Source: Clostridium sp. OS1-26 (GTDB taxonomy: Bacteria > Bacillota > Clostridia > Clostridiales > Clostridiaceae). Taken from it: a DNA stretch of 64,000 bases. The stretch lies in the NCBI RefSeq assembly GCF_030915445.1, contig NZ_CP133264.1:620001-684000 (forward strand). Reading direction: 5' to 3'. Position 1 is the first letter of the stretch, and every line of letters begins with the position of its first letter. The notes beneath the pieces are model-generated. The model was not told the DNA's origin. It was given only the letters and a program-made list of their open reading frames with translations, and did no database searches. Shown here in pieces: positions 1-64,000 of this stretch. The position numbers and the translations under genes are program-made.

Positions 1-30
1 TAGAAACTTGCAATTTTAAATTTGATACGC

Positions 31-549
31 TTAAATGTCATATTGAACTAGAGATTTTATATTGTAGTTTTTTAATTTTTCTCTTCCGTTTAGCTCTGTT
101 AACTCCATTACAAAATCTATAGATACAACTTCTCCTCCAACTTGTTCTACAAGTTTTGCAACGGAAGATATAGTTCCTCCAGTAGCCAACAAATCGTCTA
201 CTATTGCAACTCTTTGTCCTGGTTTTATTGCATCCTTATGTATTTCTAGTTCATCACTGCCATACTCTAGATCGTAACTCATGCTTATAGTATCGTAAGG
301 AAGCTTTCCTTTCTTTCTTACTGGTATAAAACCTACACATAGAGCATAAGCTACTGGCGCTCCAAATAAAAATCCTCTAGCTTCAGGACCAATAACAACA
401 TCTATGTTTTTATCCTTTAAATTTTCTGCTATTTTGTCGATTGTATATTTATATGCATTACCATCCTGTAATATTGTAGTCACATCTTTAAAGCTTATAC
501 CTTCCTTTGGAAATCCTTCTATCACTCTTATTTTTTCCTTTAAATCCAC
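31..549 (-). CDS. apt: Adenine phosphoribosyltransferase
   Basis: Purine salvage enzyme joining adenine and PRPP to give AMP in the cytoplasm. The PRPP-binding motif [10 protein letters not shown] lies near residues 117-126, and the family's [19 protein letters not shown] segment precedes it. I chose the GTG at 549 rather than an ATG at 579: AGAGGGGG sits seven bases before the GTG, the protein then begins [14 protein letters not shown] as in other Apt proteins, and the length becomes the usual 172 residues. It is the last gene of the conserved secD-secF-recJ-apt order; here the recJ position is held by a degenerate homologue. Identification is very secure; only the start is a judgement. Confidence 0.96.
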
Positions 550-659
550 TTGTATTCCCCCTCTAAATAGCATAGACACAATTTTAGAAAGTATTAATAA
601 AAGTACTTTCTAATTATATATTAATTATTGACATGTATTCAAGTTTTTAAAATGCTTTC

Positions 660-1535
660 CTATAGAACGAATAATTCATTACCTCTTATTTCATTTTTCA
701 AGTATTTAGCTATCTGCTCTGCCCTATCCATATTGGCAGTGGTAAAAAGCTCTATTGCTATTCTAGCATTGTCCACATATCTTCTATTTTTCATTGAAGG
801 TATTATGCTGTGCGCTAACATATAGAGGTTTTCTTTATTTATATTAGCAACGTTATATATCTTTATTAAAGCTTTAAACCCATAATTATTTGTATAGTTT
901 AAGTGATATATTCCTTGGCTAACCATTATTTTATTTTCACCTTTTACTGAAGCACATTTCGAAAGAGTCCCTAACATAACTAAATCCAGATATTTATTGA
1001 TACATTTCATTTGATAGTACATCGATATAGCTTGTGCAAGCTTAAAAGCAATTCCAACTGCAGTTAAATCTTTAAAAGGATACTTACATCCTTTTTGATT
1101 CGGATTGATTATAACGGTCTCAGGTAAATCACCTTTACAATTATGATAATCTGTTATAATAACATCTATTCCTAATTCTTTACATAATTCTACTTCATCA
1201 ACTGAGTTAATACCGCATCCTACAGTAATTATTAAACTTGCCCCTAAAAAATTTATGTGATTTTTTACAATATCAGAATTTATATTAAAGTCTTCGTCCA
1301 TGTCATCTGAAATAAAATATTCAACATCTGCATTTAAATATTTTAGAACAAGCAGTAATAAGGATACAGACGTTATGCAATCTAGATCATAGTAACCATA
1401 AATTACAATTTTTTCTCTTTCATTTACTGCTTTTATTATTCTTTTTAAGGATTCTCCCATCCCTTTTAAAAGAAATGGATCACGTCTGCCCAAACCCCTA
1501 GAATAATATATATTTCTTTCGTGTTTTTCCATCAT
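660..1535 (-). CDS. Degenerate, truncated RecJ-like DHH-family protein
   Basis: About 291 residues with the fold signature of the DHH phosphoesterase domain of RecJ, the 5'-3' single-strand exonuclease, and lying in the recJ position between secF and apt. Full RecJ proteins are about 570 residues or more; the DHHA1 and OB domains are missing. The metal-binding motifs are altered: GYYDLDC replaces the usual GDYDxDG (residues 47-53), TVGCG replaces TVDCG (about 104-108), and DYH replaces DHH (129-131). I infer it cannot act as a nuclease. The reading frame is open and it has a strong site, GGAGG five bases before ATG at 1535, so it looks maintained rather than decaying. It may be a binding or regulatory remnant; the real recJ would be elsewhere. 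Confidence 0.8.
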   Translation of the reverse strand: MMEKHERNIYYSRGLGRRDPFLLKGMGESLKRIIKAVNEREKIVIYGYYDLDCITSVSLLLLVLKYLNADVEYFISDDMDEDFNINSDIVKNHINFLGASLIITVGCGINSVDEVELCKELGIDVIITDYHNCKGDLPETVIINPNQKGCKYPFKDLTAVGIAFKLAQAISMYYQMKCINKYLDLVMLGTLSKCASVKGENKIMVSQGIYHLNYTNNYGFKALIKIYNVANINKENLYMLAHSIIPSMKNRRYVDNARIAIELFTTANMDRAEQIAKYLKNEIRGNELFVL

Positions 1536-1621
1536 ATAATCCTCCAAAATTATCGAAAGCATATATATTATATATGATATTGTCGTTTTTTACAATTACT
1601 TTGTAAATAGAATATTAACAG

Positions 1622-1653
1622 TAAAAAAATCTAGAGCGTTTTATACTCTAGAT
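1622..1653 (-). terminator. Intrinsic terminator after secF
   Basis: Read on the minus strand, an eight-pair stem ATCTAGAG/CTCTAGAT with a nine-base loop is followed by a run of seven T. It lies just beyond the secF stop and should end the secD-secF transcript before the RecJ-like gene. Confidence 0.8.
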
Positions 1654-1696
1654 CTTTCCAATTTATCATAATAAAATGATACTTTAAATACATTTT

Positions 1697-2575
1697 TTAA
1701 TTTGCAGGTTTTAGTCCTCCAACTTTTTTCTTGTTAGCAAAATGTTTTTTTAGTATTACCCAGAAAGGTGTAGCTATACACAAAGATGAATAGCAACCAG
1801 TAATAATACCAATTAAAATAGGTTCTGAAAAGTTTCTTACTGAAGGCACCAATACATATACAGCTGTTAATGTTATTACAACTGTTAATACTGTATTTAT
1901 AGACCTTGCCAAAGTCTGAGTTAAACTAGCATTTGCAACTATTACAGGATCTACTCTTCTCATACTCTTTTCATTTTCTCTTATTCTATCAAAAACAACT
2001 ATAGTATCATGTACTGAGAAACCTATAACAGTAAGTGCTGCTGCTATGAAGCTTGAATCTATAGGTACTCTAAGTACAGCATAAACAGATAACATTACAA
2101 GTACATTATGAATAAGTGAAATAATAGCTGCCATACCGAACTTAATTTCGAACCTTACTCCTATATATATAAATATAAACACAATAGCAACTGCTACTGC
2201 TTGTAGCGCTTTTACTCTGGCTTCTTTTCCTATAGCAGCTCCTATTTGCTCTTGGTTTGTAAGACTGCTATCTTTATATTTAGCTTTTATATCCTTTAAT
2301 ATATTGCTAACATCATCACTGGTTAAAGTAGCACTTTTTATTTCTATTGATGTATTATTAACTTTATTAGATTGAATATCAGAGGCATACTTTTTAGTTA
2401 TGCTATCTATATCTGATTTATTAAAATCTTTCCCAACATTTATTTCCACCACAGTACCGCCTTTGAAGTCTAAACCATATTCTAAGCCTTTTGTGACCAT
2501 GGTAAACACACCTATTAGAATTATAATGAGGGATATCGAAAACCATATTTTTGTTTTTTCTATGATTTTAAGCAT
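1697..2575 (-). CDS. secF: Protein translocase subunit SecF
   Basis: Membrane subunit of the SecDF complex, which uses the proton motive force to help preprotein export through SecYEG. At 292 residues it has the expected form: a first membrane segment near residues 10-28, the GLEYGLDFKGGT motif, an extracytoplasmic domain, then five membrane segments with the conserved VIGFSVHDTIVVFDRIREN stretch. Its ATG lies one base after the secD stop, so the two are translationally coupled. A terminator follows it. Confidence 0.97.
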   Translation of the reverse strand: MLKIIEKTKIWFSISLIIILIGVFTMVTKGLEYGLDFKGGTVVEINVGKDFNKSDIDSITKKYASDIQSNKVNNTSIEIKSATLTSDDVSNILKDIKAKYKDSSLTNQEQIGAAIGKEARVKALQAVAVAIVFIFIYIGVRFEIKFGMAAIISLIHNVLVMLSVYAVLRVPIDSSFIAAALTVIGFSVHDTIVVFDRIRENEKSMRRVDPVIVANASLTQTLARSINTVLTVVITLTAVYVLVPSVRNFSEPILIGIITGCYSSLCIATPFWVILKKHFANKKKVGGLKPAN

Positions 2576-2576
2576 A

Positions 2577-3857
2577 TTATTTTACCCCCCTTCTAAAGTC
2601 ATGTACTCCAAAGGTTCCTATTGTCCATTCTTTCTTAAACCAACCTATATCTGCTACCAAATTCATTAATGTTCTCGTTACTGTTATAGCTGTAAACATA
2701 CTTAACGCAACACCTATTATTAGTGTAAGCGCAAATCCTCTTACAGAACCTGAACCAACACTATAAAGTACTAAACCTGTAAGAATGGAAGTTATGTTAG
2801 AGTCAAGTATTGATGTCATAGCTCTATGGAATCCTGAATCTATGGAAGCTTTAATAGACTTTCCACTTTTAAGTTCTTCTTTAGTTCTCTCAAATATAAG
2901 TATATTAGCATCAACCGCCATACCTACTGTAAGAAGGAATCCAGCGATACCTGCCAATGTTAAAGTAACATTTACACTAGCAAAGGCAAAAAGTACTAAG
3001 TATATATATAATGATAATGCTATGCTAGCAATAATTCCTGGAACTCTATAATATAAAATCATGAATAGCATTACTAATCCTATACCAATTTCACCGGCTA
3101 ATACACTTAGAGGCAAAGCATTAGCACCTAAGGATGCACCTATTACTTTACTTTGTACATTTTTAATTGGAACAGGTAGTGCTCCTGAATTAATTATATT
3201 AGCTTCCCTCTTTGCTTCATCAAGGCTTTTACTACCGGAAATTTCAGCTTTACCATCAGTTATATGTGCATCAACTCTTGGAGCTGTAAGCTCCTGATCA
3301 TCCATAGTGATTGCTATAGTTTGACCCATAAACTTTTGTGTAGCATCAGCAAATTTCTTTTTTCCTGTATCATTAAGCTCAAGACCAACTTTAGATTGGC
3401 TATCCGAACCTATATATGCTGAAGCTTTTTTAACGTCCTTACCAGTAAGAATGACCTGCTTGTCAGGACCTACAAATTTTAATTCACCAGTTTTAGCAAT
3501 ACCATCTACTACTTCTTTAGCATCAAATTTTCCTGGTATTTCTATTCTTATTCTTTTTTGTCCTTCTCTTGTAACAACAGTTTCACTTACACCTAGCTTA
3601 TTAACTCTCATTGATAAAAGCTCTACAGTTCTATCTAGAGTTTCTTGGTCAACTTTATCTGCTTGAATTTCTTCTAAAACAGAAACTCCTCCTTGAAGAT
3701 CTAGTCCTTTATTTATAACTTCATTAAAAGACTTAAGCCTATAATCTCCTATTGTAACACCATGTGCACCTGAGTAAGCTAAAAAACCTATCACAAGTAT
3801 ACATAGGAAAAACAAAGCGGTACTTCTTCCAGCCGAACTTTTTCCTCTACTCCTCAT
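2577..3857 (-). CDS. secD: Protein translocase subunit SecD
   Basis: Partner of SecF in the SecDF export motor. The 426-residue protein has an N-terminal membrane segment, the GLDLQGG motif, a large extracytoplasmic region with the head domain, and a six-helix membrane part with the VGMAVDANILIFERTKEEL signature. It starts at ATG 3857 behind GGAGG. secD and secF are separate genes here, not the fused secDF of Bacillus, and form a two-gene operon downstream of the scf genes. Confidence 0.97.
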   Translation of the reverse strand: MRSRGKSSAGRSTALFFLCILVIGFLAYSGAHGVTIGDYRLKSFNEVINKGLDLQGGVSVLEEIQADKVDQETLDRTVELLSMRVNKLGVSETVVTREGQKRIRIEIPGKFDAKEVVDGIAKTGELKFVGPDKQVILTGKDVKKASAYIGSDSQSKVGLELNDTGKKKFADATQKFMGQTIAITMDDQELTAPRVDAHITDGKAEISGSKSLDEAKREANIINSGALPVPIKNVQSKVIGASLGANALPLSVLAGEIGIGLVMLFMILYYRVPGIIASIALSLYIYLVLFAFASVNVTLTLAGIAGFLLTVGMAVDANILIFERTKEELKSGKSIKASIDSGFHRAMTSILDSNITSILTGLVLYSVGSGSVRGFALTLIIGVALSMFTAITVTRTLMNLVADIGWFKKEWTIGTFGVHDFRRGVK

Positions 3858-4002
3858 TTTTATCCTCCTTTGTTAATAATGGGATATTCCTTTTTTACAT
3901 GTATTTACATTAGCCATTATATTACTTATAAACAAACCAGTCAATATATAGAAATGCAACTGTTATGTAAAAAACATCACTTAATACAAAATAATGTCAT
4001 TA

Positions 4003-5370
4003 TTACTTTTGCATAACTTTTGATTTTAACGCAATAGCACATTCAATTCTCTTTTTTTGCATTTTACAACCAATATGATATGGAACATTCATATCCTTAT
4101 TAAAATTATAGTTATTAGCTTGACATCCTCCACTGCAATAGAATCTTGCCCAACAATTCTTACACTCTGGCTTATTATATATGTGCGCAGCTTTAAATTT
4201 ATTAGCTATTTCCTTATTTAGGTCACGATTTGTTAAAACATCTCCCATTTTAAAATCTTCATTACCTACAAATTGATGGCATGGATATATTTCTCCATCT
4301 GGAGTTATGGCTACGTACTCATGACCTGCTCCGCACCCAGATATTCTTTTATATACACAAGGTCCACCTTGTAAGTCTATGTTAAAATGATAGAATTTAA
4401 ATTCTGTACCTTCTTTGTGACGTTTTAGCATTTCTTCATAAAGTTTGTCATACTGTTCAAATATAACGGTCAGATCTTCTTCTCTTAATGATAGTGGATG
4501 CTCATCTGGAAGTACTACCGGTTCTACTGAAACTTCATCGAAGCCTTGATCTGCTAAATATTTTACATCTTCAAAGAAATCGGTATTTTCTCTTGTAAAT
4601 GTTCCTCTAGCATAGTATTGCTTAGATTTATCTCTCATCTCTACCATTTTCTTTATCTTAGGCATTATTGCATCATAGGAACCGCTTCCATCTACTCTAA
4701 CTCTAACTTTATCATTTATCTCTTTTCTTCCATCTATGCTTAAAACTATATTTCCCATATTTTTATCTAAGTAGTTCATTATTTCATCATTTAATAATGT
4801 TGCATTAGTTGTCATTGTAAATCTTATATTTTTATTATGAACTTTTTCCTGTTCTTTTGCATATTCCACTATTTCTTTAATTGTGTCAAATGCCATTAAT
4901 GGCTCTCCACCAAATAAATCTATTTCTATATTCTTCCTAGGTCCAGATTTTTCCATGACAAAATCAATAGCTTTCTTACCTATTTCTGGTGTCATTAATT
5001 TTCTGCAACCTTTATATTCTCCCTCATCAGCAAAACAATATTTACATCTTAAATTACAATCGTGAGCTATATTTAAACATAAAGCTTTAATAAATGATTC
5101 AGATTTATCAGTGCTTAAAGCTATACTCTCATATAAATCTTTTGAATACAAAATTCCATCTTTTATTAACTGTTCTAATTCGTCATAAGCTTCCTCAATA
5201 TCTTCTACCAAATACTTGTCCTTATATTTGCTAACAAGCTCATTCTTATCTCTTAATTCCTCTTCATCTAAGATATCATATACTAATTCGTCTACTATAT
5301 GTACTGATCCAGAGTTCACATCTATCACGTAATACTCTCCACCCTGGATAAACTTATGAATATCTGCCAA
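4003..5370 (-). CDS. scfB: Radical SAM SCIFF peptide maturase
   Basis: Radical S-adenosylmethionine enzyme that installs thioether cross-links in the cysteine-rich SCIFF peptide encoded just upstream, giving a ranthipeptide. At 455 residues it has an N-terminal peptide-recognition region (1-80), the radical SAM CxxxCxxC motif at C105, C109 and C112, the GGEP motif, and a C-terminal SPASM domain whose cysteines lie in CGAGHEYVAITPDGEIYPCH, CKNCWARFYCSGGC and a final CK. These domains bind three [4Fe-4S] clusters in studied homologues. A strong hairpin separates it from scfA, which may lower its expression relative to the peptide. Confidence 0.95.
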   Translation of the reverse strand: MADIHKFIQGGEYYVIDVNSGSVHIVDELVYDILDEEELRDKNELVSKYKDKYLVEDIEEAYDELEQLIKDGILYSKDLYESIALSTDKSESFIKALCLNIAHDCNLRCKYCFADEGEYKGCRKLMTPEIGKKAIDFVMEKSGPRKNIEIDLFGGEPLMAFDTIKEIVEYAKEQEKVHNKNIRFTMTTNATLLNDEIMNYLDKNMGNIVLSIDGRKEINDKVRVRVDGSGSYDAIMPKIKKMVEMRDKSKQYYARGTFTRENTDFFEDVKYLADQGFDEVSVEPVVLPDEHPLSLREEDLTVIFEQYDKLYEEMLKRHKEGTEFKFYHFNIDLQGGPCVYKRISGCGAGHEYVAITPDGEIYPCHQFVGNEDFKMGDVLTNRDLNKEIANKFKAAHIYNKPECKNCWARFYCSGGCQANNYNFNKDMNVPYHIGCKMQKKRIECAIALKSKVMQK

Positions 5371-5436
5371 ATTCTTTTCCTCCCTAAACTAAATAGTCAT
5401 TATTATTCTGAAAATTATCCCACAAATGTCCGCTTA

Positions 5437-5473
5437 AATTTAAAGCAGTAACATAATGTTACTGCTTGAATTT
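5437..5473 (-). promoter_or_regulatory. Hairpin between scfA and scfB
   Basis: The perfect stem GCAGTAACAT/ATGTTACTGC, with one central base and additional A-T pairs on both flanks, begins four bases after the scfA stop. On the transcript it is followed by TTTAAATTT, not a clean T run, so I read it as a leaky terminator or an RNA-stabilising 3' end that lets scfA message exceed scfB message. Confidence 0.6.
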
Positions 5474-5476
5474 ATA

Positions 5477-5614
5477 TTAATTTTCGCAAGCTAAGTTAGC
5501 AACTGTACAAGAAGTTTTACATGCTGATTGGCATGAGTTAGCACATTCTTTGCATCCTGGCTTCTTTAAGCTATCCTTTATATTTGTTCTGTTTATAGTT
5601 TTTATATGTTTCAT
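5477..5614 (-). CDS. scfA: SCIFF (six cysteines in forty-five) ranthipeptide precursor
   Basis: A 45-residue precursor peptide beginning MKHIKTINRTN and ending CTVANLACEN. It has exactly six cysteines, at positions 21, 24, 28, 32, 36 and 43, and so fits the SCIFF family (six cysteines in forty-five residues). ScfB, encoded next to it, forms thioether bridges between these cysteines and threonines or other residues. GGAGG lies eight bases before the ATG. The pair is nearly universal in clostridia and ranthipeptides have been implicated in population sensing in some species; the role here is inferred from family. Confidence 0.95.
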   Translation of the reverse strand: MKHIKTINRTNIKDSLKKPGCKECANSCQSACKTSCTVANLACEN

Positions 5615-5648
5615 ATAAAATTCCTCCATTCATAAAGTTTTCCGTTTG

Positions 5649-5657
5649 ATTATAACA
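5649..5657 (-). promoter_or_regulatory. Extended -10 promoter of scfA
   Basis: Minus-strand TGTTATAAT, a perfect extended -10 element, lies 35 bases upstream of the scfA ATG. The corresponding -35 (TTTATT at 17-base spacing) is weak, as is common with extended -10 promoters. Confidence 0.55.
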
Positions 5658-5715
5658 CAAACTTTCAACAAAATAAAGTTAATTAATAAACAAGTTGTTT
5701 AATATTAACAATTCG

Positions 5716-6084
5716 TTAAAGGTTTATTCCAAGCATTCCAGACATCATACCTACTAATATTGCAAGTGAAAATCTCTCTATTCTGTTGACTCCTATTACT
5801 GCAGAGTTACCGGATATTACAGAAACCAAATAAAGTATTAATAAGTATAGAACAGTAACCATCATGCCTATAAGCCAGCCTCGTCTCTTCACCTTTTTTA
5901 CTGCATATATAGACCCATACATTATGCTAAGTAATGTTGTAATTAGGTAAAAAGCTGAACTTGTTTTTTCATTGATATCAATGAATGTCATTATTACTGC
6001 AAAAATCAGCAATAATACTACAGTTAAAATAAATCCCCTTAGCACGCCTTCTGCGGCAGGAAGATAGCTTATGTTCTTTTCCAC
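5716..6084 (-). CDS. TIGR04086 / YrzE family membrane protein
   Basis: A 122-residue protein with four predicted membrane segments (about residues 15-33, 43-62, 71-90 and 104-120) and short loops, matching the clostridial TIGR04086 family whose Bacillus relative YrzE sits at the same position beside yajC. The function is unknown; the neighbourhood suggests a link to the Sec membrane machinery. The start is GTG at 6084 with GGGAGG upstream, and that ribosome binding site is in the 3' arm of a hairpin (see 6088-6133). Confidence 0.85.
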   Translation of the reverse strand: MEKNISYLPAAEGVLRGFILTVVLLLIFAVIMTFIDINEKTSSAFYLITTLLSIMYGSIYAVKKVKRRGWLIGMMVTVLYLLILYLVSVISGNSAVIGVNRIERFSLAILVGMMSGMLGINL

Positions 6085-6087
6085 TTT

Positions 6088-6133
6088 AAAACACCTCCCA
6101 TCTAATAGTATCTATGTAGAGAGAAGGTGTTTT
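6088..6133 (-). promoter_or_regulatory. Hairpin that covers the ribosome binding site of the YrzE-like gene
   Basis: In the transcript, AAAACACCT (6133-6125) can pair with AGGTGTTTT (6096-6088). The second arm contains part of the Shine-Dalgarno sequence of the gene starting at 6084. This would limit its translation unless ribosomes finishing yajC, whose stop is at 6144, open the stem; that is an inference from the sequence. Confidence 0.45.
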
Positions 6134-6143
6134 ATGATTAAAT

Positions 6144-6491
6144 CTAAGCTTCTTTTTTATTTTCAGTTTTATTATTATCTACTTTTTTATTATCTTCATT
6201 TTTATTTGAAGATTCATAAGGCTCAACTTCTGAAAGTAGGTTTAAAACTCCTGTTTTATCTAGCTTTATTTTAACTTTATCTGGACCAGTTTGTAGTATT
6301 ACAAATCTGTCCTGTACATTTATTATTTTTCCTACTATCCCACCTTTAGTCATAACTTCATCATTAACTTTAAGGTTATCTAGCATTGCTCTATATTTCT
6401 TTTTTCTCTTGCCTTCTGGTACAAATATTATCAGGTAAAATAAAGCAATCATAAATATTAATGGTCCAAACTGCATTAATGCCTTAGTCAT
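6144..6491 (-). CDS. yajC: Preprotein translocase accessory subunit YajC
   Basis: A 115-residue protein with a single N-terminal membrane segment (about residues 6-23), then the YajC-family cytoplasmic domain with KKYRAMLDNLKVNDEVMTKG and a GIVGKI segment, ending in a lysine/asparagine-rich tail. It associates with SecDF. It sits between tgt and the YrzE-like gene as in most Firmicutes, but a repeat of family A separates it from tgt. Confidence 0.95.
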   Translation of the reverse strand: MTKALMQFGPLIFMIALFYLIIFVPEGKRKKKYRAMLDNLKVNDEVMTKGGIVGKIINVQDRFVILQTGPDKVKIKLDKTGVLNLLSEVEPYESSNKNEDNKKVDNNKTENKKEA

Positions 6492-6584
6492 TTAATTCAC
6501 CTCCCTTTTTATAAGTTTATGTTATTAAGCTAAACAATAAATGTCTAACTTAGTAACTATTACAAAATTGAGAATTTTGATAGC

Positions 6585-6801
6585 CGCTTAATAGATTTTC
6601 TACATATAGGATTAAAAATCCTCTATTAAGCAGACATCCAAAATCTTAAGTAGGCATCCAAAATCTATGATTTTGAGATGATCACTTACACAGAGTGTTG
6701 ATTTTGTGATGATTGCTTAAGCAGATAACTCAAATCTCTGATTTGAAGTGAATCGCTTACTCAGCGAGTACTCATTCGACGAAAGGAGAAGGAGTTTCAT
6801 T
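6585..6801 (-). repeat. Family A interspersed mosaic repeat, copy 1
   Basis: Fills most of the 325-base gap between tgt and yajC. In minus orientation it begins with the family start GAAACTCCTTCTCCT about 15 bases after the tgt stop, then CGTCGAATGAGTACTCGCTGAGTAAG, followed by three or four degenerate units of about 30-40 bases built around small palindromes such as CAAATCAGAGATTTG and joined by GCTTAAGC. It ends in a nine-pair stem CTTAATAGA/TCTATTAAG not present in the other copies. No ORF or mobile-element gene is present. Confidence 0.85.
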
Positions 6802-6816
6802 TATATAACTACTATT

Positions 6817-7947
6817 CTAAGCTCTTCCGCCCCACTGCTCAAGTTTCTGCTTCTTGTATTCTTTAAAATAGTTACCATCAATAGCATCTCTTATCTCTTG
6901 CATAAGATTATTGTAAAAATATAAATTGTGTAATACACAAAGTCTCATAGCAAGCATTTCTTTTGCTTTAAATAAATGCCTTATATAAGCTCTTGAATAA
7001 TGTCTACAAGTTGGACACTGGCATCCTTCATCGATAGGATTGTCATCAAGTTCAAATTTTGCATTTAGTAAGTTTATTTTCCCATCTTTAGTAAATACAT
7101 GACCATGTCGTCCATTCCTTGCAGGAAGCACACAATCAAAAAAGTCCACTCCTCTATCTACCGCTTCAAGTATATTACTTGGTATTCCAACACCCATCAA
7201 ATATATTGGCTTATCTTCTGGAAGATGCGGAACTACTGCATCTATAATTCTATACATTTCTTCATGGGTTTCACCAACGGCTAACCCTCCTATTGCATAT
7301 CCATCAAGATTCATTTTAGTTATTTCTTTAGCATGTTCTATTCTTATATCTTCATAAACTCCGCCCTGATTTATACCAAAAAGCATCTGCTTCTTATTTA
7401 TAGTTTCCGGTAAGGAATTTAATCTATCCATCTCATCTTTGCACCTTCTAAGCCATCTAGTAGTTCTTGCTACTGATTTTTCTACATAATCCCTTGGAGA
7501 AGGGTTTGGTATACATTCATCAAAAGCCATAGCAATAGTTGACGCTAGATTACTTTGTATTTTCATACTTTCTTCTGGTCCCATAAATATTCTTTTCCCA
7601 TCTATATGAGAATTAAAGTATACACCTTCTTCTTTGATTTTTCTCATTTGCGACAAGGAAAATACCTGGAATCCACCTGAGTCTGTTAATATAGGTCTAT
7701 CCCAATTCATAAATTTATGTAATCCACCCATTTTACTAACTACATCATCACCTGGTCTTAGATGAAGATGATATGTATTAGAAAGTTCAACTTGACACCC
7801 TATTTCTTTTAAATCCATACTTGATACTGCACCTTTTATGGCTGCTAAAGTTCCAACATTCATAAATACTGGAGTTTGAACTACACCATGAGGAGTAGTA
7901 AACTCACCTCTTCTAGCCTTTCCTTCTTTCTTTAGTAACTTATACAT
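6817..7947 (-). CDS. tgt: tRNA-guanine transglycosylase
   Basis: Exchanges guanine-34 for the queuosine precursor preQ1 in tRNAs with GUN anticodons. At 376 residues it is full length. Visible signatures are the catalytic DSGGFQVFSL, the MGVGIPSNILEAVDRGVDFFDCVLPARNGRHG active-site region around residues 250-280 (given here in part), and the zinc site CQCPTC followed by a histidine in YIRHLF near the C-terminus. It follows queA by 25 bases with GGAG before ATG 7947. Confidence 0.98.
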   Translation of the reverse strand: MYKLLKKEGKARRGEFTTPHGVVQTPVFMNVGTLAAIKGAVSSMDLKEIGCQVELSNTYHLHLRPGDDVVSKMGGLHKFMNWDRPILTDSGGFQVFSLSQMRKIKEEGVYFNSHIDGKRIFMGPEESMKIQSNLASTIAMAFDECIPNPSPRDYVEKSVARTTRWLRRCKDEMDRLNSLPETINKKQMLFGINQGGVYEDIRIEHAKEITKMNLDGYAIGGLAVGETHEEMYRIIDAVVPHLPEDKPIYLMGVGIPSNILEAVDRGVDFFDCVLPARNGRHGHVFTKDGKINLLNAKFELDDNPIDEGCQCPTCRHYSRAYIRHLFKAKEMLAMRLCVLHNLYFYNNLMQEIRDAIDGNYFKEYKKQKLEQWGGRA

Positions 7948-7972
7948 TTAAACACTCCTTCTTGCGTATTAC

Positions 7973-8998
7973 TTACTTGATAAACATAGCGTCTCCGAAA
8001 CTAAAAAACCTATATTCTTCTTTAACCGCTGTTTCATAGGCCTTCATAACATTATTCCTTTCAGCCAAAGCACTCACTAACATTATTAAAGTAGATTGAG
8101 GAAGATGAAAATTTGTAATTAGATTATCTACGACTTTATATTTGTAACCTGGATATATAAATATATCGGTCCATCCAGACTGCTCTCTTACTCTACCATT
8201 TTCATCACCTATAGTTTCTAAAGTTCTGCTAGATGTAGTTCCTACTGCTATTACCTTTTTCCCATTTTCCTTTGTGCTATTTATTATATCTGCTGTTTCT
8301 TTAGACATACTATAGTATTCTGAATGCATATTGTGCGCTTCAATCTCTTCAACTTTTACAGGTCTAAATGTTCCAAGCCCTACATGAAGTGTTAGAAATG
8401 CTAATTTAACACCTTTTGCTCTGATTTTATCTAAAAGTTCTTCAGTAAAATGTAACCCTGCGGTAGGAGCTGCAGCAGACCCCTGTTCCTTAGAATAAAC
8501 AGTTTGATACATCTCTTTATCTTCTAATTTTTCTTTTATGTAAGGAGGTAATGGCATTTGTCCAAGTTTATCAAGTACCTCTTCGAATATGCCTTCATAC
8601 TCAAATTTAACTATTCTACTGCCTTCTTCCCCCATATCTATAACTTCTGCCGTAAGTTCTCCGCCTCCAAATTGAAATCTCGCTCCAATTTGTGCTTTTT
8701 TTCCTGGTTTAACTAGGGTTTCCCAAGTATCTATATCAACTCTTTTTAATAGCAAAAATTCTATTTTCCCACCAGTGCCTTCTTTTGAACCAATAAGCCT
8801 TGCAGGAAGTACTCTTGTATCATTTAGTACAAGACAATCTCCAGCTTCTAAGTAATTAATTATATCTTTAAATACTTTATGTTCAATTTCACCTGTCTTC
8901 TTATCCAATATCATTAATCTAGCTTCATCCCTTTTTTCTATTGGATATTGAGCAATTAATTCTTCAGGCAAATAAAAATCAAAATCTGTAACTTTCAA
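7973..8998 (-). CDS. queA: S-adenosylmethionine:tRNA ribosyltransferase-isomerase
   Basis: Adds the epoxycyclopentane precursor of queuosine to tRNA, using SAM as the ribosyl donor. The 341-residue protein shows the family signatures [36 protein letters not shown] and the C-terminal [21 protein letters not shown] region (parts quoted). The start appears to be TTG at 8998 with GGAGG ten bases upstream. It lies between ruvB and tgt in the conserved ruvA-ruvB-queA-tgt order. Confidence 0.97.
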
Positions 8999-9040
8999 AG
9001 TTCTTCATCCTCCATTTCTTTTATCTTACGTATAGCATTC

Positions 9041-10102
9041 TTAACTGTTATTTTCTTTATTATCAAAGATAGAGAACTGATCCTCTGACTTTTGACTTAC
9101 ACTAGAAGATTTTTTGTTTCTCTTTAGATGCTTATATGCCATATCTGAAACGACCCTTCCCCTTGGTGTTCTTATTATAAAGCCTTTTTGAAGAAGATAA
9201 GGTTCATATACATCCTGAATTGTATCTAGTTCTTCTCCAATAAAATAGGACAATGTCTCTATGCCTACAGGGCCCCCATTAAAATTATCTATTATAGCTG
9301 TCAAAATTTTATTATCTATGCTGTCAAATCCTTCTTTGTCAACATCCAAAAGTTCTAATGCATCCTGAGCAATCTTAACATCTATAATCCCATTTCCTTT
9401 AACGTCTGAATAGTCTCTTACTCTTTTTAATAACCTGTTTGCTATTCTTGGAGTTCCTCGGGATCTTCTTCCTATTTCTATGGCTGCCTCAGCATCAATC
9501 TCCACATTAAGTATTTTAGCTGACCTTACTATAATCTCTTTAAGCTCGTCAGTATCATAATACTCCATTGGACATAATACACCAAATCTATCTCTTAATG
9601 GTGATGTTAAAAGTCCTACTCTTGTAGTTGCTCCAATAAGAGTAAACTTAGCCAAGTCAAGCCTTATAGATTTTGCAGATGCTCCCTTTCCTATTATAAT
9701 ATCTAATGAATAATCCTCCATTGCAGGGTATAGTATCTCCTCAACACTTCTATTTAATCTATGTATTTCATCAATAAATAGAACATCGTTATCATTTAGG
9801 CTTGTAAGAATCGCAGCTAAATCACCTGCCCTTTCAATGGCTGGGCCGGAGGTTACTTTTAGCGTTCCTCCCATCTCTATCGCTATAATATTAGCTAAAG
9901 TAGTTTTACCTAAACCTGGGGGACCATAGAGCAATACGTGGTCTAAAGCCTCTTTTCTTTTTTTAGCTGCTTCTATAAATATCTTTAACTTTCCTTTTAC
10001 TTTTTTCTGACCAATGTACTCACTAATTTTTTGAGGTCTTAAGCTATATTCATTATCCTTATCTTCATCTATATTTACAGGTGTTACAATCCTACTCTCC
10101 AT
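9041..10102 (-). CDS. ruvB: Holliday junction branch-migration ATPase RuvB
   Basis: Hexameric AAA+ motor that drives branch migration of Holliday junctions with RuvA. In 353 residues it shows Walker [10 protein letters not shown] near residue 60, Walker B LFIDEIHR, the GATTR sensor region, and the C-terminal winged-helix with TPRGRV. It is 17 bases downstream of ruvA, so the two are co-transcribed. Confidence 0.98.
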
Positions 10103-10119
10103 AAGCTATCCCACCACTC

Positions 10120-10713
10120 CTAACTCATTAAGAACTTCAATGAACTTTTTATTATATTCTCTAATGATTCTTTTTTATCCACAGATTCTAAAGCTTTTTG
10201 AGCTTCTTTTTCCGAATATCCTAGTGCGACAAGTGCCTCTAGTGCCTCTGTAACACTCTCTTTATTTTCCTCTATAATTATATCTTTGTTATCCAGCGAT
10301 AAAAGTTCGTTCGGCATTATTTTATCCTTAAGTTCTAATATAATCCTCTGAGCCATTTTCTTGCCTACACCTTGAGCTTTAGTTATTGTTTTTTCATCGC
10401 CAGATAAAATAGCATATTTCAAATTACTTACATTACTTATGGACAAAAGAGAAAGTGCTGCTTTAGCTCCCACTCCGCTTATAGTTAGAAGTAATTTAAA
10501 CATATCAAGTTCTTCTTTAGTCAAAAATCCATATAATCCAATGAAATCTTCTCTTACAATTTGTTGAAGGTAGAGTAACGCATCTTCTCCATTTTTCGGA
10601 AGCTTAGCTAAAGTACTTCCAGATGTATGTATCTTATATCCAATACCATTATTTTCAACTACTATGTAATCCTTATTCATTCCTACATATGTTCCTTTTA
10701 TATATTCATACAT
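10120..10713 (-). CDS. ruvA: Holliday junction DNA helicase subunit RuvA
   Basis: Tetrameric junction-binding partner of RuvB. The 197-residue protein starts MYEYIKGTYVG as RuvA proteins do, contains helix-hairpin-helix segments (LLTISGVGAKAALSLL and KAQGVGKKMAQRIILELK) and a C-terminal RuvB-binding domain. I chose ATG 10713, which lies seven bases after AAAGGAGG; an upstream ATG at 10740 would add nine untypical residues and fall inside the leader element. That leader is a family B structured repeat whose last 20 bases include the ribosome binding site. No ruvC is visible. Confidence 0.97.
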   Translation of the reverse strand: MYEYIKGTYVGMNKDYIVVENNGIGYKIHTSGSTLAKLPKNGEDALLYLQQIVREDFIGLYGFLTKEELDMFKLLLTISGVGAKAALSLLSISNVSNLKYAILSGDEKTITKAQGVGKKMAQRIILELKDKIMPNELLSLDNKDIIIEENKESVTEALEALVALGYSEKEAQKALESVDKKESLENIIKSSLKFLMS

Positions 10714-10720
10714 AGCATCT

Positions 10721-10869
10721 CCTCCTTTTAGTCGGAACACTGAGCAATTAAATCACTGGGTTGCCTAGCCAGTTTCCTTGGCTAGGCAGCCCGTTAAAGT
10801 CCATTTAGGACTTTAACCTCGCTCCCGCTCGCTAATTGCTCGTTAAAGCCTATTTAGGGCTTTAACCTT
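10721..10869 (-). repeat. Family B structured leader element before ruvA
   Basis: Read on the minus strand it starts with a hairpin GTTAAAGCC/GGCTTTAAC with an A/T-rich loop. Then a nine-pair outer stem GAGCAATTA/TAATTGCTC encloses GAGCGGGAGCGA, a second hairpin GTTAAAGTCC/GGACTTTAAC with loop TAAAT, and a third stem GCCTAGCCA/TGGCTAGGC. It ends with GTGTTCCGACTAAAAGGAGG, seven bases before the ruvA ATG. The same 20-base end and the same arrangement of stems occur at 11760-11916 in the opposite orientation. No matching riboswitch class is known to me. Confidence 0.8.
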
Positions 10870-10958
10870 CTAAAACTATATTAATTGGGTTCCCTGCTTA
10901 TATTACTTTACCATTTTAATAAGTTTAATTCAAGTAAACAAAAACACCTTGAGGCCTA

Positions 10959-11564
10959 TTATTCATAGTCCTCAAGGCGTGCCTCTGCATCTTCTCGTGT
11001 GTCACATTGAAAGTATTTATCTCCCTTGGTTAAAAGTTGAATATCCGCTTGCTTTAATCTATCAACCTTAATATCTGTAATATCTCTCTTTTCATTTTCT
11101 ATGGTCATATTGCTATCTTTATCCGTCTTATATATAGCGATAAATCCATCTTTTATACCTAAAACATATTTATTGGGAGCGTATTTATCAACTTTCTTCA
11201 TTAAAATAACCTGTAGTGAATTTATATTTTGTACTTCATACCCATCATCCTTGTAAATTGCTTCAATATCGCTTTTTTTCTTCCCAGCTAGACTTCCAAC
11301 AGGTTCTTCTTTTTCAATAACAACATCTCCGCTTTTATCATATTTAGTTTTAAATACTAAGTTAGCATTACGTGAAACTATTCCATCTCCATTAGAGTTT
11401 GCAGCTAAGCTACCTACTCCGCCTTCTTTGCCAGCATTTATTTCATATTTATTATTCCTTATATTTGCATTTCTTAGTTTATTTATACATATATAATAGC
11501 TTAAAGTAAATATTGAAATAGTCAAAACAACTAACACAAGTGTTCTTATTTTCCTTTTATCCAT
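10959..11564 (-). CDS. BofC-like secreted or membrane-anchored protein
   Basis: A 201-residue protein with one N-terminal membrane segment or signal (about residues 8-26) and an extracellular part containing two GSLA segments and a C-terminal region resembling the BofC C-terminal domain (YVLGIKDGFIAIYKT and an acidic end). In Bacillus, bofC, which regulates the SpoIVB protease during sporulation, lies immediately upstream of ruvA, the position held here. I infer a BofC relative mainly from position plus this weak resemblance. The start at ATG 11564 follows GAGGAGGG. The gene is flanked by two inverted family B elements. Confidence 0.6.
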   Translation of the reverse strand: MDKRKIRTLVLVVLTISIFTLSYYICINKLRNANIRNNKYEINAGKEGGVGSLAANSNGDGIVSRNANLVFKTKYDKSGDVVIEKEEPVGSLAGKKKSDIEAIYKDDGYEVQNINSLQVILMKKVDKYAPNKYVLGIKDGFIAIYKTDKDSNMTIENEKRDITDIKVDRLKQADIQLLTKGDKYFQCDTREDAEARLEDYE

Positions 11565-11759
11565 AATATCCCTCCTCATAAATATTATGGACAATTACCT
11601 TATGTGTTATTCATTTTTATGCATGTTTTTATAACAAATTAATTAATTAGCAACAAAACGTCCATCCCATCTTTAACTTGTCATTTTATTTTAGGTTCCT
11701 AAGTAATAAAATTATTTTTTAAAGAAACAATATTTATATAATATTATTATATATGCGGA

Positions 11760-11916
11760 GGTTAAAGTCCTAAATGGACTTTAACGGATAATTTTGCTAG
11801 GTAAAAGTTCTAAATGAACTTTTACAGGTAACTTGTGAGCGGAAGCGAACATCTTAAGTTACCCCGTTCCCGAAGGGGAACGAGCAAAATTACCTGGTGT
11901 TCCGACTAAAAGGAGG
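11760..11916 (+). repeat. Family B structured leader element before the orphan small gene
   Basis: Occupies the gene-proximal half of the 360-base gap between the divergent bofC-like gene and the small gene at 11925. It starts with hairpin GTTAAAGTCC/GGACTTTAAC, then a ten-pair outer stem TAATTTTGCT/AGCAAAATTA encloses three hairpins: GTAAAAGTTC/GAACTTTTAC, GGTAACTT/AAGTTACC (containing GAGCGGAAGCGAAC) and CGTTCCC/GGGAACG. It ends in GTGTTCCGACTAAAAGGAGG eight bases before ATG. The rest of the gap (11565-11759) is A/T-rich promoter-like sequence with nothing else recognisable. Confidence 0.8.
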
Positions 11917-11924
11917 AATAAATC

Positions 11925-12176
11925 ATGAAACAAAAATATTCTGTAATAATTGTAGATGATAACAACTCTTGTACAGTTAAGCAAGTAAGCCAAAATACCT
12001 ATGATCACATACATAACATGGTAAAAAAAGATGAAGATGATATGAAAGTTCTTAACAGCCTTACAGAAATAACTACCACAGAAGATAACATTTTATTAAA
12101 TGGTGTCAGCACAAATGAAGCAATAGATTACCTGTCAGATGCCGGTCAAAATTATGTTATAGTTCACTCTCGTTAA
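11925..12176 (+). CDS. Small acidic protein of unknown function
   Basis: I do not recognise this 83-residue protein. It begins MKQKYSVIIVDDNNSCTVKQ, is rich in aspartate, asparagine and threonine, has no cysteine cluster, signal peptide or membrane segment, and ends YVIVHSR. AAAGGAGG lies eight bases before the ATG, inside the shared end of a family B leader. It is the only plus-strand gene in the first 19.9 kb, and the sequence downstream can form a pseudoknot-like structure. The open frame with a strong ribosome binding site and normal codon use make it a likely real gene. Confidence 0.7.
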   Translation: MKQKYSVIIVDDNNSCTVKQVSQNTYDHIHNMVKKDEDDMKVLNSLTEITTTEDNILLNGVSTNEAIDYLSDAGQNYVIVHSR

Positions 12177-12181
12177 TGCTC

Positions 12182-12267
12182 ATATATATCCAACTTTGAT
12201 AATTGACTTAACCAAAGTACCCCTATGAATACTGCTAATAAGTCAAGCATCTAGGTTGAATATATAT
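12182..12267 (+). other. Possible pseudoknotted structured segment
   Basis: An outer stem (12182-12194 with 12255-12267, 12 of 13 pairs) encloses TTGACTTA (12203-12210) pairing with TAAGTCAA (12239-12246), while ACTTTG (12193-12198) can pair with CAAAGT (12213-12218), crossing the second stem as in an H-type pseudoknot. It lies just after the small orphan gene and next to the yebC terminator. It could be a 3' UTR structure or a small RNA; the A/T-rich stems could also be chance. Confidence 0.35.
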
Positions 12268-12270
12268 AAA

Positions 12271-12315
12271 GAAACACTCTTTTATTTTGGATATATACCA
12301 ATATAAAAGAGTGTT
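12271..12315 (-). terminator. Terminator after yebC
   Basis: Thirteen-pair stem AACACTCTTTTAT/ATAAAAGAGTGTT with a 17-base loop, followed on the minus strand by TTCTTTATAT. It ends the yebC transcript and may also work in the other direction for the small gene. Confidence 0.7.
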
Positions 12316-12329
12316 ACATCTATTCATTC

Positions 12330-13070
12330 CTAACCTTCAAAACCCTCTGGGAACTCAGCATTATGATAAACGTCTTGAACGTCATCATCATCTTCAAGCT
12401 TATCTATAAGTTTTTGAACTAAAGCTGCTGTTTCCATATCTACTTCACTAGTAGTATCAGGTATCATAGTTACTTCCGCTGATAAAAATTCATATCCTGC
12501 GCCTTCTAAGGATTCTCTAACTGTACCAAAATCCTCTGGAGCAGTAGTTATTTCAAATACTTCTTCTGTTGCATTGAAATCTTCTGCACCTGCATCTAAG
12601 GCTTGCATCATTATTTCATCTTCATCTATGTTATCTTGTCTTTCTATAACAATTTGACCTTTCTTTTGGAACATGAAAGATACACATCCGCTAGAGCCAA
12701 GATTTCCTCCACACTTTGTAAAAGCTGACCTTACGTTTCCCGCACTTCTGTTTTTGTTATCAGTTAAAACATTTACTATAACTGCAACCCCTGCTGGACC
12801 ATATCCTTCGTAAACTATTTCTTCATAGTTTACACCTTCCATTTCTCCAGCACCTTTTTTAATTGCTCTCATTATTGTATCTTGAGGCATATTATTAGCT
12901 TTTGCCTTAGCAACAACGTCTCTTAGTTTACTATTAGTATCTAAGTTTGATCCACCATTCTTAGATGCTATTGCTATTTCTTTACCTATCTTAGTAAATA
13001 TTTTACCTTTTTTAGCATCCATTTTACCTTTTTTAGCTTGTATATTATGCCACTTTGAATGTCCTGACAT
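12330..13070 (-). CDS. yebC: YebC/PmpR family protein (TACO1-like)
   Basis: A 246-residue member of the YebC family, some members of which are reported to bind DNA as regulators and others to relieve ribosome stalling on proline runs. It starts [21 protein letters not shown] (first 20 residues typical), with [17 protein letters not shown] and the acidic C-terminal [26 protein letters not shown] lies eight bases before ATG 13070. It stands as its own transcription unit with a terminator after it and a family A repeat upstream. Confidence 0.95.
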
Positions 13071-13145
13071 CTTAATTACCTCCTAGATTTACGGTTTATA
13101 TAAAATTATTTTAAATTAAGTTTAAATTAAAAAACAGTTAAAACT

Positions 13146-13324
13146 AATGAAACTCCTTCTCCTATCGTCGAATGAGTACTCGCTGAGTAAGCGATTCACT
13201 TCAAATCAGAGATTTGAGTTCTCTGCTTAATCGATCATCTCAAAATCAACACTCTGTGTAAGTGACTATCACCAAATCAAAGATTTGGGATATCTACTTA
13301 AGATTTTGGATGCCTGCTTATGTA
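13146..13324 (+). repeat. Family A interspersed mosaic repeat, copy 2
   Basis: Fills most of the 321-base gap between yigZ and yebC. It starts AATGAAACTCCTTCTCC and runs through TCGTCGAATGAGTACTCGCTG, then palindromic units CAAATCAGAGATTTG, a unit with AACACTCTGTGTAAG, and CAAATCAAAGATTTG, ending in CTGCTTATGTA. It is nearly identical to copies 5 and 6 over its second half. Confidence 0.88.
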
Positions 13325-13391
13325 CATTATTGTTGGCAAAATGCCTAAATAATTATATCATATAAAACCTTGTAGATACAAATACTAAAAT

Positions 13392-14042
13392 TTATATATT
13401 CTCTTTAAATAACCTGTTATCTAATTTAAAATAATATTCTTCATCTCCTACGATAATTTCACACTTTCCATTGGTAGCTTCTATTATTTCTCTTTGTACC
13501 TCTTCCAATTTGTCTACTTCACAATACATCAGAAGCTTTACCTTATCAGTGTAATCAGTGTTTTCTATATGCCATAACTTTTGTTCAAATAAATACTGAA
13601 CCTTACCCAGCATATCGTACTCAAGAATAATATCAATTATAACACCTTTAACTTTTTCTACTATTCCACCATCATTTACAGCCATAGCGGCACCTTTAGA
13701 ATAAGCTCTTACAAGTCCACCTTTTCCTAATAAAATTCCACCAAAATATCTTGTTACTACTACAACTACATCTGTTATTTCATTTTTCTTTATAACTTCA
13801 AGTACTGGAACTCCACCAGTTCCCTGTGGCTCTCCATCATCACTGTATCTCTGTATGCCCATATTCTGTCCTATAACATAAGCATATACATTATGTCTTG
13901 CTTCCTTTTGTTCATTCTTGATTTTATTTATAAATTCCTTAGCCTCATCTTCACTATAAACTCTTTTAACATGACCTATAAATATAGATTTCTTCTCTTC
14001 AAATTGTGAGCTCACTTCATCTTTTATAGTAAAATAACCCAT
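13392..14042 (-). CDS. yigZ: YigZ / IMPACT family protein
   Basis: A 216-residue member of the IMPACT/YigZ family, whose precise bacterial role is unsettled though links to translation control have been proposed. The family core DDGEPQGTGGVPVLEVI and VTRYFGGILLGKGGLVRAYS is clear at about residues 65-115, and the C-terminal ferredoxin-like domain follows. It starts at ATG 14042 behind AGAAGGGTGGG. It precedes the family A repeat. Confidence 0.95.
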   Translation of the reverse strand: MGYFTIKDEVSSQFEEKKSIFIGHVKRVYSEDEAKEFINKIKNEQKEARHNVYAYVIGQNMGIQRYSDDGEPQGTGGVPVLEVIKKNEITDVVVVVTRYFGGILLGKGGLVRAYSKGAAMAVNDGGIVEKVKGVIIDIILEYDMLGKVQYLFEQKLWHIENTDYTDKVKLLMYCEVDKLEEVQREIIEATNGKCEIIVGDEEYYFKLDNRLFKENI

Positions 14043-14076
14043 ACAAATCCCACCCTTCTAAACATTCTAGCATATT

Positions 14077-14721
14077 TTAAGTACTCATTTCTCTAACATA
14101 TTCTTCCGATATTCTTTTTATATAATCCTTTTCTGAATTTATACAAAGTTCCTTGATTTTTTCAAGTGCCTTTTCGCTTTTTATTTTTCTCAGAGATTTT
14201 ATGGAGTACATCACTACTTGAGGATTACTATCTTCAAGTGCCCTAATAAGCAGTGTCTCCATGTTTTTATCACCAATTTTCCCCGCAGCAGAAACTGCCA
14301 TACGCCGTACATTAACATGCTTATGTACGGATGCCTTCATAAGTATATCTAAAACATCTTTATCTCCAATTTCTCCAGCTATCCATATGGCATTTTCTTT
14401 ATCTTTAGTTTTCATATGTACATAATTATCTCTTATAAATTGAAGCATTCTAACTTTATTATTTTCATCTAAACATTTCAACGCCTCTATCTTATCTTGT
14501 TTTCCAGAGTTAGATATAGTTTGAAAAAGAGCATCAATACTACCGCTCTTTGCTAGAATTCCATACTTTATTTTACCATCCAGTATATGCTTTTGAATAG
14601 TTTCCTTATTTAAATTTCTTATCTTACATAAGCTTTCTACAGACTTTCCTTCTAAAAATAAAAAGTAGGTTATATCTTCTTCTGTATAGTTAATAATGTC
14701 ATTCCAATTAACATGAACCAT
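14077..14721 (-). CDS. HEAT-repeat protein
   Basis: About 214 residues: an N-terminal helix-turn-helix-like or helical region (KSVESLCKIRNLNKETIQKHI) followed by three or four HEAT-like helical repeats (IAGEIGDKDVLDIL, AAGKIGDKNMETLL, SLRKIKSEKALEKI). HEAT repeats serve protein-protein contacts; the partner is unknown. I prefer ATG 14721, which has AGGA six bases upstream, over a GTG at 14754 that overlaps the upstream stop and has no good site. It is almost coupled to the MocR-type regulator gene, which suggests a shared transcript. Confidence 0.75.
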   Translation of the reverse strand: MVHVNWNDIINYTEEDITYFLFLEGKSVESLCKIRNLNKETIQKHILDGKIKYGILAKSGSIDALFQTISNSGKQDKIEALKCLDENNKVRMLQFIRDNYVHMKTKDKENAIWIAGEIGDKDVLDILMKASVHKHVNVRRMAVSAAGKIGDKNMETLLIRALEDSNPQVVMYSIKSLRKIKSEKALEKIKELCINSEKDYIKRISEEYVREMST

Positions 14722-14750
14722 TCCTTTTCCTGACAGAACCGTCACCCCCT

Positions 14751-16160
14751 TCACGCCTCTATTAAATTATTAATTATTTTTATGCCCTTTTCAATATTAC
14801 TTTCATTTGTTTGAGAAAAACCTAATCTAAAGTATCGCTCTCCATCCGAAGGGTTTTTATAAAAAAGTGTTCCGGGAGTTAATAAAACATTTTTATCTTT
14901 AGCACTTCTGAAAAGTTCAATAGAGTTAATATTTATATTATCCTTTATTTTTATATAAAAATGAAGCCCCCCACCTGGGCTTATAAAATCTATTTTGTCT
15001 CCTAAGTAATTCTTTAGACATTTTTCCATAAATAAATATCTATCCTTATACAGAAACTTTAGTCCACTTATATAATCCTTCCAAAAACCTTTGTTTATAT
15101 ACAAATCTAAAGCTCTTTGCATTAAACTAGATGTTGATATATCTGTATTTATTTTTGAATTTTGTATACCTTCTTTAAATTTTACTGGTGGTATTAAATA
15201 TCCTATTCTTATACCTGGTAAAAATATTTTTGAAAAGCTTTTTATATATATTACTCTATCGTTTTGATCTAAACTTTTAAAACTCTTATAGATCATGTTT
15301 TCGTCATAAATTAATTCTGATAAATAATCATCTTCTATAATATAAAAATCATATATTTGTGCTAGTTTTAAAATCTGTATTTTCTTTTCAATGCTATAGC
15401 TCATAGCTGTAGGATTTTGAAAATAACTCATAGTATAAAAGCATTTAACGTTATTTTTCTTTAATATCTTTTCAAACTTTACAATATCAACTCCATCCAC
15501 TTCCATGGGCACTTCAAAAATATCCGCTCTTCTCCATTTAAAAACGGATAGTGCTCCACTATAGGTTGGCTTTTCTATTATAATACTGTCATTTGTATTT
15601 ATTAATGCTTTAGATATTATATCTATTCCTTGTTGTGCACCAGACACTATCAATATATCGTTACTATTTACCTTATCATTCCAAAAAACATGACTTATGC
15701 TTTTTCTTAGCCCCTCATATCCTAACGCTTCTTGATATATAAGGGCATCTGCGCCATCTCTATCTAATACCTCGTTTAACACATCTTTGAATAAAGCTAC
15801 CGGAAAAAAGCTACTTGAAGGACTTTCTCCTGTAAAATCTACATACTGTTGCAGTGATCCTCCAGATACCTTTTTTAGAATCTCCGAGTACTCTCTTCTA
15901 AAATTTTTACTTATATCTTTTCTCTTAGCATAAGTTCCACTTCCCATTTTCTGAACTGCATAACCCTCATTTTCTAGTTTTTTGTATGCATTGACTACAG
16001 TTATATTGTTTACACCTAGTAATTCAGAAAGTCCTCTTATAGATGGTAATTTTTCTCCATCTTCTATTTTATTACTATCTATAAGCTTTTTTATATGCTT
16101 TTCAATCGTAATATACTTAGGCGTTTCTCCTCTACCTAGTTCAATAAAATACTTTTTCAT
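14751..16160 (-). CDS. MocR/PdxR-type GntR regulator with aminotransferase domain
   Basis: A 469-residue fusion of an N-terminal GntR winged helix (residues about 10-75, KLPSIRGLSELLGVNNITVVNAYKKLE in part) and a class I aminotransferase-like domain that binds pyridoxal phosphate; the expected lysine is in IKSFSKIFLPGIRIGYL. Such regulators sense PLP or amino compounds; the target cannot be told, as no pdxS-pdxT lies nearby. A 21-pair inverted repeat 34 bases upstream of its start could be its operator or the terminator of the next gene. GGAGTAGG precedes ATG 16160. Confidence 0.9.
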   Translation of the reverse strand: MKKYFIELGRGETPKYITIEKHIKKLIDSNKIEDGEKLPSIRGLSELLGVNNITVVNAYKKLENEGYAVQKMGSGTYAKRKDISKNFRREYSEILKKVSGGSLQQYVDFTGESPSSSFFPVALFKDVLNEVLDRDGADALIYQEALGYEGLRKSISHVFWNDKVNSNDILIVSGAQQGIDIISKALINTNDSIIIEKPTYSGALSVFKWRRADIFEVPMEVDGVDIVKFEKILKKNNVKCFYTMSYFQNPTAMSYSIEKKIQILKLAQIYDFYIIEDDYLSELIYDENMIYKSFKSLDQNDRVIYIKSFSKIFLPGIRIGYLIPPVKFKEGIQNSKINTDISTSSLMQRALDLYINKGFWKDYISGLKFLYKDRYLFMEKCLKNYLGDKIDFISPGGGLHFYIKIKDNININSIELFRSAKDKNVLLTPGTLFYKNPSDGERYFRLGFSQTNESNIEKGIKIINNLIEA

Positions 16161-16193
16161 AACATCCTACTCCATATTTTAACCTAATATTAA

Positions 16194-16244
16194 AAATTAA
16201 ACGAACTTAAATTTATGCACCTAAAATTTAAGTTCGTTTAATTT
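16194..16244. repeat. Perfect 21-base inverted repeat upstream of the mocR-type gene
   Basis: AAATTAAACGAACTTAAATTT and its exact complement are separated by nine bases. It lies between the nucleotidyltransferase gene and the regulator's start. It could end the upstream minus-strand transcript (TTTTTAAT follows on that strand) or act as an operator for autoregulation. The evidence does not separate these. Confidence 0.6.
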
Positions 16245-16310
16245 ATACTAATTTATATTTAAGACACCATTGTGAATAATCTGTAATTAAAATAACGTCG
16301 ATTTTATAGA

Positions 16311-16387
16311 GTTTGTTAAAATAAAATATCGATATAATCAAATTATTATAGCTTTTCTATCATATTTTTAGTTTTATTTTAACAAAC
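16311..16387. repeat. 77-base inverted-repeat element
   Basis: GTTTGTTAAAATAAAA (16311-16326) is the exact complement of TTTTATTTTAACAAAC (16372-16387). The 45-base interior is A/T-rich with a small TATCGATA palindrome. TATA occurs on both sides just beyond the arms, so it might be a tiny inserted element; it may equally be the 3' end structure of the nucleotidyltransferase message. Confidence 0.5.
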
Positions 16388-16418
16388 GCTATATACAACA
16401 TTACTTTAAAAATCTCTT

Positions 16419-17315
16419 TTAAATAAAATACACATTTTCCTTAAATAAAACTTTGCCGTCCTCTGTTTTGTAATCTCTAGTTTCCCTTTTAAGTAAACTC
16501 TTTTCCCAAAGTTTACTTAGTATTTCTTCCATATTTATATCATAGCTACAAAATAATTTATCATTTTTAATGTCTTCCGCACTTAAGAAACTATCTTTTT
16601 CTCTCATATAGTCAATTAAAATATTTGTTAGATTTCTCATAGATGTATCTATATTTTTTTGCAAATAATCCAATGTTTTATTTATAGCCTCTTCTGTCTC
16701 TATTGTATTAAAAAATAGTTCATCTACACACTTTCTAAAATTGTCATTTAGATTCATAGCCATAGTCATAGCATCTTTACTTATCATATACCCTGAAGAG
16801 TTAACATACAATCTTGCAAATTCTTCTGAACATTTTACTGCTGCAGTGTATGCTGTATAAATTCCATTATTATATAGGTACTTTTTGCATACTCCCATAT
16901 GTTTTAGTAAATTACCTAAATACACCATATTCCATCTTTCTCTATCTAAATCAGGATAATATCTTCCATTGTCATATCTAGAGGTTATTTCCATATCTTT
17001 AGAGAATACAAGTCTTGACGAAGCAAAGATTCTATGTATAAATCCGCCTCTTAAATCTTCCTCATGAAGCTGCAAAAACTTATTTTTACTCATTAATTTA
17101 ATATGAACAGGTACACCTTTTTCTTCAGTGTAAATATTTTCTATATCTGGATTTTTTTTATTGAGTATAACAAAAAGGTCTATATCTGACTCATCCCATA
17201 AGTCTCCCGTAACCATACTACCAAAAACCATTACTGCTAGAACAGATTGATTGCTCTTTAATCTTTCAACAATACTATTGAATGCCTTTTGATACTGCAA
17301 GATTGTTCTTTCCAT
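16419..17315 (-). CDS. Nucleotidyltransferase domain protein
   Basis: A 298-residue protein with a Pol-beta-type nucleotidyltransferase domain: VFGSMVTGDLWDESDIDLFVI near residues 30-50 gives the GS and DxD catalytic pattern. The C-terminal part is helical and resembles HEPN/substrate-binding regions of the kanamycin-nucleotidyltransferase-like families, with a possible winged-helix at the end (MEEILSKLWEKSLLKRETRDY). Substrate unknown; it could be an antibiotic or protein adenylyltransferase. GGGGG precedes ATG 17315. Confidence 0.75.
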   Translation of the reverse strand: MERTILQYQKAFNSIVERLKSNQSVLAVMVFGSMVTGDLWDESDIDLFVILNKKNPDIENIYTEEKGVPVHIKLMSKNKFLQLHEEDLRGGFIHRIFASSRLVFSKDMEITSRYDNGRYYPDLDRERWNMVYLGNLLKHMGVCKKYLYNNGIYTAYTAAVKCSEEFARLYVNSSGYMISKDAMTMAMNLNDNFRKCVDELFFNTIETEEAINKTLDYLQKNIDTSMRNLTNILIDYMREKDSFLSAEDIKNDKLFCSYDINMEEILSKLWEKSLLKRETRDYKTEDGKVLFKENVYFI

Positions 17316-17442
17316 TTCTTAAATGTCCCCCTTTTTAAATTAATACGAATTAAATGAACATTGAATTTTTTTTTATTATATAATATATTTTAGTGTAATT
17401 ACAATAGCAAAATTGCACAAATGAATAATTTCTTTCAGCAAC

Positions 17443-17673
17443 TCACATAATTACTTTTAATATTTTAATCTTTTTTTTATCATCACACTTTTCACATCTA
17501 AACAAGTGAATACAGTAGCCGTCAGCATCATGTATTGGGTGCTGAGGTCCGTATGGATCGGAGTAATCCTGTACTCTTCCCATATCTAACATAACTCCAC
17601 CACATATGTCGCAGTTTAAATTTATTTCTTTCATTTTATTACACAAAGGACATACATTTTCCAAATTACTCAC
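17443..17673 (-). CDS. Small zinc-ribbon protein
   Basis: A 76-residue protein with CPLCNK and CDICGG near the N-terminus and CEKCDD near the C-terminus, so six cysteines in three CxxC pairs, plus the segment YSDPYGPQHPIHDADGYC. It probably binds one or two zinc ions. I know of no assigned function. It starts at GTG 17673 close behind AAGGAG. It stands alone, with a 359-base gap upstream. Confidence 0.65.
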   Translation of the reverse strand: MSNLENVCPLCNKMKEINLNCDICGGVMLDMGRVQDYSDPYGPQHPIHDADGYCIHLFRCEKCDDKKKIKILKVIM

Positions 17674-17978
17674 TTCTCCTTAATATAGATTTAAACAAAT
17701 CCATTTCATTAATTATATTTTCCCTAATTATTTTAAATTAATTTCAATTATTCTATAAAAATTTAATCAAAATAAACTTTATGTTAAATTTTTTATTGTG
17801 AAGAATAAAATAATAATAAAAAGAAAGGCGTAATGCAAAGCTGCACCTCGCCACTTATGTATATTTTTTAGAAAATAAAAGTTTTCAGTTGAATATTGCT
17901 ATATTATGAAAATTTAAAAATATTATCACATTAGTAACTCGTTGATTTATTCAATGTCTACGCTCCCTGGTCAAGTCT

Positions 17979-18015
17979 GCCCGTTAAATGCCATTTAGGT
18001 ATTTAACCTCTGCCT
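17979..18015. repeat. Family B short hairpin in the gap before the zinc-ribbon gene
   Basis: GTTAAATGCC, loop ATTTA, GGTATTTAAC: the family B hairpin with a G-T wobble. It lies 18 bases after the hflX stop. The rest of the 359-base gap (17674-18032) is A/T-rich, with a minor GGCG...CGCC stem near 17827-17852 and nothing else I can interpret. Confidence 0.55.
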
Positions 18016-18032
18016 GAATCTAGGAATCCTGT

Positions 18033-19826
18033 TTATGAGCTTTGTAAATTAACAATATACTCCTTACTTTTATTATAAACCTCATCATCTACAAAAGCTA
18101 AAATATAAGTACCTTCATCCTTATATTCTTCACTTTCAATCTTTGCATTTCTATGGAGAAAAGCCACAAGGGACTGTTCATTATAAGGTATAATATATTC
18201 TGCTTTCTTTAGCTTATATGGAAGCAACTTGCAAATCTCAGATAACAATAAATCCAAATTTATTTCTTCTCTCGCAGATATCTTTATAGTTTGGATATTT
18301 TTATATTTTTCTTCAATATTGCTTATGCTTTCCTCTGTAGCTTTATCAATTTTGTTTAGAACTAGCATAATTGGCTTATCTTTTACACCTAACTGGTTTA
18401 GAACGTCATTAACTGCATCTATCTGCTCTTCTACAATTTCAGACGAAACATCTACTACATGTAAAAGTAAATCAGAATAAGTTACTTCTTCTAACGTTGA
18501 TTTAAAAGCCTCAACTAGATCGTGAGGAAGTTTCCTTATAAATCCTACTGTATCAGTTAATGTAGATATTCTTCCATCCGGCAGCTCAATGGCTCTTGTA
18601 GTTACATCAAGGGTTGCAAAAAGCATATCTGCTTCAAATACTTTTTCCTTTTGTACTGCTTCCTTTGGCATAGCTAACTCACATAATTTATTTCTTAGAG
18701 TTGACTTACCTGCATTAGTATATCCAACTAATGAAATTTTAGGCAAATCATTTCTTTTTTCTCTTTGAGTTTCTCTAACCTGCTTTATTTTTTTTAGCTC
18801 TCTTACTAGATCATATATTTTTTCTCTTATATGTCTTTTATCTACTTCTAGTTTCTTTTCACCAGGACCTCTAGTTCCTATACCAGCCCCTGTTCTTGAA
18901 AGTACAGTTCCAAGCCCTGATAATCTTGGAAGCCTATATTTTAACTGTGCAAGCTCAACCTGTATTTTTGCTTCTTTGCTTCTTGCTCTTCGGGCAAATA
19001 TTTCAAGTATCAGTGTAGTTCTATCGATAACCTTTGCACCTAAGTTTTCTTCAAGATTTCTTACTTGCGAAGCTGACAGTTCATCATCAAAAATAACTAC
19101 GTTAGCTCCATATGTCTGCCGTAAAAGATCTATTTCTTCAACCTTTCCTCTTCCTACATAAAAAGTAGAATCTATAGTTGACCTTTTTTGAATTACTTTG
19201 TGAACCACATTTACATTACATGCTTTGGCTAACTCAGCAAGCTCATCTATACTTTCTTCACTTTCTACTCCAACCAAAATGGCTCTTTCACTGTCATCAT
19301 CAATAATCTCTTTATTTTCCATAAAACCTTCAATATAATTTATTTCATCTAATAGGTTAATGTTTAAAACTTGCTGCATACTCAAAGGTTCAGTCATTTC
19401 TCCAATAAGTGAATCGTTTTCTACAGCACAAAATCCTAACGTTATATCAGTATAACCATTATCATCCACTCCAATAGCCGTCATACAGTCTAATCTAAGC
19501 TTTATTAGTGCAGATATATCTACAGCTGAAAGTCTTGAGTTACCATTAGGATGTGTATGTATTATTCTTATACCTGACAGCTTCTTTTCCTTTACATCTA
19601 TTTCCGGCATTTCTACAGTAGTGCTATCTCCAATAGCAATACTAACTATGCTTCCTTTCCTATTAATTGCTACACTAACTTCTCTGTTTAAATATCGAGT
19701 AACATCGCATAGCAACTCTATTAGCTCTTCATTACATACACTATTCTTAGGAATCTTTATATCATATGCTCTTTCTAATCTTTCTAATATTGAGTTTCTT
19801 ATTCCTTCAATATTTCCGTATATCAT
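18033..19826 (-). CDS. hflX: GTPase HflX with N-terminal JAMM/RadC-like domain
   Basis: HflX binds the 50S subunit and splits stalled ribosomes. Residues about 175-597 are a complete HflX: the N-terminal GTP-binding-protein domain, the SGLGTVLSRTGAGIGTRGPGE hinge (in part), then the G domain with GYTNAGKSTL, DTVGF and NKID. Residues 1-170 are extra compared with the usual length of about 420. They contain HTHPNGNSRLSAVD at 89-102, a perfect HxHx7SxxD pattern of JAMM metalloenzymes (His90, His92, Ser100, Asp103), and a glutamate at 49 in NREVSVAINRKG placed as in RadC. I infer a metal-binding JAMM-like domain. The start is ATG 19826 behind GTGGAG. Confidence 0.9.
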   Translation of the reverse strand: MIYGNIEGIRNSILERLERAYDIKIPKNSVCNEELIELLCDVTRYLNREVSVAINRKGSIVSIAIGDSTTVEMPEIDVKEKKLSGIRIIHTHPNGNSRLSAVDISALIKLRLDCMTAIGVDDNGYTDITLGFCAVENDSLIGEMTEPLSMQQVLNINLLDEINYIEGFMENKEIIDDDSERAILVGVESEESIDELAELAKACNVNVVHKVIQKRSTIDSTFYVGRGKVEEIDLLRQTYGANVVIFDDELSASQVRNLEENLGAKVIDRTTLILEIFARRARSKEAKIQVELAQLKYRLPRLSGLGTVLSRTGAGIGTRGPGEKKLEVDKRHIREKIYDLVRELKKIKQVRETQREKRNDLPKISLVGYTNAGKSTLRNKLCELAMPKEAVQKEKVFEADMLFATLDVTTRAIELPDGRISTLTDTVGFIRKLPHDLVEAFKSTLEEVTYSDLLLHVVDVSSEIVEEQIDAVNDVLNQLGVKDKPIMLVLNKIDKATEESISNIEEKYKNIQTIKISAREEINLDLLLSEICKLLPYKLKKAEYIIPYNEQSLVAFLHRNAKIESEEYKDEGTYILAFVDDEVYNKSKEYIVNLQSS

Positions 19827-19910
19827 AGCATCATCTCCACTCTTATATTATTCCAGTAACCTTATAAATCAATACATAAAATATTATATTTTTCCAATAA
19901 CCAAGTTTAC

Positions 19911-19939
19911 TTGACAACTTTCATATAATTTTATACTAT
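19911..19939 (+). promoter_or_regulatory. Promoter of hpt
   Basis: TTGACA (19911-19916), 17 bases, then TACTAT (19934-19939). A perfect -35 with a four-of-six -10 about 40 bases upstream of the hpt start. hflX is read away in the other direction. Confidence 0.6.
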
Positions 19940-19979
19940 AAAATCAATATTGTAAATATGCATGGGTTGGAGGATCATA

Positions 19980-20507
19980 ATGGAAGATAAAGCAAGAAAC
20001 ATATTAATGACTCAAGAACAAATTGCTAAAAGAATACGTGAATTAGGTGAAGAAATCAGCAAAGAATATTCTGGTAAAAACCTATATGTATTATCACTTT
20101 TAAGAGGAAGTTTTATATTTGCAGCGGATTTAGTTAGGGAAATAAGTGTTCCTGTTAAAATAGGATTTATGACAACTTCTAGTTACGGCCATTCCGAGGA
20201 ATCCTCTGGATGTGTAAAGGTTGTAAATGATATACCAGATGATATAAACGGATATGATGTCCTTATAGTTGACGATATTGTAGATACTGGAATAACAATG
20301 GATTTTGTAATAGGCCATGTAAAAGCATTAGGTGCTTCTAGTGTTAAGTGCTGCGTGCTATTAGATAAGCCTGAAAGAAGAAAAATAGATATAAAGCCAG
20401 ACTTCTGCTGTTTCCAAATTCCAGACCTATTTGTAGTAGGATATGGATTAAACTATGGAGATTATTATAGAAACATACCATATGTATTTAACTGGGAAGA
20501 AAAGTAA
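19980..20507 (+). CDS. hpt: Hypoxanthine phosphoribosyltransferase
   Basis: Converts hypoxanthine or guanine and PRPP to IMP or GMP. The 175-residue protein shows the PRPP motif VLIVDDIVDTGIT and the family's VLSLLRGSFIFAADLVR and FVVGYGLNYGDYYRNIPYV segments (quoted in part). I chose ATG 19980, six bases after GGAGG; an upstream ATG at 19962 lies before the ribosome binding site. A strong terminator follows, so it is a single-gene unit. Together with apt it covers purine salvage. Confidence 0.96.
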   Translation: MEDKARNILMTQEQIAKRIRELGEEISKEYSGKNLYVLSLLRGSFIFAADLVREISVPVKIGFMTTSSYGHSEESSGCVKVVNDIPDDINGYDVLIVDDIVDTGITMDFVIGHVKALGASSVKCCVLLDKPERRKIDIKPDFCCFQIPDLFVVGYGLNYGDYYRNIPYVFNWEEK

Positions 20508-20519
20508 AGTTTAAATAAT

Positions 20520-20561
20520 AAAACTGCTGTGTATAAGAGTCACAGCAGTTTTATATTTTTT
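20520..20561 (+). terminator. Terminator after hpt
   Basis: Stem AAACTGCTGTG/CACAGCAGTTT with a nine-base loop, followed by TATATTTTTT. Confidence 0.9.
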
Positions 20562-20628
20562 GTGGCTCCAAAGCCACATCAGAAGCTATTTTATTCACAT
20601 CCTTTAGATTTGCTCTTTATATATTTAT

Positions 20629-20714
20629 AAATGAAACTCCTTCTCTTTTCGTCGGATGAGTACTTGCTGTGTAAGTGACCATCTGAAAATCACAGATTTT
20701 AGATGCCTGCTATG
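20629..20714 (+). repeat. Family A repeat, short degenerate copy 3
   Basis: Starts AATGAAACTCCTTCTC, then TCGTCGGATGAGTACTTGCTG and one palindromic unit AAAATCACAGATTTT, ending ATGCCTGCTATGTG. It lies in the 323-base gap between hpt and the penicillin-binding protein gene; the remaining sequence of that gap is the hpt terminator, a small GTGGCT/AGCCAC hairpin and promoter-like A/T-rich DNA. Confidence 0.75.
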
Positions 20715-20776
20715 TGTAATATTTATTCTTTATTTGATAAAATTACCATACTGTATTTCATAATTACTTTCATTTA

Positions 20777-20785
20777 TGTTATAAT
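20777..20785 (+). promoter_or_regulatory. Extended -10 promoter of the penicillin-binding protein gene
   Basis: TGTTATAAT is a perfect extended -10, 45 bases upstream of the ATG at 20831. The -35 region is weak. Confidence 0.5.
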
Positions 20786-20830
20786 AGTTAAAAATTATTA
20801 AATAGCCGTAAGAAAATGAGGAGGACAATT

Positions 20831-23224
20831 ATGGGTAAAAAGCATAAAAAAACCCCCTATACTGCTCTACGAATTACCCTTATTACTATATTTAGCTTAT
20901 TTGTAGTATCAGTAATAGTTTCAACAGGAGTAGTCTTCGCTATGATTAAAAATGCTCCTGCATTAGATGTAAATCAACTTCTAACTCTAAATGAGCCATC
21001 CGTTTTGTATAATGGCAAAGATGAATTTATGGATGTTGTAGTTACTAATGAACAAAGAACTGTTATACCATTCAAAGATATGCCTCAAGACCTAAAGAAT
21101 GCTTTTGTAAGCATTGAGGATGAGAGATTCTATAAACATCAAGGTGTTGATCTTAGAAGAATAACAGGAGCGATATATATAAATGTAAAAAATAAGCTTA
21201 GAGGCCAATCCTCTTTACAGGGTGCATCTACTATAACCCAACAACTTCTCAAAAATACTCTTTTGTCTTCTGAAGTGTCCCTTAGGAGAAAAATCCAAGA
21301 AATATATCTTGCTCTTAAGCTAGAAAATTATCTAACTAAGGATCAAATCTTAGAAGCCTATATGAATACTATTTTTTTAGGGGGAAAAGCTTGGGGTGTT
21401 GAAGCTGCATCTGATCAGTATTTTAGTAAACCAGCAAAAGATTTGAATTTAATTCAATGTGCTTTTATTGCAGGAATAACACAAAGCCCATCTGTATATT
21501 ATCCCTTTTCATCTGCGGCTAAAAAGGATCCTTCTTTGTATTTAAATAGAACCCAAACAGTTTTGATGAAAATGTATGAAAATGGATATATCACACAGCA
21601 ACAATATAACAGCGCTGTAAATGACCTGACAAACAAAAAATTAACTTTTCAACCTCCTTCATCATCTAAAAGCAGACTTAATTATGAATGGTTTTCACTG
21701 CCTGCTATAGACCAGATAAAAAAAGATTTAAAATCACAATATCGCTATAGTGATACGGAAATTCAGCACCTCCTAATGTATGGAGGTCTTAAAATATATA
21801 CTACTATGGATAAAGATATTCAGGACAATACTAAGAAAATTTTAGACGATGATAATACCTTTGGAATTACTTCTAGAAAAGATAAAAACGGTATAATACA
21901 GCCTCAAGCATCAGCAGTGATAATGGATTATCACAATGGGGAAGTAAAAGCAATTATTGGAGGTAGAGGTGCTCAACCACCAATGTCCTTTAATAGAGCT
22001 GCCTCAGATAAATATTTAGTTGCTCCTGGCTCAAGTATAAAGCCTTTAACAGTATATGGTGCAGCTATAGACTCAAAGCAAGCTTCTGCTGCTACTTCAA
22101 TAGAAGATTCTCCATTTCCAGATAATATCGCTAAATTGTATGGACAAAGTGGCAATAGCTATCCAAGAAATGATAATGGCGAATATGGTCAATATGGTGA
22201 AACCATAACTCTAAGGACTGCTATAACGCACTCGGTAAATACAATAGCTGCAAAACTCGAACATGAAATCGGATTAAAGACTGGAGCAGAGTATGCAGAA
22301 AAATTTGGGTTAACCTTAGACCCTAATGATAAAGTAAGTGTAGCCTCTCTTTCACTAGGAGAGCTTACTCACGGAACAAATACTTTAACAATGGCAGCAG
22401 CTTACGGAGTTTTTGGTAATAATGGTTTATATTCACATCCTAAGCTCTACCGTAAAGTTGTTGATAGAACTGGAAAAATTATATTAGAAAATAAATCTGA
22501 AGCTAAAAAGATTCTTTCACCAGAAAGCGCTTATATAATGTTTGATCTCTTAAAAGGTCCTGTCAGCTCAGGTGGTACAGGACCAAATGCGAATTTCGGT
22601 TCTATGCCTGTTAGAGGGAAAACAGGTACTTCTGGCGATAAAAAAAATCTATGGTTTTGCGGACTTACACCTTATTATTCTGCTGCTGTATGGATAGGAA
22701 ATGATGATAGAAGTCCAATAGGTGGAAATGAAAAATATAATTATGAGTGGAGTTTAACAAGTAATGCTGCCGCTGGAGTATGGTCAGCTATAATGCAATC
22801 TGCCCACGGAGATCTTCCTCCAAAGGATATCGAGATGCCCTCTGATATAGTAAGTGCTGCAATATGTAGTAAATCTGGAAAAATAGCTACTTCCCTTTGC
22901 TATGGAGATCCAAATGGTAGTACTGTATATACTGAATTATTTATAAGTGGTACCGAGCCAAAAGATTATTGCAATCTTTCTCACACGCCAGCTAAAAGTA
23001 ATTCTATTATTGACAAGATTTTAAAACCATTTAAAGACAAAACTGATATCAATACAAACAAAGAGACGAAAACGAATAATAAAAATACTGACAATAAGAA
23101 TACTAATACAAATAACACTAATGTTAATAACGCTAATGTTCCTCCTGTGGAAAAATCCGTAGAAAATGATAAATCACAGGATACTACTAATTCAAAGAAT
23201 ACTACGGACTCTAATAAAGAGTAA
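20831..23224 (+). CDS. Class A penicillin-binding protein (PBP1A type)
   Basis: Bifunctional peptidoglycan synthase of 797 residues: a cytoplasmic lysine-rich start, one membrane segment (residues 15-38), a GT51 glycosyltransferase domain with catalytic Glu96 in [15 protein letters not shown], and a transpeptidase domain with the SxxK serine at Ser401 ([12 protein letters not shown]), SVN in [11 protein letters not shown] and KTGTSG. The last 70 residues are a low-complexity Asn/Thr/Lys tail, usual in clostridial PBPs. Start at ATG 20831, nine bases after GAGG. It is followed by a bidirectional terminator shared with sigF. Probably a housekeeping wall synthase. Confidence 0.96.
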
Positions 23225-23291
23225 AATCTAACTATAGATATATATCACAGTATTCACCAGTTAATGTTTGATATCTTTTATAAAAATAAAA

Positions 23292-23325
23292 GGCGTAGAT
23301 CAATTGTTTTTGATCTACGCCCTTT
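23292..23325. terminator. Bidirectional terminator between the PBP gene and sigF
   Basis: Eleven-pair stem GGCGTAGATCA/TGATCTACGCC with an eight-base loop; CTTT follows on the plus strand and TTTTATTTTTA on the minus strand. It serves two convergent transcripts. Confidence 0.85.
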
Positions 23326-23334
23326 ATATATATT

Positions 23335-24090
23335 CTATCCACTTAATCTCTCTCTCATAGTCTTTAAAACCTTTTTTTCAATCCTTGAAACTTGAACTTG
23401 GCTTATACCTAACATTTTAGCAACCTGAACTTGAGTTTTATCCTTAAAATATCTAAGCATAATAATTTGTCGTGATTTTGTATCTAAACTTTTCAACGCT
23501 TCTTTTAAAGCTATTCTATCTACCATTTCGTTGTCTTCTTCAGGATTTTCACTTAGTTTATCAATAAGAAGAACAGGTGATCCATCATCTTGATGTATAG
23601 TATCATATAAGTATTGAAGACTATTTGCAGACTCTACTGCAAATATAATATCCTCCACGTTTACACCAGAATACTTAGATAATTCTTCTACAGTAGGGTC
23701 CCTATTAAGTTCCTTAGTCAAGGCTTCTTTATCATAATGTAGCTTTTTGGCAGTATTTTTCACACTTCTACTTACCTTTATCATACCATCATCTCTAATA
23801 AACCTTTTAATTTCACCAAGTATCATAGGTACTGCGTAAGTAGAGAACTTAACATTATAACTTTCATCAAAGTTATTTACAGCCTTAACTAATCCCATAC
23901 AACCTATTTGAAATATATCTTCATATTCATACCCTCTATTTAAAAACCTTTTACTTATAGTGGAAACTAACGGTAAGTTAACCTCTATTAGCTTATTTAA
24001 AGCGTTTTTATTGCCCTCTTTAGCTAGTCTAATCAGTTGAATATTATTATCATAGTCATAGCTTACATTTTTCATCGCTTCTTCATTCAT
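23335..24090 (-). CDS. sigF: Sporulation sigma factor SigF
   Basis: First forespore-specific sigma factor, held inactive by SpoIIAB. The 251-residue protein shows region 2 (DIFQIGCMGLVKAVNNFDE, YAVPMILGEIKRFIRD), region 3 and region 4 (KDKTQVQVAKMLGISQVQVSRIEKK, parts quoted). I prefer ATG 24090, with AGG eight bases upstream, over GTG 24099; both overlap closely with the end of spoIIAB. Third gene of the spoIIAA-spoIIAB-sigF operon. Confidence 0.97.
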   Translation of the reverse strand: MNEEAMKNVSYDYDNNIQLIRLAKEGNKNALNKLIEVNLPLVSTISKRFLNRGYEYEDIFQIGCMGLVKAVNNFDESYNVKFSTYAVPMILGEIKRFIRDDGMIKVSRSVKNTAKKLHYDKEALTKELNRDPTVEELSKYSGVNVEDIIFAVESANSLQYLYDTIHQDDGSPVLLIDKLSENPEEDNEMVDRIALKEALKSLDTKSRQIIMLRYFKDKTQVQVAKMLGISQVQVSRIEKKVLKTMRERLSG

Positions 24091-24099
24091 ATTGTTCAC

Positions 24100-24528
24100 C
24101 TAACTCAAAGACTTAAAAATCTTTTTCATTGTCAATCTTGTCCCTTTATTCTTCTCAGATTCTACTTTTAGACTATCCATAAAGGTTTCCATAACCGTAA
24201 ATCCCATTCCTGACCTCTCTAGTTCTGGTCGAGAGGTATATAAAGGTTGCATAGCAAGTTCAACATTTTCTATTCCCATTCCTGTATCCTCTATTACTAT
24301 GGTAAGCTCATTATCTTTTATATATGCTTCAATTTTTACTATACCGTCTTTACTTTCATAACCATGAATAATAGAGTTTGTTACTGCTTCCGATACTGCT
24401 GTTTTTATATCTGTTAGCTCTTCTATAGTAGGGTCAAGTTGTGAAGCAAAGGATGCTACAGCTACTCTAGCAAAGCTTTCATTTTGTGATTTGCTTAAAA
24501 ACTCTATTTTCATCATGTTTTCGTACAT
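24100..24528 (-). CDS. spoIIAB: Anti-sigma F factor SpoIIAB
   Basis: Serine kinase and anti-sigma factor that binds SigF and phosphorylates SpoIIAA. The 142-residue GHKL-fold protein shows [14 protein letters not shown] (N box), [21 protein letters not shown] (in part) and the G2 box [10 protein letters not shown]. It lies 15 bases downstream of spoIIAA with GGGGG before ATG 24528. Confidence 0.97.
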
Positions 24529-24543
24529 TTTTAATCCCCCCCG

Positions 24544-24879
24544 TTAAATACTCTTAACTGCTTCTTCAATGCTGTCATATAACTTAATTATTTTGAACAT
24601 TCCTGATAACTCAAAAACTCTCTTTACAGAGTCACCAACCCTAACTATACAAATGTCACCTTTTTTCATACTAAGCTTTTTGTATCTACCAATTACTACA
24701 CCTATACCAGAGCTGTCCATAAAACTAACTCCAGAGAAGTCCATAATTAATTTTGTAATATTATTCCTATCTAGTCTATCATCAATTTTATTTCTTACTT
24801 CTTCAGCACTATGATGATCTAATTCACCAGCCATGGAAACTATAAGTTTATCATTTTTGTTTTCAAATTCTAAATACAT
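24544..24879 (-). CDS. spoIIAA: Anti-sigma F factor antagonist SpoIIAA
   Basis: STAS-domain protein that, when dephosphorylated by SpoIIE, releases SigF from SpoIIAB. In 111 residues the phosphorylation site is the serine in DFSGVSFMDSSGIGVVIGRY near residue 57 (usually the first S of DSSG). It opens the spoIIA operon; GGAGAGG precedes ATG 24879, directly after two leader hairpins. Confidence 0.97.
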   Translation of the reverse strand: MYLEFENKNDKLIVSMAGELDHHSAEEVRNKIDDRLDRNNITKLIMDFSGVSFMDSSGIGVVIGRYKKLSMKKGDICIVRVGDSVKRVFELSGMFKIIKLYDSIEEAVKSI

Positions 24880-24895
24880 ATTCCTCTCCGCTCTA

Positions 24896-24958
24896 CTAAA
24901 ACTACTTTTTTCATATATCTGTCACCTGTAGTTTTAGCGTTAAGACCTTTGTCTTAAC
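24896..24958 (-). promoter_or_regulatory. Two adjacent leader hairpins of the spoIIA operon
   Basis: On the minus strand, GTTAAGAC/GTCTTAAC (eight pairs, AAAG loop) is followed after one base by a ten-pair stem CTAAAACTAC/GTAGTTTTAG with a 22-base loop that ends eight bases before the ribosome binding site of spoIIAA. They could influence translation or stability of the sporulation operon. No known riboswitch is recognisable. Confidence 0.5.
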
Positions 24959-24989
24959 TTTAATTTCATATATCACAATCTATGACTTG

Positions 24990-25018
24990 ATTATGATATA
25001 ACTGTAATTGTATTGCAA
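24990..25018 (-). promoter_or_regulatory. Possible housekeeping-type promoter upstream of spoIIAA
   Basis: Minus-strand TTGCAA (25018-25013), 17 bases, CATAAT (24995-24990). It resembles a SigA promoter. In other spore formers spoIIA is driven by SigH with Spo0A; I could not find a convincing SigH match or TTCGACA-type Spo0A box here, so this assignment is tentative. Confidence 0.35.
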
Positions 25019-25026
25019 AATATTAA

Positions 25027-25074
25027 TTACAGTATATGCAGAAGTACTCTGCATAGTCCGAGCCAGACCTTCAT
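25027..25074 (-). CDS. Possible 15-codon leader ORF upstream of spoIIA
   Basis: ATG at 25074 follows AAGGGGGGAA directly and encodes MKVWLGLCRVLLHIL before TAA. The site is strong but the ORF is short and its 3' half is inside a TATGCAG/CTGCATA hairpin. It could be a leader peptide, a small membrane peptide, or chance. The surrounding 533-base gap (24880-25412) otherwise holds the spoIIA leader, A/T-rich sequence and the speE promoter and leader. Confidence 0.25.
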   Translation of the reverse strand: MKVWLGLCRVLLHIL

Positions 25075-25280
25075 TTCCCCCCTTCTTTCTATCTTTATGT
25101 AATAATAATTAAAAATTGTACATATAATAGAGTACTTTAATTATATTCTACATATGTAATATTTTTCCTGCATTTTTACATAAGTGTTTCTATAATTTAT
25201 TATTGACATATTATTTATTTTTTATACACATAGAGCATTTTTTAACATCAAAATAAAATAAATTCTGCTAAATTAATTAA

Positions 25281-25309
25281 TTGTCTTTTAATTAAATCAT
25301 TGCTATAAT
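25281..25309 (+). promoter_or_regulatory. Promoter of speE
   Basis: TTGTCT (25281-25286), exactly 17 bases, TATAAT (25304-25309). Transcription should start near 25316, giving a leader of about 97 bases. Confidence 0.65.
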
Positions 25310-25328
25310 ATTATTTGTTTAATTATAT

Positions 25329-25372
25329 AATCTACAATCATACAAAGTTACATAAATTTTGTAGATTTTTTT
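25329..25372 (+). promoter_or_regulatory. Terminator-like hairpin in the speE leader
   Basis: AATCTACAA (25329-25337) and TTGTAGATT (25359-25367) form a nine-pair stem with a 21-base loop, followed by seven T. It lies inside the leader between the promoter and the speE ATG, so it looks like an attenuator rather than the end of a gene. Confidence 0.55.
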
Positions 25373-25412
25373 ATTTTAAAGAATAATTTAAATTACTAAG
25401 GAGGTTAGTACT

Positions 25413-26240
25413 ATGGATATGTGGTTAAAAGAAGGTCAAATAGAGGATGCTGCTATGACCTACAAAATAAAAGAAACACTTGTTACAAAGAAAACTGAAT
25501 ATCAAGATTTGGCTATAGTTGATACATATGCTTTAGGCAGAATGCTGGTTCTTGATGGTATAGTACAAACTACGATAAAAGATGAATATGTTTATCATGA
25601 AATGATAAGCCATATTCCACTATTTACTCATCCAAATCCTAAAAAGGTTCTTGTAGTTGGTGGTGGAGATGGAGGCGCTATTAGAGAAGTGCTTAAACAT
25701 CCATCAGTGGATAAAGCAGTATTATGCGAGATAGATAAAAATGTTGTTGATGAATGTAAGAGATTTCTTCCGGAAATAAGCTGTGCATTAGAGGACCCGA
25801 GATGTGAAGTGTTTATTGGTGATGGTATAAAATACGTTCATGAGCATAAGAATGAGTTCGATGTTGTAATTGTAGACTCAACTGATCCATTTGGCGCTGC
25901 TGAAGGATTATTTGGTGGAAGTTTTTATAAAGAAATATTTGAATGCTTAACTGAAGATGGAATATTTATAGCACAAACTGAAACTCCATTCTATCTTCCA
26001 GATGTAGTAAAACGAGTTTATGAAGATGCTAAAGCAGTCTTCCCAATTACAAAGCTATTCATGGCAGGTATTCCAACTTATCCGAGTGGATTTTGGAGTT
26101 TCACTGTAGGTTCAAAGAAATATGACCCAGAAACTATTGACCTATCAAATACCATAGATATAGAAACTAAATATTATACTAAAAAGCTTCATAATGCATG
26201 CTTTGTTCTTCCTAAGTTTGTCGAAGATCTAACAAAATAA
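25413..26240 (+). CDS. speE: Spermidine synthase (polyamine aminopropyltransferase)
   Basis: Transfers an aminopropyl group from decarboxylated SAM to putrescine. The 275-residue protein has the nucleotide-binding [18 protein letters not shown] near residues 78-95 and the catalytic [16 protein letters not shown] segment near 152, with the C-terminal [17 protein letters not shown] precedes ATG 25413. No speD is beside it; a SpeA-type decarboxylase is encoded at 56129. Its transcript ends in the minimal form of family C. Confidence 0.96.
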
Positions 26241-26257
26241 AATATGTGACACATTTT

Positions 26258-26326
26258 TATAGAGAAACTAACTAGAAAGTTAGCTTATACCGGCGTATAA
26301 GCTAACTTTCAGTCTAGTGCCCTATA
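26258..26326 (+). repeat. Family C element, minimal form, after speE
   Basis: Core 26275-26310 is a perfect 16-pair stem GAAAGTTAGCTTATAC/GTATAAGCTAACTTTC with loop CGGC. Outer parts TATAGAG and CCCTATA match the ends of the long copy at 60109-60370. It starts 17 bases after the speE stop. Compared with the long copies, an A-T pair is a G-C pair (GTTAGC/GCTAAC for GTTAAC/GTTAAC), which keeps the pairing. No T run follows. Confidence 0.8.
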
Positions 26327-26404
26327 CAGGTGTTATGTCGCAAAATTTTTATATTATAATTCAATCTTATCCGTTATTATTTACAATCTCAATCTCTTCT
26401 TCAG

Positions 26405-28122
26405 TTAAATCAAAAAATTGTATAGTGAATTTTCATCTTTAAACTTCTCAAAATCTTCTATTAGTGGAATATACAATTTGTTAAGATTATTAGGATAGTA
26501 TTCAAACAGATCCTCTCCTAACTTCTTTGCAAAGGTTTTAAAATAAAATTCGTACAATTTACTATTTAGTATGTATAGAAGATATTCATATGAAATAATA
26601 GAACTATTCTTTAGAGTTAAGCAATAAACATCTGCACTAAAATAACTACCTTTGTCTAATGCAAATCTGTTGCTACTTGATTTATAAGGAAAAACAATTT
26701 TTTCTTTTTCGAATATATCCTGCGTCCTTCCCCATTGAAGATGATACCATATCCTTAATCCTTTTTTACATTCTCTTCTATTTATAAGCTTCTCTTTGTA
26801 GTTTTTAATGTAACTTATAGCATTAGGATACTGCTGTTCTTCTTTAATTAAATTTGAATATACAATATACTTATCGTCTCTAAGGATGTTATTTTTCTGT
26901 ATAAAACTGCTTTTTATCCAGGGTTTTATAATATCTACTTCTATATTCTCATTTCTTATAATGTCGTGGTTTACAACAAAAGCTCTATCACATCCAGTTA
27001 TTATTCCTTGATGAAAATTGCACAAATTCCCGAGTAAGTCAAAACCTTTTCTCTCTATTTTTTCTACTATATTTTTCTCAATTTTATCTACTAATCTCCA
27101 ACTCTTACTATCTAAGTAATCTCTGTCTACAAAAATCTTTTATGACAATTATCTTTTTTAAAAAAAACTGATTCATAAAAATCATCTTTAAACTTATTTT
27201 TAAGCTTTATAGGTCTTATAACTTCTATTTTGCTATTTTTTAATACATCATTATGTATAAAAATAATTGCTGGGTCTATTCCAGCTTTTTTAAAAGGTCT
27301 TATTCCATAAAAGTCAACTATTTTATAAATAGATGTTTTATTTATAAGTAGATTTCGTAGTTCTTCTCCGCTTGGAGATTCTAAGAAGTATCTAGATGTA
27401 ATAAAAGATAATTTCCCATTCCTTTGAAGTTTCTCTAATGCGCTTTGAAAAAAGCAGTAGGATATATCTCCTTTATCTTTATATATTCCTTTATATTTTA
27501 CTTTAAGAAGCTTAGAATATTCTCTATCTATAGCCTTATGCCCTATATAAGGAGGATTTCCAATAAATATATCAAACTTTTTATCGATTGAATCTATCAA
27601 GAAATCCTTAACTATGAAGTTTTTTTCATACACATTATAAGCTATATTAAATAAATCTATAATTAAAATCTTTATTGCATCCTCATCTATATCAAATCCG
27701 TGCAAATTGTTACATATGATGTGCTTATCAATATTCGTAACTGTTAAATTCATATTGTGCAGCTTATTTATTAACTCTAAATTTCTTATGTAAATCTTTT
27801 TTAGGTGATTAAAACAAGGAATTATTATATTTCCGCATCCACAAGCAGGGTCAACAATTTTTAAATACGGATTATTAACTATTTCTTCATCACTTATTAC
27901 ATTTTCTAAAATAAATGTTGAAATCTCTTCTGGAGTATAGATTATCCCTTTTTCTTTATCCCCTTCTCTTAATCTACAATATTCTTGAGAAAAACTTTGT
28001 TTTTCATCAATTTTTAACATTTTTTTACAGTTATATATAGCCGTTTTCTTGTGTCTAATATCTAATGGTTGTAAAATTACATCATAAAGTTCATTGATCT
28101 TATCAAAAAATCTATTGCACAT
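26405..28122 (-). pseudogene. Frameshifted Eco57I/TaqI-type adenine DNA methyltransferase
   Basis: Reads as two frames: 28122-27127 (331 residues) and the continuation ending at 26405. Restoring one A in the run at 27138-27141 joins them as ...CHKKIFVDRDYLDSKSW..., giving about 570 residues. The N-terminal part has YTPEEISTFIL, the SAM-binding VDPACGCGNIIIPCF and the catalytic IGNPPYIGHK of N6-adenine gamma-class methyltransferases; the C-terminal part resembles a TaqI-like target-recognition domain (CDRAFVV, YYPNNLNKLYIPLI). No restriction gene is adjacent, so it is an orphan or a type IIG-like remnant. The break may be sequencing error, true inactivation, or phase variation. Confidence 0.8.
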
Positions 28123-28210
28123 TTTTTATCTCTCCACTATACATTAAGTATAAACTACAAAATTAAGCACATGATAAAGTATATCATATAATTGGCAGGT
28201 GATAACATAT

Positions 28211-29187
28211 ATGAATAAAAAAATACTTAGTCTATCTATTGTATGTGCGCTTTCTCTTTGTTCTTGTAGTAGCAAAAATTCTATTTCTAAGGATAAGGCT
28301 CCAAATAGCACTATTTCAACTTCCGTTAGAGAAAACAATAATGAGGAAGATGGCATTGTGGAAGATAAAGATATTGAGTCTAGTAATACACAAAATAATT
28401 CACTTAATAAAAATACTGAACCTACAAAAGAAGAACAAAAAAATGCTGATAATAACTCCACTTTAAAAAACCTTGATATTTCTAAGCTTAATAAAGCAGA
28501 AAAAAATTGGTTCTTTCAACCTAAAAAAAATAATGAACCTTCAGGAGAACCTCAAGATATACTCAATCTTATAAACAAATATTCAGCTTACTATCTAGGG
28601 GATACCTCAAAAAAGTCTTATTTTTAACCTTTGATGAAGGTTATGAAAATGGCTATACGCCTAAAATCCTGGATGTCCTTAAACAAAATAATGTAAAAGC
28701 TGCTTTCTTTGTTACAACACCATATATAAAGAGTAATAGAGAATTAATAAAAAGAATGGCTGATGAAGGTCATTTGGTTTGTAACCATTCTACATCTCAT
28801 CCTTCAATGGCCGCTGTAGCCGCAAAGGATTCAGCTAAATTTGAAAAAGAATTTTACGTTACTGAAAAAGCTTACGAAGAAGTTACAGGAAAAAAGATGC
28901 CTAAGTTCTTTAGACCTCCTATGGGAAAATATAGTGAACTTTCTCTCTATTATACTCAAAAGTTAGGTTATAAAACTATATTTTGGAGTTCAGCATATCA
29001 TGATTGGGATGTAAATGATCAACCGTCTCTACAAAACGCTAAAAAAATTGTAATGGAAAGAACACATAATGGTGGAATTGTATTACTACATGCTGTTTCA
29101 AAAACTAATACTGAAATATTAGATTCTGTAATTAAAGAATGGAAAAATAATGGATATCAACTAGAAAGTTTAGATAAGCTACCATAG
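28211..29187 (+). pseudogene. Frameshifted PdaA-like polysaccharide deacetylase lipoprotein
   Basis: The first frame (28211-28627) encodes a lipoprotein signal with lipobox LCSC, a charged Asn/Glu/Lys linker and LNKAEKNWFFQPKKNNEP. Adding one A to the run at 28609-28614 continues it as KKVLFLTFDEGYENGYTPKIL through to 29187, about 325 residues. TFDEGYENGYT, NHSTSHPSM and RPPMGKYS are the motifs of PdaA, the N-acetylmuramic acid deacetylase that helps form muramic-delta-lactam in spore cortex. ATG 28211 has AGG ten bases upstream. If the frameshift is real the enzyme is lost; a homopolymer error is quite possible. Confidence 0.85.
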
Positions 29188-29199
29188 TGTGGGTAATTA

Positions 29200-29208
29200 T
29201 GCTATAAT
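29200..29208 (+). promoter_or_regulatory. Extended -10 promoter of the Rrf2 gene
   Basis: TGCTATAAT, a perfect extended -10, begins 13 bases after the pdaA-like stop and 52 bases before the Rrf2-family ATG. The sequence between may contain the regulator's own operator, but I see no clear dyad. Confidence 0.5.
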
Positions 29209-29259
29209 AATATATCAACAGTGTATAAAGTAAGTACATTTTACGTTTGGAGAGATATT

Positions 29260-29673
29260 ATGAGAATTACCCAAGAAGTAGACTATGCTTTAAGAGTTAT
29301 ACTCTACCTATGCAAACTAGGCTATGGAGAAAAGATAGAAGCAAAAGTTATCTCGGAACAAGAGGGTATACCTTTAAGATTCCTTCTAAAACTTTTAAGA
29401 AAGCTGGCTCATTCTGGTATTATTAAATCTTATAGAGGAGTTAACGGTGGTTATGCTCTAAATGCACTGCCACAAGATATAAGCTTAAAGGATGTTATCG
29501 AGGTAATAGATGGTCCTATATATATGAATAGATGTCTTTGTGATCCTAGTTATTGTAATTTAAATCGTGCAAATAAATGCGACGTGCATAACGCCTTAGC
29601 TAAAGTTCAAAAAAACTTAGTTAATGACTTGAGAAATATAAATTTTAAAGATATTCTCGACGGAAAAGTATAA
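29260..29673 (+). CDS. Rrf2 family transcriptional regulator
   Basis: A 137-residue winged-helix regulator: MRITQEVDYALRVILYLCK start, helix-turn-helix with EGIPLRFLLKLLRKLAHSGIIKSYRGVNGGY (in part), and a cluster CLCDPSYCNLNRANKC near residues 90-105. Rrf2 proteins such as IscR, NsrR and RsrR bind an iron-sulfur cluster through three cysteines in this region, so it probably senses iron-sulfur, redox or nitric oxide status. ATG 29260 follows GGAGAG. No isc, suf or cysteine genes are adjacent, so its target is unknown. Confidence 0.9.
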   Translation: MRITQEVDYALRVILYLCKLGYGEKIEAKVISEQEGIPLRFLLKLLRKLAHSGIIKSYRGVNGGYALNALPQDISLKDVIEVIDGPIYMNRCLCDPSYCNLNRANKCDVHNALAKVQKNLVNDLRNINFKDILDGKV

Positions 29674-29730
29674 TATCTATTTGCATAATCTTAATAAAAA
29701 TAGTTTATATATAGGAGTTCTTATAAAGTG

Positions 29731-29850
29731 AAACTTGAATCAGATGGGGTTTTAACCCCATCTGATTCTTAGCTGAACGAATCCAGGGTCGTAGCGCCAC
29801 TTATCCCCAACTTCGAGAAGTTGGGATGTTAGTGGCGCTAGACATCGGAT
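29731..29850 (+). other. Compact structured element of unknown type
   Basis: Two strong foldings in a row: a perfect 15-pair hairpin GAATCAGATGGGGTT/AACCCCATCTGATTC (29737-29768), then TAGCTGAACGAATCC, and a composite stem TAGCGCCACT/AGTGGCGCTA (29792-29801 with 29831-29840) enclosing CCCAACTT/AAGTTGGG, followed by ATCGGATAAATGTC. It is much more G+C-rich than its surroundings. It may be a structured RNA or the hairpin-bearing end of a non-autonomous IS200/IS605-type element. No protein is encoded. Confidence 0.6.
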
Positions 29851-29868
29851 AAATGTCGAAAAAAGATA

Positions 29869-29900
29869 GCTGCGGAAACTTGAATTTGCCGCAGCTTTTT
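29869..29900. terminator. Bidirectional terminator between the Rrf2 and pepV units
   Basis: GCTGCGG/CCGCAGC stem with AAA/TTT extension and a short loop; TTTTTT follows on the plus strand and TATCTTTTTT on the minus strand. It can end both the plus-strand Rrf2 transcript and the minus-strand pepV transcript. Confidence 0.85.
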
Positions 29901-29903
29901 TAT

Positions 29904-31289
29904 TTATTCCGCTAATTCTTTAATAGCATTAGCATAAATCTTTGTCATTTTTACTAAAGCTTCTATTTCTATGTACTCGTTAGATTGATGACATAAATCT
30001 GGCTCACCAGGGAACACAGGTCCAAATGCTACAGTATTAGGCATTTCTTTTGCATAAGTTCCTCCTCCTATAGCAAGTAGTTCTGCTGCTTCGCCAGTTT
30101 GTTCATGATAAACTTTTGCTAGAGTTTTGATTAGTTTATGATCCTTTGGAAAGTATAATGGTGGTTGATGATCCATTCCTTCCACCTTAAATCCAATATC
30201 CTCTATTTTCTTCTCTAAAGGATTCATCATTTGTTCAAGGCTACAAGTTACAGGATACCTTAAATTCATGTCTACTGACATAATATTCTCATTCATATCG
30301 ATAGTCCCAACATTGAAAGTTAATTCTCCTGACACATCATCATGTAGATATACTCCAAAACTCTTTCCATTAGTTTCTAGTGCTATATTCTCTGCAAGAA
30401 ATTTTATTACTTCTCCAACTTCCCCTCTACATATATCTATACTATTTAAACACATCAAAGCCTGCATTATAGCATTTTTCCCAAGTTCAGGAGTACTGCC
30501 ATGAGCTGAAAAACCTTTGGATTTTAGTATTAATAAATTTCCCTTTATCTCTGTACTTAATTCCATATTGTTAGCCTTCGCATAGTAAGCTACTTTTTCT
30601 ATAATTAATTCGGGATCTTCTGCTTTTATGCCAGCCTCACAATAATCTGGAACCATATTAGCTCTATTTCCACCTTTTATATAAGCTATAGAGCAATTTT
30701 CTGACAAATTAATTTTTTTTACTAAATTAAATACTGTTAAACCTTTTTCTCCGAATATAATTGGAAAAAATCCATCAGGAGTAAAACCTAAAGTAGGCGC
30801 TTCTTCAGTTTTTAAATAATATTCTACTTCTTCAGACCCGCTTTCTTCATTTGTGCCAAGTAATATTCTTATTCTCTTATTAGGTTTAACTCCAATTTCT
30901 TTTAGTGCATATAATCCATATATACAAGCCATTATAGGTCCCTTATCGTCTATTGCTCCTCTTCCAAAAATCTTATCATCATGTATTTCTGCTCTATAGG
31001 GGTCAAAATCCCATCCATCTCCTTCAGGAACTACATCCAGGTGTCCTAAAACACCTACCATTTCTTCTCCTTCTCCATATTCTAAATACCCCATATATCC
31101 ATCGACATTTTTAGTTTTAAATCCTAGTTTTTCTCCTAGGTTTAACGTATACATAAGGGCATTATTTATTTCTTCTCCAAATGGCATTCTTGGTCTCGCT
31201 TCACTTTGTACACTTCTAATTCTTATTAGTTCTTGAGTCTTCTCTATTAATTCCCCTTTTAAAATGTCAATTTTTTGATTTAAGTTCAT
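29904..31289 (-). CDS. pepV: Dipeptidase PepV (M20 family)
   Basis: Zinc dipeptidase of 461 residues with the M20 metal-site motifs GHLDVVPEGDGW near residue 85, GRGAIDDKGP near 112, the catalytic-base segment GTNEESGSEE near 148 and the C-terminal AIGGGTYAKEMPNTVAFGP. It cuts dipeptides taken up for amino-acid fermentation. I chose ATG 31289, eight bases after GGAGGG; the upstream ATG at 31304 lies in front of that site. Confidence 0.93.
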   Translation of the reverse strand: MNLNQKIDILKGELIEKTQELIRIRSVQSEARPRMPFGEEINNALMYTLNLGEKLGFKTKNVDGYMGYLEYGEGEEMVGVLGHLDVVPEGDGWDFDPYRAEIHDDKIFGRGAIDDKGPIMACIYGLYALKEIGVKPNKRIRILLGTNEESGSEEVEYYLKTEEAPTLGFTPDGFFPIIFGEKGLTVFNLVKKINLSENCSIAYIKGGNRANMVPDYCEAGIKAEDPELIIEKVAYYAKANNMELSTEIKGNLLILKSKGFSAHGSTPELGKNAIMQALMCLNSIDICRGEVGEVIKFLAENIALETNGKSFGVYLHDDVSGELTFNVGTIDMNENIMSVDMNLRYPVTCSLEQMMNPLEKKIEDIGFKVEGMDHQPPLYFPKDHKLIKTLAKVYHEQTGEAAELLAIGGGTYAKEMPNTVAFGPVFPGEPDLCHQSNEYIEIEALVKMTKIYANAIKELAE

Positions 31290-31324
31290 TATAATTCCCT
31301 CCAACGCACTTTTACTCAGTCATT

Positions 31325-32032
31325 TTAGTTGTATCTAATTACTTTGAATAAGAATTTAGGAATAGATGTCAATCTTTTTATTCTCCACGGTTCCTTTGAT
31401 ACTCTATAAAGCCACTCTAACCCAGAGTTTATCATCCATTTTGGGGCTCTATTAATCTTACCTGAAAAAACATCAAAGCTCCCACCGACACCCATAAATA
31501 TTTTGCATGTCAACTTATCCATATTATTTATAATAAAGTTATCCTGTCTTGGAGAACCCATAGCTACAAATAATGCATAAGGCTTCTTTTGCTGTATATC
31601 TTTTATGATTTCTTCACAGTTATTTAAATCGAAGTATCCATTATGGCTTCCAACTATGTTTAAATTCTTATATTTATTTTTTAGGTTACCTATACACCCT
31701 TGCAGTATATCATCTTTTGCACCTAAAAGGTACACACCTTTGTTTTCTTTTTCGCACTTTTTTATTATTTCTTCCATTACTTCTATACCTGCTATTTTTT
31801 CTTTCACAGGTTTTCCTATAATTTTTGATGCTACTACAGTTCCAATACCATCTGGAATTATCACAGATCTATCTCCTGTAAAATTTAAAAATAAGGAAGG
31901 ATTATTAAGTCCATTATATAGAACTTCCGGGTTTCCAGATATTATATTAACTTTTTCAAACTTTTCAACATAATTCATAAGCTCTTGTTTTGTACCACTA
32001 AAAATATTATATTTTAATATTCTTATAAACAT
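31325..32032 (-). CDS. WecG/TagA/CpsF family glycosyltransferase
   Basis: Transfers a sugar (N-acetylmannosamine or a related sugar) to a lipid-linked precursor in wall teichoic acid or exopolysaccharide synthesis. The 235-residue GT26 protein shows IPDGIGTV, GVYLLGAKDD, GSHNGYF and VAMGSPRQDNFI. GGAGG lies seven bases before ATG 32032. It is the last gene of the minus-strand polysaccharide locus and follows the priming sugar transferase, a common pairing for the first two steps of repeat-unit assembly. Confidence 0.9.
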   Translation of the reverse strand: MFIRILKYNIFSGTKQELMNYVEKFEKVNIISGNPEVLYNGLNNPSLFLNFTGDRSVIIPDGIGTVVASKIIGKPVKEKIAGIEVMEEIIKKCEKENKGVYLLGAKDDILQGCIGNLKNKYKNLNIVGSHNGYFDLNNCEEIIKDIQQKKPYALFVAMGSPRQDNFIINNMDKLTCKIFMGVGGSFDVFSGKINRAPKWMINSGLEWLYRVSKEPWRIKRLTSIPKFLFKVIRYN

Positions 32033-32141
32033 AAATTCCTCCAATTTTAAATTTCTTATGCTAAAAGCAAGGTTGCATTATATTAGCTTTTTATGTTAAA
32101 AAATTAAGTAGGTTATTACCTACTTAATTTAGAAAATATTA

Positions 32142-32795
32142 TTAAAATGCACCTTCTTTTTTAGCTACTGAAAATACGGTTCTAAATAAGATTTTTATAT
32201 CAAACCATACCGAAAATTCTTTTATGTATGTTAAATCAAAATAAATAGTTTTTCCTAGTTCTATTTCTCCTCTTCCACTTACCTGTGCCAAGCCTGTTAT
32301 TCCTGGTAACACTAAAAGTCTCTGTTTATATGCCTCAGGATAAAACTTAACCACATCTGCAATTTCAGGTCTCGGTCCCACTAAACTCATGTTTCCAATA
32401 AAAACATTAAATAGTTGAGGAATTTCATCTAAGCTTGTTTTTCTCAAGAAATCTCCTGACTTTGTAATTCTATTGTCATTTTTACTTTGGAATACAAAAT
32501 TTTCTAAATTACTAGGGTCTATATCTAACTCTCTTTTTTTATCTGCATTTACAACCATAGTTCTAAACTTATATATAGTAAAATTTTCTCCGTTTAATCC
32601 TACTCTGGTTTGCTTAAAAATAGCTGGCCCCTTTGAGTCCATTTTAATCCATATGGAAAGTATTATAAATAAAGGAGATAGTATAATTATACCTATAGCT
32701 GACAATACTAGGTCCATTATTCTTTTTATAATGAATTGTGCCTTCTTATCTTTAATATGCTTTTGCAAATCTATTTTTATATTTTCAGCCTGCAT
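32142..32795 (-). CDS. Undecaprenyl-phosphate sugar phosphotransferase (priming transferase)
   Basis: Membrane enzyme that loads the first sugar-1-phosphate onto undecaprenyl phosphate. The 217-residue protein is a short-form bacterial sugar transferase: one membrane segment (about residues 25-48), FKQTRVGLNGENFTIYKFRTM, the LRKTSLDEIPQLFNV active-site segment, LVGPRPE and the PGITGLAQVSGRGE stretch. ATG 32795 lies six bases after GGAGG; an ATG directly adjoining GGAGG is less likely. Confidence 0.94.
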   Translation of the reverse strand: MQAENIKIDLQKHIKDKKAQFIIKRIMDLVLSAIGIIILSPLFIILSIWIKMDSKGPAIFKQTRVGLNGENFTIYKFRTMVVNADKKRELDIDPSNLENFVFQSKNDNRITKSGDFLRKTSLDEIPQLFNVFIGNMSLVGPRPEIADVVKFYPEAYKQRLLVLPGITGLAQVSGRGEIELGKTIYFDLTYIKEFSVWFDIKILFRTVFSVAKKEGAF

Positions 32796-32906
32796 GAACA
32801 TCCTCCTATAAATTTATATAAATATATCTACAAATATACAATATACCAAATATAAAGTAAGTTTACAAGGTCTTTATACGAATTACAGATAACATTTATG
32901 TAAATT

Positions 32907-33905
32907 TTATAAGAATCTTTTAGCCTCATTTAAAAATATGGACCCAATAAGAGTTACAATAAATGCTTTAACTTCAAATGCCGCACTCCCCACCGATAAG
33001 GACAATCCTGTATAATATCTCATAAAATAATATAATACTAATGCATGAGATAAATATATAGCATAGGAATTTTTTGAAATATAATTTACTATCTTCATAA
33101 AAATATTTTCTTTCCATTCTACACTAAATATAAAGAGTATAAGAAGTACGGAATATAACAACACAGCAGGTCTCATAAATGTAGCTGCGTACTCAAGATC
33201 TTTTCCAATTTTAATGCTAGATGCAGCATCATATAACATTATACATATTGATACTAAAAATGAGATCAATATTAAAACTTTATATTTTTTAGCTAACATT
33301 AAAAACTTTTCTAGGTTTTTTCCTATAAAAGCGCCAAATGAAAAATAAAAAATCCAATCTAATAAGTTTTTTTTATCAAAAAACCACTTAAGTTCATCTG
33401 ATAGTATATAGTAACGTGTAAATATAATTATTCCAAATGTAATGAGGAAACTTATTAAAAGCCCTCTCTTTGTTCCTATAAACCTATATATAAAAGGATA
33501 CACAAGATAAAACTGAATTATTAAAGGAATATAGTAAAAGTGATAAAATACTTTTCCATAAATCAGGCTGTTTACAACATTGCTAATTTCAATATTGCTA
33601 TTTGTAAAGTATATATATATCATACACCATAAAATATAACTAGGGATGATTTTATTAAATCTACGTGCAAGAAACTTAAAATATCCCTGTTCTTTTTTAT
33701 AGCTTAAAGTAAGTCCTATGCCTGAAATTAATATAAAGGCAGGCACAGAAAATCTCGCAATTTGATTAATTACCATAGATGCATTATATGTACGAGAGCT
33801 AATATTATTTCCAGTCATTACAATTGCAGAAACATGTATTAAAACTACTGCAATAATAGCAAATGCTCTTATAACATCCATTTGTAAGACACGTTTATTA
33901 TTAAT
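32907..33905 (-). CDS. Membrane acyltransferase (acyltransferase 3 family)
   Basis: Multispanning acyltransferase, likely O-acetylating a surface polysaccharide. Nine or ten membrane segments are visible, and the start region DVIRAFAIIAVVLIHVSA is the family signature with the expected His. An ATG at 33881 lies inside this signature, eight residues late for the family. The only ribosome binding site, GAGGAGGG, lies six bases before an ATT at 33905, which would give INNKRVLQMDVIRAF as start and 332 residues. I infer a rare AUU start. Confidence 0.8.
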   Translation of the reverse strand: MNNKRVLQMDVIRAFAIIAVVLIHVSAIVMTGNNISSRTYNASMVINQIARFSVPAFILISGIGLTLSYKKEQGYFKFLARRFNKIIPSYILWCMIYIYFTNSNIEISNVVNSLIYGKVFYHFYYIPLIIQFYLVYPFIYRFIGTKRGLLISFLITFGIIIFTRYYILSDELKWFFDKKNLLDWIFYFSFGAFIGKNLEKFLMLAKKYKVLILISFLVSICIMLYDAASSIKIGKDLEYAATFMRPAVLLYSVLLILFIFSVEWKENIFMKIVNYISKNSYAIYLSHALVLYYFMRYYTGLSLSVGSAAFEVKAFIVTLIGSIFLNEAKRFL

Positions 33906-33961
33906 TTTTCACCCTCCTCTCTACCTTATGAAAAGAATCAGGAAATTTATAATTACTGAAC

Positions 33962-36027
33962 CTATCTAGCTAAATTGTTTTGTGTCTGTTCGCTTACAGA
34001 AGCTGTACCCCCAAATATGATTTGATCAGAATACTTACCTAAATCTATAAACTTCTTTTGCTGATTGTTATTATCACTAATAAGTATCAACGGTGCATTC
34101 AACTTTGCAGCTAATACACTTCCAGATAATGCATCTGGGAAATCTACGCCTGAAGCAAAAGTAGCTATTTTATTATTTAGCTCAAAACTCTTAGCAATAT
34201 TTATAGATGTGCTATATCTATCTTCTCCCCATATTCTGATAATATCTTTATCAGAAATTCCAGATATATTTTTTACACTTTCTTTTACCCCGTCAGATAT
34301 TACACTAGTTCCTCCAATTATATAAATTTTCGATGGTCTTATCTTCTTAATAGTTTCTTCTGATTCAGCTGGTAAAGCATCAGTGTCTGACAAAACTATA
34401 GGATACCCTTTCGCTGCTGCTACTGCTGATATACTAAGTCCATCAGCAAAAAAGTTACCTGATGCAATAACTACAGGTGTTCCAGAATTTGCATTAATTT
34501 CATCATTTATAGCTTTTATACTTCCATACTTTTCTCCATCCTGAAGAATCTTTATATTGCTATATCCAAGACTTTTCAGGCTTATAATTATGCTTTCATT
34601 TATATTACCTTCATTACCCAATATGTATATTTTTCCACTCTTATTCAAATGATTCTGTACATATTGTAGTGTACTTGAATTCTCAGAATCACTTATTCCT
34701 GATAACAGTATTGGAGCATTTATTTTTTTAGCCAACACACTGCCACTTAGAGCATTAGTAAAATTATATCCTGAAGTAATTATTATGTTATCCACCATTG
34801 AACTGTTAAATTCCTCTGCAATTCTTTTTGCTGTCTCAAATCTATCCGCCCCACTTAATCTCCTAGTTGTATATTGCATTGCCTCCAATGGTTGCCAATC
34901 TTTAATGCTCTGTTGAACTTCATCTGGTTCATTTAAGTACTTTCCTGAATGCTCTTGTGAATAAAGCTTCCACTCATTATAATTTAAAATTTGATCGTAT
35001 CTATTTACTACATATCCATTATTCTTATAATAAGTATTAAAATCAAAAGAATTATCCACAGAAGTTTCATCTGTTAACTGAACATTATAGTTACTATATC
35101 CTGTTAAAAACAAGTTATTTTTAAACCAGTTGTTGGTTGATTTCTCTAGCATGTACACATCACACCAATTGTTTCCATAAAATATATTGTTATTAATAGT
35201 GTTGTTAATTGCATTTGATCCAATGGCTATTCCATAAGCATGATTATTATATAATCTATTATTTATTATCATACAATTACTTCCACCATTCGGGCTTCCA
35301 TAGAGCTGAATTGCTGCCCCAGCAGTATCGTGAATATCGTTTTTTTCAAAAGTCCAGTTATATGCTCCATAACCTATATAGATTCCATGGTCTTTAGGTC
35401 TATCTACTTTTAAACCTATGTTATATATCTTGCAATTTTTAACTGAACAAAAACTTGAACTCTCTCCATCTATACCTGAAGTTCCATAAGGTCTATAGAC
35501 AGGATAATCTAAATCCCAAATTACTAAATCAGACATTTCTATATGACTACTTCTATTTGTTATATAAACACCTGCACCAGTATACTGTGTCATCTTTATA
35601 CCTTGTATTTTCCAATAAGAGCTGTTGTTTAAGGTTATAGCATCTGGTGCCGTTTTTCCCCCCAGTTAACTTTATAATCACCAGTCATTGTAACTTCTTC
35701 ATTTTTATAGTTTTTTATAGTAAACCAGGCATCTGAAGAACCCTTTTTATTGTAAACATCTGTCGTTTCATGATAGATTCCTCCTCTTATTTCGAGAGTA
35801 TCTCCTGGTTTTAGCTCATCCAATGCTTTTTGAATTGTTTTATAGGGTTTTTCAAAACTACCATCATAGCTGTCATTCCCTTGTGGAGAAACATAGTAAG
35901 TCTTTCCAGCACTAGCATATACTTTTTCATATCTATTTTCCATAAAAAATTGAAAACTTAAGATAATAAAAAAGGTCAACAAAAATATTTTATAGTTAAC
36001 CATATTTTTAACTTTTATCTTTTTCAT
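33962..36027 (-). pseudogene. Frameshifted secreted beta-helix protein with cell-wall-binding repeats
   Basis: Two frames join if one A is restored in the run complementary to 35653-35657: DYKVNWGEK then TAPDAITLNNSSYWKIQG. The full protein would be about 688 residues: a signal peptide (residues 1-40), YYVSPQGNDSYDGSFEKPYKTIQKAL typical of DUF1565/right-handed beta-helix surface proteins (in part), beta-helix rungs to about residue 370, then three cell-wall-binding type 2 repeats (SGADRFETAKRIAEEF, YIIGGTSVIS, GEDRYSTSINIAKSF). These repeats anchor proteins to anionic wall polymers. It may bind or modify the polysaccharide made by the locus. Confidence 0.85.
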
Positions 36028-36100
36028 AGTATAACTCCCCCTCACCTAATATATTATAACTAATTATAAATAAAAATATAAATTTAGGACAAAAGATTTC

Positions 36101-36132
36101 TAAGCTTCAGGTGTCATGGTACCTGAAGCTTA
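36101..36132. repeat. Perfect 12-base inverted repeat
   Basis: TAAGCTTCAGGT and ACCTGAAGCTTA with an eight-base loop, 74 bases upstream of the cell-wall-binding protein gene. It may be an operator, an RNA hairpin in its leader, or part of the intergenic terminator region after murJ. Confidence 0.5.
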
Positions 36133-36270
36133 CTAAATCATATATAACTTAACTACTATATTTTTCATGTCCAAGCAATCAAGGCTTATTATACCATAAA
36201 ATAGACATAGTTTTCACCATCTCCCTTTATTGTTCTTAGAAAGTTAACCATAATTTAATAATTTAAATTA

Positions 36271-36318
36271 CAAGTGGCAGCCTAAAGATATTTCTCATCT
36301 TTAAGCTGCCACCTGTAA
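36271..36318 (-). terminator. Hairpin after the first murJ gene
   Basis: ACAGGTGGCAGCTTAAAGAT pairs with ATCTTTAGGCTGCCACTTGT on the minus strand with few mismatches. It starts six bases after the murJ stop. Only A/T-rich sequence, no strong T run, follows, so it may be a terminator or a stabilising 3' end. Confidence 0.6.
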
Positions 36319-36323
36319 AATAG

Positions 36324-37880
36324 TTATTTTTTAACCGTTTTTCTTTTTTTTAAACCATCTATTATTTGATTATATTCTTCTACCTTAAATAGATATACAG
36401 ATAAAAAGTATACAAACATTCCTATTACAAAGGAAACTATTAAGGATATCAAACTCCCTTTCATTTCTGATCCAAATTTGTACATACTAGCCTTATTAAT
36501 AATAAATATGATTCCTCCCATAATAGCCGAGGAAGCTGATATTTTCAAAAAACTATTTGTTAATTTTCTTAGCTCTATACCTTCCAATTTTTTATTTAAA
36601 TTCCACGCCATCAATATAGTCGTAATAATAGCTGATATTGTTGTAGCTAGAGTAAGTCCTGATACTTTCATATACTTAATAATAAATACATTTATGACTA
36701 TATTCATAACTATACCTATAAAGCTATTTATCATAGGCGTTTTCGTATCCTTTATTGAATAAAATGCTTTGTTTAAAATGTCTCTAATACCATAAGCAAT
36801 CATAGCAGGAGAGTAAAATAGTAGTGCACTTGCAGTTAATTTTGCAGCCTCAGCATTAAAGGCACCTCTTTTAAAAATTACTGTAATAAGTGGCTCTCTT
36901 AGCACAGCTATAGCTATTGCTGCCGGAACCATTATAAGCATTATAGTATTTATAGCTCTTCCTAAAGCTCTCTTGTATTCATCTTTATTCTCTTTAGTAG
37001 CTAACTCCGATAAGGTTGGGTATACGATCATAGCTATTCCTATAGCAAATACTTCATAAGCCAACGTATTTATCTTATTAGCATAATCTAAGACGGTAAC
37101 TGCTCCAAAGAATATATTAGTTGCAAAAGATCTATTTACAAAAACATTTAATTGTACTACTGAAGTGCTTATAATAATAGGCAACATTAATTTAAACATA
37201 TTATGTATTTCTTTATCTTTAAAATCTACAATTCCTTCGTATCTATATCCTAACTTTATGTACTTAGGAATATTTATAACAAACTGCATAAAAAATCCTA
37301 TTACTGTAGCTACTGCAAAACCCTTTATTCCATACTTGCTTGTTAAAAATAATAAATACACTATATAAACTATGTTTGAAATAGCCGCCATAGCTGCTGG
37401 CTCATAAAATTCTTTATGTGCCTGAAGCACTCCTGTAATAACACTTTGAAGACTTATGAATATAAGCGATATAATCATTATTCTAGTTATTTCCACGGAA
37501 ATTGAAAGTATCTTTGGGTCATTCCAAAAACCATGTCCAAAAACATATATTATGTATTTAGCAAATATAATTAAAATTACGGATAACAGTATTGTAAATA
37601 TAGATGACACATTAACCACATTATTTACAAACTTATCTCTAATTTTTTTAGTACTTTTTTGTAAATGTTCTGTATGAAGTGGTATAAAGGTTGTTGTCAA
37701 TCCGTAACTTATAGTAGTAAGTAAATATACCATCCCTAATGCAAAATTATATATGTCTGTAATATAGGTTGCTCCAAATTTAGCTGCGATGAGTGCATCT
37801 CTTACTAGTGCTAATACTTTTCCAAGTATTATAAATACCATTACTATAACTGAACTTTTTATTAGCTTTTTTTCTGACAT
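36324..37880 (-). CDS. MurJ/MVF-type lipid flippase, paralogue 1
   Basis: A 518-residue polytopic protein with about 14 membrane segments, GKVLALVRDALIAAKFGAT near the N-terminus and the LREPLITVIFKRGAFN and GIRDILNKAFYSIKDTKTPM signatures of the MurJ (MviN) family. MurJ flips lipid II; located in a polysaccharide locus it more probably flips the lipid-linked repeat unit in place of a Wzx. I chose ATG 37880 behind GTGGAG; upstream in-frame sequence belongs to the family A repeat. A second paralogue is encoded at 41661-43211. Confidence 0.88.
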   Translation of the reverse strand: MSEKKLIKSSVIVMVFIILGKVLALVRDALIAAKFGATYITDIYNFALGMVYLLTTISYGLTTTFIPLHTEHLQKSTKKIRDKFVNNVVNVSSIFTILLSVILIIFAKYIIYVFGHGFWNDPKILSISVEITRIMIISLIFISLQSVITGVLQAHKEFYEPAAMAAISNIVYIVYLLFLTSKYGIKGFAVATVIGFFMQFVINIPKYIKLGYRYEGIVDFKDKEIHNMFKLMLPIIISTSVVQLNVFVNRSFATNIFFGAVTVLDYANKINTLAYEVFAIGIAMIVYPTLSELATKENKDEYKRALGRAINTIMLIMVPAAIAIAVLREPLITVIFKRGAFNAEAAKLTASALLFYSPAMIAYGIRDILNKAFYSIKDTKTPMINSFIGIVMNIVINVFIIKYMKVSGLTLATTISAIITTILMAWNLNKKLEGIELRKLTNSFLKISASSAIMGGIIFIINKASMYKFGSEMKGSLISLIVSFVIGMFVYFLSVYLFKVEEYNQIIDGLKKRKTVKK

Positions 37881-37901
37881 TATCTTCACTCCACTTATTT
37901 T

Positions 37902-37976
37902 AATGAATCTCCTTCTCCTTTCAGTCGAATGAGTAAGCGATTCACACAAAATTAAAGATTTTGGTTCTCTGCTTAT
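37902..37976 (+). repeat. Family A repeat, short copy 4
   Basis: Starts AATGAATCTCCTTCTCC, then TCGAATGAGTAAGCGATTCAC and one palindromic unit AAAATTAAAGATTTT ending TTCTCTGCTTA. It overlaps the last codons of the glycosyltransferase gene if that gene's frame is restored. Confidence 0.75.
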
Positions 37977-39071
37977 CTGAAAGCATTTTTATATAAGCAT
38001 TATAATATTCACTGCAAAAGCTATCCATAGAATACTTTTTTGTACAAGTTCATATAAATTCTGTCCCATAGTGCTTAATTCTTCTCTTCTATTATAAGCT
38101 TCTCTCATTTTTACATATATATCTTCAATAGAGTTAGGGTCTATAAGGAACCCTCTTTCTTCACTAATAGTTTCTTCTATATCTCCTACTCTTGAACATA
38201 TTGAAGCTTTTTCTACTACTGCACTCTCTAATATTACTAATGGCGGAGAACCACCTTCACTAAAGGATGTCAGAATACTGATATCTGATGCATTTATAAA
38301 GTTCACTACGTTTTCCTTAAAGCCTGTGAAAATTATATACTCTTCTAGTCCTAGCACTCTAACCCTTTCCTTTAATTTTTCTTCTAATTCACCATTGCCT
38401 ACTAAAATAAGTTTTATGTCTTTCTTTTCTTTTTTTAATTTATCAAAGGCTTCTATAAGACTTAGATGATTTTTAATAGGATGCATTCTTGCTACGTTCA
38501 CATATACAAAATCCGTATTATCTATATTATATTTTTCTCTTACTTTATTTTTACTTTCAGTGAGCTCTATACCTTCATAATCTATTCCATTGTTAACTAA
38601 AAACTTTTCACTTTTAAACTTATCATTCTCTAATAATTTCTTTATATATTTAGATACACATATGTGATATCTAAAACTCCTAATTCCCTTTATACTTAGA
38701 GGTGTAAAAAACATATACTTAAATTTATTATTTAAAAAATCCTTCTTATAATCACTGTGTATAGTTGCCGCAGAAGGTATATCTAATTTATCTCTTAAAA
38801 AATAGTGTAAAAAGAAAGCTTTAGCTCCATGAAAATTTATTATATCTATATTATTTTTTTTTATATAATTCAAAACTTCTCCATTATAAAAGGACTTGTT
38901 TTGAAATTGTACTACATCTATACCCTTTTCTTTCGCTTTATCATAAAGAGGGCCTTTTCCTACTGTCCCTATTACACAATTAAACTTATCTTTTGAATAA
39001 TAAGCTAAATTTAAAACGTGATTTCCACCACCACCATTATCATTCCCAGATATAATTTGAAGAACTTTAAT
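37942..39071 (-). CDS. Glycosyltransferase (GT4-type), frameshifted near its end
   Basis: Family 4 type glycosyltransferase: an N-terminal acceptor domain with KVLQIISGNDNGGGGNH and a donor domain with VNVARMHPIKNHLSLIEAF, LVGNGELEEKL and SFSEGGSPPLVILESA. As read the frame ends at 37989 with an untypical tail; adding one A to the run at 38036-38041 continues it as QKKYSMDSFCSEYYNAYIKML and ends at 37942 inside a family A repeat. For the start, GGAGG lies eight bases before an ATT at 39071, which gives the family-like IKVLQII start; a TTG at 39110 and GTGs between lack a usable site. About 376 residues. Confidence 0.82.
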
Positions 39072-39096
39072 TTTACACACCTCCACATAACTTCTA

Positions 39097-39125
39097 ATAT
39101 AGGGTTCCAAATTGGAACCCTATAT
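39097..39125. repeat. Perfect palindrome between two polysaccharide genes
   Basis: ATATAGGGTTCCAA, one central A, and its exact complement, five bases after the stop of the ligase-type gene. Like the palindromes at 47783 and 5437 it seems to be a 3' end or processing hairpin inside an operon. Confidence 0.6.
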
Positions 39126-39129
39126 GGTG

Positions 39130-40383
39130 TTAACTGTATTTTCCTATTTTCTTTTTTTCCATCATAATACTCTCTCCTATTGCTAATAGAAGCCAGAAGA
39201 AAGTTGTGGTTTTAGGTACAAAGAATAGATTGTCTGATAAGTTCATAAATAAAAATGCTACCACTGAAGCCAAGAAACCTGTATAAAAATATTTATAGAG
39301 CCTATCTTCTGCAAACATAATTATATTTCTGATTTTTGCTAAAGAAGATATCAAAATTCCTATAAAAAATATACTTCCCACTATTCCAAGTTCACTTTGA
39401 ATCTTTAAATATGAATTGTGGCAAGGAAATCTTTTATATTCATAATAAGCATAAAGCTCAGGATACTTTGCTACATAGCTATCATATAAGCTTACAAAAT
39501 TTCCATTACCTACTCCTAGTAAAGGATGCTCTTTTATCATATACCAAGCGGTTTTCCAAAGCTTTAATCGCGTAAAGTTCTCAGAGCTACTTCCTATTTC
39601 CTTAAGCCTTCCCCCAATTTGAGGAACTAAAAATACTAAGGCAGCTACACCACCAATAGGTAGTAAAAGCCTCCAGCTATATACTATTGCGAGAACTACT
39701 AAACCAATTACTAGTCCTGCCATAGCATTTCGTGAGTATGAAAAAATTATATTTATCAATAAAGAAAATGATAATATACCAAAAAATATTTTCTTTTTAA
39801 TACTTTTTTCATATAACATAATCATTATTACTGGAAAAATAGCTAATATTAAAAAAGCGCCAAAATTATTTGAGTTGTCCAATGAAACTGTCACTCTAGG
39901 CCTTCCTAAAAAACCAGCTGTTTCATTAAAGCCTTTTGCTAATTCAAATCCAGTAAAATACTGATATATTCCAAACAAACTCATTATAGTAACACAAACT
40001 ATATAGCTATTAATAAAACCTTTTATATACTTGCTTTTATTAAACTCATATTTTATTATGAAAAATAATAATACATACGTTGCAAATCTAAAGGTTTCTG
40101 ACACCGCTAAACCCTTCTCTGTTGAATAGGTCACAGATAGACTCATTATTATCAACAATCCTGCCATAAACAAATTAAGGTAATCAGTAAAAAAGTTTTT
40201 TACACCTATAATAAAATTTGTTCTCTTTTCTTTAATAAAAAGTATTTGTAAAAAATAAATTAAAAAGATTGAAAATAATATTATATCGCTCCTATGTGTA
40301 TGTACTTTATCAGTAATTATCAGTGGATTAGCTATAATATATAAGCATATCATTAAATATAATATGTAATTGGCTATCTGCAA
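39130..40383 (-). CDS. O-antigen ligase/polymerase family membrane protein 1
   Basis: A 417-residue polytopic protein with 10-12 membrane segments and the Wzy_C/WaaL-type periplasmic loop (WYMIKEHPLLGVGNGNF and FPCHNSYLKIQSELGIVG), including the conserved His in CHNSYL. It would polymerise repeat units or ligate polysaccharide to a carrier. The start is TTG 40383 behind GGTGGGAG. A second protein of the same superfamily is encoded at 43204; one may be the polymerase and the other the ligase. Confidence 0.85.
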   Translation of the reverse strand: MQIANYILYLMICLYIIANPLIITDKVHTHRSDIILFSIFLIYFLQILFIKEKRTNFIIGVKNFFTDYLNLFMAGLLIIMSLSVTYSTEKGLAVSETFRFATYVLLFFIIKYEFNKSKYIKGFINSYIVCVTIMSLFGIYQYFTGFELAKGFNETAGFLGRPRVTVSLDNSNNFGAFLILAIFPVIMIMLYEKSIKKKIFFGILSFSLLINIIFSYSRNAMAGLVIGLVVLAIVYSWRLLLPIGGVAALVFLVPQIGGRLKEIGSSSENFTRLKLWKTAWYMIKEHPLLGVGNGNFVSLYDSYVAKYPELYAYYEYKRFPCHNSYLKIQSELGIVGSIFFIGILISSLAKIRNIIMFAEDRLYKYFYTGFLASVVAFLFMNLSDNLFFVPKTTTFFWLLLAIGESIMMEKKKIGKYS

Positions 40384-40413
40384 TTTCTCCCACCTACTTT
40401 ACAATATATTAAT

Positions 40414-40605
40414 AATGAAACTCCTTCTCCTATCGTCGAATGAGTACTCGCTGAGTAAGCGATTCACTTCAAATCATAGATTTGAGTTCTCTGCTTAAGC
40501 GATCATCTCAAAATCAACACTCTGTGTAAGTGACTATCACCAAATCAAAGATTTGGAATATCTACTTAAGATTTTGGATACCTGCTTATGAAACTCCTTC
40601 TCCTT
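40414..40605 (+). repeat. Family A interspersed mosaic repeat, copy 5
   Basis: Full copy beginning AATGAAACTCCTTCTCC with units CAAATCATAGATTTG, AACACTCTGTGTAAG and CAAATCAAAGATTTG, and ending with a second partial start, TTATGAAACTCCTTCTCCTT, so a new copy seems to begin at once. It fills the gap between two polysaccharide genes, ending four bases from the stop of the glycosyltransferase gene. Confidence 0.88.
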
Positions 40606-40609
40606 AACA

Positions 40610-41626
40610 CTATCTTGACATTTTAGTGTTCTTTTCTATAGCCTTATTAGATTTTAATAAATAGAAGCTAACCAGTCCCTCCATAAATCCAATACCATAA
40701 CTTAAGTGCAATATTGGAAATATTAAAGGTATATATTTTAATAATTTATGGTTCCCTTTAGCAACCTTAATAGAAGCTACTATATCACAAACTAAATATA
40801 AACCTAACTCTAAAAACCATAAATAAAGTATAGGCTTAAAAAATAAACCTACTGCTGCTCCTAAAACGTTAGTTGTTACAAATATCATAGGAATTAAGTG
40901 CCTTAAAGATGCTGGTTTCCCGTGTTTTTGCATTACCCTAACCTTCCAGAAACCATATTGGTAATACTGTTTCCACAATTTTTTAAGTGATGACCTACTA
41001 TAATAAGATGATCTTACTTTGGGAGTTAGTAATACTTTGTATCCGTTTTTAACAACTCTATAATTAAGTTCATCGTCCTGATTTCTTACTAATTCTTCAT
41101 CAAAATATCCTATTTCCTCTAAAACTTCTTTCCTATAAGCACCGAATGCCACAGTATCTACATATGTTTCTTCCTGCGCATATCTAAAAAGAGCATTTCC
41201 AACTCCAAAGGGTGAGCTCATAGCATAAGCTATAGCAGTTCCCTTGTCATCTTCACTTATTGTCTCTATTGGTCCACCGGCACAACCTACTTCTTTATTT
41301 CTTAATGCCTCAACATTGTATTTTATAAAATCCTTATCTGCATAGGAATGAGCGCCAAATATTATAACAATATCAGCTTTACTTTTTCTAATTCCTTCAT
41401 TCATACCTTTAGGTGCAGATAGACCCGGATTATCAACAATCTTTATATTGCTGTATTTTTTTTCATATTCTCTAACTATATCTCTAGTATTATCCGTAGA
41501 CATTCCATCACAAACAAAAACTTCAAAGCATTCTTTAGGATACGTTTGGTTTATAAAAGTATCTATACATTTTCCTATATACTTCTCTTCGTTTCTACAG
41601 GGGATAATTATTGAAACAGTTTCCAC
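40610..41626 (-). CDS. Glycosyltransferase family 2 (ExoA-like)
   Basis: GT-A fold transferase: SIIIPCRNEEKYIGKCIDTF at the N-terminus, the DxD-like VCDGMSTDNTRD, GLSAPKGMNEGIRKSKAD, and a C-terminal membrane region with several helices (residues about 240-325), as in ExoA-like succinoglycan transferases. It would add a sugar to the lipid-linked repeat on the cytoplasmic face. I chose GTG 41626, with AGGTG six bases upstream, over GTG 41635; 338 residues. Confidence 0.88.
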   Translation of the reverse strand: METVSIIIPCRNEEKYIGKCIDTFINQTYPKECFEVFVCDGMSTDNTRDIVREYEKKYSNIKIVDNPGLSAPKGMNEGIRKSKADIVIIFGAHSYADKDFIKYNVEALRNKEVGCAGGPIETISEDDKGTAIAYAMSSPFGVGNALFRYAQEETYVDTVAFGAYRKEVLEEIGYFDEELVRNQDDELNYRVVKNGYKVLLTPKVRSSYYSRSSLKKLWKQYYQYGFWKVRVMQKHGKPASLRHLIPMIFVTTNVLGAAVGLFFKPILYLWFLELGLYLVCDIVASIKVAKGNHKLLKYIPLIFPILHLSYGIGFMEGLVSFYLLKSNKAIEKNTKMSR

Positions 41627-41660
41627 TATATTCACCTACCTAAATCATAAAAATGAAAAA

Positions 41661-43211
41661 CTATTTGCTTTTCTTAATAAATTTTCTGAGCACTAATTCT
41701 TTTATGCTTTTTAATTCATCTATACCTATTATTATTGACACTATTACAAATACTAATATTCCTGCTAGTGAAGAAATCGCAATCTTGACTAACACCAATA
41801 TCATAGAATTGTAACTTAGCGAAAGAACGTTATTTAAAGCTCTTATAGTTATTACCATAGGTATGGATGCAACTATTGTCTTTACTGCTGTAGTAATAAC
41901 ATGTTTTCCGTTTATACTTCCAATCTTCTTCCTTAAAGTATAAATTAAAAGTCCACAAGCTACATACATAGATGTAGCATTAGCTAAAGCTAATCCTCTA
42001 AGCCCCATAACCTTTTTAAAAATAAAAATCAGCACTATATTAACCACCATTGCTATAGCACTATTAATCATAGGTGTCTTAGTATCTTTTAAAGTATAAT
42101 AAGCCTTGCACACAAAATCTCTCATGCCAAAAGCTAAAAGCCCTATAGAATAAAAGGTTAGAAGTAAAGCTGTTTGTATTGTAGCCTCTTCTTTAAAAGC
42201 ACCTCTTTGAAATAGAATATAAACTATAGGTCTACTTTGCGCCATAACGATAAAAGACATAGGAAGTATCATTAAAATTAACATTCCCATGGACTCACTT
42301 AATGTCTTTTTCATTTCTCCTATTTCGTTTCTAGCAGTTTGTTTTGCCATCTTTGGATAAATAATAGTGGATAAGGTTACTACAAAAATATCTACGAAAA
42401 GAGCAAATACTCTATAGGCATAGTTTAAGTATGTAACACTTCCCTCTCCAAAATGTGTCGCTTGGGCCCTTTCAATAAAGGTGTTAATCTGTTGAACTCC
42501 AGTTCCCAGTATTACAGGTACAAGCATTATACACATTCTTATTATCATAGGATCTTTAAAATTTACTTTAAAGCTATATTTAAACCCAACTTTTTTCATA
42601 GCAAAAACTTGAGGAATTATCTGAGCAAAAGTTGCAATGAAGGTTACTATTGTTAAACCCACTATGCCATGCTTACTTCCGAATAATATTAAATACCCTA
42701 TAATAATCACATTTAGAGGCAGCGCTACTAAAGATGGAATAGTAAAATTTCCTTCCGATTGTAGTACCGCATTAAATATATATATTACAGCATTAAAAAT
42801 TAAAGTTGGAATTAATATATTAGTAAGCCTCTGAGTAAACTCTAATTTTGCTCCAGTAAATCCTGGATTGAGCAATCCAACTATAGGCTTGCTAAAGAAT
42901 ATACATATTATTGATATCACAACAGTAATAATTATAAATACATTTAAAACATTACATATAAAATCTATTGCTTCTTTTTTTCCTTCTTTTAATTTTTCAT
43001 TATAAAGAGGAATTAATGTAGTAGTTATTGCTGCTCCTATCATTATAAATAATACCATAGGAACATTAGATGCCTGAAAAAAGGCATCCAAATCACCTGT
43101 ATTATATTTAGCAGCAGTTATACTGTCTCTCAAAAGCCCTAGAAATTTACTTATGAAAGTGCAGATTACAATTAATCCTGCTGTAGTCGCTAACTTACCT
43201 TTATTACTCAT
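41661..43211 (-). CDS. MurJ/MVF-type lipid flippase, paralogue 2
   Basis: A 516-residue protein with about 14 membrane segments, FLGLLRDSITAAKYN at the start, SRPIVYILFQRGAFKEE and GMRDFVCKAYYTLKDTKTPM. It is clearly related to the product of 36324-37880 but divergent. Its ATG overlaps the end of the upstream polymerase-type gene by eight bases, so translation is coupled. One of the two may serve the polysaccharide and the other lipid II. Confidence 0.88.
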   Translation of the reverse strand: MSNKGKLATTAGLIVICTFISKFLGLLRDSITAAKYNTGDLDAFFQASNVPMVLFIMIGAAITTTLIPLYNEKLKEGKKEAIDFICNVLNVFIIITVVISIICIFFSKPIVGLLNPGFTGAKLEFTQRLTNILIPTLIFNAVIYIFNAVLQSEGNFTIPSLVALPLNVIIIGYLILFGSKHGIVGLTIVTFIATFAQIIPQVFAMKKVGFKYSFKVNFKDPMIIRMCIMLVPVILGTGVQQINTFIERAQATHFGEGSVTYLNYAYRVFALFVDIFVVTLSTIIYPKMAKQTARNEIGEMKKTLSESMGMLILMILPMSFIVMAQSRPIVYILFQRGAFKEEATIQTALLLTFYSIGLLAFGMRDFVCKAYYTLKDTKTPMINSAIAMVVNIVLIFIFKKVMGLRGLALANATSMYVACGLLIYTLRKKIGSINGKHVITTAVKTIVASIPMVITIRALNNVLSLSYNSMILVLVKIAISSLAGILVFVIVSIIIGIDELKSIKELVLRKFIKKSK

Positions 43212-44661
43212 ATATCATCTTACCCTTTGTTCTGTTTATTTGTATAAATGAAATACTTAATCCAAATAATAAATAGTTAGGTAAAAAATATGTAACTGAA
43301 CTTGGTGAAAAACTTCCTATAGTGAACCCCACTAAAGATGTAAGCAGAGAATAGGCAATAAACTTATTAATACCATCTCCTCTTAAACCAATTATCAACA
43401 AATTGTATAGTAGGTATAAATAAAATACACCATATACTATTATAAACAATCCAAAGTCTCCTAATAGTTCAGTTGCAAGTCCATGAGGACTATATATTCC
43501 ATGAGTATTGTTCATATCCATTAGATGTTGAATAGTATTACCGGCTCCAAATCCAAGTGCTCTTTTTTCTTTTATAACACCTTCAACAACATCATATATT
43601 ATTGTTGCTCTTACATTTTCAGAACCTTCTTCACCTATATCTTCTTTGCTGATTTTAGCCATTTCTCCAATCTTAGCCATTTTTTCTATCATCTTTTGTT
43701 CATATTCAGCTCCATGCTTAACCATCATATAACTATATTTATATATGCCTGTAAATGCCACAGCTACAATTAGAGGGTATATTAAAGCTTTAAGCTTTCC
43801 TTCTTTAAGAATAATTAAAGTATAAACTATCATTATTAAACATACAGCTAAAATATTAGATCTCGAATTTGTAAGCACTAGAGCTGTAAATGTAAGCAGT
43901 GTAGCTATTCCATAAAACAATTTGCTTGCTGCAGTTCTAGCGTAATAGAATAAGTACATTAGGAAAGGAATTCCCATACCTAAAAATGTAGCATAGTTAT
44001 TTGCATTGAAAAAGAATACAACTGGTCTGCTTCTTAAAACTATAATCTCTTTTAGTGTAAGCTTATTCATAATACTATCAAAATAATGCTTTACAGGTAA
44101 TAGAGTTCCTGTTACAGCCTCTGTCATACCTATCACAACTGTAAGTAAAAATACAAATCCAACAACTTTCAAAGAATTATAAAATCTCTCCTTTGAAGTA
44201 TTAAACATGATAACAATAAAAACAAACGAAAACATCATTGCATATATTACTATATACTTCATGTTAAAGCTCTTATTTTTTGACCAAATAAAACTTAAAC
44301 ATATGTATGCAAACCAAAGTATGTAAAAATATACAGCCTTTTTATTTATTTTTCTTAGTTCATGTTTATTCATAAATACATTAAAAAGTGAAACTATGCC
44401 ACATAAAACCAGCATTATATGAAAATAATATAACTTTTCATGCCTTGGAAAATACGATGCATATTCAAAAATACTTGAAATTAAAAGTGTATAGTATACA
44501 TTCTCGTATAAGCTATCTGATTTTGTAATGCTGCAAGCTGCAGCAATACTTAGTAAGAAAAGGCCATTTATTATAAAGTTCTTATTAATTATTGAAGAAA
44601 CTAAAAGAAAAATAAAAGCCACAAATACATAAATAGTGCTTTTCTTGCTTAGTCCATACAT
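43204..44661 (-). CDS. O-antigen ligase/polymerase family membrane protein 2
   Basis: A 485-residue protein with about 12 membrane segments. The family segment FGAGNTIQHLMDMNNTHGIYSPHGLATELLGDFGLF (in part) carries the histidine region in the large external loop, and VFFFNANNYATFLGMGIP is in the middle. A candidate Wzy-type polymerase. It overlaps the upstream glycosyltransferase gene by 13 bases and the downstream flippase gene by eight, a tight assembly-export module. Confidence 0.82.
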   Translation of the reverse strand: MYGLSKKSTIYVFVAFIFLLVSSIINKNFIINGLFLLSIAAACSITKSDSLYENVYYTLLISSIFEYASYFPRHEKLYYFHIMLVLCGIVSLFNVFMNKHELRKINKKAVYFYILWFAYICLSFIWSKNKSFNMKYIVIYAMMFSFVFIVIMFNTSKERFYNSLKVVGFVFLLTVVIGMTEAVTGTLLPVKHYFDSIMNKLTLKEIIVLRSRPVVFFFNANNYATFLGMGIPFLMYLFYYARTAASKLFYGIATLLTFTALVLTNSRSNILAVCLIMIVYTLIILKEGKLKALIYPLIVAVAFTGIYKYSYMMVKHGAEYEQKMIEKMAKIGEMAKISKEDIGEEGSENVRATIIYDVVEGVIKEKRALGFGAGNTIQHLMDMNNTHGIYSPHGLATELLGDFGLFIIVYGVFYLYLLYNLLIIGLRGDGINKFIAYSLLTSLVGFTIGSFSPSSVTYFLPNYLLFGLSISFIQINRTKGKMIYE

Positions 44662-45743
44662 CCATTGGTCCTCCTATTTGAAATAATTTTTTCATATAAA
44701 TCATTCATTGTTCCTGCATTTTCAATCCAATTATATTTTTCTTCTGCTATACTTCTAGCATTAATAGAAAACTTTTTAGTTTTCTCTTCATCTTCAACTA
44801 TTATCTGCAATTTTTCTTTAATTAAATCACTGTTTTTAGGATCAACGGTATATCCATTATAGTCGTCTATAACTATTTCTTTTAATCCTCCAACATTGGT
44901 AGATACCACTGGCCTTCCACAAGCACAAGCTTCAACTGCAGCTACTCCAAAGCTTTCACTTAAAGAAGGAAGACAAACAATATCCATCATATTAATGTAA
45001 TCAGGAACCTTATTGTTGTCTATATTACCTGTAAAGATAACTTTAGATTTTATTTTTAGATCATCACAAAGTTTTTCAAGATTTTCTCTTTCCGGTCCAT
45101 CTCCAACTATCATCAATCTTACATCTTTTTTAGTTTCTTTTATTAGGTCACTAAAGGCTTTTACCAAATATTCTATTCCATATATTTTTCGTAAATTTTT
45201 AATTACTCCGATAGTAATATATTCATTATTTAGAACAGGAGTTTTAATATTAAACCTTTCAATATCCACACCAAAAGGAGTGATAGTTATATCATCTTTA
45301 TCATAATATTTTTTTGTTTCACAAGCCATGTCCACACTTGTAGAGCAAACTGCATCTGCACCTTTTAAAATAAAACTTAAAAGTTTAGCACTTAAGTTAT
45401 TTGATTTTGGAAATTGGTAAACGTCACTTCCCCATACAGAGATTATAAAAGGATGATATTTACTTATCCTTCCATATAATCCATAGCTAGTAGCATAATG
45501 GCTGTGTAATATATCAGGCTTTATTTCAGTTATTAACTTTTTTATATATCTCACTATAAAAAAATAGGATAATTTGCTCTTAAATGGTGGTTTTACAACA
45601 ATTAATTTAACATTATCCTTATAGCTATAGCTAGTGCCTCTCATAGATATTAGGTATATTTCGTTATTTAAATTTGAGAAATAATCTACCCATTTCCTTG
45701 TATGAATACTATCGGCATCTGCTAAAAAACATATTTTAGCCAT
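44649..45743 (-). CDS. Glycosyltransferase family 4
   Basis: GT-B fold retaining transferase of 364 residues: ICFLADADSIHTRKWVDYF at the N-terminus, KPDILHSHYATSYG, VIKNLRKIYGIEYLVKAF, IVGDGPERENLEKL and the donor-binding PSLSESFGVAAVEACACGRPVV (parts). It adds a sugar during repeat-unit assembly. I chose ATG 45743, nine bases after AAGGAG; a TTG at 45746 is just in front. Confidence 0.9.
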   Translation of the reverse strand: MAKICFLADADSIHTRKWVDYFSNLNNEIYLISMRGTSYSYKDNVKLIVVKPPFKSKLSYFFIVRYIKKLITEIKPDILHSHYATSYGLYGRISKYHPFIISVWGSDVYQFPKSNNLSAKLLSFILKGADAVCSTSVDMACETKKYYDKDDITITPFGVDIERFNIKTPVLNNEYITIGVIKNLRKIYGIEYLVKAFSDLIKETKKDVRLMIVGDGPERENLEKLCDDLKIKSKVIFTGNIDNNKVPDYINMMDIVCLPSLSESFGVAAVEACACGRPVVSTNVGGLKEIVIDDYNGYTVDPKNSDLIKEKLQIIVEDEEKTKKFSINARSIAEEKYNWIENAGTMNDLYEKIISNRRTNGCMD

Positions 45744-45766
45744 CAAGTTACAACTCCTTAAAATAT

Positions 45767-45816
45767 TTGACAGTTGGTAACTGGCCGATTTTATAACGTC
45801 AATTACCCACTGTCAA
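45767..45816. repeat. Imperfect hairpin between the glycosyltransferase and acetyltransferase genes
   Basis: TTGACAGT pairs with ACTGTCAA, then GGTAA with TTACC after one mismatch, enclosing about 22 bases. It lies 24 bases upstream of the glycosyltransferase start; it could be a processing site or partial terminator in the operon. Confidence 0.45.
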
Positions 45817-45860
45817 CTTAATAATATACTAAACCAAATTATAGAAAACAAACTAAATAA

Positions 45861-46607
45861 TTATTGATTTTTTAATAACTGGTCTTCTGGAACTCTTCTA
45901 AGTTCTTTTGCAGGGCTTCCAGCGACTATAGTTTCTTTCTCAACATCTTTTGTTACTACACTTCCTGCAGCCACAAAACCATCTTCATTTATTACTTTTC
46001 CTGGTAAAATAGTTGCTTGAGCTCCTATTCTTCCACCTTTTTTAACTGTAACACCCTTAAAGTGTTTATATCTTTCTTTTGATCGTGCAGCAAAATTATC
46101 ATTAGATGTTACAACTCCTGGTGCAATAAACACGTTATCTTCAACTTCTGAGTAAGCAGTTAAATATACATTAGTTTCTAATTTGCAATTTGCTCCTACC
46201 TTACAGAAGTTTTCTACAGCTACTCCTCTTCCTATAATAGTTTTGCTTCCTACAGTTACGTTTTCTCTTATAGTAGCAAGATCAGCAACTAGAGTTCTTT
46301 CTCCGATTTCACATCCGCAATAAATTATTACCCCCGCTCCGATTAAACATCCTTCAGATATTATTGCTGGCGGTAACTCTTTTTCATCTTTAAAAATACT
46401 ATTTACAGATCTCATTGGTTGTTTTCCAACAACTGTATTATCATCAATTCTAACATTACTGCTTATTTTCGTTCCTTTATGTATAACAACATTATGTCCT
46501 ATTATACAGTTATCTCCTATAACTACTTCATCTTCTATAACCACAAATCTTCCTAAGCTTACATTATTACCTATGGTAGCTCTTTCAGATACATAATTAC
46601 TCATCAT
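45861..46607 (-). CDS. Left-handed beta-helix N-acetyltransferase (WbpD/WlbB-like)
   Basis: About 248 residues of hexapeptide repeats (SERATIGNNVSLGRFVVIED, then GDNCIIGHNVVI, GAGVIIYCGCEIGE, GVTVKKGGRIGAQATILPGK, parts) ending AGSPAKELRRVPEDQL. It resembles WbpD/WlbB, which acetylates the 3-amino group of UDP-GlcNAc(3NH2)A. It follows a Gfo/Idh-type oxidoreductase gene and a UDP-sugar dehydrogenase gene, fitting a UDP-2,3-diacetamido-uronic acid pathway. Two in-frame ATGs (46607, 46604) follow GGAG; I used the first. Confidence 0.85.
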   Translation of the reverse strand: MMSNYVSERATIGNNVSLGRFVVIEDEVVIGDNCIIGHNVVIHKGTKISSNVRIDDNTVVGKQPMRSVNSIFKDEKELPPAIISEGCLIGAGVIIYCGCEIGERTLVADLATIRENVTVGSKTIIGRGVAVENFCKVGANCKLETNVYLTAYSEVEDNVFIAPGVVTSNDNFAARSKERYKHFKGVTVKKGGRIGAQATILPGKVINEDGFVAAGSVVTKDVEKETIVAGSPAKELRRVPEDQLLKNQ

Positions 46608-46653
46608 CAATTCTCCATTCGTACTTTTATTAATTAAAATTGGAGTTATTTTA

Positions 46654-47757
46654 CTAGTGAATTTTCTTTACTCCAACCATATCCATAGTTGAGAAGTTTT
46701 CCATAGGAAATTTTACAGGCATTCCTGTAAGCCTTGACTTATATGCTGCAAGAATTATTGACATGCCTTTTTTGCCTTCTTCTCCATTTATAAGTGGTTC
46801 TCTATCATAGTTTACAGCATCTATCATATCCTTGAATAAAGGAGTGTGTCCAAATCCATAAACTGTATCCGGATCTCCTTCCTGTGCTCTTAATATCTCA
46901 TGTTCATCGTCCTTATTATCTGCAAATCTCCATGATTCCATCTTATTAACTGCAAGTCCTCCAATGCATACGGTTCCAGTTTCACCAAATATGCTTAGAG
47001 TTTCTTCTAAATTCTTTGGATATACACAAGCACTTCCCTCTACTATCCCTATAGATCCATTTTTGAATCTTATAACTATAGCTCCAAAATCTTCTGCTTC
47101 TATATCTCTTAAGAATGTATCACATTGAGCGTAAACTGTATCTATTTCTCCGCCCATCATCCATTGTAATAAATCTATATTATGTATACATTGATTCATT
47201 AACGTACCGCCATCAAGTTCCCATGTTCCTCTCCATGGTGCTTGCTCATAGTAACCCATATTTCTATTCCAAAGTATTCTTGCAGTACCATTGATTAGTC
47301 TACCGAATCTATTTCCTTCAATAGCTTCTCTTAATTGTTGAATTGGTTTATTAAATCTATTTTGGTGGCTTACACATAATTTTACGTTGTTATCTTTTGC
47401 ACATTTTATCATTTTATCCGCATCTTCTATTGATAAGGCCATAGGTTTTTCAACCACAATATGTTTCTTTTTATTCATGCAGTATATAGCTATTTCTGGG
47501 TGATATCCACTTTCAGTCGCTATAGCCACTACGTCTATTTCTTCTTTTTCAAGCATTTCCTTATAATCTGTATAGACATTTACTTCTGCAATTTGTCCTA
47601 ATTTAGTAATATACTCTTCTTTTTTCTCTTCTGCTTTTTCTTTAACTGTATCACAAGTAGATACTAATACTGCCTCTTCCTTGTTATCAATTAATGCTTC
47701 TACATGCTTGTATGAAATTCTTCCACATCCTACGATAGCAAATCTTAATTTTTTCAT
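46654..47757 (-). CDS. Gfo/Idh/MocA family oxidoreductase (WbpB/WlbA-like)
   Basis: NAD-dependent sugar oxidoreductase of 367 residues: Rossmann motif FAIVGCGRISYKHVEAL at residues 6-22, VVEKPMALSIEDA with the catalytic-region EKP, and GGTLMNQCIHNIDLLQWMMGG. WbpB/WlbA oxidises the 3-hydroxyl of UDP-GlcNAcA ahead of transamination. Its position between the WbpA-like and WbpD-like genes supports that role. The aminotransferase (WbpE) expected to act next is not in this window. Confidence 0.87.
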   Translation of the reverse strand: MKKLRFAIVGCGRISYKHVEALIDNKEEAVLVSTCDTVKEKAEEKKEEYITKLGQIAEVNVYTDYKEMLEKEEIDVVAIATESGYHPEIAIYCMNKKKHIVVEKPMALSIEDADKMIKCAKDNNVKLCVSHQNRFNKPIQQLREAIEGNRFGRLINGTARILWNRNMGYYEQAPWRGTWELDGGTLMNQCIHNIDLLQWMMGGEIDTVYAQCDTFLRDIEAEDFGAIVIRFKNGSIGIVEGSACVYPKNLEETLSIFGETGTVCIGGLAVNKMESWRFADNKDDEHEILRAQEGDPDTVYGFGHTPLFKDMIDAVNYDREPLINGEEGKKGMSIILAAYKSRLTGMPVKFPMENFSTMDMVGVKKIH

Positions 47758-47782
47758 AATAAAGCACCCCTTAATTTCATTT

Positions 47783-47813
47783 AATAAGATAAGCCCAATG
47801 GGCTTATCTTATT
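47783..47813. repeat. Perfect 14-base hairpin between dehydrogenase genes
   Basis: AATAAGATAAGCCC, loop AAT, GGGCTTATCTTATT. It overlaps the stop of the UDP-sugar dehydrogenase gene and precedes the ribosome binding site of the next gene. Probably an RNA stability or partial termination element within the operon. Confidence 0.6.
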
Positions 47814-49129
47814 TATAGCTTATGAATCTTTTCTCTGTTATTTTCAACATTCTTTGTAGCATTTCTTGTGTCGTATACTATCTTAGCCCTTGATACAATC
47901 TCTTCATATTCATAGCAGCTGTGATCTGTAGTTATTATAACTATATCTGAATCATCAATTACTTCTTTCCAGTCTACAGTATAATACTTTCTGCCATTGT
48001 GTTTGAATTCTGGTATATATGGGTCATCTATTAATAACTCAGCACCATTCTTCTCTAAATGTTCCATTACCTTCAAAGTAGGTGATTCTCTTGGATCATC
48101 GATGTCCCTCTTATACGCAACTCCTAGAAGAAGTACTTTTGCTCCATTCATTGCTTTTTTATCTCCATTTAAAAGCTTCATAGCAGTATCTACTACAAAC
48201 TCTGGCATAAAGTCATTAATTTCTCCTGAAGTTTCTATAAGTTTTGTATGATAATCATATTCCCTTGCTTTCCACGCTAAATAGAATGGATCTAGTGGTA
48301 TACAATGTCCACCAAGTCCTGGTCCTGGATAGAATGCCATAAATCCGTATGGCTTAGTTTTTGCAGCGTCTATAACTTCCCAAACATCTATACCCATTCT
48401 TTTACATAGTATAGCCATTTCATTTGCTAAACCTATATTTATATTTCTAAAAGTATTTTCAAGTATCTTTTCCATTTCAGCTACTGCTGGTGATGATACT
48501 CTAAATATCTCTCCTTCAAGAACATTTTCATATAAAGTAGCAGCAACCTCAGTACATTCTGGAGTGCAGCCACCAACTACTTTAGGAGTATTTTTAGTTT
48601 TAAACTCTTTATTACCTGGATCAACTCTCTCTGGTGAAAATGCTAAGAAAAAGTCTTTTCCACACTTTAAACCACTTTCTTCAAGAATTGGCTTTAAAAC
48701 TTCTTCTGTTGTTCCTGGATAAGTTGTACTTTCAAGTACTATAAGCATTCCTCTTTTTAAATATTTTGCTACGCTTTTAGTTGAATTTACAACATATGAA
48801 ATATCTGGTTGCTTATATTTATCAAGTGGAGTAGGTACACATATACATACTGTGTCTACATCTTTTACGAAACTGAAATCAGTTGTTGCTCTTAATTTGC
48901 CTACTTTAACTAACTCTTGCAAATCTTCATTTACTACGTCTCCTATATAATTAAGACCTTCGTTTACCATTTGCACCTTTTGCTCTTGTACGTCAAATCC
49001 TATAACTTCATATCCTGCTTTAGCTTTTTCAACAGCAAGTGGAAGTCCTACATAACCTAGTCCAACTACACCAAGTTTGGCTGTTTTGTTTTCTAATTTT
49101 AATATTAATTCATCTTTTAACTGTGACAT
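47813..49129 (-). CDS. UDP-N-acetylglucosamine 6-dehydrogenase (WbpA-like)
   Basis: NAD-dependent nucleotide-sugar dehydrogenase of 438 residues, forming a UDP-uronic acid. Motifs: LGVVGLGYVGLPLAVEKAKAG near residue 20, VPTPLDKYKQPD, ESTTYPGTTEEVL, GPGLGGHCIPLDPFYLAWKA with the catalytic cysteine, and VLLLGVAYKRDIDDPRESP. Similarity is with the WbpA/WecC branch rather than UDP-glucose dehydrogenase. AGGAGG precedes ATG 49129. The next two genes continue the pathway. Confidence 0.92.
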   Translation of the reverse strand: MSQLKDELILKLENKTAKLGVVGLGYVGLPLAVEKAKAGYEVIGFDVQEQKVQMVNEGLNYIGDVVNEDLQELVKVGKLRATTDFSFVKDVDTVCICVPTPLDKYKQPDISYVVNSTKSVAKYLKRGMLIVLESTTYPGTTEEVLKPILEESGLKCGKDFFLAFSPERVDPGNKEFKTKNTPKVVGGCTPECTEVAATLYENVLEGEIFRVSSPAVAEMEKILENTFRNINIGLANEMAILCKRMGIDVWEVIDAAKTKPYGFMAFYPGPGLGGHCIPLDPFYLAWKAREYDYHTKLIETSGEINDFMPEFVVDTAMKLLNGDKKAMNGAKVLLLGVAYKRDIDDPRESPTLKVMEHLEKNGAELLIDDPYIPEFKHNGRKYYTVDWKEVIDDSDIVIITTDHSCYEYEEIVSRAKIVYDTRNATKNVENNREKIHKL

Positions 49130-49152
49130 TTTTTTCCCTCCTGTATTTCCTA

Positions 49153-50994
49153 TTAAGATCTTTTTCTTATATATGTTGGGACCTTTTTTTCTACAAGTTC
49201 AAATATCTCTTCTTTGCTCATTTTAGCAACATTTCTAAACTCTTCTATAGATTTCTCAACAAAATTTATATCTATTTCATTAGGTTTTTCAACAAAGATT
49301 TTGTTATGTTCTGTAGACGTTAATGCTATTTCATCCATAAGAAGCTCTTCATACAGTTTTTCTCCTGGCCTAAGCCCTGTGTATTCTATTTTTATATCTA
49401 CATCTGGCTTATATCCTGAAAGAGTTATTAGGTCTCTAGCCAAATCTACTATCTTAACTGGTTCACCCATGTCGAGTACAAATATTTCTCCTCCATCGGC
49501 TATAGCTCCTGCTTGAATAACTAACTGTGCTGCTTCAGGTATAGTCATAAAAAATCTGTTTATCTCTGGATGAGTTACAGTAACTGGTCCACCATGTGCT
49601 ATTTGCTTTTTAAACAATGGAATAACAGAACCATTACTACCTAAAACATTTCCAAATCTAACTGCTACATATTCTGTACTGCTTATCTTATCAAAAGCCT
49701 GAACCATAATTTCACAGAATCTCTTTGTCGCTCCCATTATATTCGTAGGATTAACAGCTTTGTCCGTGCTTATTTGCACAAATTTCTTAACTTTAAAATC
49801 ATGACTGCATTTTAAAACATTATAGGTACCAATTACATTATTCTTTATAGCTTCTGCTGGATTTGCCTCCATTAAAGGCACATGTTTGTGTGCTGCTGCA
49901 TGAAATACCACATCTGGTCTATATCTCTCAAATATATCTCTCAAACGCTTTTCATCTCTTATAGATGCAATAATAACTTCTTTGTCAATATCTGGATGGT
50001 TATGGTTTAATTCCATCTGCACATCATATACATTATTTTCATAAATATCTAATATCAATAATTTCTTTGGATTAAACCTAGCTATTTGTCTACACAATTC
50101 TGAACCTATAGATCCTCCTCCACCTGTTACAAGAATTGTCTTATCCTTTATATATTTGTTTATATTTTCACTATTGAGTTTAACTTCTTCTCTTCCAAGT
50201 AAATCTTCTATGTTGACGTCTCTCAATTTAGTTATATTTACTTTTCCATCAATTATTTCATATAGTCCAGGTATAGTTTTTAATTTACAATCGGTATTTT
50301 TGCATATGTTGACAATATCTCTTTTAGTTTGTAAATCTGCTGATGGGATAGCTAGTATTATCTCTTCTACATTCTTTTTATTACAAATATCAATTATTCT
50401 ATTCCTTCCACCTAGAACTTTTATTCCATTTATCAACCTTCCTCTTTTTGAAGGATCATCATCAATAAGGCCTACTATATCATAATTTAACTCCTGATGT
50501 CTTTTTATCTCCTTTATATATAAGGCAGATGCATCTCCAGCTCCAATTATAAGAAGCTTTGTTTTCTGTTTTTTTAAAGTTATATTATCCTTATTATCTT
50601 CTATAAGTCTATATGTGAATCTTGTTCCTCCTAAAGCTACTACAGACAATATCCAAAAAATAATATGCACTGGAAAAGGAAATCTATAGTACTGATTTTC
50701 TAAGAATCTATAATTCACAAGATAGCTGTATAATATAAAAGCTACATTAGCCAATGACACCGAATATACAATGGAAATTAACTCCTCAATAGATGCATAT
50801 TTCCACATGCTTTTATAAAGATTAAAAAATTTGTTGCATAGTAATGTCATAACTACTACTGGTACAATAGATAATTTTAAAAATATCCAATATTCCTGTG
50901 GTACCTTAAAATCAAATCTCAATAATAAAGCAAAATATAAGGATGCTATAAGAAAAACTATATCATAACCTATAAGGGTTTTATCTTTCTGCAT
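49153..50994 (-). CDS. Membrane-bound UDP-GlcNAc 4,6-dehydratase (CapD/PglF/WbpM type)
   Basis: A 613-residue protein: four membrane segments (residues 5-125), a CoA-binding-like/Rossmann domain (LLIIGAGDASALYI near 148), then the SDR dehydratase domain with VTGGGGSIGSELCRQI, HAAAHKHVPLMEANP and STDKAVNPTNIMGATKR, where Met replaces the usual Tyr as is normal for long-chain PglF/WbpM enzymes. The product, UDP-4-keto-6-deoxy sugar, feeds bacillosamine- or fucosamine-like sugars. First gene of the minus-strand sugar run after galU. Confidence 0.92.
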   Translation of the reverse strand: MQKDKTLIGYDIVFLIASLYFALLLRFDFKVPQEYWIFLKLSIVPVVVMTLLCNKFFNLYKSMWKYASIEELISIVYSVSLANVAFILYSYLVNYRFLENQYYRFPFPVHIIFWILSVVALGGTRFTYRLIEDNKDNITLKKQKTKLLIIGAGDASALYIKEIKRHQELNYDIVGLIDDDPSKRGRLINGIKVLGGRNRIIDICNKKNVEEIILAIPSADLQTKRDIVNICKNTDCKLKTIPGLYEIIDGKVNITKLRDVNIEDLLGREEVKLNSENINKYIKDKTILVTGGGGSIGSELCRQIARFNPKKLLILDIYENNVYDVQMELNHNHPDIDKEVIIASIRDEKRLRDIFERYRPDVVFHAAAHKHVPLMEANPAEAIKNNVIGTYNVLKCSHDFKVKKFVQISTDKAVNPTNIMGATKRFCEIMVQAFDKISSTEYVAVRFGNVLGSNGSVIPLFKKQIAHGGPVTVTHPEINRFFMTIPEAAQLVIQAGAIADGGEIFVLDMGEPVKIVDLARDLITLSGYKPDVDIKIEYTGLRPGEKLYEELLMDEIALTSTEHNKIFVEKPNEIDINFVEKSIEEFRNVAKMSKEEIFELVEKKVPTYIRKRS

Positions 50995-51199
50995 GTTAAC
51001 ACTTCCTCAACTATTATTGTATAATTTCAGACAAAAACTCTCTTTATCTATTTTACCTCATAGAAAAAATTATTCAATATATTTTTATCAATAAAAAGCA
51101 CACATATTGTATATATTATGTTAATACCTTAATAATGGGTGTGCTAGTTTCTCTCTTAATTACCATCATTAAGCTAAGTTTTTAGAAATATTCCCAAAT

Positions 51200-51231
51200 A
51201 AAAAGAGTTGTGAAACACAACTCTTTTTATT
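51200..51231 (-). terminator. Terminator after galU
   Basis: Stem AAAAAGAGTTGTG/CACAACTCTTTTT with a three-base loop. On the minus strand it is followed by ATTTGGG and includes the T run of the stem; on the plus strand TTTTTATTT follows. It directly abuts the galU stop. Confidence 0.85.
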
Positions 51232-52146
51232 TTAAACTTCTTTATTAGACGCAACCTCATCACATACTTCTTTAAATAGTTCTTGCTCTTCTAAGGATAA
51301 AAGATATTTCATAAATGGCTTCTTTAATTCCTCTCTTTTTAAAGCATACTCAACTGTTGCCTGAAGAAAACCTAATTTATCACCAACATCATATCTTCTT
51401 CCTCTAAAATTATATGCATACATCGCTTCACTTGTTATTAATGTTCTAAGTGCATCAGTAAGTTGAATCTCTCCACCTTTTCCAGGAATAGTGTTTTCTA
51501 ATATATCAAATATAGTTGGCGTTATTATATATCTCCCAAGTATCGCAATGTTAGATGGTGCCTCTTTTACTTTAGGCTTCTCAACTAAATCTTTCACCTT
51601 GTATACCCTATCTTCTATATACATTCCTTTAACTATACCATATTTATATACTTCTTCCTCTGGAACTTCTTGCACTCCTATAATTGAGGTTTTATACTCG
51701 TTATAACAATCTATAAGCTGCTTTAGACATGGAATTTCACTATCAACAACATCATCGCCAAGCATAACTGCAAAGGGCTCATTTCCAACAAAAGTCTTTG
51801 CACAATTTATTGCGTGTCCTAATCCTTTAGGCTCTTTTTGTCTTATGTAATAAATATCAGCCATATTAGATATATCTTTAACTAAATTTAGTAGCTCATC
51901 TTTTCCGTGAGCCTCCAATTCATTTTCAAGCTCAACAGATTTATCAAAATGATCTTCTATAGCTCTTTTGTTCCTTCCAGTTATTATTAATATCTGCTCT
52001 ATTCCTGATGCTACCGCTTCTTCAATAATATATTGAATTGTAGGTTTATCAACTATAGGAAGCATTTCCTTAGGTTGAGCTTTAGTAGCTGGTAAGAACC
52101 TTGTACCTAAACCTGCTGCTGGTATTATTGCCTTTTTAACTTTCAT
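51232..52146 (-). CDS. galU: UTP-glucose-1-phosphate uridylyltransferase
   Basis: Makes UDP-glucose from glucose-1-phosphate. The 304-residue protein shows KKAIIPAAGLGTRFLPATKA at the start, KPTIQYIIEEAVASGI, FAVMLGDDVVDSE and VKDLVEKPKVKEAPSN. I chose ATG 52146 behind AAAGGGG; an upstream ATG would add ten untypical residues. With the phosphoglucomutase encoded upstream it supplies UDP-glucose for the polysaccharide locus. Confidence 0.96.
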   Translation of the reverse strand: MKVKKAIIPAAGLGTRFLPATKAQPKEMLPIVDKPTIQYIIEEAVASGIEQILIITGRNKRAIEDHFDKSVELENELEAHGKDELLNLVKDISNMADIYYIRQKEPKGLGHAINCAKTFVGNEPFAVMLGDDVVDSEIPCLKQLIDCYNEYKTSIIGVQEVPEEEVYKYGIVKGMYIEDRVYKVKDLVEKPKVKEAPSNIAILGRYIITPTIFDILENTIPGKGGEIQLTDALRTLITSEAMYAYNFRGRRYDVGDKLGFLQATVEYALKREELKKPFMKYLLSLEEQELFKEVCDEVASNKEV

Positions 52147-52270
52147 CTTAGCATTCCCCTTTACTATCGAAATCAAATTAAACTTGCAGGATTCCTAATC
52201 CCAAGTAACGTGTTCCTATATAGTTATAATCCCTAAACAAATAAATTTTCGCAATTTGAATCATGATATA

Positions 52271-53353
52271 TTAATCCCTTTGAGAATTATTTATTATTTC
52301 TTCTAGTTCAACAACTAGTTCATCTTTAGGGTCTAATTTTTTAGCAATATCTAAATGAAGTTTAGCATTTTTAATATCACCAGCATTTAAATAGCACATT
52401 ATAATATTTGTACATATTTCTACAGACTTTGTTACTTCAAAAGCCTTTCTGAAATATGCTATAGCGGTTTCGTAATCACCTAATGATGCATGATTTATTC
52501 CTAACTCATTTACTACTTCTATTATATTACTGTCAATACTCATAGCATCATTCAAGTAGTATATTGCCTTTTCATAGTTTTCCAAAATCCTATATGCTAT
52601 TGCTATATAATAATGCAAAGTAGCATTATCTCCAAATTCTTCAATCAGTGGAATCAAAAATTTTAAAGCTTCCTTTGGCGCATCATACACCATCTCTTTG
52701 CCTTTTTCAAAATCTATTATAGATTTTAATTCCTGTTTAAATTCTGTAATCTCTAAAGTTTCTTTACCACCTCTAGAGATATAATTATTAATACAGAAAA
52801 GAGCTTTAGCATAATCTCCCTCTTCTCTTCTGATTAAAGCCTCATAAAAATAAGGAAGCGCATAATTTTCCTTATTCTTTGCCTTTTCTATAACTTCTAA
52901 TTCTTCGCTCTTATACATTTTATCAGAGTTTCTAAGGTTATCTACAATTGTAATTAGCTTATCATAAATCTCTATTGTATCCTCAAGTCTTAATAACCCC
53001 TTCAGCAAAATATACGCTTCTTCATAGCATTCATTTTTTACACATTGAGCTATTTTACTTTTTATAAAATTATTACTATCCTTGATATTACATATTAGCT
53101 TTTCATAATACCCGTTAAATTGGAAATTTTCATCTGCACCTAATACATAAGTCATCCCCTCAACAAAGAAGCTCACAGGGATTTGTTCTAAATTAGTTTC
53201 AGCTTTAACTTTATCCGCTATATTAGAAGCTTTAACTGGGAAATATATATCTTCGTTAGTTTCTACGTTAAATAGCTTTTTAATATTCTCTTTTTTTATT
53301 TCTAAAAACAACATTTTACTAAGTTTGCTTGCGAAATATGCTTTTGCGTCCAT
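52271..53353 (-). CDS. Tetratricopeptide-repeat protein
   Basis: About 360 residues. The C-terminal 200 residues are TPR units (PYFYEALIRREEGDYAKALFCI, LHYYIAIAYRILENYEKAIYYL, VVNELGINHASLGDYETAIAYF, CYLNAGDIKNAKLHLDIAKKL, parts). The N-terminal half is helical without recognised domains. No signal or membrane segment, so probably a cytoplasmic scaffold; the partner is unknown. I chose ATG 53353; a GTG at 53365 is an alternative with no better site. It lies between pgm and galU. Confidence 0.75.
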   Translation of the reverse strand: MDAKAYFASKLSKMLFLEIKKENIKKLFNVETNEDIYFPVKASNIADKVKAETNLEQIPVSFFVEGMTYVLGADENFQFNGYYEKLICNIKDSNNFIKSKIAQCVKNECYEEAYILLKGLLRLEDTIEIYDKLITIVDNLRNSDKMYKSEELEVIEKAKNKENYALPYFYEALIRREEGDYAKALFCINNYISRGGKETLEITEFKQELKSIIDFEKGKEMVYDAPKEALKFLIPLIEEFGDNATLHYYIAIAYRILENYEKAIYYLNDAMSIDSNIIEVVNELGINHASLGDYETAIAYFRKAFEVTKSVEICTNIIMCYLNAGDIKNAKLHLDIAKKLDPKDELVVELEEIINNSQRD

Positions 53354-53429
53354 AAACTCTAACACCTACTTTATACATTAATTATTTTCATGTTTATTAT
53401 TGCCATAAACTTTATTTAAAACCAATATG

Positions 53430-55164
53430 CTAGCAATTGCAAGACTTATCTATAATTTCGCAAACCATTTTCTCAAATTCTTTCATCTTTTCTTCTGAAT
53501 CATGTAAACTAGCTCCTGTTACAGATAAGTAAATTTTCATCTTCGGCTCTGTACCTGAAGGCCTTACAACAAACCATGAGCCATCTTCTAATATAAACTT
53601 AAGCACATTTGATTTTGGTAAATCTATTCTATTTTCTTTTATATTCATTAAATCCTTTTCTACACTTAACTTATAATCCATTTTCCTTGCTATTCTATTA
53701 TTTCCAAGACTAGAACTCATAGAATGCCTTAAATACTGAAGAGACTTTTCTATTTTTTCCTGGCCTTCTTTTCCCTTTAACTCAATTGAGATTAATTTTT
53801 CTTTATAAAAACCATACTTTTCATAAAGATTTATAAGAGCCTCATATAAGTTCATACCTTTGCTCTTATAGTAAAGAGTCATCTCACATATAAGTGCCGC
53901 AGTAATAACTGCATCTTTATCTCTTACAAAATCTCCTGCAAGATATCCATAACTTTCTTCAAATCCGAAAATATACTTTTTATCTTGCTTCTCTTCAAAC
54001 TCTTTAATTTTTTCTCCTATATACTTAAATCCAGTTAGCACGTCAATAAGCTCCACACCATATTCTTTAGCTATATCTGCTGCCATTTCTGTAGTAACAA
54101 TGGTTTTTATTACTATGCCATTCTCTGGAAGCTTATTCATTTCTTTTAACGAAGACAGTATGTAGTGAGTTAAAAGGGCTCCCATTTGATTTCCCTGAAA
54201 GTACTTGGTATTTTTCACTATTATCTTTAACAATAACTCCGATTCTATCGCAGTCTGGGTCAGTTCCAAATATTATATCTGGCTGAATTTCCTTAGCCAT
54301 GTCTAAGGCTATATTGAAAACCTTTGGTTCTTCGGGATTTGGATATGCGGCTGTAGGAAAGTTTCCATCTGGTTGCTCCTGTTCTTTTACTATAAAAACA
54401 TTCTTGTATCCAAGCTCCTTTAGTACCCTTCTTACAGGTATATTTCCAGCCCCATGAATAGGAGTATATATTATTTTTAACTCTTCTGAATGCTTTTTTA
54501 CAAATTCTTTTCTTATAGTTAAGTCTTTTACTCTTTCTATATAACTTTTATCAATTTCTTCACCTATTATATTTAATAACCCTTTTTCTTTCGCCTCGCT
54601 GTAATCCATAGCTTTAATTACTGAGAAATCATCAATACCTTGTATAAATGAAAGAATCTCTTTTGCAGATTTATCAGTAACCTGTCCACCGTCTTCACCA
54701 TATACCTTATAGCCGTTATATTGCTTTGGATTGTGAGAAGCAGTTATTACAATGCCTGCTTTACTTTTTAAGTGTCTTACTGTATATGAAAGCATAGGAG
54801 TTGGTCTCAGTGATTCAAACAAATATACCCTTATTCCATTTGCGCAAAGATTTGCTGCTGCAGCCTCTGCGAACTCTTTAGACATAATTCTAGAATCATA
54901 GGCTATGCTTACAGATATATCCTTCTCATATTTATTTAGTAAGTATTCCGCTAAACCTTGGGTGGCCTTTCCAACTGTATATATGTTCATTCTATTACTT
55001 CCCATACCTATAATTCCTCTTAAGCCACCTGTACCAAACTCTAAATCTTTATAAAATCTATCTTCTATTTCTGTTTCATCATTTAACTTTTTTAATTCTT
55101 CCTTTAAAACTTCATCTATAAACTCTGAATTTAGCCATAGCTCATATTTGTCTTTATATAACAT
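53430..55164 (-). pseudogene. Phosphoglucomutase/phosphomannomutase, interrupted by a one-base frameshift
   Basis: Alpha-D-phosphohexomutase of about 577 residues in two overlapping frames. Removing one G from the run complementary to 54193-54195 joins KYQVLSG to NQMGALLTHYIL. Motifs: GTGGLRGIIGMGSNRMN, the phosphoserine loop VITASHNPKQYNGYK, the metal loop TDPDCDRIGV, FGFEESYGY and RPSGTEPKMKIY. It converts glucose-6-P to glucose-1-P for galU. Such an enzyme is hard to lose with this polysaccharide locus, so sequencing error is a serious possibility. Confidence 0.88.
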
Positions 55165-55275
55165 TTTTTACCTCCTATGTTATGTAAGTATTTGACATTT
55201 ATTATTATACTATAAAACCACCATAAAAACACTATTAATAATATAATTATTAATATATTTTTAATTAATTTAAAC

Positions 55276-55316
55276 AAAAAACAGGTATACAATATTGAAA
55301 TTGTTACCTGTTTTTT
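55276..55316 (-). terminator. Terminator after the L25/Ctc gene
   Basis: AAAAAACAGGTA and TACCTGTTTTTT with a further short inner stem. It ends four bases from the ctc stop; on the minus strand TTTTTTGTTT follows. Confidence 0.85.
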
Positions 55317-55320
55317 GATA

Positions 55321-55893
55321 TTAATCCTCTGGCAAAATGTCAGATGGTTTTTTATTTAAAGTTATAGATGCTATTATACTATTAGCATCTTCTACAAAAG
55401 CTATATCCTCTGATAATTCTAAATTCATAATTCTGTATACATCTCCAATTTCTAATTTAGATAAGTCTACATTTACGCATCTAGGAATTTTTTCTGACTT
55501 ACACTCAACTTTAACATTACTTTTTTCCTTTTGTACTGCTGCACCTTTTTTCATTATTAAATCTTCACCTGAAAATACTATTGGTATTTCGGTCTGTATA
55601 GTTGCATTTTTAGATAATTCTTCAAGATCAATATGCACTATTTTATGGTGTACTGGATCTCTTTGTACTTCCTTAACCAATGTTCTATGTAACTTACCTT
55701 CAAACTCCACATTTAGTACAGCGTGTTCACCATTTTTAGCAACTTCTTTATTTAATTCTAACTCACCAATCTCAAACATCATGTTATTTATGTTTCTTCC
55801 ATATAATATTCCTGGTATTACTCCAGTTCTTCTTACCTTTTTAGCTTCATGCGAAGTACTTTTTTGTCTTTTATGTAACTTCAAATTCTCCAT
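55321..55893 (-). CDS. ctc: Ribosomal protein bL25 / general stress protein Ctc
   Basis: Two-domain bL25 of 190 residues: an N-terminal 5S rRNA-binding domain (RRTGVIPGILYGRNINNMMFEI, HIDLEEL) and the C-terminal beta domain of the Ctc type (PIVFSGEDLIMKKGAAVQ, VECKSEKIPRCVNVDLSKLEIGD, parts). It binds 5S rRNA and is stress-induced in Bacillus. GAGAGG precedes ATG 55893. It is a single-gene unit. Confidence 0.93.
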   Translation of the reverse strand: MENLKLHKRQKSTSHEAKKVRRTGVIPGILYGRNINNMMFEIGELELNKEVAKNGEHAVLNVEFEGKLHRTLVKEVQRDPVHHKIVHIDLEELSKNATIQTEIPIVFSGEDLIMKKGAAVQKEKSNVKVECKSEKIPRCVNVDLSKLEIGDVYRIMNLELSEDIAFVEDANSIIASITLNKKPSDILPED

Positions 55894-56011
55894 AATAAAA
55901 ATCCTCTCTCAAAATAATAAATTTCATACTAATCATTATTTACAAACTTTGCTTATATTATTCATTATTTCTATTAACAAAAATATTATTTTATAAAATT
56001 TACTCATATTG

Positions 56012-56040
56012 TTGCATTTACAATATATTTAACATATAAT
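56012..56040 (+). promoter_or_regulatory. Promoter of the SpeA-type decarboxylase gene
   Basis: TTGCAT (56012-56017), exactly 17 bases, TATAAT (56035-56040). Transcription should begin near 56047. Confidence 0.65.
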
Positions 56041-56069
56041 TATATTGGCTTAAATGAAAATGTAGGCTA

Positions 56070-56105
56070 GCCCTTGAAACATCTGAGTTCAAAGGGCATA
56101 TTTTT
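56070..56105 (+). promoter_or_regulatory. Terminator-like hairpin in the decarboxylase leader
   Basis: GCCCTTGAA (56070-56078) pairs with TTCAAAGGGC (56088-56097) with one bulged A, followed by ATATTTTT. As at speE, it lies between promoter and start codon, suggesting attenuation. Confidence 0.5.
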
Positions 56106-56128
56106 ATGAAAGAAGGTGCTTTATCAAG

Positions 56129-57589
56129 GTGTATAAGTTAGATCAAAATGAAACTCCTTTATTCGATGCATTAATGGAGTATGTAGATAGAGAAACCATC
56201 CCTTTCCACGTTCCTGGTCATAAGAAGGGAGTTGGTATGGATGAAGAATTTAAAAATTTTATTGGGGAAAACCCCTTCAAAATTGATGTTACAGTATTTA
56301 AGCTAGTTGACAGTCTTCATCATCCTACGGGTCCAATAAAGAAAGCTCAACAATTAGCTGCTGATGCATATGGTTCTGATGCTGCATTTTTTTCAATACA
56401 CGGTACATCTGGAGCAATACAGGCTATGATTATGTCTGTAGTTTCTGCTGGAGATAAAATAATAATTCCAAGAAATGTTCATAAATCTATTACTGCTGGA
56501 ATTATATTAAGTGGTGCTATCCCAATATATATGCAACCCGCATTAGATAAGAATGTTGGTATAGCTCATGGGGTAACCCCTGAAACCGTTGAAAAAACTT
56601 TAAAAGAAAATCCAGATGCAAAAGCGATATTAATTATAAATCCAACTTATTATGGAGTAGCAACAGACATAAAAAAAATAGCTGATATAGTTCACAGCTA
56701 TGATATTCCTCTAATTGTTGATGAGGCCCATGGACCACACCTTGGTTTTAATGATAAATTGCCAATGTCAGCAATGCAAGCTGGAGCTGATATTTGTTCC
56801 CAAAGCACTCATAAAATAATCGGTGCCTTAACTCAATGTTCATTATTGCAGGTTCGTTCTGAACGCATAGATATAAATAGAGTTCAGCAAGTTTTATCTT
56901 TGCTGCAAACAACATCTCCTTCATATATATTAATGGCTTCTTTAGATTGTGCAAGAAGACAAATTGCTCTACATGGCGAAGATCTTCTTAATTCCACTAT
57001 TGAGCTATGCAATTATGCTAGAGAGCAAATAAACAATATACCTGGTTTTTACTGCTTCGGTAAAGAAATTCTAGGTAATGAAGGAGTGTTTGCCCTCGAT
57101 CCTACAAAAATAACAATAACTTGTAGAGATCTAGGAATAACAGGTTATGACTTAGATATGATATTATCAAATAAATATCATATACAACTTGAGCTTTCTG
57201 ACCTATATAATGTATTGGCTGTAGGTTCCTTTGGTGATACTAAAAGCAGCATAGATACTTTATTAAAAGCTCTAAGAGAAATAAGCGATGAGTATTATGG
57301 AAAAGGAAATAAAAAATCAGATTTCATTGATATTCCTTCAATACCAACGCAAGTAAAAATACCAAGAGAAGCATTTAACAGTGTAAAAACTCCTGTTTTA
57401 CTAAAGGATAGTATTGGTATGGTAAGTGGAGAGTTTCTAATGGCTTATCCTCCTGGAATACCTATACTTTGTCCTGGAGAAGAAATTACTCAGGAAATAG
57501 TTGATTATGTTCAAACACTTAAAGAAACAGGGTTATATGTTCAAGGAACAGAAGATCCTGAAGTGGAATATATTAAAATTGTTAAGTAA
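56129..57589 (+). CDS. Arginine/lysine/ornithine decarboxylase, SpeA (short, Orn/Lys/Arg family I) type
   Basis: PLP enzyme of 486 residues in the Firmicute-type short branch of the Orn/Lys/Arg decarboxylases, which in Bacillus is the arginine decarboxylase SpeA. PLP site DEAHGPHLGF then SQSTHKIIGALTQCS with the lysine in STHK; HVPGHKKGVG near residue 28, FSIHGTSGAIQAMI near 88 and the C-terminal AYPPGIPILCPGE. Substrate is not certain from sequence. Start is GTG 56129 with AAGG about 13 bases upstream. With speE it would supply spermidine precursors, though no speB or speD is seen. Confidence 0.85.
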   Translation: MYKLDQNETPLFDALMEYVDRETIPFHVPGHKKGVGMDEEFKNFIGENPFKIDVTVFKLVDSLHHPTGPIKKAQQLAADAYGSDAAFFSIHGTSGAIQAMIMSVVSAGDKIIIPRNVHKSITAGIILSGAIPIYMQPALDKNVGIAHGVTPETVEKTLKENPDAKAILIINPTYYGVATDIKKIADIVHSYDIPLIVDEAHGPHLGFNDKLPMSAMQAGADICSQSTHKIIGALTQCSLLQVRSERIDINRVQQVLSLLQTTSPSYILMASLDCARRQIALHGEDLLNSTIELCNYAREQINNIPGFYCFGKEILGNEGVFALDPTKITITCRDLGITGYDLDMILSNKYHIQLELSDLYNVLAVGSFGDTKSSIDTLLKALREISDEYYGKGNKKSDFIDIPSIPTQVKIPREAFNSVKTPVLLKDSIGMVSGEFLMAYPPGIPILCPGEEITQEIVDYVQTLKETGLYVQGTEDPEVEYIKIVK

Positions 57590-57622
57590 TTAAGAACTAA
57601 AGATGAGAATACGCTCATTTAG

Positions 57623-57668
57623 AAATGGGGAAGAATTTGTTTTCATACAAATTCTTCCCCATTTTTTT
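57623..57668 (+). terminator. Terminator after the decarboxylase gene
   Basis: Very strong stem AAATGGGGAAGAATTTG/CAAATTCTTCCCCATTT with an eight-base loop, ending in ATTTTTTTAT. Confidence 0.93.
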
Positions 57669-57719
57669 ATCTGGTAGCTATCACCACGATATAACAGATT
57701 CTGAAGTTAAGAACTCTGT

Positions 57720-58295
57720 TTATACCTGCATTCCTTTTTGTAGAGCTTTCTTATTCAACTCCAATGCTTTTGGTGGAACTGTTGTTTCTAGAACACCATT
57801 CCAATCTATGTCTTCTAAATTGAGCGCTTTAATCAGTGCTCCAAGTAAAACTACATTTTGTGCTTTTATATTTCCAAGTTCCTCAGCTATTTTAGTTGCA
57901 TTAACTACTATTGTGTTTTTAACTGTTTGTCTTAGTTTTTCATTAACATTTTCAGGGTACTCTTCCTGTCCTATTAAAACAGGTACTGGATGTATTTCAT
58001 AATCATTTACTACTAAATATCCATCTTTCTTTAAATGGGAAATCCATCTTGCAGCCTCACTTTTTTCGAATGATACTATAACATCAGCATCTCCTTTTTC
58101 TATAAGTGGAGAATATACCTTTTTCCCAAATCTAACCTGAGTACTAACACTGCCTCCTCTTTGGGCCATTCCGTGAACCTCTGACATCTTTACATCATAC
58201 CCACTTTTTAACAAACCTTCAGTCAAAACCTTTGAAGCAAGTATAGTTCCTTGTCCTCCTACGCCTACGAATAATATGCTTTTAACATCACACAT
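57720..58295 (-). CDS. iorB: Indolepyruvate:ferredoxin oxidoreductase beta subunit
   Basis: Gamma-domain subunit of the aryl-2-keto-acid oxidoreductase. The 191-residue protein shows ILFVGVGGQGTILASKVLTEG at residues 7-27 (in part), MSEVHGMAQRGGSVSTQVRFG and the dinucleotide-type fold. Two bases separate it from iorA, so they are co-translated. The enzyme oxidises indolepyruvate, phenylpyruvate and similar acids to acyl-CoA with reduction of ferredoxin. Confidence 0.95.
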   Translation of the reverse strand: MCDVKSILFVGVGGQGTILASKVLTEGLLKSGYDVKMSEVHGMAQRGGSVSTQVRFGKKVYSPLIEKGDADVIVSFEKSEAARWISHLKKDGYLVVNDYEIHPVPVLIGQEEYPENVNEKLRQTVKNTIVVNATKIAEELGNIKAQNVVLLGALIKALNLEDIDWNGVLETTVPPKALELNKKALQKGMQV

Positions 58296-58297
58296 AT

Positions 58298-60058
58298 TTA
58301 CTCACCAACCTTTTCTATGGCATCGAATTTACATACTTGTTTACATAATTCACAGCCGTTACACATATTTTTATTAATACTTACAACATTATTTTTAAAT
58401 TCAAGTGCTGGACACCCTGTTTTTAAACAAGCCTTACACTTCTTGCAGTTTTCAGTTTGTATATTGCAGTGCATGTTAGCTCTTCTCTTTATTACGTCCT
58501 TCTTTAAAGCACAAGGCTGTTTTGTTATTATTACAAATGGTTCAGTGCTATCGTGTGCAGCTTTTACCGCTTCTTCTGTAGCTTTCAAATTATAAGGGTC
58601 TACAACTCTTAGATTTTCTTCCTTAATTCCAAGTGAAAGCACTACCTTTTCAATATCAACAATTGGAGCTGCCTTACCTTGAAGGGTTTTACCAGTACCT
58701 GGATTTTCTTGATGTCCAGTCATTGCTGTAATACTATTATCTAATATACAAGTAACAATAGGTGTACTGTTATATATAGAATTAATAAGTCCTGTAATTC
58801 CTGAATGGAAGAAAGTTGAGTCTCCTATAAAGGCAAAAACCTTATTATTTCTTCCTGCTATTTGATTTGCTTTTTCTAAACCAATACCAGATGAAACAGA
58901 TGCACCCATACATACGCAAATATCTGTAACATTAAGCGGTGCAACTAACCCTAATGTATAACATCCTATATCTCCTGATGCTATAACATCTTTGTATTTA
59001 GATACAGCATAAAATATTCCTCTATGTGGACATCCAGGGCATAATACTGGCGGTCTTGATGGTGCTTGAATATCAGTTTTATAGCTTTCTACCTTGCTTT
59101 CTCCAAGCATAGCTTTTCTTATGATATCTGAGCTTAATTCTCCACAAATAGGAATAATTTCTTTTCCAGTACACTGTATTCCCATAACCTTAATTGCATT
59201 TTCAATATATGGTTCATTTTCTTCTACTACATATAGCTTGTCAACTTTTGAAGCAAATTCTTTGATTAGTTTATCTGGCAATGGATAACTCATACCTATT
59301 TTTAATATAGAAGCCTTATCACCAAGCACCTCTTTTACATATTGGTATGAAATTCCACTAGTAACAACTCCTATTTTAGAATCTGCCATCTCTATTTTAT
59401 TTAGGCCACAGCTATTTGAGTACTCCTGTAGTTTTTTAAGTCTTTCTTCAACTTCATAATGTTTTTTTCTAGAATGTGCTGGTATCATAACATACTTTTG
59501 AATATTTTTTTCGTAAGGTTTTACTCCTACTTCTTCTCTTTCTCCAAGTTCTACTACACTTTTAGAGTGAGATACCCTTGTTGTAGTTCTAAAAAGAACT
59601 ACAGTATCAAATTGTTCACTTATTTTAAAAGCTTCCTTCATAAAATCTTTGCATTCCTGTGAATCAGATGGTTCAACCATAGCAATTTTTGCATGTGGTG
59701 CAAAAAGTCTATTATCCTGTTCATTCTGAGATGAATGCATACCTGGATCATCTGCACTAACTACAACAAATCCTCCGTTAACTCCCTCATATGCGATAGT
59801 GAAAAGTGGGTCTGCAGCTACATTTAGCCCAACATGCTTCATTGTAGTCATACTTCTTGCTCCACCTATAGCTGCACCAGCTGCAACTTCTAAGCCAACC
59901 TTCTCATTTGGAGCCCATTCAGCATATATTCCATCATAGGTAGAAAGATTTTCTAATATTTCTGTACTTGGTGTTCCTGGATAAGCTGAAGCAACAGTAC
60001 ATCCAGCTTCATAAGCACCTCTTGCTATAGCTTCGTTACCTGTCATAATTACTTTCAT
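58298..60058 (-). CDS. iorA: Indolepyruvate:ferredoxin oxidoreductase alpha subunit
   Basis: Thiamin-pyrophosphate catalytic subunit of 586 residues. N-terminal pyrimidine-binding domain (GNEAIARGAYEAGCTVASAYPGTPSTEI in part), PP domain with CPGCPHRGIF, GDIGCYTLG and GDSTFFHSGITGLINSIYN, then two [4Fe-4S] ferredoxin motifs at the end (CKKCKACLKTGCP and CNGCELCKQVCKF). Used in aromatic amino-acid fermentation. The next gene upstream on this strand is ptb, separated by a family C element. Confidence 0.96.
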   Translation of the reverse strand: MKVIMTGNEAIARGAYEAGCTVASAYPGTPSTEILENLSTYDGIYAEWAPNEKVGLEVAAGAAIGGARSMTTMKHVGLNVAADPLFTIAYEGVNGGFVVVSADDPGMHSSQNEQDNRLFAPHAKIAMVEPSDSQECKDFMKEAFKISEQFDTVVLFRTTTRVSHSKSVVELGEREEVGVKPYEKNIQKYVMIPAHSRKKHYEVEERLKKLQEYSNSCGLNKIEMADSKIGVVTSGISYQYVKEVLGDKASILKIGMSYPLPDKLIKEFASKVDKLYVVEENEPYIENAIKVMGIQCTGKEIIPICGELSSDIIRKAMLGESKVESYKTDIQAPSRPPVLCPGCPHRGIFYAVSKYKDVIASGDIGCYTLGLVAPLNVTDICVCMGASVSSGIGLEKANQIAGRNNKVFAFIGDSTFFHSGITGLINSIYNSTPIVTCILDNSITAMTGHQENPGTGKTLQGKAAPIVDIEKVVLSLGIKEENLRVVDPYNLKATEEAVKAAHDSTEPFVIITKQPCALKKDVIKRRANMHCNIQTENCKKCKACLKTGCPALEFKNNVVSINKNMCNGCELCKQVCKFDAIEKVGE

Positions 60059-60108
60059 AATTTATAATACCCCCATCCTATCTAATTATAAAATTTTATA
60101 AGCTTAAT

Positions 60109-60370
60109 TATAGGGAAATTAACTAGAAAGTTAACTTATACAGAGGGATATGTTTCCAAAGCTGAAGTAGATTTAAAAACTTTGTGCCAGTCTTAGTGAA
60201 GGGTTTTAAGAGAACCTTAGAACTTTAGAGTTGTTTGAGCATAGCGAGTTCTCGAAAGTTCTTAGGTTGTCTTGAAACACAAGCTTTAGACTGGCTAAAA
60301 GTTTTTAACGTGCTAAAGCTTGGAAACATATCCCGGCGTATAAGTTAACTTTCGGCCTAGAAACCCTATA
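60109..60370. repeat. Family C long hairpin element, copy 1
   Basis: Core 60126-60353 (228 bases): ends GAAAGTTAACTTATAC/GTATAAGTTAACTTTC, then GGGATATGTTTCC/GGAAACATATCCC, CCAGTCT/AGACTGG and an inner stem CCTTAGAACTTT/AAAGTTCTTAGG around the loop GTTTGAGCATAGCGAGTT. Outer TATAGGG/CCCTATA adds seven pairs. It begins 16 bases after the ptb stop on the minus strand and fills most of the 328-base gap to iorA. It has no coding capacity. Confidence 0.85.
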
Positions 60371-60386
60371 AACGATTTCAAGTATA

Positions 60387-61283
60387 TTATGAAATTACTG
60401 ATCCAAGTGCTATTGAATAAAGTTTAGATTCAGCGCTATCGGCTCTCGATACTAGAACTACAGGACACTTAGCTCCCATAATAACTCCTGCACTTTGAGC
60501 ATTAGCAAAGTATGTCATTGATTTTCCAAGAAAATTACCTGATTCTATATTTGGAACTAAAAGTATATCTGCATCCCCTGCCACATCACTAACAATTCCT
60601 TTATGTTCAGCTGCTATCTTAGATATAGCATTGTCTAAGCCTAAAGGACCATCAATTATACATCCCTTGATCTGCCCTCTCTTATTCATTTGGCTAAGTA
60701 CAGATGCATCTAAAGTTGCTTGCATTCCAGGGTTTACTACTTCAACTGCACAAATTGGTGCTATTTTAGGCATGTCTAATTCTAATTTATGTGCTACCCT
60801 AACAGCATTATTTATGATTCCTATTTTATCTTCTAAAGTAGGATATGGAACCATGCCTCCATCAGTTAAAAATATAAGTTTATGATATGTAGGAACTTCG
60901 TAAACCATAACATGTGAAAGTAATCCCTTTCCTCTTAACCCTGCTTCTTTATTTAAGACAGCTCTTAATAGATCTGCAGTACCAAGTAATCCTTTCATGA
61001 TGTAGTGTGCTTGTCCATTAGATACAAATTCAACAGCCTTTGCTGCTGCTTTTAATATGTTTTTTTCATCTACTATTTTTATATTATCTAAGGATAATCC
61101 ATTTTCTTCAGCTATGCTTTTTATTTTATCTTCATCACCAACTAAAATTGCATCTACGATTCCAAGCTTAACAGCCTCAGTTACTGCACTTAAAACCTCT
61201 TTATCATGTGCTGCCGCCACTGATAAAGTCTTTTTTTCTTTTGATTTGGCTAAACTTAAAATTTCATCTAACTTTTTTACCAT
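60387..61283 (-). CDS. ptb: Phosphate butyryltransferase-type acyltransferase
   Basis: Exchanges CoA for phosphate on an acyl-CoA. The 298-residue protein shows SVAAAHDKEVLSAVTEAVKLG, AILVGDEDKIKSIAEE, MKGLLGTADLLRAVLNKEAGLR and the ANAQSAGVIMGAKCPVVLVSRAD end typical of Ptb. No butyrate kinase gene is adjacent. Placed next to iorA-iorB, it could release energy from aryl- or branched acyl-CoA made by IorAB as an acyl phosphate; this is inference. AAGGAGG precedes ATG 61283. Confidence 0.88.
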   Translation of the reverse strand: MVKKLDEILSLAKSKEKKTLSVAAAHDKEVLSAVTEAVKLGIVDAILVGDEDKIKSIAEENGLSLDNIKIVDEKNILKAAAKAVEFVSNGQAHYIMKGLLGTADLLRAVLNKEAGLRGKGLLSHVMVYEVPTYHKLIFLTDGGMVPYPTLEDKIGIINNAVRVAHKLELDMPKIAPICAVEVVNPGMQATLDASVLSQMNKRGQIKGCIIDGPLGLDNAISKIAAEHKGIVSDVAGDADILLVPNIESGNFLGKSMTYFANAQSAGVIMGAKCPVVLVSRADSAESKLYSIALGSVIS

Positions 61284-61445
61284 GATTATTTCCTCCTTAT
61301 TATATTAATAAGTATCGTAAGTCAAATATTTATAATAACTAATTTTCTAAATATTTGCACTTAATAATAATTATAGCATCAGATTATGGCATTTACAATG
61401 CACAGTTATACTGCTAATGAATTTAAAGCTTTATAAAATAAGATA

Positions 61446-61474
61446 AGTGATAAATTCAAAAGGAATTTATCACT
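61446..61474 (-). terminator. Terminator-like hairpin after the FMN dehydrogenase gene
   Basis: Twelve-pair stem AGTGATAAATTC/GAATTTATCACT with a five-base loop, 20 bases beyond the stop. On the minus strand TATCTTATTTTA follows. Confidence 0.65.
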
Positions 61475-61494
61475 CATTAGATATTCTTTACTAT

Positions 61495-62508
61495 TTAGTA
61501 TATAATTCTATCAGTAACATCTTTTACTGTTTTACAACCTGTTAATACCATAGCTGATTTTAATTCGCTTTTTAAAGTATCTACATAAAGCTTAACGCCT
61601 TCTCGTTGTGCACCAAAAGAAGCCGTTACAAAAGGCCTTCCAATAAGTACAGCATCAGCTCCTAATGCTATCATTTTAAGAACGTCTACACCATTTCTTA
61701 CTCCACCATCTGCAAGTATTGTAACCTTACCTTTAACAGCCTGTGCTATTTCAGGAAGTACATCTGCAACTCCAGGAGTTTGGTCTAATACTCTTCCCCC
61801 ATGGTTAGAAACTACTATTGCATCAACACCAGCCTTAACAGCAAGTTCCGCTTCATCTGCTGTCATTACTCCTTTTAATATAAATGGTAATTTTGTACTA
61901 TTTACAATTTCTTTAATATCTTCTACAGTTTTAGGACCAACTGGTTTCCCATGAAGCGCTAAAGTTATAAGACCTGCAGCGTCTATATCCATTCCAACAG
62001 CAAAAGCTCCTGCTTCCTCAGCAAGCTTAATTTTCTTTATTACATTACTATTTTCCCAAGGCTTTATTATGGCAATTCCTTCTCCATTAAATTTCTTCAA
62101 TTGTTCTAAATTTGTTATTAAGAATGAGTCTACAGCAGTATCTCCTACCATAGGATAAACACCTGAGTCCAAGCATCCACCTATCACCCATGAAATATAT
62201 TCTTCTTCTGTAAACTTGCCGCCCATATTTAATGTAGTACCAGATACAGGGGCAGCAAATACTGGAACATCCATCTTCTTTCCAAACAGTTCAATTGAAG
62301 TATCAGGGTCTTTAGCATCATGTATTACTCTCATATTTAATTTGTATGAATCTAAAGCTTCTACGTTAGCTAAGAATGCATCGCCAGTTCCTTTTCCACC
62401 CATCCCTGGTACTTCTCCAGCACAGGCTTTACCATTGCACACTGGGCAAACTCTGCAGCTTCCATTTAGATTTTCACGAGCGCTTTTTAATAATTCTTTG
62501 TAGTTCAT
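61495..62508 (-). CDS. FMN-dependent alpha-hydroxy-acid dehydrogenase with cysteine-rich N-terminus
   Basis: A 337-residue TIM-barrel protein of the lactate oxidase/glycolate oxidase family: VFAAPVSGTTLNMGG, IIKPWENSNVIKKIKLAEE, PFILKGVMTADEAELAVKAG, the active-site VVSNHGGRVLDQTPG and VTILADGGVRNGVDVLKMIALGADAVLIGRP (in part). The N-terminus carries CRVCPVCNGKAC (Cys18, 21, 24, 29), absent from oxygen-using lactate oxidases. In an anaerobe I infer electron transfer to another acceptor, perhaps through an iron-sulfur or metal site. Substrate unknown. Confidence 0.87.
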   Translation of the reverse strand: MNYKELLKSARENLNGSCRVCPVCNGKACAGEVPGMGGKGTGDAFLANVEALDSYKLNMRVIHDAKDPDTSIELFGKKMDVPVFAAPVSGTTLNMGGKFTEEEYISWVIGGCLDSGVYPMVGDTAVDSFLITNLEQLKKFNGEGIAIIKPWENSNVIKKIKLAEEAGAFAVGMDIDAAGLITLALHGKPVGPKTVEDIKEIVNSTKLPFILKGVMTADEAELAVKAGVDAIVVSNHGGRVLDQTPGVADVLPEIAQAVKGKVTILADGGVRNGVDVLKMIALGADAVLIGRPFVTASFGAQREGVKLYVDTLKSELKSAMVLTGCKTVKDVTDRIIY

Positions 62509-62549
62509 TAATATCTCCCCCTTCTTTTGACCTACCTAAACATCCTTTG

Positions 62550-62580
62550 GGGTTAAATGCCCAAATAGCATTTAACGGTT
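62550..62580. repeat. Family B short hairpin upstream of the FMN dehydrogenase gene
   Basis: GTTAAATGC, loop CCAAATA, GCATTTAAC. It lies 42 bases upstream of the gene start in the 421-base gap 62509-62929; that gap otherwise holds a family A copy and A/T-rich sequence with a small TCTCAA/TTGAGA stem near 62889-62907. Confidence 0.55.
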
Positions 62581-62628
62581 ACCCTGCCTTAGATCGAAGA
62601 CAATACCTCATCTGATGTATATTCTATT

Positions 62629-62807
62629 TAATGAAACTCCTCTTCGCAAACTCTAAGAAGCAAGCGATTTATACAAAATCATCACTCTGTGTAAGCGATC
62701 ATCTCAAAATCAACACTCTGTGTAAGTGACTATCACCAAATCAAAGATTTGGGATATCTACTTAAGATTTTGGATGTCTGCTTAAGATTTTGATTCTCTG
62801 CTTATGT
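62629..62807 (+). repeat. Family A interspersed mosaic repeat, copy 6
   Basis: Starts AATGAAACTCCTCTTCG with a divergent first unit, then two AACACTCTGTGTAAG-type units (the first as CATCACTCTGTGTAAGCGAT), CAAATCAAAGATTTG, and two extra AAGATTTTGGAT-type half units ending CTGCTTATGTAA. The middle is nearly identical to copies 2 and 5. Confidence 0.87.
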
Positions 62808-62929
62808 AAAAATTACTGATAGGCCATCGTTCCTTTAAAGTATTAAATTATTTAGGTTCACAATTTAATTATAGTTTATTAGTTTTAAATCTCAACTATT
62901 ATTTTGAGAATTAAAGAATCTTTAATTTA

Positions 62930-63400
62930 TTATTTATTTTCTATACCTATATTATCAATGTCATCTTCTTCAGTATAAACCTTAATTCCATTTCTTTTTA
63001 AAAGTTCAGCAGTGACCCCATTCCCATCAATCTTACTTCCTGTAAATGTTCCATCATAAATTTTACCAAATCCACAGGAAGGACTTCTAGCCTTTAGTAT
63101 GGCTACCTTTGCATCACATTCTTTTGCTATTTTAAGAGTTTCATATGCTCCTCTTATAAATTCTTCTGTAGCATCATCACCTTCTGGTCCTAAAATTCTA
63201 GCCTTTCCATCTAATATATCGGCACCTGTTCCTTTAAATATCTCGTGTGCAGCTCTAGGTGTACTTTGCCCTCCTAGTTGTTCTGGGCAAACTGGTATAG
63301 CTTTACCCTCTCTCAAAAGCTTTAGCACTCTTTCATCCAGGTTATTTCCACCATTATACTTAGTATTAATTCCACATAAACAAGCACTTACTATAATCAT
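62930..63400 (-). CDS. DUF523 family protein
   Basis: A 156-residue protein of the DUF523 family: VSACLCGINTKYNGGNN at the start, VCPEQLGGQSTPR and ILKARSPSCGFGKIYDGTF with conserved cysteines that may bind a metal or cluster. Function is unknown; some relatives are fused to DUF1722, and a role in thiouracil desulfidation has been described for one subgroup. AGGGG precedes ATG 63400. It stands between mutS2 and the FMN dehydrogenase gene. Confidence 0.85.
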   Translation of the reverse strand: MIIVSACLCGINTKYNGGNNLDERVLKLLREGKAIPVCPEQLGGQSTPRAAHEIFKGTGADILDGKARILGPEGDDATEEFIRGAYETLKIAKECDAKVAILKARSPSCGFGKIYDGTFTGSKIDGNGVTAELLKRNGIKVYTEEDDIDNIGIENK

Positions 63401-63447
63401 TAAATCACCCCTAATTATATAAACTAAGTTCTAGAGCTAACCACCTT

Positions 63448-63675
63448 GAAAGTTAACTTATACAGAGGGATATGTTTCCAAAGCTGAGTGTGCATTTAAA
63501 AACTTTGTGTCAGTCTTAGCGAAGGGTTTTAAGACAATCTTAGAACTTAGATACTGTTTGAGCAGAGCGAGTTTATCTAAGTTCTTAGGTCGTCTAAAAC
63601 ACAAGCTTTAGACTGACTAAAAGTTTTTACCGTACCAAAGCTTGGAAACATAGACCGTCGTATAAGTTAACTTTC
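63448..63675. repeat. Family C long hairpin element, copy 2
   Basis: 228 bases, the same length as the core of copy 1 and matching it along its whole length. Ends GAAAGTTAACTTATAC/GTATAAGTTAACTTTC; TCAGTCT/AGACTGA replaces CCAGTCT/AGACTGG of copy 1; the inner stem is CTTAGAACTTAGATA/TATCTAAGTTCTTAG around GTTTGAGCAGAGCGAGTT. It begins 13 bases after the mutS2 stop on the minus strand and fills most of the 288-base gap to the DUF523 gene. Confidence 0.85.
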
Positions 63676-63688
63676 GGTACTACATCTT

Positions 63689-64000
63689 TTATTTTAACTC
63701 TACTACTGTAACTCCAGTTCCACCTTCTCCATACTCTCCTAATCTATAATTTTTCACATGAGTATGTCTTTTAAGCATGTCATTTATTGCATTTCTAAGA
63801 ACTCCTGTGCCTTTACCATGAATAATGGTTACTTCCTTTAATCCAGCCATATAAGCATCATCTAAATATTTATCCACAGTATACGATGCCGCTATTGAAT
63901 CCATTCCTCTTAAATCTACAGATGAAGAAACAGATCTTAAATTTAGTTTTGCTTCCCTTTTCATCATTTTCTTTTCTTCTTTTGATTGACCTTTAGAAGC
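63689..64000 (-). CDS. mutS2: Endonuclease MutS2, C-terminal Smr domain (partial)
   Basis: Only the last 103 residues are in the window; the gene runs past position 64000. The segment [33 protein letters not shown] and [13 protein letters not shown] is the Smr nuclease domain that ends MutS2, preceded by a lysine-rich linker ([18 protein letters not shown]). MutS2 suppresses recombination and rescues collided ribosomes in Bacillus. A stand-alone Smr protein is excluded as the frame stays open to the window edge. Confidence 0.88.

Follow-up and report, generated by a model that had tools for sequence, protein, structure and literature searches.

Genes and Family C copies in the window

The window, the whole 64-kb stretch of Clostridium DNA that was analysed, carries three copies of a foldback element, here called Family C, at the 3' ends of ptb, mutS2 and speE. 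An earlier, sequence-only reading had located two 228-nt hairpin cores and a 36-nt form, and all three are present at the positions that it gave. The genes and features are as follows.

25413 to 26240, plus strand: speE, spermidine synthase gene, upstream of the minimal form
26240 to 26349 (approximate extent), unstranded: outer palindrome seen in the sequence, enclosing the minimal form (TATGTGACACA ... TGTTATGTCGCA)
26258 to 26327, plus strand: minimal form of 70 nt, two 35-nt ends of the TATAGGG type back to back; 36-nt core at 26275-26310
58298 to 60058, minus strand: indolepyruvate ferredoxin oxidoreductase alpha gene, downstream of copy 1
60109 to 60370, plus strand: Family C copy 1, whole unit: 17-nt end TATAGGGAAATTAACTA, 228-nt core (60126-60353), 17-nt end GGCCTAGAAACCCTATA
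60233 to 60250, plus strand: tip of copy 1 (GTTTGAGCATAGCGAGTT)
60387 to 61283, minus strand: ptb, phosphate butyryltransferase gene, upstream of copy 1
62930 to 63400, minus strand: 2-thiouracil desulfurase family gene, downstream of copy 2
63431 to 63692, plus strand: Family C copy 2: 228-nt core (63448-63675), decayed ends
63556 to 63573, plus strand: tip of copy 2 (GTTTGAGCAGAGCGAGTT)
63689 to 64000, minus strand: mutS2, 3' part (truncated at the window end), upstream of copy 2

The names ptb, mutS2 and speE are backed by NCBIfam or Pfam; the mutS2 piece is the C-terminal part only. The cores have the extent claimed for them, but the full unit runs on for 17 nt on each side (TATAGGG...CCCTATA). 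The two 228-nt cores are identical at 202/228 positions and have predicted folding energies of -113.5 and -103.3 kcal/mol (z about -14), values reached by 0/200 shuffles for either core. Measured from the true element end, the distance from the stop codon is 16 nt for ptb (copy 1) and 17 nt for speE (minimal form), in line with the 13-17 bases proposed earlier, whereas the value of 13 for mutS2 counts from the core of copy 2; this stop codon in fact overlaps the 17-nt end of that copy by 4 nt. The minimal form consists of two end repeats back to back; its proposed origin through loss of the interior is conjectural. Several other Family C copies are also enclosed by a similar outer palindromic layer.

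Spread in the genome and IS630-type ends

We analysed 72 Family C foldback elements, with cores of 36-365 nt, in the 5.88-Mb home genome. Conservation across the 72 ends exactly 17 nt outside the cores, at sharp inverted ends with TA. In the 40 elements with cores of at least 200 nt, the longest closed reading frame has a median of 40.5 and a maximum of 77 codons. The elements are thus short, multi-copy and without an evident gene, and their terminal inverted repeats are sharp with TA at the ends, both of which are features of bacterial MITEs. Composites occur as well, one insert of ~50 nt being common to two copies at the same place. In plasmid and phage records, at the sensitivity of a distant search, nothing similar to copy 1 was found.

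The ends were compared with those of an IS630 element in a sister genome, G004. The two IS630 ends differ from the majority Family C 3' end at 7 and 8 positions of 33 (25-26/33 alike), from the majority 5' end at 11-12 of 33, and from the closest single element end at 6-7; as background, all 33-mers of the window outside the copies gave at least 11 mismatches, and the decayed ends of copy 2 gave 10-11. A MITE of the IS630 group is expected to have ends like those of an IS630 in its own or a sister genome, and here the IS630 and MITE ends are alike, not identical. G000 holds a truncated IS630 relative with a TATAGGG end, and two near-identical IS630 copies there end in TATAGATAA; a complete IS630 with TATAGGG ends was not found in that genome. 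DDE_3 was present in 4/27 genomes examined (G000, G004, G006 and G008), and among 7 genomes of the genus compared it occurred in exactly the 3 that carry full-length elements. Counting against an IS630 link, elements occur in G013, where DDE_3 gave no match, and G008 shows the reverse, DDE_3 but no elements.

Empty sites, which the sequence-only reading had proposed to look for in related genomes, were found at the ptb gap (G001, G003 and G005), at the mutS2 gap (G006, where the junction is not exact) and at site 3018702 (G006). The last is the one clean site and is consistent with a TA duplication. One Family C copy is common to the home genome and G006.

The earlier proposal of a non-autonomous hairpin element is upheld by the sharp ends, the many dispersed copies, the IS630-like ends and the sites empty in sister genomes. 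Since the ends resemble IS630 inverted repeats and one empty site fits a TA duplication, we concluded that Family C is probably (at about 80%) a MITE of the IS630 (Tc1/mariner) group: an IS630-family transposase would act on it in trans and insert it at TA dinucleotides. The transposition step, and the TA duplication at the one site, we infer. The ends of IS630 type span ~33-35 nt (TATAGGG ... AACTTATAC), and insertions would persist mainly just behind stop codons.

Placement, stem pairing and the hairpin tip

Family C lies at gene ends, with 29 copies in convergent, 39 in tandem and 3 in divergent gaps, and copies often touch the stop codon. The sequence-only reading was right about this placement; that the element 'targets transcript ends' is not established, because tolerance of such insertions would produce a largely similar distribution. 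Copies in tandem gaps mostly have the tip on the strand antisense to the genes (33:5). Replication was ruled out as the source of this bias. Relative to an origin and a terminus estimated approximately by GC skew, the tandem preference is tied to the gene whether the gene runs along with replication (27:4) or opposite to it (6:1), and no orientation bias is seen among convergent copies (15:13). Element flanks pair above permuted flanks (410/864 vs a mean of 361.8 and a maximum of 408 in 2000 permutations), which indicates that part of the insertions lie in palindromes. Constant insertion into terminator loops was ruled out, as two empty sites in G006 are stop-to-ATG gaps of 14 and 19 nt; at site 206814 no hairpin was seen by eye in G001 and G005.

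The compensatory base changes noted earlier are real, pairing being preserved by double changes in 25/63 pairs. Taken in sum the covariation supports selection on structure, with no single pair passing a family-wise, tree-aware threshold. An 8-pair hairpin criterion proved too lax (462/3000 random sites pass), and arm scores were used in its place. In 91 genome hairpins the tip strand has more G.T than A.C (52 loci vs 16, sign p 1.4e-5), which suggests that the tip-bearing strand is the one that folds; the viral subset has no such excess (5 loci vs 11).

The Family C hairpin is closed by the tip TGTTTGAGCGNAGCGAGTT. This tip was found in 13/398 Bacillota genomes (control, 0), and in several bacterial phyla it caps hairpins whose stems differ. 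The 69 tip copies of one Clostridium genome (G467) vary at two positions only, and the 22 stems examined there differ, yet stay paired; the stem table for Flavobacterium G471 was out of register and left out. Exact matches in Flavobacterium G471 number 28 vs 0 for the reversed control, whereas at up to 3 mismatches the control is no lower (tip 30, control 32). About 120 chance matches were expected in the genome tip scan by our own arithmetic, and weight was placed on control-matched counts. A T that the motif does not specify precedes it at 124/126 sites passing the hairpin criterion and nearly as often at sites failing it (73/85; 19/20 in genomes), which supports relatedness of the sites, not the hairpin criterion. 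Rfam gave no match in the window, none at gathering score on the hairpin near copy 1, and none at gathering score when hairpins from 7 + 16 related loci were searched; weak miRNA-type matches lay far below the cut-off. In the literature searched, nothing matched the tip hairpin.

The interior of Family C is a hairpin, and its tip, TGTTTGAGCRNAGCGAGTT, is a module that occurs more widely; in our view the tip-bearing strand folds as RNA or single-stranded DNA, and a conserved factor would bind the folded strand. We give an even chance to the broader proposal that hairpins with unrelated stems in several phyla share, in the tip T-GTTTGA-GC-RNA-GC-G-AGTT (R = purine, N = any base), a module for strand-specific recognition that has so far gone undescribed. 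Its carriers would be palindromes, mobile or dispersed and often located at gene ends, with the stem free to vary if paired and the tip held near-invariant by a putative conserved factor binding RNA or single-stranded DNA; the IS630-type MITE of the window would be one vehicle. The tip sequence may be a signal so far unnamed.

A different account, which we consider possible but unlikely, holds that each copy is kept as an RNA structure at the 3' end (a terminator, attenuator or mRNA stabiliser) because it serves the gene that it follows, with mobility secondary or past. The strong 3'-end siting, an orientation tied to the gene and the covariation in sum would all fit; at two sites the gene end in sister genomes bears a different hairpin that resembles a terminator, and the copy common with G006 shows that one insertion is old enough to be shared. 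However, several sister sites are without any hairpin, and Flavobacterium G471 has the opposite orientation relative to genes, while G467 has no preference. Runs of T beside the hairpin show only a slight excess over 144 flanks (at least 5 T of 8 in 23/144 vs 9.4% at random positions), which is not the pattern of an intrinsic terminator. The strand with the G.T excess is moreover usually antisense to the gene upstream (33/38 tandem cases), and a simple role as 3'-UTR RNA cannot be concluded from it; of the earlier suggestion of selection on structure in 3' untranslated RNA, selection on structure is the part supported, in sum.

Less probable again is that the compensatory changes reflect palindrome-specific mutation (template switching between arms), without selection on a folded strand. 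Hypervariable stems would then stay paired without function, as the 22 G467 copies examined do, and the viral subset fits in having no G.T excess; this account leaves unexplained why the non-palindromic tip hardly varies in G467 and why the G.T excess in genome hairpins is strand-specific. REP/RAYT-type elements, whose single-stranded hairpins a Y1 (IS200-like) transposase mobilises, would also be long imperfect palindromes with a conserved tip, and Y1_Tnp is present in 33/44 genomes examined, G000 among them. Yet over these 44 genomes it does not track the elements: G001, G013, G302 and G415 have elements or the tip but lack Y1_Tnp, and it is common where neither occurs. With ends that are IS630-like, we consider this origin very improbable.

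Related repeats and significance

Among known systems, RUP of Streptococcus pneumoniae is a small non-coding repeat with TA ends, commoner than expected between convergent genes and thought to be moved in trans by IS630-Spn1, given their alike terminal repeats (PMC2229807, PMC3049150). As far as these sources describe it, RUP resembles Family C in being small and non-coding, in TA ends, putative IS630 mobilisation and convergent-gene siting; the tip module and the antisense orientation bias are Family C features absent from their passages on RUP. RUP measures 107 bp vs Family C cores of 36-365 nt, and ends and interior appear different by eye. BOX of S. pneumoniae, a modular repeat of variable size at gene 3' ends, supplies the stop codon in 36 cases (PMC3049150); it is like Family C, in that account, in variable size and siting, and unlike it in its boxA/B/C modules and a proposed link to ISSpn2 ends, not IS630. 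The Correia/NEMIS repeats of Neisseria are described with TA ends, long hairpin transcripts and long and short forms in one family (PMC2229807). The TA ends and the long and short forms recur in Family C, whereas Correia/NEMIS has other ends and other size classes, and RNase III cleavage has been reported for it. For the cyanobacterial MITE Nezha, ISNpu3-like elements are the proposed mover via common terminal repeats (PMC3049150), and by that description Family C is alike in being a MITE tied to an IS through terminal repeats.

As a MITE, Family C would be a further bacterial repeat, this one from Clostridium, whose ends link it to a transposase, and it would be a sharp example of strand-biased insertion at stop codons. 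Should the tip prove to be a genuine module shared across phyla, some bacteria hold tens of copies of a structured signal outside Rfam, and the 19-nt tip could serve as bait for its binder.

Family C copies, ends and relation to IS630

The two 228-nt hairpin cores and the 36-nt minimal form described in the sequence-only reading were confirmed in the window, the two cores being identical at 202 of 228 positions:

60126-60353, 228-nt core of copy 1, next to ptb
63448-63675, 228-nt core of copy 2, next to mutS2
26275-26310, 36-nt minimal form, next to speE

The cores folded far better than shuffled sequences, and an Rfam search of the window found no family at its gathering score. The window occupies positions 620001-684000 of the home genome (G000; 5.88 Mb, single contig). 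With copy 1 as query against this genome, at least 32 full-length or near-full-length places and additional partial ones were found, the best 40 of 138 candidates being scored. The end stem, allowing up to two mismatches, gave 218 + 219 matches in G000 vs. 63 + 94 for the reversed control. Elements were collected by pairing ends among the 100 end-stem matches listed and 50 further regions; 72 of 83 end pairs were kept, and 11 were left out because they paired one site a second time, were poorly paired, or belonged to a sibling element. G000 thus carries at least 72 elements, a lower bound, as some known copies with decayed ends (e.g., position 2965889) lie outside the set. Core length ranged from 36 to 365 nt, with 11 of the 72 cores at 36-40 nt. 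After alignment of copies on their cores, conservation extended exactly 17 nt beyond the core on both sides and then ended. The outer ends are TATAGGG(n)AACTA on one side and GGCCT(n)CCCTATA on the other, and the minimal form consists of two 35-nt ends joined back to back.

We assign Family C to the MITEs of the IS630 group (probability about 0.8) on the basis of its terminal sequences, length, copy number and absence of coding. Closest in kind is RUP with IS630-Spn1 (PMC2229807, PMC3049150, PMC2267715). The IS630 catalytic domain DDE_3 was present in 4 of the 27 genomes examined (G000, G004, G006, and G008), and full-length elements among seven genus members were found in G000, G004, and G006, the three with DDE_3. 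Copy 1 matched sister genomes G001, G003, and G005 in its internal part only, and its match in G002 spanned 29 nt. Elements occur without a DDE_3 match in G013, which belongs to another genus; G008 has DDE_3 and no match to copy 1. The G004 IS630 is 1194 bp long. Compared with the majority 3' end of Family C, its two 33-nt ends differ at 7 and 8 positions; the majority 5' end gave 11-12 mismatches and the closest single element end 6-7. Across the window, no 33-mer outside the copies had fewer than 11. G000 contains a truncated relative (68% over the 3' part of the G004 IS, TATAGGG end) and two near-identical IS630 copies (99.3% over 1216 bp) whose ends are TATAGATAA. The transposase is encoded in two frames that overlap; both halves match IS630, each on its own falling under the NCBIfam cut-off. 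Family C is not a strict intrinsic terminator and, judged by co-occurrence, not of REP/RAYT type.

Small foldback elements of a sibling set (G000 764132 and 106623; loci L372 and L375) have TATAGATAA-type ends, which by eye resemble those of the two near-identical IS630 copies. A second repeat family, D1-D3, consists of tandem 46-nt hairpin units, and the window also holds a perfect inverted repeat pair, I9, which possibly forms the ends of another mobile element:

13145-13322, D1-D3 repeat
40413-40590, D1-D3 repeat
62609-62786, D1-D3 repeat
20625-20711, D1-D3 repeat
37930-37975, D1-D3 repeat
6626-6805 (minus), D1-D3 repeat
10791-10820 and 11758-11787, I9, 30 nt each, 937 nt apart

Family C copies 282391 and 4622132 share an insert of ∼50 nt at the same stem position, judged by eye to be a D2 unit; the composite was either copied whole, or a D2 unit was inserted twice at the same spot. 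Longer D-family pieces were seen by eye inside copies 1694149 and 4132684.

Placement at gene ends and empty sites

ORF-based gene calls gave 71 of the 72 elements a neighbour on each side, with layouts called as 39 tandem, 29 convergent, and 3 divergent, vs. 52, 6.6, and 12.3 expected from TA dinucleotides in a small reference set (59 gene pairs of the window). The proposed placement at gene ends is supported. The divergent call at 3018702 is a miscall, since the element actually lies between two short same-direction genes (72 and 49 codons in G006), and 40 tandem, 29 convergent, and 2 divergent is therefore nearer the truth. The median tandem gap was 4 nt from stop to element and 92 nt from element to the next start; the stop is no more than 5 nt away for 20 of 39 tandem elements vs. 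10% of TA sites, and in 7 the element's first five bases contain the stop codon. Comparable preferences are reported for pneumococcal repeats, BOX for stop codons and RUP for positions between convergent genes (PMC3049150). The strand bearing the tip, the conserved apical sequence of the hairpin, was antisense to tandem genes in 33 of 38 cases (p 4e-6), a bias that tracks gene direction, not replication. The bias is not universal: 2 of 14 tandem copies were antisense in Flavobacterium G471 and 6 of 14 in Clostridium G467.

Comparison with related genomes revealed empty sites, the mutS2 gap, 3018702, and the ptb gap each being empty in at least one sister. Stop and next ATG are 14 nt apart in the empty mutS2 gap of G006, and the empty site 3018702 there measures 19 nt. 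The 3018702 junction, GACT-TA/TAGGG..CCTA/TA-AATAC in G000 opposite GCTTAAAGG in G006, fits a TA duplication. G001, G003, and G005 have an empty ptb gap, which is occupied in G006, so this copy is probably older than the G000/G006 split. Among six sites tested, at 4 more at least one sister lacked a recognisable Family C copy or carried another hairpin, and 1 gave no comparison. At 205211 and 211794 the gene end bears different, terminator-like hairpins in the sisters, and outer flanks of Family C pair more than permuted flanks; some copies therefore lie in, or replace, older palindromes.

The mutS2 3' end carries hairpin-like inserts that differ among G003, G004, and G005 (L133, L121, and L131), as though insertions landed there repeatedly. 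Several Family C copies are surrounded by an outer palindrome with TATGCGACA-like arms, reflecting either foldback elements nested in one another or an older palindrome into which the copy inserted:

26240-26349 (window), outer palindrome
50364 (G000), outer palindrome
211794 (G000), outer palindrome
433376 (G000), outer palindrome
1069739 (G000), outer palindrome
1318915 (G000), outer palindrome
1593847 (G000), outer palindrome
843946 (G000), outer palindrome

Covariation and the tip

Compensatory changes were assessed in 42 copies selected from the collected full-length ones (28 from G000, 1 from G004, and 13 from G006). The RNAalifold structure had 63 pairs with 97.8% of cells paired, and both-side changes occurred in 25 of them (119 cells). 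None of 500 shuffles attained these values, and sliding the partner by 1-3 columns destroyed the signal. When inferred substitutions were redistributed over the tree (300 runs), the mean G statistic was 2.6 (highest run mean 5.5), compared with 8.5 in the real alignment; for the paired fraction, the null gave 0.856 (highest 0.904) and the real alignment 0.978. No single pair of the 63 passed the family-wise threshold of this tree null. We concluded that the covariation noted from the sequence is real in sum over the 42 copies and unproven pair by pair.

The tip is the part of Family C outside the known kind. Matches of copy 1 to other families of the order fell mostly in the apical third (query ∼66-139 and 90-165, families f2 and f3). 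An exact scan for GTTTGAGCNNAGCGAGTT found at least 115 genome stretches and 97 viral stretches; by arithmetic the genome collection should yield ∼120 matches by chance, and the scan alone is thus weak proof. Arm pairing at 65 of 107 distinct genome sites was above the 99th percentile of random sites, and ten perfect pairs beside the tip were present at 42% of genome sites vs. 0.25% of random sites. By record titles, the matches listed include Ralstonia, Variovorax, Haemophilus, Rodentibacter, Flammeovirga, Cellulophaga, Flavobacterium, Desulfobacterales, Lachnospiraceae, and Patescibacteria, several sources being isolates and others metagenome bins with possible contamination. The NN left open in the scan pattern was GN in 112 and AN in 12 of 126 hairpin sites. 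The central GCGNAGC is presumably a DNA mini-hairpin of unusual stability. A second hairpin rich in CTTTCTTT/AAAGAAAG often follows the tip hairpin in Flammeovirga, Flavobacterium, Haemophilus, and Variovorax, a layout that recurs across phyla (L143, L187, L191, L154, and other scan loci).

TGTTTGAGCGNAGCGAGTT was found in 13 of 398 Bacillota genomes, with more than one copy in 11 of the 13 (reversed control, 0 of 398). At least two copies, and up to 59, were present in 29 of 32 scan-derived genomes, which were picked for having the tip; the control gave 1 match in all 32. G467 had 39 exact copies, 35 with one mismatch (the same T-to-C change in 30), 1 with two, and 3 with three, the control giving 21 at up to three mismatches. 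For G471 the numbers were 28 exact, 1 with one, and 1 with three mismatches, and the control gave 32 under the same limit of three. In the fetched stretches of G467, 22 copies had an exact or T-to-C tip; the adjacent 14-bp stem occurs among them in 18 different sequences, with 13 or 14 of 14 Watson-Crick pairs in every copy and swaps such as A-T to C-G.

In the strand test, arm alignment scored identity alone and thereby gave G.T and A.C the same weight. On the tip strand, 91 genome hairpins had 151 G.T vs. 81 A.C, with more G.T at 52 loci and more A.C at 16. Among G000 elements with the tip, which are related and not independent copies, 21 of 30 had more G.T and 2 more A.C. The 28 short elements, mostly without the tip, showed no G.T excess (6 against 12), and 23 viral hairpins leaned the opposite way (5 against 11, p 0.21). 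We read the G.T excess as selection, in the genome set, for a tip strand that folds, either as RNA or as single-stranded DNA.

Recognition of the tip is open to doubt in that the genomes were sampled by the tip itself, palindrome-specific mutation may be at work, and the viral set was silent. In the literature covered, which omits most subscription journals and all preprints, we found no description of the tip motif, of the mini-hairpin with repeat families, or of matching dispersed structured repeats. The odds are about even that the tip is a recognised module of wide spread, with a putative binder.
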